Shown here piece by piece: positions 1 through 40,283 of a DNA stretch of 40,283 bases (position 1 is the stretch's first letter; the number at the start of each line of letters is the position of its first letter). The stretch covers positions 1-40,283 of the forward strand of contig QUKC01000023.1 in NCBI GenBank assembly GCA_003481005.1, in the 5' to 3' direction. Made by a program: the position numbers and the translations under genes. The stretch comes from Firmicutes bacterium TM09-10 (GTDB taxonomy: Bacteria; Bacillota; Clostridia; Lachnospirales; Lachnospiraceae). A model generated the notes under the pieces. The model made no database searches, was not told the DNA's origin, and was given only the letters and a program-made list of their open reading frames with translations.

Positions 1-905
1 GCGGAAATCACGCCACCCTCTGTGAGCCATTGCTGTGTTTCTTCAAGGGAATTTTGCTGTTTTGGTACTTGCAGTTTCAAGACTTCCACAGCCCCTAAAA
101 AGCGTTCCCAAAACCGACACGTTTTCCATCTGCTCTTATTACTTTCATTTCTGTTTGGCACGACAAAGCGTAGGTTGTTTGCCAATAGCCCGAAAGCCAG
201 TTCTCCCAATTCTAACGGTCTATCCTTGAATGTCATGGCAAAAGCATGAGCCTTATCATCACGCAGTTGCATTTCTGTCCGTTTCCAACTGCCGACTTCA
301 TCAAGCGTCTTATTATGTTTTAAACAGACTTCCTTATCCTTATCATAAAAGCGGTAGGATAATCCAGATTTTCCAGCACCGATATAAACAGTCTTTGCGG
401 TGTCGAAATCATCAAACTTACTTTCATCAAAGTGGTAGCCCTCACTATTCGAGATAAATTCCTCTTTTTCGCATTTCTTCTTTATCTGCTCTATGGTAAA
501 AAATGGCTTTTCGTTCCTATCATCAATGGCAATATCAAGTCTTGTGAAATGGAAGTTATCCAGTCCGTATCTTCGCTCGCAACGTCGGAACATATCCCCA
601 AAGGTATAATTCCTACTGTCGAGAATACGGAAAATATCATCACAACCTCTGCCGGTCATAACAAGATAACAGCCTAACCCTTGTGGGTTGTCCTCTGTTT
701 TTCTTGCGTCCCCCGATACATAAATATCTCCAATCTGCCAGCGTGCTTGATAGGTCTTGAATTTAACGCTTGCCGAATAGACATTGAAAATGTCAGTCGG
801 TAAACCTAAAATGTGCATGATAACATCTTCTGCGGTTGCAGTATCAAATACAATGCTGATGTAATCAATCTTAACGGATAAATTTTTGTGTGTAGTTATA
901 GTGCA
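1..905 (-). CDS. MobT/Rep_trans-type relaxase or replication initiation factor, partial
   Basis: This open frame on the minus strand continues past the left edge, so the C-terminus is missing; about 300 codons are visible. The translation contains KIDYISIVFDT, GDIYVSGD, FTRLDIAIDD, YIGAGKSGLSYRFYDKD and WKRTEMQLRDDKA. I recognise this as the replication-initiation-factor family of Tn916 Orf20 and ICEBs1 NicK, which nick oriT and support rolling-circle replication of ICEs. The recognisable homology opens about 12 codons after an in-frame stop at 906-908, with no ATG, GTG or TTG before an internal ATG some 30 codons in. An ATG at 904-906, close behind an AAAGGAG, is one base out of frame and stops after 11 codons. 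Either the start is non-canonical or a one-base indel damaged it. Family is confident; intactness is not. Confidence 0.85.
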
Positions 906-959
906 TTACTCCTTTCGTATGCCCCGTTTTTTTGCGGGGTAAAAATAGCGTTTTGTCCT

Positions 960-1240
960 TTATTTATCACAGTTTCTAGGTACTATGACATGTATGCGCA
1001 GGGCGGTGTTACATATACGCCCTTTACGAACGCCGAAAGGCGTTCCCTTTCTTCCTGTGTCTGCTCCGTTCTTAACGCTCACGAGCCTTGTAAGGCTCGT
1101 GGCTAAACGGAACACCCCCAGTCAGAAACCCGATTTTCAGTCTGATAGTCCATGCCTATTCATGCTATCAAAGCGAAAATATCTATTCTATATGCTTACT
1201 CAAGCGAGTGATTAACCCTAGCGTGCTTAATCACTCTATC
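960..1240. other. inverted-repeat-rich non-coding region, candidate oriT or single-strand origin
   Basis: The 460 bases between the relaxase and the XRE gene hold no convincing gene but four inverted repeats: AGGGCG/CGCCCT at 1000-1005 and 1018-1023; AACGCC-GAAA-GGCGTT at 1029-1044; 10-bp arms around CACGAGCCTT at 1080-1101; and 10-bp arms GAGTGATTAA/TTAATCACTC at 1206-1236 with an 11-base loop. In Tn916-like elements oriT lies just upstream of the MobT relaxase gene, which is this position. The assignment to oriT is inference; I see no exact match to a known nick site. Confidence 0.45.
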
Positions 1241-1286
1241 CGATATGATAATAACGCCATTAAAATTACTTGTCAAGAAGTTTTTG

Positions 1287-1315
1287 TTGACTTTCAGATA
1301 TATATTAAGTATGAT
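1287..1315 (+). promoter_or_regulatory. SigA-type promoter of the XRE gene
   Basis: TTGACT at 1287-1292 and TATGAT at 1310-1315 are separated by exactly 17 bases. The next gene starts at 1366. An imperfect dyad, GATATGC...AAGTATC, spans 1313-1330 and overlaps the -10 region, so it could be an operator for the XRE protein; that part is speculative. Confidence 0.75.
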
Positions 1316-1365
1316 ATGCTTATAAGTATCGAGAAAAGCAACGAAAGGAGCGGTTATACTAAGTT

Positions 1366-2037
1366 ATGGAGCATTATGAAAAGAAAATCAGTTTCTTAGG
1401 AGAGAACATACAGACCATAAGAAAACACAGAGGAATGAAACAACAGGAACTTGCGGACAAAATCGGTATCAATATGCAGAGCCTTTCCAAGATTGAACGA
1501 GGTGTGAATTATCCTACCTTTGATACGCTGGAAAAGATAATGGACGTGCTGGGTGTAACGCCCAATGAATTATTATCGGGAGAATGGAAGTATATCGACC
1601 ACACCGAGCCATATATCATGGATATTATCAAACGGGAACAAGACTTCAATGTTTCTTTAGATTATCTGTCTGAAAATGAATTTTTCGATAATGAAAACGA
1701 ATACAGATTTTACATGGAAACCATATTGATTAGATACATCAGTAATTATCTTTCTAATGAGGTTGTAGAAATTGAAGAACTTATGGAAATCAAACAGTTG
1801 ATACAACGACAAAAAATAGAACGCATGATGAAAGTGCATAAGGAAATGAGAGGGTTAGACCGATACAGAGAACAGCCGAAAGAATACAAATATCACAACC
1901 CTTATGATGACTGGATATTCCGTCAACTTGCAGATATAGATAACAGAAAAAACATTCCTAATACTTCTCCACAAGTAGACTTTAACGAGGGAAATTATGA
2001 AGATTATCTAAAGGCGAAATGGAACAGAGGTCTTTAA
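1366..2037 (+). CDS. XRE-family transcriptional regulator of the mobile element
   Basis: The protein has 223 residues. Residues about 13-67 form a Cro/C1-type helix-turn-helix (ENIQTIRKHRGMKQQELADK, then QSLSKIERGVNYPTFDTLEKI). The rest is a charged, probably helical tail without a recognised domain. XRE proteins beside an ICE relaxase commonly keep the element's transfer genes repressed; that role here is inferred from position. An in-frame stop just upstream (1360-1362) fixes ATG 1366 as the first start. The nearest GGAG (1347-1350) is 15 bases away, which is long, so translation may be weak. A strong promoter lies at 1287-1315 and a branched terminator follows at 2067. Base composition is AT-rich like the rest of the element. 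Confidence 0.85.
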   Translation: MEHYEKKISFLGENIQTIRKHRGMKQQELADKIGINMQSLSKIERGVNYPTFDTLEKIMDVLGVTPNELLSGEWKYIDHTEPYIMDIIKREQDFNVSLDYLSENEFFDNENEYRFYMETILIRYISNYLSNEVVEIEELMEIKQLIQRQKIERMMKVHKEMRGLDRYREQPKEYKYHNPYDDWIFRQLADIDNRKNIPNTSPQVDFNEGNYEDYLKAKWNRGL

Positions 2038-2066
2038 TTTCCTCTTGCATGGAAGATACAGCAAAC

Positions 2067-2130
2067 AAAAAGCCCCGTAAAGAGTGCAAAGCACCACCAA
2101 TGGTGGCAAGGCTCTTGACAGGGCTTTTTC
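2067..2130 (+). terminator. branched Rho-independent terminator after the XRE gene
   Basis: The outer arms AAAAGCCC (2067-2074) and GGGCTTTT close a structure that also contains AAGAG/CTCTT and an inner CCACC-AAT-GGTGG hairpin at about 2094-2106. It ends in a run of five T. The multi-branched shape is unusual for a plain terminator. Confidence 0.75.
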
Positions 2131-2215
2131 TTTTCTGTGATTGGTAATCAAGAGGAAGAAAGGAAAAATGTGTATGTTCAACGCAGAAAATATTTAAAGG
2201 GTATGCTGATTTTTA

Positions 2216-2244
2216 TTGTGGCGGATATATGGAACTGTTATAAT
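2216..2244 (+). promoter_or_regulatory. promoter of the membrane-protein pair
   Basis: TTGTGG at 2216-2221, a 17-base spacer, then a consensus TATAAT at 2239-2244. The first downstream gene begins at 2302 behind AAGGAGG. Confidence 0.65.
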
Positions 2245-2301
2245 ATGGATAACAAAATTATATTAGCATAGACATTAAGTGTTGCAAGGAGGTATTATTT
2301 T

Positions 2302-2820
2302 ATGAATGAGAAAAAACAAAAAATTGTTAAGAATATACTGAATGTTTCTATGGCTGTTTTTGTTCTCTATATAGTTCTAGGGTTGGTTATTTGTTTACAA
2401 CCCAAAATTTTCTTAAAGTCCATGCTCGGATATGGGGAAATAATATTAGAAAATAGCGTTCTTAATTTTTACCAAATTGGAGAATTTATTGTAATCGGAA
2501 TTGTATTTATCTTATTGTGGTTTCTTTCAAAGAAGAAGATATTTGAACATTCAAGCAAGTCTACTATTTTAGGGGTCTTGAATACGATTATGGCAGTTTC
2601 AGTATGTGTTGTAATACCATTTATTATTACACTTTTATCACATTCATATGGTTATGCTGTCATTTTCCCACAGTCTGAAACAGAATATGCGTTTTTTACG
2701 GGCATATCAGAGCTTGTAAATTATGTTGAACCGTTATCTTTTATTCCAGTTGCAATATTTTTATGTGCTTATGTAGTATATTGGATAGAAGTGACTTGTA
2801 ACAAAAAAACAGGAGAATAA
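2302..2820 (+). CDS. unrecognised four-TM membrane protein
   Basis: The protein has 172 residues and I do not recognise its family. Four hydrophobic segments are visible at about residues 13-32, 58-77, 90-112 and 143-162, with a lysine-rich N-terminus (MNEKKQKIVK) and a short polar C-terminus (CNKKTGE). The ATG follows AAGGAGG with 9 bases between. It is strongly AT-rich and uses AT-ending codons, unlike the chromosomal genes after 5400. It lies between the XRE regulator and a second membrane protein, all on the same strand, at the edge of the mobile element. A cargo role such as exclusion, signalling or peptide immunity is possible but not shown by the sequence. Confidence 0.7.
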   Translation: MNEKKQKIVKNILNVSMAVFVLYIVLGLVICLQPKIFLKSMLGYGEIILENSVLNFYQIGEFIVIGIVFILLWFLSKKKIFEHSSKSTILGVLNTIMAVSVCVVIPFIITLLSHSYGYAVIFPQSETEYAFFTGISELVNYVEPLSFIPVAIFLCAYVVYWIEVTCNKKTGE

Positions 2821-2900
2821 TATTGCTTTACAATTTATCAAAAAGTATGAAGCAATATGTCACTAAGCAATTATCAAAATAAGTAAAGAAGGTTTGGCAA

Positions 2901-3581
2901 ATGGTAAATAGTAAAAATTTAACAATCGTAACCATATCAACCATTTTATTTGGACTGCTTTCAAAGTGGTTGGTAGGTGTGCCTTATATGGCGTGGGGGT
3001 ATTTTGATAAATTATTTATAGCATCTTTTATTTTGTGGATGCTTTATAGCACTATGTTGTATTTAGCTATTAAAATAGAAAATGAAAATTATTTAAAACT
3101 TGGATTTACTGGAGTTGTGTTCGGTTTAATTTCAGCATGTTTAAAAATGGGGCTGGACGCTATTATAGAACACTTTACGAAATTTTCAGGAAATTTGATT
3201 GTTACAGCATTTATGATGGAAATGGGAATCCTTATTTTTGGAAGTGCTATTATTTTTGTTTTATATGTCTGTGTTGCGAAGAAAAAAATTTTGTGGAATA
3301 AATCTATGAAAAATTGTACTTTGGGATTAGGAGGAATTGCGGGTATATATTTTGCTGTAATCATTTATTACCTATGGCAGTTAAGACATTGGATGGAGAA
3401 GTTTGCAGATTTTGATATTATAAAAGAGATTGGAGAAGAACAAGGACTGCTAAATTTGTCAACAAAATATGCTCAGGAATCAACTGTGGTGGGAATGATT
3501 GTATATGTCCTCTTTTTTATAGTTTTATGGATCGCTTTAAAAAAGAATACAGAAAACAAAGAGTTTGATGATAACTTTTAA
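2901..3581 (+). CDS. unrecognised six-TM membrane protein
   Basis: The protein has 226 residues; its family is not recognised. Hydrophobic segments lie at about residues 7-25, 39-59, 65-88, 98-124, 138-160 and 195-215, leaving one acidic soluble stretch around 165-190 (FADFDIIKEIGEEQ). The start ATG follows AGAAGG at 8 bases. It sits 80 bases after the four-TM gene; the gap holds an 8-bp inverted repeat (TATTGCTT/AAGCAATA) but no clear terminator, so the two genes may be co-transcribed. It is the last gene before the element's non-coding end. No transporter ATPase or enzyme motif is visible. Confidence 0.7.
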   Translation: MVNSKNLTIVTISTILFGLLSKWLVGVPYMAWGYFDKLFIASFILWMLYSTMLYLAIKIENENYLKLGFTGVVFGLISACLKMGLDAIIEHFTKFSGNLIVTAFMMEMGILIFGSAIIFVLYVCVAKKKILWNKSMKNCTLGLGGIAGIYFAVIIYYLWQLRHWMEKFADFDIIKEIGEEQGLLNLSTKYAQESTVVGMIVYVLFFIVLWIALKKNTENKEFDDNF

Positions 3582-3711
3582 AAGTTGTAAATTCTATATC
3601 ATATAATAAAATGCTATTTTGTTAGTATATGAGTAGGCGTTCTTTGATTTGGGATGATGAAGTATAATGTTAGCAAAAAATTCCAGTTTGACAACTTCAT
3701 ATCCATTATAC

Positions 3712-3744
3712 AAAGCAGTTGGTCTTAGGATTGACTGCTTTTTT
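3712..3744 (+). terminator. Rho-independent terminator
   Basis: AAAGCAGT (3712-3719) pairs with ACTGCTTT, followed by more T. A second hairpin, AAAAGACA/TGTCTTTT (3745-3752 and 3770-3777), follows at once. Together they close off the membrane-protein transcript. Confidence 0.6.
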
Positions 3745-3815
3745 AAAAGACACCATTTAGGTATAATGATGTCTTTTGAGTGTTATTTTATAGGTCATAT
3801 CAAGGCTTATTCAAT

Positions 3816-4126
3816 CGTGGTAAATTCGTGGTAAAATGAATGTTTTCCTATACGTCAAAATGCTTGAAAGTATTGTATTTATGCGGATAATCAAAAATCA
3901 GATATAAAATTTATTAGAAATTATTTATATGAAAAACTGGCTGCTTTTTGGCTATAAATTAAAGCTGATAGAGAAGAGTATAAACAACAGAAGAGAAGCT
4001 TTTTGACTGAGGCTTCCGGTGCCAAAACGGTGCCAAGAAATCAGGCAAATAAAAATAAATAGTACAAATCAGTCGTTTTTCACTGTATTTTGGAGAGAAA
4101 ACCATAAAAAATATGAGGTAAAATGA
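3816..4126. repeat. paired direct repeats at the element end, candidate integrase arm sites
   Basis: The region 3581-4137 contains no convincing gene. It holds two copies of CGTGGTAAA (3816-3824, 3827-3835) and two of GGTGCCAA (4018-4025, 4029-4036), each pair with an 11-bp period, that is one helical turn. A GAGGTAAAATGA at 4115-4126 matches 11 of 12 bases of the second CGTGGTAAA copy plus its flank, next to the tuf fragment. Tyrosine recombinases bind such short repeats near attachment sites. The integrase itself is not in the window. Confidence 0.45.
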
Positions 4127-4137
4127 TATTAAAGTAT

Positions 4138-4191
4138 CGTGAAGGTGGACGTACAGTAGGATCAGGTACAGTTGCTACAATCATCGAGTAA
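4138..4191 (+). pseudogene. tuf: displaced 3' end of tuf (EF-Tu), presumed right attachment site
   Basis: The frame reads REGGRTVGSGTVATIIE followed by TAA. This is the conserved C-terminus of bacterial elongation factor Tu. Upstream of the first Arg the reading frame (ILKY) no longer fits EF-Tu, so only about 17 codons remain. A strong terminator follows at 4248. The simplest reading is that an element entered the 3' end of tuf and carried its own copy of these codons to the other junction, leaving the original tail here. The intact tuf would lie left of the window. Confidence 0.75.
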
Positions 4192-4247
4192 TACAATCTG
4201 AATATAGATTTGTTATCGCAAGATAACGTTGTGTCCAAACGTAAGAT

Positions 4248-4277
4248 ACCCGTAGAACTTCGGTTCTACGGGTTTTT
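4248..4277 (+). terminator. Rho-independent terminator of the original tuf transcript
   Basis: ACCCGTAGAAC-TTCG-GTTCTACGGGT is a perfect 11-bp stem with a UUCG loop followed by T residues. A small GTTATC-GCAA-GATAAC hairpin lies upstream at 4212-4227. Confidence 0.9.
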
Positions 4278-4427
4278 CTGTTGTCTGGAAATATATAAAA
4301 GGTAAGCGCTTAATTTCTGGGTAACTTTTCACTGGCTATTTTGTAGTCCATAATGATGATAGGAAATAGATTTTTACTCCATTCCGTTGATAGGAGATAG
4401 AAATTCACTACACATGGAGGTTTCATT

Positions 4428-4637
4428 ATGGCTGACAAACGTGCCCCAGGGCGTTCCCTGGATGAATGGATGAAACTGGTGACTGAGTGCAGGCAGAGCG
4501 GTCTGACGGATGCGGCATGGTGTACTGAGCACGGGATCTCTCCCAGTTCTTTTTACAATGCGGTTACGCGTCTTCGTAAAAGAGCCTGCCAGATACCGGA
4601 TCCGGTGGGAAAAGCCAATACCCTTGACTTTACATAA
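4428..4637 (+). pseudogene. IS66-family TnpA accessory protein remnant
   Basis: The ORF has 69 residues and begins after GGAGG (ACATGGAGGTTTCATT then ATG). Residues such as RSLDEWMKLVTECRQSGLTD, AAWCTEHGISPSSFYNAV and RLRKRA are typical of the small TnpA/accessory protein of IS66 elements in Clostridia. Intact versions are longer, and the TnpB and TnpC (transposase) genes that should follow are absent: the sequence moves within 100 bases into a palindromic repeat and a tRNA terminator. It is therefore the left-over of an insertion sequence and presumably inactive. Confidence 0.75.
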
Positions 4638-4729
4638 CAAAATCCCTAAAAACCATGTGGACACAGAGTGAAATCTGGATTTTCCACCACAAATCACCAT
4701 TTGCACACCGTAATACACCGGTCTGATAT

Positions 4730-4762
4730 CAATAGAATGCACGCTCTGCGAGCATTCTATTG
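4730..4762. repeat. dispersed palindromic repeat, copy 1
   Basis: CAATAGAATGC pairs with GCATTCTATTG (11 bp). Inside, CGC-TCT-GCG forms a mini-stem after an A-A mismatch. Identical cores occur at 16824-16858 and 40248-40282. It lies between the IS66 remnant and the tRNA terminator. Confidence 0.9.
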
Positions 4763-4771
4763 TCATGAACT

Positions 4772-4800
4772 AAAAAGCACCTCAGATTCCTCTGAGATGC
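4772..4800 (-). terminator. terminator of the tRNA-Thr operon
   Basis: On the minus strand GCATCTCAGA-GGAA-TCTGAGGTGC forms a 10-bp stem with one A-C mismatch, followed by five T. It begins 7 bases after the 3' end of the second tRNA to be transcribed. Confidence 0.85.
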
Positions 4801-4806
4801 TTGAAA

Positions 4807-4879
4807 AGCTGCTGACGGGAATCGGACCCGTGACCTCCGCACTACCAATGCGACGCTCTACCGACTGAGCCACAGCAGC
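4807..4879 (-). tRNA. tRNA-Thr (anticodon GGT), copy 1
   Basis: A full cloverleaf can be drawn on the minus strand: acceptor GCTGCTG/CAGCAGC, D stem GCTC/GAGC, anticodon stem TCGCA/TGCGG with loop TTGGTAG giving anticodon GGT, and T stem ACGGG/CCCGT with loop TCCGATT. The discriminator is T. The CCA end is not encoded. It is identical to the copy at 4978. Confidence 0.95.
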
Positions 4880-4977
4880 ATATGAAATTGTAGCAGTCAC
4901 TGTTAGATATCTTATCAGACAAAAACGAATCTGTCAATAAGAAACTGCTTTATTCTGTTCTTTAAAAGAAACAGAAG

Positions 4978-5050
4978 AGCTGCTGACGGGAATCGGACCC
5001 GTGACCTCCGCACTACCAATGCGACGCTCTACCGACTGAGCCACAGCAGC
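4978..5050 (-). tRNA. tRNA-Thr (anticodon GGT), copy 2
   Basis: This is identical over all 73 bases to the tRNA at 4807-4879 and is the promoter-proximal gene of the pair; 98 bases separate them. CCA is not encoded. Both decode ACC (and ACU by wobble). Confidence 0.95.
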
Positions 5051-5090
5051 TTATGAAGTGTGAACCATCATATGTTTCACAGCGAATAAA

Positions 5091-5119
5091 AGTCTATCAT
5101 AAGATAAGCGTTGTGTCAA
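5091..5119 (-). promoter_or_regulatory. promoter of the tRNA-Thr pair
   Basis: On the minus strand a consensus TTGACA (5114-5119) and TAGACT (5091-5096) are 17 bases apart. The -10 lies about 40 bases before the first tRNA. Confidence 0.85.
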
Positions 5120-5164
5120 TTGGGAAAATGTATTTTTTGGAGATTTTTTGTTCTTTTATCCACA

Positions 5165-5193
5165 TTGCATTTCCGAAGGGACAGGGATATAAT
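5165..5193 (+). promoter_or_regulatory. promoter just before the MITE-like element and the EEP gene
   Basis: TTGCAT (5165-5170), 17 bases, then a consensus TATAAT (5188-5193). Transcription would begin at about 5199-5201, which is the first bases of the structured element at 5196-5357, so the element would form the leader of the gene at 5411. Confidence 0.75.
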
Positions 5194-5195
5194 TG

Positions 5196-5357
5196 TTACA
5201 GTTCACTCGTGCCCTTCTGAGTTCAGATTCCGTGCTTGCACGAAAATCTGAACTCAGAAGGGCACGAAGGGAGCGCCATTTTATGAGCAAAAATGAGCTG
5301 CGAAGCAGCGGAAAGCATCGAAGATGCGCTTTTGCGAATGGTGCGAGTGAACTGTAA
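5196..5357. mobile_element. MITE-like structured element with 14-bp terminal inverted repeats
   Basis: The ends TTACAGTTCACTCG (5196-5209) and its reverse complement (5344-5357) are perfect. Inside, a 22-bp perfect stem joins 5208-5229 to 5245-5266, topped by CGTGC-TT-GCACG. Then come two small hairpins with GAA loops, GCTGC/GCAGC at 5297-5309 and GCATC/GATGC at 5315-5327. No open frame of note lies inside. The flanks ATAATTG and ATAAGCG agree at 5 of 7 positions, so a target duplication is at best degraded. Confidence 0.7.
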
Positions 5358-5410
5358 ATAAGCGAAATTATAAGAAAAGACTCGAAAAAGGGGAAATGGG
5401 AGGATTCATC

Positions 5411-6163
5411 ATGAAACTGGTAACATTTAATATCCGCTGTGATTTTGGGCAGGACGGGGAGAACAATTTTGAATACCGCAAGGATTTGATTTTAAAGAAA
5501 ATCGCGCAGGAGAAACCTGATATGATCTGCTTTCAGGAAGTGCTGCCGCATATCGCAAAATGGCTGAAAGAAAACCTGACAGAGTATTATGTAATCGGCT
5601 GCGGACGCAGCCCGGAGCTGAGAGACGAGCAGGTCAGCATCGCATACCGCAAGGATCGCTTAAACCTGATGGAGATGCAGTCTTACTGGCTGTCTGAGAC
5701 GCCTTATGTGCCTGCATCCCGCTACGCAGAGCAGAGCATCTGCCCCAGAATCTGCAACGAAGCGCTGTTTGAGGATCTGGAAACCGGAAAGGTATTCCGC
5801 ATTGTAAACACCCATCTGGATCATATCGGCGCACAGGCGAGAATCCTGGGACTTCGTCAGATCCTGGAAAAATTAAAGACCGAGAAACTCTATCCCGACG
5901 CAGCGACGATGATCACCGGCGACTTTAACGCAGAGCCTCAGGATCCGGAATTCGAAATCTTAAAAGAGTATCCGGAATACACTAACGTAACCGAGCATAT
6001 CGGAATCACCTATCATGGATTCACAGAAGAGGATCATCCCTGCAGCATTGACTTTTTGCTGGTGAAGGGCGACATCAAGACCGGCGAGCCTGTGAAGTGG
6101 ACAGACAAAGAGGGCAACGTATGGCTGTCCGATCATTATCCGGTTTGTGTGGAAGTAGAGTAA
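5411..6163 (+). CDS. endonuclease/exonuclease/phosphatase (EEP) family hydrolase
   Basis: The protein has 250 residues, the full length of a single EEP domain. The metal and catalytic residues of the family are all in place: N7 (VTFNIR), E43 (CFQEV), H135 (NTHLDH), D171 and N173 (GDFNAEP), D214 (SIDFLLV) and the terminal D241-H242 (SDHYPV). Family members are Mg-dependent phosphodiesterases acting on DNA, phosphoinositides, sphingomyelin or other phosphodiesters; the substrate here cannot be told. No signal peptide is present, so it should be cytoplasmic. I chose ATG 5411 because GGAGG stands 7 bases before it; an ATG at 5396 in frame would add MGGFI but contains that same GGAGG. The gene is transcribed alone, from the promoter at 5165 through a structured leader, and ends at a hairpin at 6174. 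Confidence 0.9.
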   Translation: MKLVTFNIRCDFGQDGENNFEYRKDLILKKIAQEKPDMICFQEVLPHIAKWLKENLTEYYVIGCGRSPELRDEQVSIAYRKDRLNLMEMQSYWLSETPYVPASRYAEQSICPRICNEALFEDLETGKVFRIVNTHLDHIGAQARILGLRQILEKLKTEKLYPDAATMITGDFNAEPQDPEFEILKEYPEYTNVTEHIGITYHGFTEEDHPCSIDFLLVKGDIKTGEPVKWTDKEGNVWLSDHYPVCVEVE

Positions 6164-6173
6164 AGATGTTGTT

Positions 6174-6200
6174 GGGGTCAAAAAGTATTTTGACCCCTTT
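6174..6200 (+). terminator. terminator after the EEP gene
   Basis: GGGGTCAAAA-AGTA-TTTTGACCCC is a perfect 10-bp stem followed by TTT only, so termination may be incomplete. Confidence 0.7.
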
Positions 6201-6354
6201 GATACCGGATTGCTCCGTGCGTAGCGCGTGACACAAACTCGTCATGCGCAAAAAGCGTGCGCAGAAATAGAAATGAGAGGAAAAGATAAAAGGATTTTGC
6301 AGAGCCGGGCGCAGTAAAATTTGATAGAAATGCAAAATAATCGGAGGCATTATT

Positions 6355-6678
6355 ATGGCAGAAAAAATCGTCGGACTGATATCGTGTCTTTTATGAGCGG
6401 TTCCGTTTTTGATTATCGGGATCTTTGAAAAAAACAGCAAAGAGCCCATCACTTTCTGGAGCGGAGATAAAACGTTAAAATCGAAGGTAAAAGATGTCAC
6501 GGCTTACAATCTGGAAATGGGGATGCTGTATCAAAAGTGCGCGTTCGCATTTATGCTTTCCGGAATCTGCTGCCTGATTTCGTTAGGCTTTGGGATTGTG
6601 ATGCTTGTTTTGGACTGTACGGCAGGGGTTTATCTGATGTATCGAAGCTATAAAAGAATTCTGGAACGGAATTCGTAA
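6355..6678 (+). pseudogene. small two-TM membrane protein gene with in-frame TGA at codon 14
   Basis: A good start (TCGGAGG, 6 bases, then ATG at 6355) opens the frame MAEKIVGLISCLL, then TGA at 6394-6396, and the same frame continues AVPFLIIGIFEKNSKEP to the stop at 6676. Read through, it gives about 107 residues with a hydrophobic N-terminal helix and a second hydrophobic stretch (FAFMLSGICCLISLGFGIVM) near residues 67-95. The continuous hydrophobic helix across the TGA shows that the stop is a mutation inside a formerly longer gene. A TTG at 6409 could restart an 89-residue product, but no ribosome binding site precedes it. I know no function for the family. Confidence 0.65.
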
Positions 6679-6809
6679 TTGACAGCGCCTGCAGGAAAGC
6701 GATGGCTCAAATACATGACCGCCGATACGATGCATACCTGCGCAATGAGGGGCGAATTGTCAGATCCTAAAACCGCCCGATCCGGTGAAAATCAGACGAA
6801 AATAGAGAG

Positions 6810-6853
6810 CGCCCGCTTATGCTGTGTTTTTCACAGAATAAGCGGGCGTTTTT
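6810..6853 (+). terminator. strong Rho-independent terminator between convergent genes
   Basis: CGCCCGCTTAT (6810-6820) pairs with ATAAGCGGGCG (6838-6848), with an inner CTGTG/CACAG, followed by TTTTT. On the minus strand the T run is poorer, so it mainly serves the plus-strand gene. The remaining bases 6679-6809 show nothing I can name. Confidence 0.9.
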
Positions 6854-6909
6854 GAAATGTCGCTGTCGCAGCGTAAGGCAGCGATTCAAAAGCTGTTTTC
6901 CAAAGGACC

Positions 6910-8658
6910 TCAATCCCTGTAAAGAACCGGGCTGACGCAGAGCAGTCCTTCGATTGCAGGAAGCGCGTCGATTTCTTTCAGCTGCCCGGCAGCAGAGCTG
7001 GCATCCGAAGTATTGCTGCAGGATGTCGAAGCTGCGGCAGCGTTGACGCAGGAATCCGAGGCAACTTCGTACAGAAGCGGAATGATCGGATCGGTTCCGG
7101 AGAGCTGGTTGAGGGAAACGCGTACCGGTTTGTCGAGGGAAACGCTCGTTGTGAATGTTTTGTCTTTTCCTTTTAAAACGACCTGAGCTGTTTTTGGAAC
7201 AGCAAATCCGGTCTTGTGGGCATCTGTAAACGTCAGAAGCAATTCGTTTGTTTCCGGGAGAACCTCCGTCAGCAGCAGAGCGCCTTTGGAAACCCAGGTG
7301 CGGTGCGTGTGAATGGCGGTATCGAGCTCGGAAGCGATGTTGTCGCCGCTTTTGCCTTCGATGTAGGTTGCATAGCAGCCTGCCAGCTTCGCACGGTTGT
7401 GTAAGTCCATGCCGCTGGTCGCGGTGATTTGATAGCCTGAAAAAATCAGGGACATCCAGAGATTCGTGCCGCGTTCGTTTACTTCGTGGAGCGATTCCGG
7501 ATTGTTGAAAATCTCGATAAAGTCAACCTTTGAGTAGTCCGAGACGGTCATTTCAAAGCGGCAGCCGCGGGCAAAAGGATCGCCATAGGAAAACGGATGC
7601 GCGATGCCGACGAGCGCGCCTTTTTCGCGGGCAGCTTCGAACAACAGCTCGGGACGGTGCTGGTCGATCGAGTTCCAGGGAACATATTTTGCGAGGTTTA
7701 AGCAGAGGATATGCCCGAAATAAGTCGTATATTCCATGCCGCGGATCAGGCTGATCGGATAATGCTTTTCTTCCAGCAGCTGTTCGATCTTTTTCTGACC
7801 GGAGGTGGTGTTGTGGTCGGTGATGGCGAACGCATCGACATGGTCGGCTGCCAGATATTCCGTCAGCTCCTGACAGGTTAAGCTGCCGTCGGATTCGACC
7901 GTGTGGTTGTGCAGCTCAAGGCGTTTGAAGCGGGTGGATGCAGTGACGGTATTACCAGCAGAAGAACTGCCGGTGGTGCTCGAATCGCCAGCCGTGGCAG
8001 CAGAGCCAGCGCCGGAGACGCCCGAACTGCCAGCCGTGGCAACAGCGGAGGCAGGAGCACTCTCAGCTTCGCACGAGTTGTCAGCGCTCCCGGCAGCATT
8101 CGAAGCCCCCGCATTTCCCGCTGCAGTCTTTACCGTATCCATTAGATTAAAGTTCGGTGCGATTACACCCTGTCCGACCGGATGTCCGGAAACGGTCAGC
8201 GTGTACTGCGTGTTGTCCAGCAGCACGTTAAAAACAAGGACGGTCACTTTTAAAACGCCGGAAAAGGTGTCCTGTGCCAGACAGCCGTCGCTTGTGAATT
8301 CTTTTGTGTATAACATGTGGCGGTCCGTCAGCTGGCGGTGGATGCAGCCGATGAAATTGTCGTTTAATTCCGCCATTGTGTGAATTTCTGTTTTCATTTC
8401 GTGCAGAATGGTCTGCCTGAACTCCTCGGCGGGATAGGTCGGGGCGTTGTATTTTGCAGTGCAGAGCGTCTGAAGTCTGTCAATGAGCTCAGGCGTAACG
8501 TCACTTTCACTGTAGAGCCGCTTGTCAAAGCTAAAATGAATGTCCAGCTCGTCATAGACCTGATCGAGGCTGATGGTGTAGGTGATCTGTCCTACAAAGC
8601 CTGCGTCCAGCATGCCGCCGACGCGGTAAATTTGTTGATAATTCTGATCGGTTGTCAT
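6910..8658 (-). CDS. PHP-domain metal-dependent phosphoesterase with Ala/Ser/Gly-rich linker
   Basis: The protein has 582 residues. Residues 1-175 are an N-terminal region of unknown fold; 177-241 are a low-complexity linker made mostly of Ala, Ser, Gly and Thr; 245-460 are a PHP domain of the CehA/McbA type. Its metal ligands are visible: H250 and H252 (ELHNHTVESDGS), D281-H282 (ITDHN), H316 (FGHIL), H354 (IAHPFS) and D418-H420 (GMDLHN). A second Ala/Ser-rich insertion lies at about 537-557 in the C-terminal region. PHP proteins hydrolyse phosphoesters, or in CehA an aryl carbamate or ester; the substrate is unknown here. No signal peptide or TM is seen. GGAGAGG precedes the ATG. It lies 73 bases behind the glycosidase gene on the same strand and is probably co-transcribed from 9872. 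Confidence 0.85.
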   Translation of the reverse strand: MTTDQNYQQIYRVGGMLDAGFVGQITYTISLDQVYDELDIHFSFDKRLYSESDVTPELIDRLQTLCTAKYNAPTYPAEEFRQTILHEMKTEIHTMAELNDNFIGCIHRQLTDRHMLYTKEFTSDGCLAQDTFSGVLKVTVLVFNVLLDNTQYTLTVSGHPVGQGVIAPNFNLMDTVKTAAGNAGASNAAGSADNSCEAESAPASAVATAGSSGVSGAGSAATAGDSSTTGSSSAGNTVTASTRFKRLELHNHTVESDGSLTCQELTEYLAADHVDAFAITDHNTTSGQKKIEQLLEEKHYPISLIRGMEYTTYFGHILCLNLAKYVPWNSIDQHRPELLFEAAREKGALVGIAHPFSYGDPFARGCRFEMTVSDYSKVDFIEIFNNPESLHEVNERGTNLWMSLIFSGYQITATSGMDLHNRAKLAGCYATYIEGKSGDNIASELDTAIHTHRTWVSKGALLLTEVLPETNELLLTFTDAHKTGFAVPKTAQVVLKGKDKTFTTSVSLDKPVRVSLNQLSGTDPIIPLLYEVASDSCVNAAAASTSCSNTSDASSAAGQLKEIDALPAIEGLLCVSPVLYRD

Positions 8659-8731
8659 ACGTTCCTCTCCAAAAGGTATAGTTGCAGTCAGACGCTTCCA
8701 AGACAGATGCGGAAGCGTGTCAGCTCGGCGC

Positions 8732-9787
8732 TTAGCGCAGCGGAATCACCATGTTCCAGGTTCTGGAAAACTGGTAGGGTGCAGGACCTTCCCCGGTTGC
8801 CAGAAACAGATGCGTGGGATGGTTATTTTCATCAAGCAAAAAGTAAGGGCGTTCGCAGTTTGCCTGATCGGACTGTCTGCCATCGGACCAGGTAACATGG
8901 CGGGAGTAAACGACAGGATTTTCGGCGAATTCCCAGTGAATGCAGTCGGCGCTTTCAGCGTACAGGCCTGCACCCCAGATGCCGCTGATGCCGGGACCTC
9001 CGTTTTTGAAGTCGTCTTTGATCAGCAGGCGGAATTTTCCGTCCTCGTACCACAGGTACGGATCTTCCAGATGGATGTTCGGGTCCTCGAAATTAAAGAT
9101 CGGGTCGTCCAAAATCCGTTCAAAGGGACCATCCGGGCGGGGCGCTTTTGCGACACCGATTTTTAACGGACCGTCTGCGAAGGAACGCGATTTGTAAAGC
9201 ATGTAGGTCGTTCCGTCGGGCTGGATTGCGACGGCAGGATTGGTCGTTGCAGTGCAATCCCAGTGGGAGCAGTCTCTGGGAGAAATCAGCGGCTCATCGC
9301 ACCGCGTCCATGGACCAAAAACAGACGGTGCGATTGCAAGACCGATTCGTTTGCGGTTCCAGACCTCGGTAAAACGCGAGCTGTCCACCTCGTCACCGGG
9401 ACCGGGAATCGGACCGCCGAAGGTCGTTCCCATATAATAAAGGTAGTAGGTTTGATTCCATTTACGGATGTACGGATTGTGCACGTTCATGCCGTCAAAA
9501 AAAGTGCGTCCCCGGCGTCCGAGCACGACCTCCTGAAAGGTATAGGGACCTTCCGGATTTTTGCTGGAAGCCCGGACGATTTCGCAGTTAAACAGCCAGT
9601 TTGCACCAAAGCCGAGATCTTTCGGCCAACGGGACGCAAACATGTGATAGGCTCCGTCTTCCCCCTGTACGACGGAGCCGCACCAGATCCAATAGTCCGG
9701 GTCGGAATAACCGCCGCCGACCGGAGCCGGCAAAAGCGCGTTCTGATAAGGATTCTGTACCATATTCTTTTTTATAAAACCTCCCAT
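8732..9787 (-). CDS. five-bladed beta-propeller glycoside hydrolase-like protein
   Basis: The protein has 351 residues with repeated blade-like motifs: SDPDYWIWCGSVV, YHMFASRWP, NPEGPYTFQEVV, NVHNPYIRKWNQTYYLYYMG, GLAIAPSVFGPWTR, TTNPAVAIQPDGTTYMLYKS, GVAKAPRPDGPFER and EDPYLWYEDGKFRLLIKDD. This pattern (xSxxPxGPW, DPxxW, Asp-rich blades) is that of GH43/GH117-like inverting glycosidases and related glycan phosphorylases. It lacks a signal peptide, so it acts on sugar already inside the cell. The start is uncertain: ATG 9787 has no site of its own, while the GGGAGG just inside it would serve the ATG at 9763, though at a long spacing. It is the first gene of a two-gene minus-strand operon with the PHP gene, divergent from the kinase operon. 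The family is likely; the exact substrate is not assignable. Confidence 0.8.
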   Translation of the reverse strand: MGGFIKKNMVQNPYQNALLPAPVGGGYSDPDYWIWCGSVVQGEDGAYHMFASRWPKDLGFGANWLFNCEIVRASSKNPEGPYTFQEVVLGRRGRTFFDGMNVHNPYIRKWNQTYYLYYMGTTFGGPIPGPGDEVDSSRFTEVWNRKRIGLAIAPSVFGPWTRCDEPLISPRDCSHWDCTATTNPAVAIQPDGTTYMLYKSRSFADGPLKIGVAKAPRPDGPFERILDDPIFNFEDPNIHLEDPYLWYEDGKFRLLIKDDFKNGGPGISGIWGAGLYAESADCIHWEFAENPVVYSRHVTWSDGRQSDQANCERPYFLLDENNHPTHLFLATGEGPAPYQFSRTWNMVIPLR

Positions 9788-9843
9788 TGAAATTCTGAAT
9801 AATCTGTCCGGGTTTGACAGAAGTTTGAACCCGGCTTTTCTTT

Positions 9844-9872
9844 AGCGTATAGAGAATTTTTGGAAAAGTCAA
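9844..9872 (-). promoter_or_regulatory. promoter of the glycosidase-PHP operon
   Basis: On the minus strand TTGACT (9867-9872) and TACGCT (9844-9849) are 17 bases apart. The leader contains an inverted repeat CCGGGTT/AACCCGG at 9808-9834. Confidence 0.65.
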
Positions 9873-9896
9873 GAGATTGTCTGCCCTGAGATGCTT

Positions 9897-9925
9897 TTGA
9901 TTTTTCCGGTGCTTTATGGTATGCT
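9897..9925 (+). promoter_or_regulatory. promoter of the kinase-GH4 operon
   Basis: TTGATT (9897-9902), a 17-base spacer and TATGCT (9920-9925). It is divergent from the promoter at 9844-9872, with 24 bases between the two -35 boxes. Confidence 0.65.
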
Positions 9926-9958
9926 GAAAAAGAATGAAAAATAGAGATGGAGGGGACT

Positions 9959-10909
9959 ATGAAGGGGAAAAAATGGGACGTCTATGTTTACGGCGATGTA
10001 AATATAGACCTTGTTGTTCCGGACGTTTCCAGTCTGCCCAAGCCCGGGCAGGAGGATGAAGTGCCGGTTATGGATACCTATGTAGGCGGCGGCGCGGCGC
10101 TGTTTGCGCTCGGCATTGGAAAGCTCGGTCTGCATCCGGTATTTCAGGGAGAGGTCGGGGACGACTGCTACGGGGAGCTGATCCGCAGGGAATTTGCCGC
10201 AAAAAATATCGATGACAGTCTGCTTGGGACGAGCAGGACAGAAAAAACCGGTATTTCGATCAGTTTTACCAATGAAAAGGATCGGTCGTTTCTGACGTAT
10301 CGCGGCACGAACGCGGGAATTTCCATCGACAAGGTGGATATCGAGGGCGTGAAAAACGCTTCGCATATCCATATGACAGGATACGAGGGAAGCAAAAACC
10401 ACGCGGCGTATCTTTCTTTGTTAAAACGCGTCAAAGTAGAGACAGAGGCGACTGTCTCGTTCGATCTGGGCTGGGATCCAACCGGGGAATGGAATCCTCA
10501 GATCAAGGAGCTGTTTCCGTATATCGACGTGCTGTTCATGAACGAGACGGAAGCGATTCACTATGGCAGGACGAAGACCGCACAGGAAGCGGCACGGGAG
10601 TTTGCGAAGGGGTGCGACAGGGTGGTCATCAAGCTTGGCAGCAGCGGTTCCTTTGCGATTGAAAACGGAAAAGAGGTCTTTCTCCCGGCGTACCGGGTAA
10701 AGGCTGTGGATACGACTGGCGCAGGGGATTCGTTTAATGCCGGTTTCGTATATGGATTTCTGACCGGAAAAAGTCTGGAAGAATGTCTGGCATGCGGCAA
10801 TGCCTGCGGTGCGCTGAATGTAACGGCATACGGCGGCAACACCGGCTTTCCGGACGAAAAAAGACTGATCGAATTTATGGAAGAACAGAAAGGGGAAGAA
10901 AACAAATGA
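9959..10909 (+). CDS. PfkB-family carbohydrate kinase
   Basis: The protein has 316 residues, normal for the ribokinase/PfkB family. Signature 1 is seen at residues 43-57 (GGGAALFALGIGKLG) and signature 2 at 251-264 (DTTGAGDSFNAGF), with D257 as the catalytic base and the GAG anion hole before it. NETE at 195-198 is the usual Mg-binding motif. It should transfer phosphate from ATP to a sugar or sugar-like alcohol in the cytoplasm. The start is ATG 9959 because GGAGG stands 5 bases before it; the in-frame ATG at 9947 lies upstream of that site. The stop overlaps the GH4 start by four bases (ATGA), so the two are translationally coupled. The pairing suggests that kinase and phospho-glycosidase work on the same route; the substrate is unknown. 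Confidence 0.92.
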   Translation: MKGKKWDVYVYGDVNIDLVVPDVSSLPKPGQEDEVPVMDTYVGGGAALFALGIGKLGLHPVFQGEVGDDCYGELIRREFAAKNIDDSLLGTSRTEKTGISISFTNEKDRSFLTYRGTNAGISIDKVDIEGVKNASHIHMTGYEGSKNHAAYLSLLKRVKVETEATVSFDLGWDPTGEWNPQIKELFPYIDVLFMNETEAIHYGRTKTAQEAAREFAKGCDRVVIKLGSSGSFAIENGKEVFLPAYRVKAVDTTGAGDSFNAGFVYGFLTGKSLEECLACGNACGALNVTAYGGNTGFPDEKRLIEFMEEQKGEENK

Positions 10910-12270
10910 AAATTGCAGTAATCGGTGGGGCAGGCGTCAGAACCGTCATTTTTATCAACGGCCTGTTGGCAAGATACAAAGCACTTCATATCGATGAAGT
11001 GGCACTTTATGATATCAATCAGGAAAAACAGCAGATTATCACAAAGCTGTGCCGCCATGTGGTAAACAGAAATCATGAGGAGCTTGCAGTAACGGAATCT
11101 GCAGACGTCAGAGAAGTGCTGCAGGGAGCAGATTATGTGGTAACAACGCTGAGAGTCGGCGGCGACCATTCCCGTGTGATGGATGAGACAATCGCTTTAA
11201 ACGCAGGTGTAATCGGCCAGGAAACGACCGGTGTCGGCGGTTTTTCCATGGCAGTGAGGACGATTCCGGTGCTGCTTGAGTACTGTAAGTTAATCGACGA
11301 AATTGCTCCGAATGCCTGGATTTTCAACTTTACCAATCCGTCCGGTCTGGTGACACAGGCACTTAAGAGTGCAGGCTATGAAAAAGTGATCGGCATCTGC
11401 GATGCGCCAAGCAGCACGAAGTTCAGGATGGCTGCAAAGCTTGGCGTGGAGGAAAAAGATCTGTATGTGGAATTCTTCGGTTTAAATCACCTTTCCTGGA
11501 TTCGCAGCGTGAAGGTCAAAGGCGAGGAAATTCTGCCGAAACTTCTTGCTGACGATGAATTTTTAAAGAGCATTCAGGAATTTTCCATGTTCGATCCCGA
11601 TTTGCTCCGGATGATCGGGTTTTTGCCGAATGAATATCTCTACTATTACTATCATCGGGAAAAAGCGCTTGCCAATATTTTAAAGTCCGGTGCGACCAGA
11701 GGTCAGACGATCGAGCAGGTCAACAAGCAGATGATGGAAGAGTTAAAGGCGATGGATATGGATGCGGATCCGGAAGGTGCGCTGCAGATTTTCCTGTACT
11801 ACATGCAGGTTCGGGAGAATTCTTATATGAGTATTGAATCCGGTCTTGCAAAGCGCCCGCTTCTGGAAAAGGGGCAGCTGGAAGTGCCTGATGGCATGGG
11901 ATATGCAGGCGTTATGCTTGACTGCATCGAGGGACTGCAGAGTAAGGACGGACGCGATCTGGTGCTTTCCGTAGAAAATCAGGGCAGTATCCCCGGTCTT
12001 GAGGATCGTGATGTGGTGGAAGTTACCTGTCATGTGGATGAAACAGGAATTCATCCGGTGAAGGTGGAGGAAGTGCCGGAGCACTGCTATTTGCTCATGC
12101 GTATGATCAAGATGTATGAAAAGGAGACCGTGGAAGCGGTACAGGAGCAGTCCGAGGAAAAAGCGATCCAGGCGCTGATGCTGCATCCGCTGGTCAATTC
12201 CTACTCGTTGGCAAAAGAGCTGGTTGCATCTTACAGCCAGGCATACGGCGGACTGTTTCATAAAGAATAA
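10906..12270 (+). CDS. GH4-family NAD-dependent 6-phospho-glycosidase
   Basis: The protein has 454 residues, the usual GH4 length. The N-terminus MKIAVIGGAGVRT is the NAD-binding Rossmann start. NFTNPSG (141-147), C165-D166 in GICDAPSS and H195 in FGLNHLSW are the conserved metal and substrate positions. GH4 enzymes cleave phosphorylated alpha- or beta-glycosides by an oxidation-elimination route using NAD and Mn. Members with the ICDAP motif are generally annotated as 6-phospho-beta-glucosidases, but the anomer specificity cannot be read here. Such enzymes usually follow a PTS transporter; none is in this window, while a PfkB kinase is fused in translation to this gene through an ATGA overlap. 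AGGGGAAG provides the ribosome binding site. Confidence 0.9.
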   Translation: MKIAVIGGAGVRTVIFINGLLARYKALHIDEVALYDINQEKQQIITKLCRHVVNRNHEELAVTESADVREVLQGADYVVTTLRVGGDHSRVMDETIALNAGVIGQETTGVGGFSMAVRTIPVLLEYCKLIDEIAPNAWIFNFTNPSGLVTQALKSAGYEKVIGICDAPSSTKFRMAAKLGVEEKDLYVEFFGLNHLSWIRSVKVKGEEILPKLLADDEFLKSIQEFSMFDPDLLRMIGFLPNEYLYYYYHREKALANILKSGATRGQTIEQVNKQMMEELKAMDMDADPEGALQIFLYYMQVRENSYMSIESGLAKRPLLEKGQLEVPDGMGYAGVMLDCIEGLQSKDGRDLVLSVENQGSIPGLEDRDVVEVTCHVDETGIHPVKVEEVPEHCYLLMRMIKMYEKETVEAVQEQSEEKAIQALMLHPLVNSYSLAKELVASYSQAYGGLFHKE

Positions 12271-12331
12271 GCGCCTTGGTTGAAAGAGAAGGTACTTAAG
12301 AAAGAAAACGATAAAAGAGGGACAACAAACA

Positions 12332-13702
12332 ATGAAAGTACAACACGGGATATGCCCGATCGAAGCGTGCCGGAGCATAAGGGTGACCGGAGCAGGAATC
12401 GAAAATGACTGCTGTATGACTGTTTCCCTAGAAAAAAAGAACGAAGCGGAAGGCATTCGTTCCATCCGGGAATATTTTATGGAAATCGGGATGCAGCGTA
12501 TCGGCACGGTGGATATTAATCTGGAAACAGACGGCGACAGCCAAAAAGCTGTGAAACTGACCCAAACGGTTGTAAACGCGCTGTATCAGGGCGCATATCG
12601 GTTTTCCAAAACGGCTGTTCGCAGCTGGGAAAAAGGCGCAGCATTTGCACGTCGGGACAGACTTGCAGATTTTGGAGATCTGGAGGTTTGGCTTCATGCG
12701 GATACGGATGTCCGGGATGCCCTGAAAAAGGCAATACAGTTTGCTACATGTACCGGCTATGCGCGGACGCTCGGAAATCTTCCTTACAATCTGTTAAATA
12801 TCGAAGAAATGGTGACTTATGCACAGTCTCTTTCTGAAACTTGTGGTATTCGTTTCCATGCATACCGGGAAGCAGAATTAAAAGAGCTTGGCTGCAATGC
12901 GATTCTGGCAGTCAATCAGGGCAGCAGCGAGCAGGCGGCACTGGTTGTAATGGAATATGAACCTGTTGTGGGCGCAGAGAAGACTGCACTGGTCGGCAAG
13001 GGACTGATGTTTGATGCGGGAGGTTATCATTTAAAATCCATGAAGGACATGGAGGGGATGCAGTATGATATGTGCGGTGCTGCAAATCTGATGGAAGTGA
13101 TGGAGATGGCTGCTACATCCGGAATGCAGAAAAATCTGATCGGTATCTTTCCGCTGACCGCAAATCTGATCGGTCCGAACGCGGGCAAGATGGGCGATAT
13201 TATCGAAACTTTGTCCGGAAAGACTGTTGAAATTTACAACACAGATGCGGAAGGACGCCTTGTTTTGTGCGATTCTTTGACAATGGCGCAGAAGCTCGGC
13301 GCAAAATGCGTGATTGATCTTGCGACGCTGACGTATTCCTGTCATGCGGCGCTGGGAGATTTGACGGCAGGTCTGTTTTGCAATGACGATGCGCTGTGTC
13401 ATAAGATCGAAGAAACGATGGCACAGAGCGGGGAGCGCTGCTGGCGGATGCCGTTAGATGACTGCTATCGTGGGGAAGTCCTGTGGTCTTCGATTGCGGA
13501 TCTTGCAAACTATGCACCGGGAAGACCGGGAGCCGGTCCGATTGCGGCAGCATTTCTGCACGAGTTCATTGAAGAGGGTACGCAGTGGGTGCACCTGGAT
13601 GTGGTAGGACCTGCCGTACAGAGAAAGCCCGGAAAGTATCTTGCAAAAGGCGCTACCGGGGTCTGCATGGCTGGGCTGTGCAGATTTTTGGAACAGGAAT
13701 AA
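12332..13702 (+). CDS. M17 leucyl aminopeptidase family protein
   Basis: The protein has 456 residues. The C-terminal catalytic domain is clear: K223 (VGKG), D228 (MFDAGG), K235 (GYHLK), D246 (QYDMCGAAN), and the signature NTDAEGRL at 303-310 with R309. These provide the two metal sites and the catalytic lysine and arginine of the family. It should remove N-terminal residues from peptides, or act as a Cys-Gly-type dipeptidase, in the cytoplasm as a hexamer. The N-terminal domain (1-160) is divergent and Cys-rich at 13-28. The start follows GAGGGAC. A GAAAACG half-operator lies just upstream (12304), resembling the LacI operators at 15762. An aminopeptidase in a sugar locus is unusual; a glycopeptide or amino-sugar substrate is one possibility. 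Confidence 0.9.
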   Translation: MKVQHGICPIEACRSIRVTGAGIENDCCMTVSLEKKNEAEGIRSIREYFMEIGMQRIGTVDINLETDGDSQKAVKLTQTVVNALYQGAYRFSKTAVRSWEKGAAFARRDRLADFGDLEVWLHADTDVRDALKKAIQFATCTGYARTLGNLPYNLLNIEEMVTYAQSLSETCGIRFHAYREAELKELGCNAILAVNQGSSEQAALVVMEYEPVVGAEKTALVGKGLMFDAGGYHLKSMKDMEGMQYDMCGAANLMEVMEMAATSGMQKNLIGIFPLTANLIGPNAGKMGDIIETLSGKTVEIYNTDAEGRLVLCDSLTMAQKLGAKCVIDLATLTYSCHAALGDLTAGLFCNDDALCHKIEETMAQSGERCWRMPLDDCYRGEVLWSSIADLANYAPGRPGAGPIAAAFLHEFIEEGTQWVHLDVVGPAVQRKPGKYLAKGATGVCMAGLCRFLEQE

Positions 13703-13732
13703 AAAGACACAGATAAACTGCAAAAAGACAGA

Positions 13733-13763
13733 GCCTGCGCAGCAGTTTCGCGCAGGCTTTTTT
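13733..13763 (+). terminator. terminator of the kinase-GH4-peptidase operon
   Basis: GCCTGCGC (13733-13740) and GCGCAGGC (13750-13757) form an 8-bp stem followed by six T. The next gene starts only 15 bases on, so some read-through is likely. Confidence 0.85.
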
Positions 13764-13777
13764 CAAAGAGGGGACGT

Positions 13778-15388
13778 ATGAACTTTACATTTGATCAAAA
13801 AATAGAAAAAGAGGTACTGGAAAACTATCTGTCCCGTTCTGCGACAGCAGCGGGACTGTATCAGAGCGAAACACTCTCGGATGATCTTCGTGTGATCCAA
13901 AAGCTTGGCATCAAGTTCCTTGGAAGGGCGTCCGGCATCTGGTATATGACAGAAGACGATGAGGAACATTTTGCGCGTTCAAAGAAGCTGGCGGATAAAG
14001 TGCATGAGATGGATCCCGAAATTATCCTGCAGGCCTGCGTCTTTGAAATGATTACACAGGGCATAGAACAGGTGGAAATTCCGCTGTATGTGCTGCGTGC
14101 GTTTGGGCAGAAAGAAGAAAAGCGCTGCTTTCGGCTGCAGGATACGCTCTTTTTGGAACGGCCGGACGGCTTTCTCCATGAAAACAGCAACCCGGCGAAA
14201 AACGGAGGCATTCCGGATCTTTTCCGGACAGAGGCGCAGATGTGGTTTTATTACCGCGCGACCCGCTATATCGACTGCGGCTACGAAGCGCTGCATATGG
14301 GACAGGTTCATCTTTATACGGCGAATGATTTTAGCATGAAACAGACCTGGGAGCTGTTTACAAAGATCAGGGCCTATGCAAAAGAGCATGCCAGAAGACA
14401 TCTGGTTTTAATGGATGCGCATACACACGGTGTCAATGTGGGCGGAAAGCTTTTGTTTGATTATCATGCAATGCCGTTTACCCGGGCTGCGCTTCTGGAA
14501 CGCAGGGGCACGAAGCTTGTGCTGGTGCGGGAAGGCTACAGCGAAGGCGGAGAAAATCCAAACGGCTGGAGTGCACCGGTGATGCCGTATCTGATGGAAT
14601 ATGACAACTGGGGCGGAAAGGTGGTCGGATGCCCGCAGGAGCTGACACGGGAAGAACTGGCAGGAAGCGACTGGTGGGGCTATGATCAGATCGGATGGTT
14701 TGCAAACCAGACGAAAGCAGAGCGAAACCATTTCCTGGAATATACCTATTGCTGGACGGAAATCAACAACCGCAACGCATATTTTGAAATTCCGCTGAGG
14801 CGGATGCTCAGCGATGCGGCCGTTGTGATGGACAGTGCTGCAGATGGGGAAAAGGGACTGCAGGAAACCTATCAGTTAAACAATCCGTCAAAAGACTGCC
14901 CGTTTGGTTTCGGACAGGAGGATATCGTTTCCGATCTGTGGAAAAGAGAGCATAAGCTGCGCAGGCTTGCAGGAAATCCGGAGCATTTGATAAATTTCGG
15001 TGCCGGTGAGGAATACGATCCTGAGACCGGAAGGAAGCTCCCGGAGGAAATCGTTGTATATGGCAGCTTTCAGCCGTCTGTCGGAGCAATAAAAAACGAT
15101 TCTAACAGCAGCGTGACACGAATGTATTATGTCGGTGACAATACCTGGAAGCTTTCCGTTGTGATTCCGTACGCGGGAACGTATGACTATGCGGTTTCGA
15201 CTTACGGAACATTATCGGCAACCTACTGTAAAGACCGTTTTCCGAGAAGTGGTTCCTCCAATAAGGCATATTTTACAACGCCGAAAGATAACTGTGTTGT
15301 GATGTTTGAATTCCGATTCCACAGACCTCAGGTAAAAGCTACTGTGGTATGTTGGGACGAGACTGCGAGGGAGTATATCTGTCTGTGA
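13778..15388 (+). CDS. uncharacterised 536-residue protein, glycosidase-like barrel plus C-terminal beta domain
   Basis: I do not recognise a named family. Residues 1-340 read like a TIM-barrel sugar hydrolase: alternating strands and helices such as IQKLGIKFLGRASGIWY, ILQACVFEMI, QVEIPLYVLRAFG, GYEALHMGQVHLY, HLVLMDAHTHGV and AMPFT. About residues 420-536 look like a beta-rich, possibly carbohydrate-binding domain (VYGSFQPSVGAIKND, TWKLSVVIPYAGTYDY). Candidate acidic residues are D49-E53 (TEDDEE), E178 and D217. There is no signal peptide or TM, so it is cytoplasmic like its neighbours. The start ATG follows GAGGGG. It sits between the GH4 operon and the LacI gene, which supports a role in the same sugar pathway. 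Its stop overlaps the start of a broken sensor kinase gene. Confidence 0.65.
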   Translation: MNFTFDQKIEKEVLENYLSRSATAAGLYQSETLSDDLRVIQKLGIKFLGRASGIWYMTEDDEEHFARSKKLADKVHEMDPEIILQACVFEMITQGIEQVEIPLYVLRAFGQKEEKRCFRLQDTLFLERPDGFLHENSNPAKNGGIPDLFRTEAQMWFYYRATRYIDCGYEALHMGQVHLYTANDFSMKQTWELFTKIRAYAKEHARRHLVLMDAHTHGVNVGGKLLFDYHAMPFTRAALLERRGTKLVLVREGYSEGGENPNGWSAPVMPYLMEYDNWGGKVVGCPQELTREELAGSDWWGYDQIGWFANQTKAERNHFLEYTYCWTEINNRNAYFEIPLRRMLSDAAVVMDSAADGEKGLQETYQLNNPSKDCPFGFGQEDIVSDLWKREHKLRRLAGNPEHLINFGAGEEYDPETGRKLPEEIVVYGSFQPSVGAIKNDSNSSVTRMYYVGDNTWKLSVVIPYAGTYDYAVSTYGTLSATYCKDRFPRSGSSNKAYFTTPKDNCVVMFEFRFHRPQVKATVVCWDETAREYICL

Positions 15389-15555
15389 AATTTCGAAAGC
15401 TGTACGAACATCCTATTTTTATCCAGCTCGTTGGATTTGCGGTTCTGATCGGTATCGTTCCGCTCATTTTAATCAGTGTATTTGTATTTTATAAAATGGC
15501 GGATATGGCGCGGGAAGGCTGGTTTCAGAAGAATATCTGGCCAAGACAAAGATGA
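15385..15555 (+). pseudogene. N-terminal remnant of a YesM-type sensor histidine kinase
   Basis: GTG 15385 overlaps the previous stop. The frame gives KFRKLYEHPIFIQLVGFAVLI and on to VFVFYKMADMAREG, a basic start followed by one TM helix (about residues 13-36), which is how membrane sensor kinases of this type begin. After 45 residues it runs into sequence that belongs to another gene in a different frame, and it stops at 15555. The sensor, HAMP and kinase domains are gone. Confidence 0.6.
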
Positions 15556-15677
15556 GCGTCGCGGATATCGCCCGGACGGTGGGCTACGAGGACAGCCAAT
15601 ATTTTTTCCGGGTGTTTAAAAAAGCGACCGGGCAGACGCCGTTACAATATCGGCAGCAGCACAGAAAACAGGAATAG
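15528..15677 (+). pseudogene. C-terminal remnant of a YesN-type AraC response regulator
   Basis: In a frame shifted from the kinase fragment the sequence reads EEYLAKTKMSVADIARTVGY, EDSQYFFRVFKKATGQTPLQ, YRQQHRKQE, then TAG. This is the last helix-turn-helix of an AraC-type DNA-binding domain. With the kinase N-terminus directly before it, the two are the ends of a yesM-yesN pair whose middle has been deleted. No protein start is available. Confidence 0.8.
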
Positions 15678-15690
15678 ATAATGCGCAGAT

Positions 15691-15722
15691 GGCAGGAGCG
15701 AAAGCTCCTGCCGCCTTTTTTT
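15691..15722 (+). terminator. Rho-independent terminator
   Basis: GGCAGGAGC-GAAA-GCTCCTGCC is a perfect 9-bp stem with a GAAA loop followed by GCC and seven T. It originally closed the two-component operon. Confidence 0.92.
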
Positions 15723-15755
15723 CAAAAAATTGACATGATTCTTAAAATATTGATA

Positions 15756-15809
15756 TTGACGGAAAACGTTTTCTGATCTATGATAGGAATGTATTTAGAA
15801 AACGTTTTC
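15756..15809 (+). promoter_or_regulatory. lacI-family gene promoter with two operators
   Basis: TTGACG (15756-15761) and TATGAT (15779-15784) are 17 bases apart. The palindrome GAAAACGTTTTC fills the spacer (15762-15773) and recurs exactly at 15798-15809, about 10 bases past the predicted start. The centres are 36 bp apart. This is the arrangement of a self-repressing LacI-type gene; the sequence also resembles the CcpA cre consensus. Confidence 0.85.
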
Positions 15810-15830
15810 CAACAGAGAGGAGGAGGAAGC

Positions 15831-16823
15831 TTGGCATCCATAAAAGATGTGGCGAGACAGGCAGGCGTGGCGATCTCCACGGTGTCGAAGGTGCTAAACG
15901 GCTATGAAGGCGTCAGTGAAAGCACGAAGGACAAGGTAAATGCGGCGATCGAAGCGTTGAACTATACGCCCAATGCGGTTGCAGCAGCACTTTCCTCCAA
16001 ACAGTTTGGGCGGGTTGCCCTTCTGTTAAAGCTGGAGGAAACAGTTGGCTGCGTGGATGAGATCAACCTGCAGTATCTTTCCGGCGCGATCCACCGGGCA
16101 AAGGAATTAAAGCTTGATGTGGTGACGCTGTTTTTTTCCATGGTAGCGGATATGGGACTGGATGAGCTGACCAGCTATTTAAAAGCTCAGAGCGTCGAAG
16201 GAATTATCGCATATGGGATGAATGAGGAAGATGAATTCCTAAGAGAGCTGATTGCGTCTGGTGCGTTTAAAATCGTGCTGGTTGACGCACCCTATCATGA
16301 CAGGAATACGTCTTCGGTCTGGATTGACCAGAAAAATGCCCAGTACGAAATCGCAAAAAAGACGATCCTCGGCAATGAAAGCTGTACAAAGGTCCTTTAT
16401 ATCGCAGGGGATAAAAAGTCCTTTGTAACCGGAGAACGGATTGCAGGGATGAAGAAGCTGGCAGAGGAGCTTGCGCTGGAGCTGACCATCGAATACGGAG
16501 ATTTCAGTGAGAAAAAAGCGAGGGAGCTGACCTTCTCTTATGCAGACAGAATGGATGTGTTTGTTTGTGCATCGGATCTGATGGCCATCGGCGCGATGCG
16601 GGCATTGATGGAGCTGGATGTGTTCCATCCGGTTTGCGGCTTTGACGGGATCCCACTTATGAGCTATGCGGGCAAGCAGATGAATACGGTGCGTCAGGAT
16701 TTTTACGGCGTGTCGGCTGCTGCAGTGGAAGAGGTTGACCGCCTGCTGCATCTGGAAGAGGGAAGAAACGTAGTGTTAGGATTTGAACTGGTGCGGATGC
16801 GCTACCAGGACATTGTAGAGTAA
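15831..16823 (+). CDS. LacI-family transcriptional regulator
   Basis: The protein has 330 residues. Residues 2-47 are the LacI helix-turn-helix and hinge (SIKDVARQAGVAISTVSKVL and NYTPNAVAAALSS). From about 56 a periplasmic-binding-protein-like ligand domain follows (VALLLKLEET, EGIIAYGMNEEDEF, GFDGIPLM). The start is TTG 15831 because GAGGAGGAGG stands just before it; an upstream ATG at 15780 lies inside the -10 box and cannot be used. It very probably controls its own gene through the operators at 15762 and 15798, and by position the sugar genes at 9959-15388. The ligand is likely a sugar or sugar phosphate. The stop touches the second copy of the palindromic repeat. Confidence 0.92.
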   Translation: MASIKDVARQAGVAISTVSKVLNGYEGVSESTKDKVNAAIEALNYTPNAVAAALSSKQFGRVALLLKLEETVGCVDEINLQYLSGAIHRAKELKLDVVTLFFSMVADMGLDELTSYLKAQSVEGIIAYGMNEEDEFLRELIASGAFKIVLVDAPYHDRNTSSVWIDQKNAQYEIAKKTILGNESCTKVLYIAGDKKSFVTGERIAGMKKLAEELALELTIEYGDFSEKKARELTFSYADRMDVFVCASDLMAIGAMRALMELDVFHPVCGFDGIPLMSYAGKQMNTVRQDFYGVSAAAVEEVDRLLHLEEGRNVVLGFELVRMRYQDIVE

Positions 16824-16858
16824 ACAATAGAATGCACGCTCTGCGAGCATTCTATTGT
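16824..16858. repeat. dispersed palindromic repeat, copy 2
   Basis: ACAATAGAATGC pairs with GCATTCTATTGT (12 bp), with the same inner CGC-TCT-GCG as copies 1 and 3. It begins directly after the LacI stop codon and shares the flank CATGAA with copy 1. Confidence 0.9.
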
Positions 16859-16902
16859 CATGAATCAAAAGTTGCCGCCAGGCGGCAGAAACGGAGGAAA
16901 GA

Positions 16903-19212
<2,310 letters not shown>

Positions 19213-19240
19213 GGATATCAGGAGAAATCGGAGATTTCAA

Positions 19241-19357
19241 ATGACAAAAAGGGCGAAACGTCAGAAGACCGACTGTGCTTGCAGGGGGCTTCTGACCTTT
19301 CGCCCTGCATGGCGTGACAAAACATATCGTTCAAAGGATGAGAGGAAAAAAGAATGA
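19241..19357 (+). CDS. possible 38-codon ORF coupled to malQ
   Basis: A frame MTKRAKRQKTDCACRG, then LLTFRPAWRDKTYRSKDER and KKE, starts at ATG 19241, 8 bases behind a GGAG, and its TGA overlaps the malQ ATG by four bases (ATGA, 19354-19357). The product would be small and very basic and resembles nothing I know. The same bases hold a large hairpin (19250-19306), so the frame may be chance. It could serve only to couple ribosomes into malQ. Confidence 0.3.
   Translation: MTKRAKRQKTDCACRGLLTFRPAWRDKTYRSKDERKKE
19250..19306. other. long hairpin between glgP and malQ
   Basis: An 18-base arm at 19250-19267 pairs with 19289-19306 with a single mismatch, around a 21-base loop. A small GAAATC-GGA-GATTTC hairpin lies just before it at 19225-19239. 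No T run follows, so it is not a standard terminator. It may stabilise the glgP mRNA end or set the glgP to malQ ratio. Confidence 0.7.
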
Positions 19358-20823
19358 GAAGAAGCGGTGTTTTATTACCGGTTACCAGCCTGCCATCCCG
19401 ATTCGGCATCGGAACCTTTTCCAAAGAAGCCTATGCTTTTGTGGATTTTCTGAAGGAAGCGGGACAGAAGCTGTGGCAGATCCTGCCCTTGGGACCCACC
19501 GGATATGGGGATTCCCCCTATCAGGCATTTTCTACCTTTGCGGGCAATCCCTACCTGATCGATCTTGAAGAGCTGATCGAAAACGGATGGCTGACAGAAG
19601 AAGAATGTGAGAATACAGACTGGGGCGGCAGCAAGTCCTATGTGGATTATGAAAAAATGTATCAGGGACGTTTTCCCCTGCTGCGCAAGGCATACCACAA
19701 CAGCCATATCGCAGAGAATGCTGAATTTATTGCATTCTGTGAGGAAAATGACTGGTGGCTTTCTGATTATGCGTTGTTTATGGCGATCAAGGACAGTCAG
19801 GGCGGCGCAAGCTTCCTGGAATGGGACGCACCTTTAAAGCTGCGGGAGCCTGAAGCAATCAGACGCTGCAGACATGAGCTGTCCGATGAAATCTGCTTCT
19901 GGCAGTTTTTACAGTATTTATTTGCAAAACAGTGGCAGGCACTCAAGGCCTATGCCAATGGAAAAGGGATCTCTATTATCGGAGATATCCCGATTTACGT
20001 TGCACTTGACAGTGCAGATACCTGGTCTCATCCGGAGCTGTTCCAGCTTTCTGAGGGCTGTGTGCCCAAGGCAGTTGCAGGGGTTCCGCCGGATGCCTTT
20101 TCTGCCACCGGTCAGCTGTGGGGGAACCCTCTTTATGACTGGGAATATCACAGAAAGACCGGCTATGACTGGTGGATCTTAAGAATCGGTTATAGCTATC
20201 GTCTCTACGATATTGTCCGCGTAGATCATTTCCGTGGCTTCGAGGCATATTTCTCGATTCCTTACGGAGACGAAACCGCAGTCAATGGTCACTGGGAAAA
20301 GGGACCTGACTTCGAACTTTTTGCAGCGATGAAGATGAAACTGGGCAAAAAAGAGATGATCGCAGAGGATCTGGGTGTGATTACACCTCCTGTCCGCAAA
20401 ATGATCAAAAAATGCGGATATCCGGGTATGAAGGTATTGCAGTTCGCATTTGACAGCTATGACAGTGAATACCTGCCGCACAATTATGATAAGAACTGTA
20501 TTGTTTACACCGGAACCCATGACAACCAGACGACCCGCGGCTGGTACGAAGAAAACAACCGCAAGGTGCAGAAATACATTCGTGAGTACCTGCGGGTAAA
20601 AAGCGGTAAGGATGTGGTGGAAGCGATGATTGCAACAGCGATGTCCTCAACCGCAGGAACCGCAGTGATCCCGATGCAGGATTGGCTCGGACTCGGACGA
20701 GAAGCCCGCATGAACTTCCCGTCCACCCTTGGCGACAACTGGAAATGGCGCCTGACGGACGGACAGCTGACGGATGCACTGGCAGCACATATGAAGGACG
20801 TGACTAAGACCTATTGCAGGTGA
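19354..20823 (+). CDS. malQ: 4-alpha-glucanotransferase (amylomaltase)
   Basis: The protein has 489 residues, the normal GH77 length without extra domains. It moves alpha-1,4-glucan segments between maltodextrins and releases glucose. Residues expected of the family are D291 as nucleophile (RVDHFRGFEAYF), E338 as acid/base (AEDLGVITPPV) and D390 (YTGTHDNQT); the N-terminus has RSGVLLPVTSLPSRFGIGTF and the 250s loop GVPPDAFSATGQLWGNPLYDW. No ribosome binding site as strong as that of glgP stands before ATG 19354 (GGATGAGAGG at a distance). With glgP it forms a glycogen and maltodextrin breakdown unit. Confidence 0.96.
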   Translation: MRRSGVLLPVTSLPSRFGIGTFSKEAYAFVDFLKEAGQKLWQILPLGPTGYGDSPYQAFSTFAGNPYLIDLEELIENGWLTEEECENTDWGGSKSYVDYEKMYQGRFPLLRKAYHNSHIAENAEFIAFCEENDWWLSDYALFMAIKDSQGGASFLEWDAPLKLREPEAIRRCRHELSDEICFWQFLQYLFAKQWQALKAYANGKGISIIGDIPIYVALDSADTWSHPELFQLSEGCVPKAVAGVPPDAFSATGQLWGNPLYDWEYHRKTGYDWWILRIGYSYRLYDIVRVDHFRGFEAYFSIPYGDETAVNGHWEKGPDFELFAAMKMKLGKKEMIAEDLGVITPPVRKMIKKCGYPGMKVLQFAFDSYDSEYLPHNYDKNCIVYTGTHDNQTTRGWYEENNRKVQKYIREYLRVKSGKDVVEAMIATAMSSTAGTAVIPMQDWLGLGREARMNFPSTLGDNWKWRLTDGQLTDALAAHMKDVTKTYCR

Positions 20824-20840
20824 TCTGTCCTGACAAACAA

Positions 20841-20874
20841 GACCCCCCGAAGAGCTGCAACTCTCCGGGGGGTC
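20841..20874. terminator. terminator-like hairpin between malQ and the CYTH gene
   Basis: GACCCCCCG (20841-20849) pairs with CGGGGGGTC (20866-20874), extended by outer ACAAAC/GTTTGT. The T-rich tail is weak on both strands. Its place between convergent genes suggests that it stops both. Confidence 0.7.
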
Positions 20875-20976
20875 GTTTGTGTTGACTGGAACTATTTTTT
20901 CCCTTTGACTGGTTTCACGATGGCGGATAACAGCGAAAAGTAGGGGATAAAAGAAACGGAAAAACAACGGGGAATG

Positions 20977-21432
20977 TCACAGGGCACGGCGGCTCAAATT
21001 CGAATTATGATAGGCCGGATCCTTGGTCACATCCTGATCGAACCAGTCCGGCGGTGTGAATGCGTTTGCTTCCTCGATGGATGGAAATTCCACTTCTGCG
21101 ATGATAAGCGGTGCCAGGGACTTCTCAAAAACATCCAGCTCGATGGTATAAGGACCCCAGGGGATCAGATATCGTTTTTTGGAAATACAGATACCGTCGG
21201 CTTTCGGAAGAAGATGCTCATAGGAGGACTGATTGAGCGGAAGATTATATTCTTCCCGCGCCATCAGTCCTTTTCCTTTGTAGGTCAGATAATATTCATC
21301 ATCCTGTCTGCGGATGCGCAGGACGGGGTCGGTGTTTAAATAAGCCTGCTCGATGAGGTGGAAGGGATAGCTGTCCAGATTTTCCGGCAGAGCTTTGACT
21401 GTGAATTTTCGTTCGATTTCCATAGGGGGCAT
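20977..21432 (-). CDS. CYTH-domain protein (triphosphatase-like)
   Basis: The protein has 151 residues, one whole CYTH domain. It opens with the signature EIERKF (residues 5-10) and continues with strand pairs expected in the triphosphate tunnel: VLRIRRQDDEYYLTYKGKG, EEYNLPL, KKRYLIP, TIELDVF and IIAEVEFPS. Family members hydrolyse inorganic triphosphate, thiamine triphosphate or make cAMP; small bacterial ones are mostly triphosphatases. GGAG stands 7 bases before ATG 21432. It is a single gene on the minus strand, convergent with malQ. Confidence 0.9.
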   Translation of the reverse strand: MPPMEIERKFTVKALPENLDSYPFHLIEQAYLNTDPVLRIRRQDDEYYLTYKGKGLMAREEYNLPLNQSSYEHLLPKADGICISKKRYLIPWGPYTIELDVFEKSLAPLIIAEVEFPSIEEANAFTPPDWFDQDVTKDPAYHNSNLSRRAL

Positions 21433-21472
21433 AGCGGTACTCCTTTGTGTATTTTAGATGCTCGATAGGCTT

Positions 21473-21502
21473 AGTATAGCACAGATATGCAGGATTTGTG
21501 AA
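21473..21502 (-). promoter_or_regulatory. promoter of the CYTH gene
   Basis: On the minus strand an extended -10, TGCTATACT (hexamer at 21473-21478), follows TTCACA (21497-21502) at 18 bases. The rest of 21503-21702 holds a stem TGGCAG/CTGCCA (21606-21611, 21657-21662) in the leader of the next gene, with no known RNA family. Confidence 0.55.
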
Positions 21503-21702
21503 TTTTGTTGTGGAAGCACCCTGAATTTTAACATTCTTTAGAAATTATTCATACTTTTTCCCTTTTATGGAACAGAGATTTCTGCTAAGATAGGAATGGT
21601 TCAAATGGCAGGCTGCGGAAGCGCTCGACGGAGGAAGGTGACGTTTAAGCAGGCGGCTGCCAGACATCAGAAAATGGACTTAAGAAGAAAGGGGACATAC
21701 AG

Positions 21703-22254
21703 ATGGCGAAAATTGGTGTATTTTTTTCGGCTGGTTATGAAGAAATAGAAGCGTTGACAGTGGTGGATCTCTGCAGACGGGCGGGCATCGAGGTGACGAT
21801 GGTTTCCGTGGATGAGACGGCGGCGGTGACCGGTTCCCATCAGATTACCGTGCAGATGGATCAGCTGCTTTCCGAGACGGATTTTGATGCGTTCGATCTG
21901 CTGGTGCTTCCGGGGGGAATGCCTGGAACCCTGCATCTGGAAGCCTGTGATGCATTGATGGAACAGCTGGATCGTTTTTACAGCGCTGGCAAATGGGTTG
22001 CAGCGATCTGCGCGGCTCCGCAGATTTTCGGGCATCGCGGATATTTGAAGGGGAGAAAGGCGACGAGCTTCCCTTCCATGGAAAAGGAGCTGGACGGCGC
22101 CTTTGTGACGCACGGCGCAGCAGAGGTGGATGGCAATGTGATTACCGGACGCGGCATGGGCAGTGCGATCGATTTTGCACTGAAAATTATCGGCTGCCTG
22201 ATTTCGGAAGAAGAGGCGGCAGCGCAGGCGGAGAGAATTGTATACGAAAGGTAG
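21703..22254 (+). CDS. DJ-1/PfpI family protein
   Basis: The protein has 183 residues. KIGVFFSAGYEEIEAL carries the conserved Glu of the family, and C103 sits in the nucleophile elbow AAICAAPQIF. The C-terminus GNVITGRGMGSAIDFALKII is typical of the DJ-1/ThiJ/YajL branch rather than the PfpI protease branch. Such proteins protect against oxidative or carbonyl stress; deglycase and chaperone roles are debated. The start is preceded by AAAGGGG at 8 bases. The CBS gene follows 13 bases after the stop, so the two are one transcript. Confidence 0.92.
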   Translation: MAKIGVFFSAGYEEIEALTVVDLCRRAGIEVTMVSVDETAAVTGSHQITVQMDQLLSETDFDAFDLLVLPGGMPGTLHLEACDALMEQLDRFYSAGKWVAAICAAPQIFGHRGYLKGRKATSFPSMEKELDGAFVTHGAAEVDGNVITGRGMGSAIDFALKIIGCLISEEEAAAQAERIVYER

Positions 22255-22267
22255 ACAGAATTTACAG

Positions 22268-22690
22268 ATGAATATTTTATTCTTTTTGACACCAAAGAGC
22301 GAGGTCGCTTATGTGGAGGAAACTGATACACTGCGTCAGGCGCTTGAAAAGATGGAGCATCACGGCTATGCTGCGGTTCCGCTTTTATCTACGGAGGGCA
22401 AATATCTTGGCACGCTGACGGACGGGGATGTGCTCTGGGGATTAAAAGAACTGAATTTTCCCAGCCTGTATCAGATGGAAGAGATTCCTGTCATGCAGGT
22501 GAACCGTTCCCGGGACAATAAGCCGGTTCATGTGGATGTGGATATGGAAGGACTGCTGGAAAAGGTCAGCGCCCAGAACTTCGTGCCGGTTATTGATGAT
22601 GAAAAGGTCTTTATTGGGATCATTACGAGACGGGACGTGATTCATTATCTGGCGAAACAGTGCCGCAGTCGGGAAGAAGCGGCGGTGTAA
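22268..22690 (+). CDS. stand-alone CBS-domain pair protein
   Basis: The protein has 140 residues and consists of two CBS motifs: residues about 10-60 (ETDTLRQALEKM, YAAVPLLSTEGKYLGTLTDG) and 80-135 (VDVDMEGLLEKV, FVPVIDDEKVFIGIITRRDV). CBS pairs bind adenosyl nucleotides and regulate other proteins. ATG 22268 is the likely start, with only a distant AAGG; a TTG at 22238 would overlap the previous gene. Partner proteins are not evident. It lies between the DJ-1 gene and the AraC regulator in one direction. Confidence 0.88.
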   Translation: MNILFFLTPKSEVAYVEETDTLRQALEKMEHHGYAAVPLLSTEGKYLGTLTDGDVLWGLKELNFPSLYQMEEIPVMQVNRSRDNKPVHVDVDMEGLLEKVSAQNFVPVIDDEKVFIGIITRRDVIHYLAKQCRSREEAAV

Positions 22691-22732
22691 AAGAAAAAAC
22701 GGAACATCGTGTCGCGGTAGAATGGAGCATTT

Positions 22733-23560
22733 ATGGCACAGCGGTTTTACTGGAAGCAGTATGTGACGGATAAACAGGTTACTTTCTATATCGCCGATCT
22801 GGTTTTGAAACCGGGAGAGCAGATCGAGGCGCACTGTCATGATTATTATGAATTTTTTGTCGTGTTGAAAGGCACGTTTCTGGAACGATGCAACGGACAG
22901 GAACTGGTGATGCAGCCGGGGATGGGACAGCTGCTCGGACCGGACGATGTGCATAACCTGTCAAATCCCTTTGGCGAGCAGAATCTTTTGTACAATATTG
23001 CGGTGCGAAAAGATCGTTATGAACAGCTGACAGCGCCGCTGTTTGGCAACGGGAACGGGAGCAAAGATGCACCTGTTTTTGACCTGGGTTCGGAAAGCCT
23101 GGAAGGATTCCGTGAGAAAATACGTCTGCTGCATCAACTCTGGGAGTCCTCAGGGGAAAAGGAATTTCTGCTCCAGAGCATTTGCTGTGATGTCCTGGTA
23201 AACATCTTATTAAAAGGCAGGGAAAACAGTGCGCCGGACTGGCTGTCTGAATTGTATGACAGAATGCAGGAGCCTGAAAATTTTACGCAGGGACTTACAC
23301 GCATGTTGGAACTTGCGGGCAAAAGTCAGGCGTATCTGAATCGTATTTTTTATAAGTATTATGGGCAAACGCCGACGGCGTTTATCAATTCCTGCCGAAT
23401 GACTGAGGCATGCCGCCTGCTCCGCAGCACTGAAGAAAAAATTCTGGATATCGCTTACAGCTGCGGGTATGAGAATCTGTCGTATTTCAACCGACAGTTT
23501 CGGGCTCGTTACGGCCAGACGCCAAAAGAATACCGGAGTCAGAAGCGGTTCTTTGAATGA
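22733..23560 (+). CDS. AraC-family regulator with N-terminal cupin domain
   Basis: The protein has 275 residues. The N-terminal 100 residues are a cupin sensor (KPGEQIEAHCHDYYEFFVVLKGTF in short blocks, VMQPGMGQLLGPDDVHNLSN). The last 100 contain the two AraC helix-turn-helix units (LTRMLELAGKSQAYLNRIF; ILDIAYSCGYENLSYFNRQF) ending in RYGQTPKEYR. GGAG stands 5 bases before the ATG. These regulators usually sense a small organic ligand and activate a nearby operon; the glycyl radical enzyme operon starts 205 bases downstream in the same direction and is the obvious target. Confidence 0.92.
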   Translation: MAQRFYWKQYVTDKQVTFYIADLVLKPGEQIEAHCHDYYEFFVVLKGTFLERCNGQELVMQPGMGQLLGPDDVHNLSNPFGEQNLLYNIAVRKDRYEQLTAPLFGNGNGSKDAPVFDLGSESLEGFREKIRLLHQLWESSGEKEFLLQSICCDVLVNILLKGRENSAPDWLSELYDRMQEPENFTQGLTRMLELAGKSQAYLNRIFYKYYGQTPTAFINSCRMTEACRLLRSTEEKILDIAYSCGYENLSYFNRQFRARYGQTPKEYRSQKRFFE

Positions 23561-23638
23561 CAGATGACATTTTGAAGTCTCTTTTCAGAAAACAGAATAT
23601 TTTCACAGAAAAAAATAGATTAGGTCAATATAGTATCA

Positions 23639-23676
23639 GAAACGGGAAACAGGTGTTAGCGGTGTTTCCCGTTTTC
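23639..23676 (+). terminator. terminator after the AraC gene
   Basis: GAAACGGGAAACA pairs with TGTTTCCCGTTTTC around an 11-base loop. A T-rich but interrupted tail follows. Confidence 0.75.
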
Positions 23677-23708
23677 TATTATACTGAATCCAGAAGCTGT
23701 GGAATGAG

Positions 23709-23737
23709 TTGATTTAAAATCAAAACAACTGTATTTA
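23709..23737 (+). promoter_or_regulatory. candidate promoter of the glycyl radical enzyme operon
   Basis: TTGATT (23709-23714), 17 bases, TATTTA (23732-23737). The -10 is poor, which fits a promoter needing an activator. An imperfect palindrome, AGTTGATTT...ATCAAAACAACT, covers 23708-23731. A TTTTCAGAAAA at 23582-23592 resembles a CodY box core. Confidence 0.45.
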
Positions 23738-23764
23738 TGGAAAAAGAAATGTGGAGGGACAAAA

Positions 23765-26041
23765 ATGTATCATCCGAACAGAATTTTAGAGCGGGAACTG
23801 GAATTTACAAAAATCTATCGGGAAAATATCGGGCAGCCTAAAGCGGTGCGGGAGAGTCGCTGCATGGATGCACAGATGGCGACGTACTTTGTGACGATTC
23901 AGCCGCAGGATCTGATTGCCGGAAGGATCAGCCGTCCGTATGTGGTGTTTGCACAGTGTATGGAGGGCGACGGCATCGACAAGACCGGTTATTGTATCGA
24001 TGTGGTAAACTGCGAGAAGGAGCTGGAACGGATGAAGGCAGACGCCGCCTATTCCAGGGAGGACTGTATGCAGGTAGAAGAGATGATCCAATTCTGGAAA
24101 GCAGAAAATACAAATACAAAAATCCGGCAGCAGTTCCCCAAAAGCTGGGCAGGTTCGATGGGCGGTGACGATTATGTGCATGATAATGCGGCAATTCATC
24201 CGCTTTACCGGCTGGCAGGTGTAAATCTTGATTTTAAAAAGCTCTTCCGGCTTGGTATATGCGGTTTGCGGGATGAAGCGCTCAGACTGGCACAGGAGAC
24301 GCAGGATTCGGAGAAAAAGAATTTTTACGAGGGCGTAGCTTCTGTGCAGGAATCCCTTCGTCGGGTAATGGGGCAGTATACAACGGAGGCAAAGCGTTTG
24401 GCTGGACAGGAAAATGACAGGGTGCGGCAACAGGAACTTTTGCAGATGGCAGAGTGTCTGGAACACATTCAGACTGCACCACCGGAGAGTATGCAGGAGG
24501 CAATTCAGCTTCAATGCCTCTATATGCTTGCGGCGCGGGCAGTAGAGATCGGAAGAATCGACGATTATCTGGGGGAATTTTATCGGAAAGATTTGAAGAC
24601 CGGACGGATTACACACGACCAGGCAGTGCGTTTACTGGACAATTTTTTCACAATCATCGAAACCCAGTGCGGACGGGATACGCGGGTCATTATCGGCGGC
24701 ATGGGGCGCGAGCATGAAAAGAGCGCGGACGAATTTGCTATGCTGGTGATGGATGTATTGGAAGTGCGCAGGGAACATTTTTATCCGCAGATCAGCCTGC
24801 GTTATTATAAAGAGATGAATCAGGATATTTATGACCGCGCGCTGCGGATTCTTGGCAGCGGCATGACCTTTCCGATGCTGTATAACGATGATGTGAATGT
24901 GCCTGCAGTGATGCGGGCGATGGATGTGCCCAAAAAGGCAGCGGAGCAGTATTCGTTCTTTGGCTGCGGAGAATATATGCTGGCGGCACAGAGTATCGGA
25001 ACGCCAAACACAGCCCTGAATGTGGCAAAGGTTCTGGAACTTGTGCTGCATGATGGAATCAATCCGGCGACAGGAATTTTGTCAGGACCGCTGGCAGCTG
25101 GGCAGGAATGCAAAAAGCTTCAGGACATTATCTGCTATGAGGAGCTGGAAGAGTTGTTAAAAACTTATCTGACGTTTTTTATCGAGATTGCAGGCGGTTT
25201 TGAAGAGCTGGTGTATGACGTGGATGGAAAAGAAGCAGAGTTTTTACAGCTCTCCTGTCTGCAGGACGACTGCATGACGCGTGGACGCGGTATGCTAAAC
25301 GGCGGTTACAGGTATCTGGGCGGAACGGTGGAAACCTATGGAAATATCACGCTTTCAGACAGTATGGAAGCAATCCGGAAAGTTGTATTTGAGGAAAAGC
25401 GCTGCACATTACAGGAGCTTGTAGAGGCGCTCGACTGTGATTTTTCGGGAAAAGAGATGCTGCAGCAGGCGCTTCTTGACGCGCCGAAATTTGGGAACGA
25501 TAATGAAGAGGCGGATGAAATTGCGGTTCGGCTGCATGAGTTCATCTGTCAGACGATCCGCAACCAGAAAAACCGGACACGGCTAGATTCTTTCCTGGCG
25601 GTGTTGATCAACAACAATATGAATGTGACGCTGGGGCAGTTTACCGGCGCGACGCCGGACGGCAGAAATGCGCATAAGTTTTTGTCCAACGGCAACAGCC
25701 CTTACAACGGACAGGATAAAGAGGGACTGACAGCGCTGATTCTGTCGTTGACTAAACTGGATAATTCAATTCATGCGGGCGGAAACCAGAACCTGAAATT
25801 CGCGCGCAGCATGTTTGAAGGCGATCTGACGCAGATTAAGAGCGTGCTTGGAACGTTCTTCGATCTTGGAGGGCAGCAGGTGAATTTGAGCGTTGTCTGC
25901 CAGAAAGATCTGGAGGATGCGCTGGTGCACCCGGAAAGCCATGAAAATCTGGTGGTGCGGGTCGGCGGATTTACAGCGAGGTTTATCGATCTGGATAAAA
26001 AAACGCAGCAGGACGTCCTGACGAGGACGGCATACTGCTAA
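23765..26041 (+). CDS. glycyl radical enzyme of the PFL-like superfamily, function unknown
   Basis: The protein has 758 residues, usual for this family. The C-terminal glycyl radical loop is VVRVGGFTARFIDL, with G735 as the radical site, and the catalytic loop is SFFGCGEYMLAA with C401 and E403. A Gly-Cys-x-Glu arrangement, with no second Cys, belongs to the eliminase and lyase members (diol dehydratases, choline lyase CutC, hydroxyproline dehydratase HypD, isethionate lyase) and not to pyruvate formate-lyase. But those enzymes have GCVE followed by P or a similar residue; GCGEY is not a motif I can assign. The enzyme is anaerobic and oxygen-sensitive. GGAGGG stands before the ATG. Its activase follows. 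No microcompartment shell or aldehyde dehydrogenase genes are near, so a volatile aldehyde product is less likely. Confidence 0.93.
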   Translation: MYHPNRILERELEFTKIYRENIGQPKAVRESRCMDAQMATYFVTIQPQDLIAGRISRPYVVFAQCMEGDGIDKTGYCIDVVNCEKELERMKADAAYSREDCMQVEEMIQFWKAENTNTKIRQQFPKSWAGSMGGDDYVHDNAAIHPLYRLAGVNLDFKKLFRLGICGLRDEALRLAQETQDSEKKNFYEGVASVQESLRRVMGQYTTEAKRLAGQENDRVRQQELLQMAECLEHIQTAPPESMQEAIQLQCLYMLAARAVEIGRIDDYLGEFYRKDLKTGRITHDQAVRLLDNFFTIIETQCGRDTRVIIGGMGREHEKSADEFAMLVMDVLEVRREHFYPQISLRYYKEMNQDIYDRALRILGSGMTFPMLYNDDVNVPAVMRAMDVPKKAAEQYSFFGCGEYMLAAQSIGTPNTALNVAKVLELVLHDGINPATGILSGPLAAGQECKKLQDIICYEELEELLKTYLTFFIEIAGGFEELVYDVDGKEAEFLQLSCLQDDCMTRGRGMLNGGYRYLGGTVETYGNITLSDSMEAIRKVVFEEKRCTLQELVEALDCDFSGKEMLQQALLDAPKFGNDNEEADEIAVRLHEFICQTIRNQKNRTRLDSFLAVLINNNMNVTLGQFTGATPDGRNAHKFLSNGNSPYNGQDKEGLTALILSLTKLDNSIHAGGNQNLKFARSMFEGDLTQIKSVLGTFFDLGGQQVNLSVVCQKDLEDALVHPESHENLVVRVGGFTARFIDLDKKTQQDVLTRTAYC

Positions 26042-26144
26042 GAGAAAAAGCGAGTGGCATCGTTACTGCCGTGCAGTGTCGGAAAAACAAAATATGTCCA
26101 GTATCGCTGCGCAGTGCTGTGATGCCGGAAAGGGAGGATATAGT

Positions 26145-27068
26145 TTGGAAGCGTTGCTTGTAGATATTCAGAGGGGAAGCCTGCATGACGGACCAGGTGT
26201 GCGGACGACATTCTTTTTTAAGGGCTGCCCGCTGCGCTGTCGGTGGTGCCATAATCCGGAGAGTCAAAATCCCGGAAAGCAGCTGTCGTTTCATCGTGAG
26301 AAGTGCGTTGGATGCGGGCGCTGTGAAACGGCATGTCACAGTAATGTACATTGGTTGACGAAAACCGGGACAGAACAGTTTCGGCATCAGGTTTATTTTG
26401 AACATTGTCAGTTTTGCGGGAAGTGTGTGGAACAGTGTCCGGTAAAGGCACTGAAAATTATCGGAACACCGTATACAGAAGAAGAGCTTTTGAAAATTGC
26501 ACTGTTGGATCGGGCGTTTTATGAGCATTCCGGCGGCGGAATTACGTTGTCGGGCGGAGAAGTGCTGCAGCAGGCGGATTTTGCAGCCTCCTTTCTTTCG
26601 TTGTGCAGAGAGGAGGATCTGCATACCTGTGTGGAGACGAGCGGGTTTGGAACTACAGACGCGATGGAAAAGCTGCTGCAGGAAACCGATCTGCTATATT
26701 TTGACTGGAAAGTGAGCACTGAGGAGGACGCAAAAAAATGGATTGGCGGATCGCTTGTCCCGATTTTGAATAATCTTGCTCTGGCGGATAAAAAAGGGAT
26801 ACGGACAGTTTTACGCTGTCCGATTATCCCTGGAGTCAACGATAATACAGTCCATTTTCAGACAATCTGTGATCTGCTTGGGCGATACCCTTCGATAGAG
26901 CAGGCGCAGCTTTTGCCGTATCATTCGTTCGGTATTTCCAAAGGAGGAAATATCGGGCAGCTTCAGCAGGAATTTCCGGTTCCGGGGGAAGAAGAAAAGA
27001 AAAATTGGATTTCCTGGTTTGAACAAAATGGAAAAGAAGAAGGGAAACGGGTGGTTTTGGAACACTAG
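26145..27068 (+). CDS. glycyl radical enzyme activating enzyme (radical SAM)
   Basis: The protein has 307 residues from TTG 26145, which has AGGGAGG 7 bases before it; an in-frame GTG at 26076 has no such site. The radical-SAM cluster motif is C28-x3-C32-x2-C35 (GCPLRCRWCHNPE). Two ferredoxin-type clusters follow as an insert: C54, C57, C60, C64 and C88, C91, C94, C98. This two-cluster insert is typical of activases for the eliminase-type GREs, not for PFL. ITLSGGEVLQQ binds SAM. It abstracts a hydrogen from the glycine of the partner enzyme at 23765, using SAM and an electron donor. The stop is followed by the lepA promoter region. Confidence 0.95.
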   Translation: MEALLVDIQRGSLHDGPGVRTTFFFKGCPLRCRWCHNPESQNPGKQLSFHREKCVGCGRCETACHSNVHWLTKTGTEQFRHQVYFEHCQFCGKCVEQCPVKALKIIGTPYTEEELLKIALLDRAFYEHSGGGITLSGGEVLQQADFAASFLSLCREEDLHTCVETSGFGTTDAMEKLLQETDLLYFDWKVSTEEDAKKWIGGSLVPILNNLALADKKGIRTVLRCPIIPGVNDNTVHFQTICDLLGRYPSIEQAQLLPYHSFGISKGGNIGQLQQEFPVPGEEEKKNWISWFEQNGKEEGKRVVLEH

Positions 27069-27103
27069 AGACCGGGAGTGTGCAGAAGACAGTGTAAAAT
27101 TCC

Positions 27104-27132
27104 TTGCCCACAGCCGTTGAGTTTGATATACT
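27104..27132 (+). promoter_or_regulatory. promoter of lepA
   Basis: TTGCCC (27104-27109) and TATACT (27127-27132), 17 bases apart. A MITE lies between this promoter and lepA, so it should be transcribed within a leader of about 240 bases. Confidence 0.65.
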
Positions 27133-27193
27133 TAAATGCAATCAGACTGAAAAATGGCGAGTATGGCGTCGGCGCAGCAAATGATTTTCATTC

Positions 27194-27326
27194 GTAACTG
27201 TTCAGTACCCTCTCAGTTACGCGCAAAAATCCATTCCAAATCGGCTATGCCGATAGGATTTTTGCCTTCTAGTCCAAGTTTTCTTACGGTCAGCGCAGTA
27301 AATGCGCAGACCTACTGAACAGTTAC
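27194..27326. mobile_element. 133-bp MITE with 14-bp terminal repeats and 8-bp target duplication
   Basis: The ends GTAACTGTTCAGTA (27194-27207) and its exact reverse complement (27313-27326) are flanked by the direct repeat TTTCATTC on both sides (27186-27193 and 27327-27334). Inside are a hairpin of GCAAAAATCC/GGATTTTTGC (27223-27232, 27256-27265) capped by ATCGGC-TAT-GCCGAT, and GCGCA/TGCGC at 27293-27307. A second CAGTTAC at 27214 can also pair with the left end. There is no coding frame. Confidence 0.85.
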
Positions 27327-27378
27327 TTTCATTCTATAAACTGCGGCGGTTGACGACAGGAATCAGAGTGAGGAAAGA

Positions 27379-29196
27379 ATGTCCAAAATAAAACAGAGCA
27401 ATATCAGAAACTTTTGTATCATCGCGCATATCGATCACGGTAAATCGACCCTGGCAGACCGGATTATTGAAAAGACCGGTCTTCTGACCAGCAGAGAAAT
27501 GCAGGAGCAGGTGCTGGACAACATGGAGCTGGAGCGGGAGCGCGGCATTACGATCAAATCCCAGGCGGTGCGGACGATTTACCGTGCAGAGAATGGGGAA
27601 GAATATATTTTTAACCTGATCGACACTCCCGGACACGTGGACTTTAACTATGAGGTCAGCCGTGCACTGGCAGCGTGCGACGGCGCAGTTCTGGTGGTGG
27701 ACGCAGCACAGGGTATCGAGGCGCAGACCCTGGCGAATGTGTATCTTGCGCTGGATCATGACCTGGAGGTATTTCCGGTCATCAACAAAATCGACCTGCC
27801 GAGTGCAGAGCCGGAGCGCGTAAAAGAAGAAATCGAGGATGTGATCGGTCTGGATGCGGAGGATGCACCCTTGATTTCCGCTAAAAACGGACTTAATATC
27901 GAACAGGTGCTGGAGCAGATTGTGAAAAAAATTCCCGCGCCGGGCGGCAGCATCGAAAATCCGCTGCAGGCGCTGATTTTCGATTCCCTCTACGATCCCT
28001 ACAAGGGCGTGATTGTCTTTTTCCGAATTATGGAAGGACAGTTAAAAAAAGGCACCAAAGTCCGTATGATGGCAACAGGTGCAGAGTTTGATGTTGTGGA
28101 GGTCGGTTATTTTGGCGCAGGTCAGTTTATCCCCAGCGAGGACGGGCTGTCTGCAGGAATGGTTGGCTATCTGACGGCTTCGATCAAAAATGTCAAGGAT
28201 ACCCGCGTCGGCGATACGATTACAGATGCAGCCAATCCGTGTGCAAAACCGCTTCCCGGTTATAAAAAGGTCAATCCGATGGTGTACTGTGGATTGTATC
28301 CGGCAGACGGTGCGAAGTATCCTGATCTGCGGGATGCGCTGGAAAAGCTGCAGTTAAATGATGCGTCCTTATTTTATGAGCCGGAGACATCCATTGCCCT
28401 TGGCTTTGGATTCCGCTGCGGATTTCTGGGACTGCTGCATCTGGAAATCATTCAGGAACGTCTGGAAAGAGAGTACAACCTTGATCTGGTGACAACGGCG
28501 CCGGGCGTTGTGTACCGGGTGCATAAGACCAACGGGGAAGTGATCGAGCTGACCAATCCGTCCAATCTGCCCGACCCGTCGATGATCGAATATATGGAAG
28601 AGCCTGTGGTTTCGGCAGAGATCATGGTGACGACGGACTACATCGGTTCCATTATGGAGCTGTGCCAGGAGCGCCGAGGTCAGTATCTCGGCATGGAATA
28701 TATGGAAGAAACCCGTGCATTGCTCAAATACGAGCTGCCGTTAAATGAAATCATTTACGACTTTTTCGATGCGTTAAAGTCCCGTTCCAAGGGTTATGCG
28801 TCGTTTGACTATGAGTTAAAGGGGTATGAGCAGTCAGAGCTTGTAAAATTGGATATTTTGATTAACCGGGAAGAAGTGGATGCACTTTCATTTATTGTAC
28901 ATAAGGACAGCGCATACGAGCGTGGTCGGAAAATGTGCGAGAAGTTAAAGGATGAAATCCCGCGCCATCTGTTCGAAATTCCGATTCAGGCGGCAGTCGG
29001 CGGCAAGATTATCGCCCGGGAAACCGTCAAGGCGATGCGCAAGGACGTGCTTGCAAAATGCTATGGCGGCGATATCAGCCGTAAGAAAAAGCTTCTGGAA
29101 AAGCAGAAGGAAGGCAAGAAGCGGATGCGTCAGGTCGGCAACGTGGAAATCCCGCAGAAGGCTTTCATGAGCGTCTTAAAGCTGGATGAGAACTGA
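27379..29196 (+). CDS. lepA: elongation factor 4 (LepA)
   Basis: The protein has 605 residues, the standard length. It is a ribosome-bound GTPase that back-translocates or helps assemble ribosomes. The G1 motif [13 protein letters not shown], the switch with [11 protein letters not shown], the G3 DTPGHVDF and the G4 NKIDLPSA are all present; the LepA-specific C-terminal domain ([18 protein letters not shown]) ends the protein. GAGGAAAG precedes the ATG. hemW starts 4 bases after the stop, a pairing frequent in Bacillota. Confidence 0.98.
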
Positions 29197-29200
29197 GCCT

Positions 29201-30415
29201 ATGACACCGAAAAAAGATCTGGAATTATATCTGCACATTCCATTCTGCAGGCAAAAATGTCGCTACTGTGATTTTTTGTCGGCACCGCTGGCAGCAGACA
29301 GCTCTACAGCGGATGGTTACGTTCCGGAAGCATACGTCGATGCCCTCCTTTCACAGATCGTGCAGGAGAGTCAGTTTTATCAAGAGCGCAGAGTCACTAC
29401 GATTTTCTGGGGCGGCGGTACGCCGTCCCTTTTGCGCGTCATGGATATGGAACGGCTGATGGACGCGATCCGGGCGCATTTTTGCGTTGCGGACGATGCA
29501 GAAATTACGCTGGAAAGCAACCCGGGCACGCTGGATTTTGAAAAACTCGCCGGATATCGGCGTGCCGGAATCAACCGACTGAGCATGGGGCTGCAGTCGG
29601 CGTGCGACAAAGAGCTTGCCATGCTTGGCAGAATTCACAATTTCGATACCTTTGTCCAAAACTATAAGCAGGCGCGGAGAGCTGGGTTTGAAAATATCAA
29701 CGTCGATCTGATGTCCGCGCTGCCGGGACAGACGGTGGAGAGCTGGGAGCAGACACTCGTGAAAACTGCAGAGCTTGCGCCGGAGCATCTGTCGGCCTAC
29801 AGCTTGATCATCGAAGAAGGTACGCCATTCTGGAACTGGTATGGTGAGGACGCAAACCAGACGCTGCGCCCGAAAGAAATGCTGCCGCTTCCGTCGGAAG
29901 AGGACGAACGCCGGATGTATGCCCGAACGCGGGAAATTCTGGAACAGTATGGCTACCATCGGTATGAAATTTCGAATTATGCAAAGGATGGGTATGCCTG
30001 CCGCCATAACATCGGCTACTGGAACCGGACGGATTATTTAGGGATCGGGCTTGGTGCGTCGTCTTTGATTGACCCGATGCGCTGGAAGATGACGTCTGAT
30101 TTATCGGACTATCTGGAATGCAGTAAAAATCAGGGAGATTTTGCAAACCTTCGGGAAGAGGTGCAGACGCTTCGTGTGTCGGAACGAATGGAAGAGTTTA
30201 TGTTTCTGGGGCTGCGCCTGACAAAAGGCATTGAACTGCAAACATTTGAACACCAGTTTGGAAAAAGCTTCTGGGACGTTTATCAGGACGCTGCGGATAA
30301 GCTGTTTTCCGAACAGTTACTTTGTCTGGATGAATCGAAAAAAAATCTTCGCCTGACGGATTATGGCGTGGACGTCAGCAACTATGCGCTGGCGGAGTTT
30401 TTGCTGGATTATTAA
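29201..30415 (+). CDS. hemW: radical SAM heme chaperone HemW
   Basis: The protein has 404 residues. The radical-SAM motif is C16-x3-C20-x2-C23-D-F (HIPFCRQKCRYCDF), with GGGTPSLL next. The length, the HIPFC start and the linkage to lepA indicate HemW, which delivers heme to target proteins, rather than the coproporphyrinogen dehydrogenase HemN. I use ATG 29201; an ATG at 29186 in frame would overlap the end of lepA. The ribosome binding site is weak, suggesting coupling with lepA. Confidence 0.92.
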   Translation: MTPKKDLELYLHIPFCRQKCRYCDFLSAPLAADSSTADGYVPEAYVDALLSQIVQESQFYQERRVTTIFWGGGTPSLLRVMDMERLMDAIRAHFCVADDAEITLESNPGTLDFEKLAGYRRAGINRLSMGLQSACDKELAMLGRIHNFDTFVQNYKQARRAGFENINVDLMSALPGQTVESWEQTLVKTAELAPEHLSAYSLIIEEGTPFWNWYGEDANQTLRPKEMLPLPSEEDERRMYARTREILEQYGYHRYEISNYAKDGYACRHNIGYWNRTDYLGIGLGASSLIDPMRWKMTSDLSDYLECSKNQGDFANLREEVQTLRVSERMEEFMFLGLRLTKGIELQTFEHQFGKSFWDVYQDAADKLFSEQLLCLDESKKNLRLTDYGVDVSNYALAEFLLDY

Positions 30416-30430
30416 GATCGGGAGAATCGC

Positions 30431-31480
30431 ATGCAGTATGAATTTGCCCCGCTGGAGGGGATTACAGGATATATTTACCGGAATGCGCATCATGCGTGCT
30501 TTCCGTCGATGGATCGCTATTACACACCGTTCATCACGCCGAAAAAAGGGAAAAGCTTCACGACGCGGGAGTGGAACGACATTGCAGCAGAGCACAATCA
30601 GAACATTGCGGTCGTTCCGCAGATCCTGACGAATCAGGCGGAAGGCTTTTGCAAGGTTGCGGGGATGCTCAAAGAACAGGGCTATGAAGAAGTGAACTTA
30701 AATCTTGGCTGTCCGTCTGCCACCGTGACGGCGAAGAAAAAAGGCGCCGGATTTTTGGCTGATCCAGACGCACTGGATGCGTTTCTGGAGGAAATTTTTG
30801 CACACAGCCCGCTGAAAATCTCGATCAAAACGAGAATTGGCGTGGAAAACCCGGATGAATTTGAACGCCTGTTGGATATTTTTTCCCAGTATCCGATTCA
30901 GAAGCTGATCGTGCATCCCCGCGTGCTGAAAGAGTTTTATAAAGGAAACGTGCACCGGGAAGCCTATGTGCAGGCGAAAGAAAGGCTGAGTGCAGCTGCA
31001 GCAGATATAGAAACTGTGGGACGGACCATTCCGGTCTGCTACAACGGCGATTTATTCAGCGTTTCCGATACAGAGAGATTTTTGGTGGAGTATCCGGATG
31101 CGGATGACCTGATGTTCGGCAGGGGAATGCTGATCGATCCGGCGCTGGTGATGCGGCTGCGCGCCAAAAGTGCTGATCCGGCGGGAAAAAACGCTGCAAA
31201 GGAACTGCGTCTGGAAAACAAAAGCACAGTATGGGAGGACGCGGCGAAGCGAGTATCGGACATTCGAGATTTCTATGGGCGGCTGGCGGAAGATTACGCA
31301 GCGGTGCTGTCCGGGGAACGGGACGTACTATTTAAAATGAAGGAACTCTGGAGCTGGCAGGGGCAGCTGTTTGAAGGCTCCGAAAAATATCTCAAAAAAA
31401 TCCGCAAGGCACAGAAGCTGACAGAATACAAGTCCGCAGTGGCGGCGCTGTTTGCAGACTGTCCGATCAAAGACGCGTGA
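30431..31480 (+). CDS. tRNA-dihydrouridine synthase family protein
   Basis: The protein has 349 residues. It is a flavin-binding barrel: MAPLEG-like start (FAPLEGITGYIYR), PQILTNQ, the catalytic Cys C94 in NLNLGCPSATVTAKKKGAG, IKTRIGVENPDEF, IVHPRVLKEFYKG, and PVCYNGDLFS followed by FGRGMLIDP for phosphate binding. It reduces a uridine in tRNA with NADPH. Which position it modifies cannot be told. GGGAGAATCGC precedes the ATG, 15 bases after hemW. Confidence 0.93.
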   Translation: MQYEFAPLEGITGYIYRNAHHACFPSMDRYYTPFITPKKGKSFTTREWNDIAAEHNQNIAVVPQILTNQAEGFCKVAGMLKEQGYEEVNLNLGCPSATVTAKKKGAGFLADPDALDAFLEEIFAHSPLKISIKTRIGVENPDEFERLLDIFSQYPIQKLIVHPRVLKEFYKGNVHREAYVQAKERLSAAAADIETVGRTIPVCYNGDLFSVSDTERFLVEYPDADDLMFGRGMLIDPALVMRLRAKSADPAGKNAAKELRLENKSTVWEDAAKRVSDIRDFYGRLAEDYAAVLSGERDVLFKMKELWSWQGQLFEGSEKYLKKIRKAQKLTEYKSAVAALFADCPIKDA

Positions 31481-31574
31481 ATACCGTGCGTCAAAAACAG
31501 CTGCGTCGATAGACAGCCGCTGCTGTGCGCCAAAATCGAGCACACCGCTCAAAAATAGGGACAGATGGAAAGGC

Positions 31575-31602
31575 ACGGGACGAAAAGGGTTTTCATAAAA
31601 TA
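31575..31602 (+). promoter_or_regulatory. candidate sporulation sigma (SigK-type) promoter
   Basis: CATAAAATA at 31594-31602 fits the CATANNNTA -10 consensus of SigK, with AC at 31575-31576 placed 17 bases upstream, as its -35 requires. It lies 49 bases before the sigK start, suggesting autoregulation. The motif is short, so chance is possible. Confidence 0.35.
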
Positions 31603-31650
31603 AAGTAAACTGCAGGAGGCCGGGGCGTTGGCAACGGCTGGGGGCTAGGA

Positions 31651-32283
31651 GTGAAAACCTTTCAGAAACCTCTGTCAAAGGAAGAGGAAAGCCTTTGCAT
31701 ACAGGCATTGCAGGCAGAAGATGCCGGAAGAAAAAGCGAGGCGAAACGGCTCCTGATTGAACGTAATTTAAGGCTGGTCGCGCACATTGCAAAAAAATAC
31801 AGCAGCGAGGAAGAACTGGAAGACCTGATTTCAATCGGGACAATCGGGCTGATCAAGGCGGTGGAGACCTTTGACCCGCAGAAAAACAGCCGTCTGGCAG
31901 CCTACGCCGCCCGATGCATCGACAACGAGCTTTTGATGATGCTGCGCAGTAAAAAAAAGACATCGCGGGAAGTATCGTTATATGAGCCGATCGGAACGGA
32001 CCGGGAGGGCAACGAGATCAACCTCCTGGACGTGATGGAACAAAAACAGCCGGACATTGTGGAAGAGATGGAAAAACAGCGGCTGAACCAAAAGCTCTAT
32101 GAGCTGATGGAAAGCGTGCTCAGCCCACGGGAAAAGGAGGTGCTGTATCTTCGGTACGGACTGCCCGGAGGAACGGAACTTACGCAGAAAGAGGTGGGAA
32201 AACGGCTGGGAATTTCCCGAAGCTATGTCAGCCGGATTGAAAAACGAGCGCTCTTGCGCTTGCGGGATGCGGCATGGGGATGA
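31651..32283 (+). CDS. sigK: RNA polymerase sporulation sigma factor, SigK type
   Basis: The protein has 210 residues. Region 2 is seen at ERNLRLVAHIAKKY, DLISIGTIGLIKAVETFDP and AAYAARCIDNELLMMLRSKK; region 4 at LSPREKEVLYLRYGLPGG and KEVGKRLGISRSYVSRIEKR. The SigE/SigK signature VSLYEPIGTDREGNEINLLD links them. It begins at FQKPLSKEEE, which matches the mature start of Bacillus SigK, so the inhibitory pro-sequence is absent, as in several Clostridia. The start is GTG 31651; a stop at 31606 limits the frame upstream and no other start lies between. The role is late mother-cell gene expression in sporulation. The gene is in one piece, with no skin-type insertion. Confidence 0.9.
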   Translation: MKTFQKPLSKEEESLCIQALQAEDAGRKSEAKRLLIERNLRLVAHIAKKYSSEEELEDLISIGTIGLIKAVETFDPQKNSRLAAYAARCIDNELLMMLRSKKKTSREVSLYEPIGTDREGNEINLLDVMEQKQPDIVEEMEKQRLNQKLYELMESVLSPREKEVLYLRYGLPGGTELTQKEVGKRLGISRSYVSRIEKRALLRLRDAAWG

Positions 32284-32344
32284 AAGGCTGATTTTTGAAA
32301 AGCAGCAGTGCAAAAAGCAGTGAGTCGGAATGCACAAAAAACGG

Positions 32345-32374
32345 TTGACAGCATGCTGTGGCATGCGGTATGGT
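32345..32374 (+). promoter_or_regulatory. promoter with palindromic spacer upstream of comM
   Basis: A consensus TTGACA (32345-32350), an 18-base spacer and TATGGT (32369-32374). The perfect palindrome ACAGCATGCTGT (32348-32359) overlaps the -35, and GCATGC-TGTG-GCATGC fills the spacer, so a repressor could bind here. A terminator stands only about 15 bases after the predicted start. Confidence 0.6.
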
Positions 32375-32395
32375 TAAAACAGTTATGATAGTTGG

Positions 32396-32422
32396 AGGGC
32401 AGAGGAAAAATCTGCCCTTTTT
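32396..32422 (+). terminator. Rho-independent terminator in the comM leader
   Basis: AGGGCAGA (32396-32403) pairs with TCTGCCCT (32411-32418), followed by TTTT. It may end the sigK transcript, but it also lies between the promoter at 32345 and the comM start at 32460. Confidence 0.8.
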
Positions 32423-32459
32423 CTGGTTGGCTGAATTTCCCGGGACGGAAAGGGGAAAG

Positions 32460-34028
32460 ATGTATTGTCAGATCAATGCAGGCGGACTTTATGGCCTGCA
32501 GAGCTATGTTGCGCAGGTGGAAGTCGATATTTCAAAAGGACTGCCCTGTTTTGATATGGTAGGACTTTTAGACAGTGAAGTGCGGGAGGCGCGGGAACGT
32601 CTGCGCGTTTCCCTGCATCACATCAACGCAGCGCTTCCGGCGGAAAAAATTACGGTAAATTATTCTCCGGCAGGAATTGTGAAATCCGGGACGTCGTTCG
32701 ATTTGCCGACCGCACTCGTCATTCTTGCGGCGCAGGGAAAAGTGCCGCCGGAGCGGTTGAGGGAGCTCTGGGCGGTGGGCGAGGTCGGGCTGGATGCGCG
32801 AATTAAGCAGGTTCGGGGCGTACTGGCGATGCTGCATGCGGCAAATCAGAGCGCTTTTCGAAGCTATTTGATTCCGTTTGAAAATCTGGGAGAAGGGCTT
32901 GCGGTTGGGAAACTGCCGGTCATGGGCGTTTGCAGCCTGGAAGAAGCAATGGAGTATGTAAACGCGTCTGCGCAGGAACAGGAACGGATGCGGCGGGACG
33001 CGGAAGGCAGATGGCAGAGTCAGGCAAAAGGCAGGATGGAAAAAGAAAAGAAAACGCCGGACTTTGCATTGCTGTGCGGAATGGAGGAAGCAAAGCGCGC
33101 TGCAATGATTGCAGCTGCCGGAGCCCATAATCTGCTTTTGGCAGGACCGCCCGGTACCGGAAAGACGATGCTTGCGAGGTGTCTGCCGGGAATCCTGCCG
33201 CCCATGAGCGAGGAAGAAAAGCAGGAGGTGTCTGCAATCTACAGCGCGGCAGGGCAGCTGGAGGATGGAACGCTGATTCAGGAGCGACCGTTTGTCAGCC
33301 CGCATCATACGGTATCTGTTTATGCAATGACCGGAGGCGGCGCTGTCCCAAAACCGGGAATGGTGACGTTGGCGCACCGGGGCGTGTTGTTTTTGGATGA
33401 AATGGCGGAATTTAAGCGACAGACGCTGGACGTCCTGCGGCAGCCGATGGAAGAGGGAAAGATTTTTCTTGCCCGGAGCCGGGGAAACTTTGTGTATCCG
33501 GCGGATTTTATGCTGTTAGGAGCGACGAACCCCTGCCCCTGCGGCTATTATCCGGACAGAAACCGCTGCAGATGTCAGGACTGGGAGGTGCGTCGGTATT
33601 TGGCGAGACTTTCGGGACCGCTTCTCGACCGGATGGATTTATGCTGTCAGATCAAACAGACGCCGATTCGAAAGCTGTGGGAAAAAAGAGAAGCTTCCTA
33701 TATAGATAGCGACAAAAACGGAAGCAAATGGATGCGGGAACAGGTGCTGGAGGCAAGAAAGCGGCAGCAGATGCGATGCCGTGGCGCGGCAATGCGGGAA
33801 AACGGTCGGTTGAGTCCGGGGGAAATTTTAAAATACTGTCCGTTGGGACTTGAGGAACAGGAGTTTCTGGAACAGGCCAGCGAGCAAGCGGGGCTTTCCA
33901 TGCGGGGATGCCATCGCGTTATCCGTGTGGCGCGGACGATTGCAGATCTGGAAGGAAAAGACCGGATTGGTGTAGAGCATCTGGGACAGGCGCTCTTTTT
34001 CCGAAATCAGAATGTGCTGCGGGAGTGA
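32460..34028 (+). CDS. comM: YifB/ComM-family Mg-chelatase-like AAA+ ATPase
   Basis: The protein has 522 residues. The N-terminal ChlI-like domain (residues 1-170; GLPCFDMVGLLDSEVREARE, NYSPAGIVKSGTSFDLP) precedes the AAA+ core with Walker A GPPGTGKT at 229-236 and Walker B VLFLDEMAEF; a zinc-like cluster NPCPCGYYPD and a C-terminal helical domain follow. ComM in naturally competent bacteria is a hexameric helicase that extends branch migration during recombination of incoming DNA. The start is ATG 32460 after AAGGGGAAAG; an earlier ATG-like start at 32358 lies before the terminator and is rejected. It is next to dprA, which fits a DNA-uptake role. Confidence 0.95.
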   Translation: MYCQINAGGLYGLQSYVAQVEVDISKGLPCFDMVGLLDSEVREARERLRVSLHHINAALPAEKITVNYSPAGIVKSGTSFDLPTALVILAAQGKVPPERLRELWAVGEVGLDARIKQVRGVLAMLHAANQSAFRSYLIPFENLGEGLAVGKLPVMGVCSLEEAMEYVNASAQEQERMRRDAEGRWQSQAKGRMEKEKKTPDFALLCGMEEAKRAAMIAAAGAHNLLLAGPPGTGKTMLARCLPGILPPMSEEEKQEVSAIYSAAGQLEDGTLIQERPFVSPHHTVSVYAMTGGGAVPKPGMVTLAHRGVLFLDEMAEFKRQTLDVLRQPMEEGKIFLARSRGNFVYPADFMLLGATNPCPCGYYPDRNRCRCQDWEVRRYLARLSGPLLDRMDLCCQIKQTPIRKLWEKREASYIDSDKNGSKWMREQVLEARKRQQMRCRGAAMRENGRLSPGEILKYCPLGLEEQEFLEQASEQAGLSMRGCHRVIRVARTIADLEGKDRIGVEHLGQALFFRNQNVLRE

Positions 34029-34085
34029 AGCGCCGCGGGCAGAAGGGAGCATAGAATAGAAAAACAACAGAATTGTAAAAGTCAA

Positions 34086-35306
34086 ATGGAGCAGGAGCGC
34101 ACTCTGGCACTTGCCCTTTGCCGGGTGGAAGGGATCGGCGCTGTCAGCATTCGAAAGCTTTTGGAAAAGGCAGGAGACGTTTCCGAAATCCGAAAGCTGC
34201 CGGCGGAAAGTCTGCAAAAGCTGCTGGGGGAGAAAAAAGCGGCGCTTTTGAAAAACTGGGACGCGCCCGAAAATCTGGAACGGGCAAAGCGACAGGAGGA
34301 GCAGTGGAAGAAAAAAGGAATTTCCTTCGATTTTTTGTGGGAAGAAGGGTTTCCAAAACGATTGAAGGAAATTTCCGATCCACCGCTGGTGCTGTACAGG
34401 ATCGGGAAGCTGCCGGAGCCGGAAAAAAAGATGACAGCCATTGTCGGTGCGCGCGCCTGTTCCTCCTATGGAAAAGAAATGGCGGAATATTTCGCCAGGG
34501 GACTTGCGAAGGAGGGGATCGGAATTGTCAGCGGCATGGCGCGGGGGGCAGATGGAATCGCGCAGCGGGCGGCGCTGTCAGCAGGCGGATATTCAGTTGC
34601 GGTGTTGGGCTGCGGTGTGGACATCTGCTACCCGGAGGAGAACAGGCCGCTGTATGAAAAGCTGTGGGAAAACGGATGTATCCTGTCGGAATATCCGCCG
34701 GGGACGCAGCCCCATTCGAGACTGTTTCCGCCCCGCAACCGGATTATCAGCGCACTTTCGGATCTCGTGCTCGTTATCGAAGCGCGTGAAAAGAGCGGAA
34801 CGCTGATTACCGTGGATATGGCGCTGGAACAGGGAAAGGATGTGTTTGCTGTGCCGGGACGCATTACGGATACCTGTAGTCGCGGCTGCAACCGATTGAT
34901 CGGAAATGGCGCAGGTATCGCGGTAAGTGTGGCACAGCTGCTGCAGGAACTGCAGGGCAGTGTACCGCACGCAGGTAGAGACGAAGCGTTTTCCTTAACC
35001 CAGGCAGAACGCCCGAACGCTGCCAATGCTGCCGGTGTGATTGCCGACAAAATGCTGTGCCCTGTGACAGACGCTCTCAGCGTTACCGCCTCATCCTCCT
35101 GGCCGCCTCTGCGCAAAACCATCTGGCAGGCGCTGGATACAATGCCGCAGAGCATGGACGAAATTGCGGATACCCTTGCGAGACAGAAGATATTCATAAA
35201 TGTGCAGATGCTGATGCAGGAGCTTGTTTTTCTGGAGCTGGAGGGCGCTGCAGGAAGCGTAATGGGGCGATATTACAGGAAAACTTTTGCTTGCAATGAC
35301 GGATGA
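34086..35306 (+). CDS. dprA: DNA-processing protein DprA
   Basis: The protein has 406 residues. An N-terminal SAM-like helical region (LALALCRVEGIGAVSIRKLL) is followed by the Rossmann-like DprA core (IVGARACSSYGKEMAEY; IVSGMARGADGIAQRAAL; VAVLGCGVDICYP; SEYPPGTQPHSRLFPPRNR; EAREKSGTLITVDMALEQGK) and a C-terminal winged-helix-like part from about 330. It binds single-stranded DNA and loads RecA during transformation. The N-terminal part is Lys- and Glu-rich. The ribosome binding site is weak (AAAAGTCAA). The last bases of the gene contain the promoter of topA. Confidence 0.96.
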   Translation: MEQERTLALALCRVEGIGAVSIRKLLEKAGDVSEIRKLPAESLQKLLGEKKAALLKNWDAPENLERAKRQEEQWKKKGISFDFLWEEGFPKRLKEISDPPLVLYRIGKLPEPEKKMTAIVGARACSSYGKEMAEYFARGLAKEGIGIVSGMARGADGIAQRAALSAGGYSVAVLGCGVDICYPEENRPLYEKLWENGCILSEYPPGTQPHSRLFPPRNRIISALSDLVLVIEAREKSGTLITVDMALEQGKDVFAVPGRITDTCSRGCNRLIGNGAGIAVSVAQLLQELQGSVPHAGRDEAFSLTQAERPNAANAAGVIADKMLCPVTDALSVTASSSWPPLRKTIWQALDTMPQSMDEIADTLARQKIFINVQMLMQELVFLELEGAAGSVMGRYYRKTFACNDG

Positions 35307-35319
35307 TATGGTGTATAGT
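35291..35319 (+). promoter_or_regulatory. promoter of topA
   Basis: TTGCAA (35291-35296) and TATAGT (35314-35319), 17 bases apart. It begins inside the last codons of dprA. Confidence 0.65.
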
Positions 35320-35387
35320 GGTTCACGATCACTGCACAGGACCAAAAATGTGCGTAATAGCAGTAATGAAAATTGGGGATATCAAAT

Positions 35388-37472
35388 ATGGCAAAATATT
35401 TAGTGATCGTGGAGTCACCGGCCAAAGTCAAAACGATCAAGAAGTTCTTGGGGGCGAACTATGAGGTAGCAGCCAGTAACGGGCATGTGCGTGACTTTCC
35501 CAAGAGCCAGTTCGGCATTGATGTGGAGCATGATTACGAACCGAAGTATATCACGATCCGCGGCAAGGGTGACATCCTGGCGAACCTCCGCAAAGAGGTC
35601 AAAAAAGCAGAAAAAATCTATCTCGCAACCGACCCGGACCGGGAGGGAGAGGCGATTTCCTGGCATCTGATGGAAGCGCTCAAGCTCTCCGGTAAAAAGG
35701 TGTACCGTATTACCTTTAACGAGATCACGAAGACAGCAGTGAAGGAATCGTTAAAGCATGCGAGAGAAATCGATATGAATTTAGTGGATGCGCAGCAGGC
35801 GCGACGGATGCTGGACCGTATGGTTGGCTATCGGATCTCCCCGCTTCTGTGGGCAAAGGTGAAGCGGGGACTTTCTGCCGGACGTGTGCAGTCTGTTGCC
35901 CTGCGCATTATCTGTGATCGCGAAGAAGAGATCAATGCGTTTATTCCGGAGGAATACTGGACCCTTGATGCAGCATTCCAGATTCCAGGGGAAAGAAAAC
36001 CCCTGATAGCCAAATATTACGGGGAGCAGGATACCAAGCGTATTTTAAAAACCGCAGCGGAAGTAGAAGCAGTCAAAAAGGATTGCGAAAAGGCAGAGTT
36101 TCAGGTGAGCGACGTCAAAAAGGGCGAGCGCATCAAGAAGGCTCCCCTTCCCTTTACCACCTCTACCCTGCAGCAGGAAGCCAGTAAGGTGCTGAATTTT
36201 TCCACACAGAAAACCATGCGGCTGGCACAGCAGCTGTACGAAGGGGTAGATATCAAGGGAAATGGTACAGTCGGTATCATCACCTACCTAAGAACCGATT
36301 CCACGCGTGTTTCCGAAGAGGCGGAAAACATGGCGCGCAGCTATATTACTGAGAAATACGGCGAACAGTATGCCGGAGAAGGCACCGTGAAAAAGGGCGG
36401 ACAGAAAATTCAGGATGCCCACGAAGCGATCCGTCCGACGGATGTTGCACGGACCCCTTTGGAAATCAAAGAATCCTTAAGCAGGGATCAATTTCGTCTC
36501 TATCAGCTGATCTGGAAGCGCTTTATGGCAAGCCGCATGACGCCTGCCAAGTACGAGACAACCTCTGTGAAGATTGACGGCAACGGACATCGTTTTACGG
36601 TTGCGGCCAGTAAGGTGATCTTTGACGGTTTCATGAGTGTATACACGATGGACGACGAGGATAAGGCAGAAAACCGCACCCTCGCAAAAAGCATCGACAA
36701 GGATACGAAGCTGTCCTTAAAGGAATTTGACGGGGAGCAGCATTTTACCCAGCCTCCCGCACATTATACAGAAGCGTCCCTTGTCCGGACGCTGGAAGAA
36801 CTGGGTATCGGTCGTCCCAGTACCTATGCACCGACGATCACGACGATCCTTGCACGTCATTATGTCATTAAAGAAAACAAGAACCTGTATGTGACGGAGC
36901 TGGGGGAGGTTGTCAATAAGATGATGAAGGAGGCGTTCCCGACAATTGTGGACGTCAACTTTACAGCGAATATGGAAGCACTTTTGGACGGCGTTTCCGA
37001 AGGAACCGTAGACTGGAAGACAATTGTTTCCAATTTCTATCCCGATCTGGAGGAGGCTGTGCAGAACGCGGAGAAGGAACTGGAAGAGGTCAAGGTGGGA
37101 GACGAGGAATCAGATGAGGTTTGTGAGCTGTGCGGACGGCGCATGGTCATCAAATACGGACCTCACGGCAGATTCCTGGCATGTCCGGGCTTTCCGGAAT
37201 GCCGCAATACCAAACCTTATTACGAAAAAATCGGCGTAGCATGCCCCAAGTGCGGCAAGGATATCGTCCTGAAAAAGACACAGAAGGGCAGAAAATACTA
37301 TGGCTGTATCGGCAACCCGGAGTGCGATTTCATGGTATGGCAGAGGCCTTCCAATGAAAAGTGCCCGGTCTGTGGCTCCATTCTTCTGGAAAAGGGCAAC
37401 AAACTCGTATGCTCGAAGGAGGGCTGCGGTTTTGTCAAAGAGAAGGAAAAAGAAGAAAACGGCCAGGGATAA
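35388..37472 (+). CDS. topA: DNA topoisomerase I (type IA)
   Basis: The protein has 694 residues. It starts MAKYLVIVESPAKVKTI (Toprim) and has the metal motif ATDPDREGEAISWHL. The DNA-cleaving tyrosine is Y300 in GIITYLRTDSTRVS. Three C-terminal zinc-ribbon repeats follow: CELCGRR...CPGFPEC, CPKCGKD...CIGNPEC and CPVCGSI...CSKEGC. It relaxes negative supercoils. The ATG follows GGGG at 8 bases; a TTG 15 bases earlier is unlikely. Next to codY in the order usual for Lachnospiraceae and other Clostridia. Confidence 0.98.
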   Translation: MAKYLVIVESPAKVKTIKKFLGANYEVAASNGHVRDFPKSQFGIDVEHDYEPKYITIRGKGDILANLRKEVKKAEKIYLATDPDREGEAISWHLMEALKLSGKKVYRITFNEITKTAVKESLKHAREIDMNLVDAQQARRMLDRMVGYRISPLLWAKVKRGLSAGRVQSVALRIICDREEEINAFIPEEYWTLDAAFQIPGERKPLIAKYYGEQDTKRILKTAAEVEAVKKDCEKAEFQVSDVKKGERIKKAPLPFTTSTLQQEASKVLNFSTQKTMRLAQQLYEGVDIKGNGTVGIITYLRTDSTRVSEEAENMARSYITEKYGEQYAGEGTVKKGGQKIQDAHEAIRPTDVARTPLEIKESLSRDQFRLYQLIWKRFMASRMTPAKYETTSVKIDGNGHRFTVAASKVIFDGFMSVYTMDDEDKAENRTLAKSIDKDTKLSLKEFDGEQHFTQPPAHYTEASLVRTLEELGIGRPSTYAPTITTILARHYVIKENKNLYVTELGEVVNKMMKEAFPTIVDVNFTANMEALLDGVSEGTVDWKTIVSNFYPDLEEAVQNAEKELEEVKVGDEESDEVCELCGRRMVIKYGPHGRFLACPGFPECRNTKPYYEKIGVACPKCGKDIVLKKTQKGRKYYGCIGNPECDFMVWQRPSNEKCPVCGSILLEKGNKLVCSKEGCGFVKEKEKEENGQG

Positions 37473-37493
37473 ATTTGTGGAGGAACAGAAAAG

Positions 37494-38270
37494 ATGAGCG
37501 GGATTCAGCTGCTGGATAAGACAAGAAAGATCGGGAAGCTGCTGCATAACAGCCATTCCAGCAAAGTTGTTTTTAACGATATCTGCAAGGTGATGCAGGA
37601 TGCGCTGCAGTCAAACGTGCTGGTGATCAGCCGAAAAGGAAAAGTACTGGGCATTTCCGGCAAGGACGGCGGTGCAATCCGGGAGCTTTCCGGCTGCAAC
37701 GTCGGAAGCTTTCTTGATCCGTTGCTGAATGAGAGAATGCTTTCAATTTTGTCCACCAAAGAAAACGCAAGCCTTGCAACGCTGGGCTTTGATGGCGAAG
37801 AGGACGAGGAATTTTCCGCGATCGTGACACCGATCGAGATCGCAGGGGAACGCCTCGGCACGCTGTTTTTATACCGCAGGGGGCAAAGCTATACGATCGA
37901 CGATATCATTCTGTGCGAATACGGTTCCACGGTGGTGGGACTGGAAATGCTGCGGGCTGTGACCGAGGAGAGTGCGGAGGAAGACCGCAAAATCGCAGTG
38001 GTACACGCCGCACTCGGAACCTTATCCTATTCCGAACTGGAAGCGATCAGCCTGATCTTTCAGGAGCTGCATGGGACGGAAGGCATTCTGGTCGCAAGTA
38101 AAATTGCGGATCAGGCGGGCATTACCCGTTCCGTTATCGTCAACGCGCTGCGCAAATTTGAGAGCGCGGGAATCATCGAATCCCGTTCCTCCGGCATGAA
38201 AGGCACTTATATCAAGGTCTGCAACGAATTTGCCTATGGGGAAATCCGCAAAATGAAGGAAAAGAAGTAA
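37494..38270 (+). CDS. codY: GTP-sensing global regulator CodY
   Basis: The protein has 258 residues. The N-terminal GAF domain begins LLDKTRKIGKLLH and has the branched-chain amino acid pocket region; the C-terminal winged helix-turn-helix contains ASKIADQAGITRSVIVNALRKFESAGIIESRSSGMKGTY split over residues about 204-242, the most conserved part of the family. CodY represses nutrient-scavenging genes when GTP and isoleucine are plentiful. GTGGAGGAAC stands before the ATG, 21 bases after topA, so both are one operon. Confidence 0.98.
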   Translation: MSGIQLLDKTRKIGKLLHNSHSSKVVFNDICKVMQDALQSNVLVISRKGKVLGISGKDGGAIRELSGCNVGSFLDPLLNERMLSILSTKENASLATLGFDGEEDEEFSAIVTPIEIAGERLGTLFLYRRGQSYTIDDIILCEYGSTVVGLEMLRAVTEESAEEDRKIAVVHAALGTLSYSELEAISLIFQELHGTEGILVASKIADQAGITRSVIVNALRKFESAGIIESRSSGMKGTYIKVCNEFAYGEIRKMKEKK

Positions 38271-38279
38271 ATAATAGTC

Positions 38280-38308
38280 TTGCAAGTCATCAGCATTTAT
38301 GGTAAAAT
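38280..38308 (+). promoter_or_regulatory. promoter of rpsB-tsf
   Basis: TTGCAA (38280-38285) and TAAAAT (38303-38308), 17 bases apart, 160 bases before rpsB. Confidence 0.6.
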
Positions 38309-38314
38309 CCTAAT

Positions 38315-38450
38315 GTTGTGACCATAAAACATGTGTCTGGTTCCGTCACCGGTGTCCTTTAACGCTTTGGATGGCTGGCGGGTGGAAATGGTGGATCCTG
38401 TGAATTGAGCTTTACAGGATGTTTCTAAAAAGGCACAGAGGAAAAAACCA
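38315..38450 (+). promoter_or_regulatory. rpsB leader with hairpin
   Basis: The leader of about 140 bases contains a GC-rich central part (GGTTCCGTCACCGG; GGATGGCTGGCGGG) and a clear stem ATCCTGT/ACAGGAT at about 38395-38420, with no T run. Ribosomal protein operons are often controlled through such leaders; I recognise no described family. Confidence 0.4.
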
Positions 38451-38465
38451 ATGGAGGTAAGAACA

Positions 38466-39227
38466 ATGAGCGTTATTTCTATGAAACAGTTACTTGAAGC
38501 AGGTGTTCATTTCGGACATCAGACCAGAAGATGGAACCCTAAAATGGCTCCTTATATCTTCACCGAGAGAAACGGTATCCACATCATCGACCTGCAGAAG
38601 TCTGTAGGCAAAGTGGACGAAGCTTACAAGGCAGTATTTGAGATCGCAGCACAGGGCGGCACCATCCTGTTCGTCGGCACCAAGAAGCAGGCACAGGACG
38701 CTGTTAAGACCGAGGCTGAGCGCTGCGGTATGTATTTTGTAAATGAGAGATGGCTGGGCGGCATGCTGACCAACTTCAAGACCATCAGAAGCAGAATCGA
38801 GAGACTGAAAGCAATCGAGACCATGTCCGAAGACGGTACCTTCGATGTTCTGCCTAAGAAAGAAGTTATCCAGCTGAAGAAGGAATGGGAAAAGCTGGAG
38901 AAGAACCTGGGCGGTATCAAGAACATGACCAGAATCCCGGATGCAATCTTCGTTGTTGACCCTAAGAAGGAAAAGATCTGTGTACAGGAAGCTCATGCAC
39001 TGGGTATCACACTGATCGGTATCGGCGACACCAACTGCGATCCCGAAGAGCTGGATTACATCATTCCTGGTAACGACGATGCAATCAGAGCCGTTAAACT
39101 GATCACTTCCAAGATGGCAGACGCTGTTATCGAAGCAAATCAGGGCGAAGAAGTTTATACCGAAGAAGCAGCTGCACAGGGCGAAGCTTCCGATATCGAA
39201 GAAGTAGCTGCTGCAGAAGAGGCATAA
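38466..39227 (+). CDS. rpsB: 30S ribosomal protein S2
   Basis: The protein has 253 residues. [20 protein letters not shown] is the invariant start, with [36 protein letters not shown] and the C-terminal [11 protein letters not shown]. The last 30 residues are an acidic Glu/Ala tail. The start is ATG 38466, 8 bases after GGAGG; the ATG at 38451 contains that site. tsf follows in the same transcript. Confidence 0.99.
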
Positions 39228-39280
39228 ATACTTTTTGACAATAGAACCCAATAAACTGATTTTATATGGAGGAAAGTAAA

Positions 39281-40207
39281 ATGGCTGTTACAGCTGCAAT
39301 GGTAAAAGAGTTAAGAGAAATGACCGGCGCTGGTATGATGGACTGCAAAAAGGCGCTGACCGCAACAGAAGGCGACATGGACGCTGCTGTTGAATTCCTG
39401 AGAAAGAATGGACAGGCAAAGGCTGAGAAGAAGGCTGGCCGTATCGCTGCAGAAGGTATCTGCCGCATCGCTGTAAAAGACGAAGGCACCGCTGCTGTCG
39501 TAGAAGTAAACTCTGAGACAGACTTTGTTGCAAAGAACGAGAAGTTCCAGAACTTCGTAGCTGCAGTTGCTGAGCAGGCAGTAAATTCTGACAATACAGA
39601 GCTGGAAGCATTCCTGGATGAAGCATGGCATGAGGAACCCTCCAAGACTGTAAAGGAAGTTCTGGTTGAGCAGATCGCAGTAATCGGCGAGAACTTAAAG
39701 ATCAGAAGATTCCAGAAGGTTACCGCTCCCCTTGTTGTTTCCTACACACATGGCGGCGGACGTATCGGCGTTTTAGTAGAAGCTGACACCGATGTAAAGA
39801 ACGATGCGGTAAAAGAAGCACTGACCAACGTAGCAATGCAGATCGCTGCACTGTCTCCGAAGTATGTTTCTACTGCTGACGTTTCTGAAGAGTACAAGGC
39901 TCATGAGAAAGAGATCCTGATGGCTCAGATCCAGAACGATCCTAAGATGGCTGGCAAGCCTGAAAAGGTAATCGAGGGCGCAGTAAGTGGCCGTCTGAAC
40001 AAAGAGCTGAAGGAAGTTTGCCTGTTAGAGCAGGTATACGTAAAGGCAGAGGACGGCAAGCAGACCGTTGCTCAGTATTTGGCTCAGGTAGCAAAAGAGA
40101 ACAATGCAAACCTGACTGTAAAGGGCTTCGTTCGTTTCGAAACCGGTGAAGGTATCGAAAAGAAGGTAGAAGACTTCGCAGCAGAGGTTGCAGCTCAGCT
40201 TGGTTGA
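39281..40207 (+). CDS. tsf: translation elongation factor Ts
   Basis: The protein has 308 residues. The N-terminal UBA-like part with KELREMTGAGMMDCKKAL and the signature VEVNSETDFVAKNEKF are intact; the core contains YTHGGGRIGVLVE and the C-terminus VAAQLG. It recycles EF-Tu from GDP to GTP form. GGAGG stands 8 bases before ATG 39281. Codon use is strongly biased as in rpsB. A small CTTGC-ACC-GCAAG hairpin (40228-40240) follows, then the third palindromic repeat. Confidence 0.99.
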   Translation: MAVTAAMVKELREMTGAGMMDCKKALTATEGDMDAAVEFLRKNGQAKAEKKAGRIAAEGICRIAVKDEGTAAVVEVNSETDFVAKNEKFQNFVAAVAEQAVNSDNTELEAFLDEAWHEEPSKTVKEVLVEQIAVIGENLKIRRFQKVTAPLVVSYTHGGGRIGVLVEADTDVKNDAVKEALTNVAMQIAALSPKYVSTADVSEEYKAHEKEILMAQIQNDPKMAGKPEKVIEGAVSGRLNKELKEVCLLEQVYVKAEDGKQTVAQYLAQVAKENNANLTVKGFVRFETGEGIEKKVEDFAAEVAAQLG

Positions 40208-40247
40208 TCACGGCGCATTCTGATAAGGCTTGCACCGCAAGGGAAAA

Positions 40248-40282
40248 ACAATAGAATGCACGCTCTGCGAGCATTCTATTGT
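40248..40282. repeat. dispersed palindromic repeat, copy 3
   Basis: The 35 bases are identical to copy 2 (16824-16858): ACAATAGAATGC and GCATTCTATTGT around CGC-TCT-GCG. It lies 40 bases after tsf; the window ends one base later. Confidence 0.9.
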
Positions 40283-40283
40283 C

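Follow-up and report, generated by a model that had tools for sequence, protein, structure and literature searches.

The window, the whole 40,283 nt stretch of DNA analysed here, carries a compact three-gene unit on the + strand (22733..27068), in which a glycyl radical enzyme (GRE) with the catalytic motif GCGEY lies between an AraC-family regulator and a GRE activase, and the GCGE part of this motif characterises a large clade of GREs with a wide distribution. Judged from its sequences, this clade is an active-looking GRE family with the layout of eliminases, probably tied to the use of glycosides, with mannosides as the strongest association. We consider it somewhat short of an even chance that the unit encodes a radical C-O eliminase for a sugar- or polyol-type compound derived from glycoside, perhaps mannoside, catabolism. 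The lead on the substrate, which comes from glycosidases, derives from relatives and not from the window, and the mannoside claim is weaker for the window enzyme than for the clade.

The regulator (22733..23560, 275 aa) combines an N-terminal cupin with a C-terminal HTH_18 domain (Pfam matches HTH_18 with Cupin_2/AraC_binding), and the GRE (23765..26041, 758 aa) matches the PFL-like (395 bits) and Gly_radical (70 bits) domains of Pfam. The activase (26076..27068, 330 aa, GTG start) is separated from the GRE by 34 bases, and is a radical SAM protein with a two-ferredoxin insert, matching Radical_SAM and two Fer4 stretches of Pfam, with the motifs CX3CX2C (C51, C55, C58) and two CX2CX2CX3C read from the translation. 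NCBIfam models align to the activase from residue 25–33 onward, with the best five starting at residues 26–29, and the GTG start may therefore be placed too far upstream. Open reading frames and Pfam domains agree with an earlier note on this DNA, which had described a compact unit with a cupin-containing AraC regulator directly upstream of a GRE and an activase with the two-ferredoxin insert, without genes for shell proteins, aldehyde dehydrogenase or amine metabolism nearby; none of the latter was present among the 28 different window proteins scanned, a subset of the window ORFs. In locus L001, the nearest relative with genomic DNA examined, the counterparts of the GRE and activase are 68% and 58% identical, respectively, which argues against a chance occurrence of the unit. 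That the unit is silent or decayed, without present function, would fit its patchy occurrence and its isolation among housekeeping genes, but is very improbable, as all three reading frames are intact, the catalytic residues are invariant, and copies of the GRE with 94–99% identity are found across many metagenome sequences (601 member sequences for P0001 and 1402 for P0002).

The GCGEY motif (residues 400–404, 24962..24976, + strand) represents the Gly-Cys-x-Glu catalytic loop of eliminase-type GREs, with Cys401 as thiyl residue and Glu403 as base by homology, and the radical loop RVGGFTARF (residues 732–740, 25958..25984, + strand) contains G735, named the radical glycine from its place in the motif. 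Both sequences had been noted before, and were recovered in the translation and in the alignment. The protein has the PFL-like and Gly_radical domains, the RVxG[FWY] motif, the mid-protein Cys, the GRE fold and the nearby activase of the GRE superfamily. Of 7999 candidates scored in a protein search, 239 were reported as matches, and family statistics were taken from the best 120 of these. A simple pattern search found Gly-Cys-x-Glu in 118/120, with x always being Gly, and in an alignment of 116 full-length sequences including that of the window (five sequences of <640 residues were left out), Cys401, Gly402, Glu403, Arg149 (codon at 24209..24211, + strand), Arg264, Asp266, Arg346 and Gly735 were invariant in 116/116. 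Position 404 was Tyr in 102 of the 116 aligned sequences, Phe in 10, Leu in three and Gln in one. The view that GCGEY differs from the motif of characterised enzymes is supported, as nine distinct PDB sequences with a printed catalytic loop (a subset of the PDB matches) and E. coli PflD have GCVE or GCIE; however, it does not mark a single odd enzyme, since Cys-Gly-Glu is clade-wide, and Tyr404, taken earlier as a distinctive residue, varies inside the clade while Gly402 is constant.

A genome scan identified 278 relatives in a set of 324 pattern matches, and 80 loci were kept; because the scan patterns include FFGCGE and RVGG, these loci cannot serve as separate support for the motif. A tree was built from the 116 aligned sequences, seven characterised or solved reference GREs and those 74 of the 80 locus copies whose ORF exceeded 650 residues and contained both GCGE and RVGG; locus copies and database proteins may partly be identical genes. 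A clade of 190 members parted from the seven references with a support of 1.0 and a branch length of 1.34, and the grouping with a characterised GCGEY enzyme that could have given the GRE a known substrate was not found. The references are 24.8–27.5% identical to the window GRE, the wider family 36–42%, and a close clade of 73 members (support 1.0) 47–99%. Record titles place the clade in Clostridia, Ignavibacteria, Spirochaetes, Bacteroidetes, Acidobacteria, Planctomycetes and others, and its carriers are gut, rumen and environmental anaerobes. Niameybacter massiliensis is a cultured carrier, as is Ruminiclostridium termitidis in the wider family. The literature searched contained no description of a GCGEY glycyl radical enzyme, although an unlisted one may exist. 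Aminoacyl radical enzymes, relatives of the GRE eliminases with an unassigned reaction, are frequent in gut metagenomes according to the text available of PMC11528403, but these substitute the radical Gly with Ala, Ser or Thr, while the window clade keeps Gly in 116/116.

Pfam and NCBIfam assign the window GRE to the PFL2/glycerol-dehydratase group, where the subfamily model PFL2-3 scored 349.2 bits versus a cut-off of 678.2, and the protein stayed under the cut-off of every NCBIfam equivalog. These included CutC (TIGR04394, 280.7 versus 1050 bits), the sulfopropanediol dehydratases HpsG and HpfG (NF048011 and NF048009, 281.7 and 261.1 versus 1000 bits), 4-hydroxyphenylacetate decarboxylase (NF033715, 208.6 versus 1150 bits) and indoleacetate decarboxylase (NF033718, 201 versus 1100 bits). 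Isethionate lyase, N-methyl-hydroxyproline dehydratases, HplG and arylsuccinate synthases appeared only as distant relatives among solved structures, the NCBIfam GRE matches including no model for them. A non-eliminase on the same scaffold, be it a decarboxylase, a C-C lyase or a C-N lyase, is quite unlikely given that the decarboxylase, CutC and PFL models remained far under their cut-offs, that the Glu of Cys-Gly-Glu is kept throughout the 116 aligned sequences, and that no second subunit or amine gene was seen beside the GRE.

Structure modelling, which the earlier note had proposed for the active site, returned a model with a pLDDT of 96.1 and a TM-score of 0.86 to glycerol dehydratase 1r8w, aligned over the whole length, and the window GRE is predicted to adopt the GRE eliminase fold. 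The B12-independent glycerol and 1,2-propanediol dehydratases (1r8w, 5i2a and 9rco, TM 0.85–0.87) share this fold, the GC-x-E layout, the RVxG radical loop and the activase type with the window unit, but are only 24–27% identical and have GCVEP in place of GCGEY. His164 and Asp447 of glycerol dehydratase have roles in its catalysis, the former as the usual acid; the His164 column holds Gly152 in the window GRE, and the usual acid is thus missing or replaced, while the Asp447 column holds Pro414 (or Asn415). A glycerol or propanediol dehydratase was therefore rejected, based on GCGE instead of GCVE and on both changed columns. The remaining changes in the pocket are at least as telling as the change from Val to Gly in the catalytic loop. 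The window GRE may perform an undescribed reaction, although it shares its fold, Cys, Glu and radical Gly with ordinary C-O eliminases.

The invariant Arg149 occupies a column that is Gly in glycerol dehydratase but Arg in the hydroxyproline enzyme HypD, which like the window GRE also has no His at column 152. Arg149 could thus bind a carboxylate, and the enzyme could act as a dehydratase or a lyase, with a small hydroxy acid or an amino acid as its substrate, similar to HypD or using glycerate released from mannosylglycerate. The HypD activase is also the best equivalog of the window activase, yet at 282.5 bits versus a cut-off of 425, and for the GH38 glycosidase of L001, NCBIfam gives a single match, mannosylglycerate hydrolase, which at 482.1 bits versus a cut-off of 1138 is below family level. 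HypD itself was rejected (NF043068, 265.5 bits versus a cut-off of 1100; 24.8% identity; motif GCVET), and with no proline, glycerate kinase or amino-acid genes noticed among the scanned window genes, we regard an acid substrate as rather unlikely. YbiW and PflD have the same fold and, with structures titled with 1,5-anhydroglucitol-6-phosphate and 1,5-anhydromannitol-6-phosphate, provide a precedent for GREs that accept sugar-like rings. The window GRE may open the ring of such an anhydro-sugar (phosphate) without diol dehydration, in keeping with the sugar context and mannose bias of the relatives' loci; this is unlikely, as both E. coli enzymes are only 26% identical, have GCIET and GCVEL as motifs and differ in the aligned-column residues, the equivalog cut-off was not reached (PRK09983 for the PflD type, 245.8 versus 1109 bits), and the window unit is without a gene for sugar-phosphate import.

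The neighbourhoods of relatives, whose survey had been suggested earlier, were investigated with genes called by a simple ORF script and then clustered; the script makes antisense errors, and apparent tandem GRE paralogues in rumen loci were rejected as antisense artefacts of ORF calling. The activase adjoins the GRE in 62/81 loci (80 loci and the window), with some loci being too short to judge. Enrichment was calculated for 46 of the 80 loci, mostly picked for long flanks after the neighbourhoods had been viewed, using expected values from the gene totals of the same genome and rounded genome sizes. In this sample, GH38 was represented by 16 genes in 13/46 loci (1.02 loci expected) and GH92 by eight genes in 7/46 loci (0.18 expected), counts reached by none of 200000 simulations, while GH2 was present in 5/46 loci (1.72 expected; reached in 2.65% of simulations). 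The mannose specificity of the neighbourhoods is therefore not exclusive, with GH2 mildly enriched as well, and GH4, GH106, GH94 and GH42 glycosidases were also located near GREs. A GH38 or GH92 cluster member was found in 26/80 loci, six of which belong to the 34 loci outside the sample. The label alpha-mannosidase is based on Pfam matches of five representatives (L047, L049, L001, L074 and L022), and on homology for the others. Mannosidases were present at 19/45 tips of the GRE tree with 13 Fitch changes (shuffled mean 14.9), a scattered distribution which argues that several lineages show the association and that it is not one inherited block. These lineages comprise L001, Robinsoniella (L049), Eisenbergiella (L074 and L079), L052 and L054, L072, rumen Clostridia, and Ignavibacteria and their kin. 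Tight same-strand runs of GH2-GH38-GRE-activase-ROK kinase and GH38-ROK-GH38-GH2-GRE-activase were found in L049 and L074, respectively, and in L001 the genes for GH116 and GH38 end 157 bases ahead of AraC-GRE-activase. Among the six close relatives L001–L006, L001 is the only one with a mannosidase within 10 kb, and the loci of the other five contain none. The context of the wider family may not transfer to the window enzyme, as GREs commonly have different functions at its identity of 36–42% to the window enzyme; by the rule of thumb given in the available text of PMC11528403, identities of 40–50% are below the level separating most functionally distinct GREs.

Under the favoured reading of a C-O eliminase for a sugar- or polyol-type compound, the three genes would form one catabolic unit, in which the activase forms a radical on G735 that moves to Cys401. 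Cys401 would then abstract a hydrogen from a hydroxyl-bearing carbon and Glu403 accept the hydroxyl proton, after which the neighbouring C-O bond cleaves and an aldehyde or ketone departs. Residues particular to the clade, Arg149 among them, would help to hold the substrate, and the AraC cupin may sense the substrate or its precursor. An aldo/keto reductase cluster is present in 11/80 loci, and reductases near the GREs fit a carbonyl product. A further and more tentative proposal, which we consider doubtful, would make the GCGEY clade a GRE family of new function that breaks a bond in a mannose-derived or mannose-linked compound, with a proton-transfer set unlike the His/Glu pair of diol dehydratases; mannoside breakdown in anaerobes of several phyla would then include a common radical step that has gone unrecognised. 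Each GRE group assigned a reaction to date has revealed an anaerobic route that other chemistry lacks, such as those from choline to trimethylamine, and for hydroxyproline and isethionate (reviewed in PMC11574389). The clade offers a constant signature, a rebuilt pocket and a testable substrate class; the mannose-releasing enzymes beside relatives are a first lead on what the GRE breaks down, and if the mannoside link is true, radical chemistry would enter glycan degradation. No title or abstract opening in the literature searched dealt with a link between glycyl radical enzymes and mannosidases.

The 204 bp gap between regulator and GRE (23561..23764, + strand) contains a 12-bp perfect inverted repeat (23640–23651/23663–23674), which may be an operator or a terminator, and a good ribosome-binding site (GGAGG, 23753–23757) ahead of the GRE start. 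The repeat had no counterpart upstream of the GRE in L001–L006, and a conserved operator was thus rejected, while Rfam detected no riboswitch in the window at gathering level, with only two tRNAs matched. The AraC gene was located directly upstream of the GRE in 42/81 loci (80 loci and the window), and is on the same strand in six of these (the window, L001, L002, L004, L005 and L006), versus divergent in the 36 others. An AraC gene upstream of the L003 GRE was rejected, as that place is occupied by an ORF that is presumably mnmA-like. The AraC proteins of these six close loci group together with a support of 0.99, and H34, H36, E40 and H74 are invariant among them. For 40 of the 42 AraC-GRE pairs, the distance matrices of the two proteins correlated with an r of 0.93, where 2000 permutations gave at most 0.198; a common species history could contribute to this correlation. 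In L004, the gene directly upstream of that for AraC (L004:7681–8841) encodes an aldo/keto reductase whose C-terminal domain resembles ferredoxin.

Close relatives were sparse in genome searches. Matches at E <= 1e-100 were found in 12/397 genomes of the L001 family, only L001's own being close, and further sets gave 2/398, 2/348 (the same two genomes) and 1/345 at E <= 1e-190, all relatives found previously; the close-clade context thus rests on six loci. The window LepA is 90% identical to LepA in the genomes of L074 (Eisenbergiella tayi) and L031 (Lachnospiraceae CE91-St56), and L074-related genomes contained only distant GRE copies (4/61 at E <= 1e-100, about 36–40% identity). The compactness of the unit, its sparse occurrence and its changing surroundings suggest that it is gained and lost as a self-contained catabolic cassette. 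Genomes G404, which contains L031, and G433 each have two distant copies of the GRE clade.

In the window, the unit sits between a CBS-domain gene and a gene which we take to be lepA from its sequence and position. The neighbours are housekeeping or otherwise unrelated genes (DJ-1, CBS, LepA, HemW, Dus, sigma factor, ChlI, DprA, topoisomerase, CodY, S2 and EF-Ts), with no mannosidase, reductase or transporter gene adjacent to the unit. Genes for glycogen phosphorylase, a LacI regulator and a GH4/PfkB pair are located further upstream, the latter (9947–12270) consisting of a PfkB-type sugar kinase beside a GH4 glycosidase about 11 kb from the GRE; members of the same PfkB and GH4 clusters are also near the GRE in L010, L023 and L053. 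The protein encoded at 8732–9787 (- strand) weakly matches beta-1,2-mannobiose phosphorylase (E 3.3e-4) and GH43 (E 4.9e-5, below cut-off), and adjoins a CehA/McbA-type PHP metallohydrolase (6910–8658, - strand). Two tRNA-Thr genes, both with anticodon GGT and about 100 bases apart, lie at 4807–5050 (- strand). Finally, locus L067 encodes a second GRE-like protein (L067:1161–3728) with GCQEP as motif and RIHGTF at the expected radical loop instead of RVxG[FWY], preceded by an activase-like ORF.
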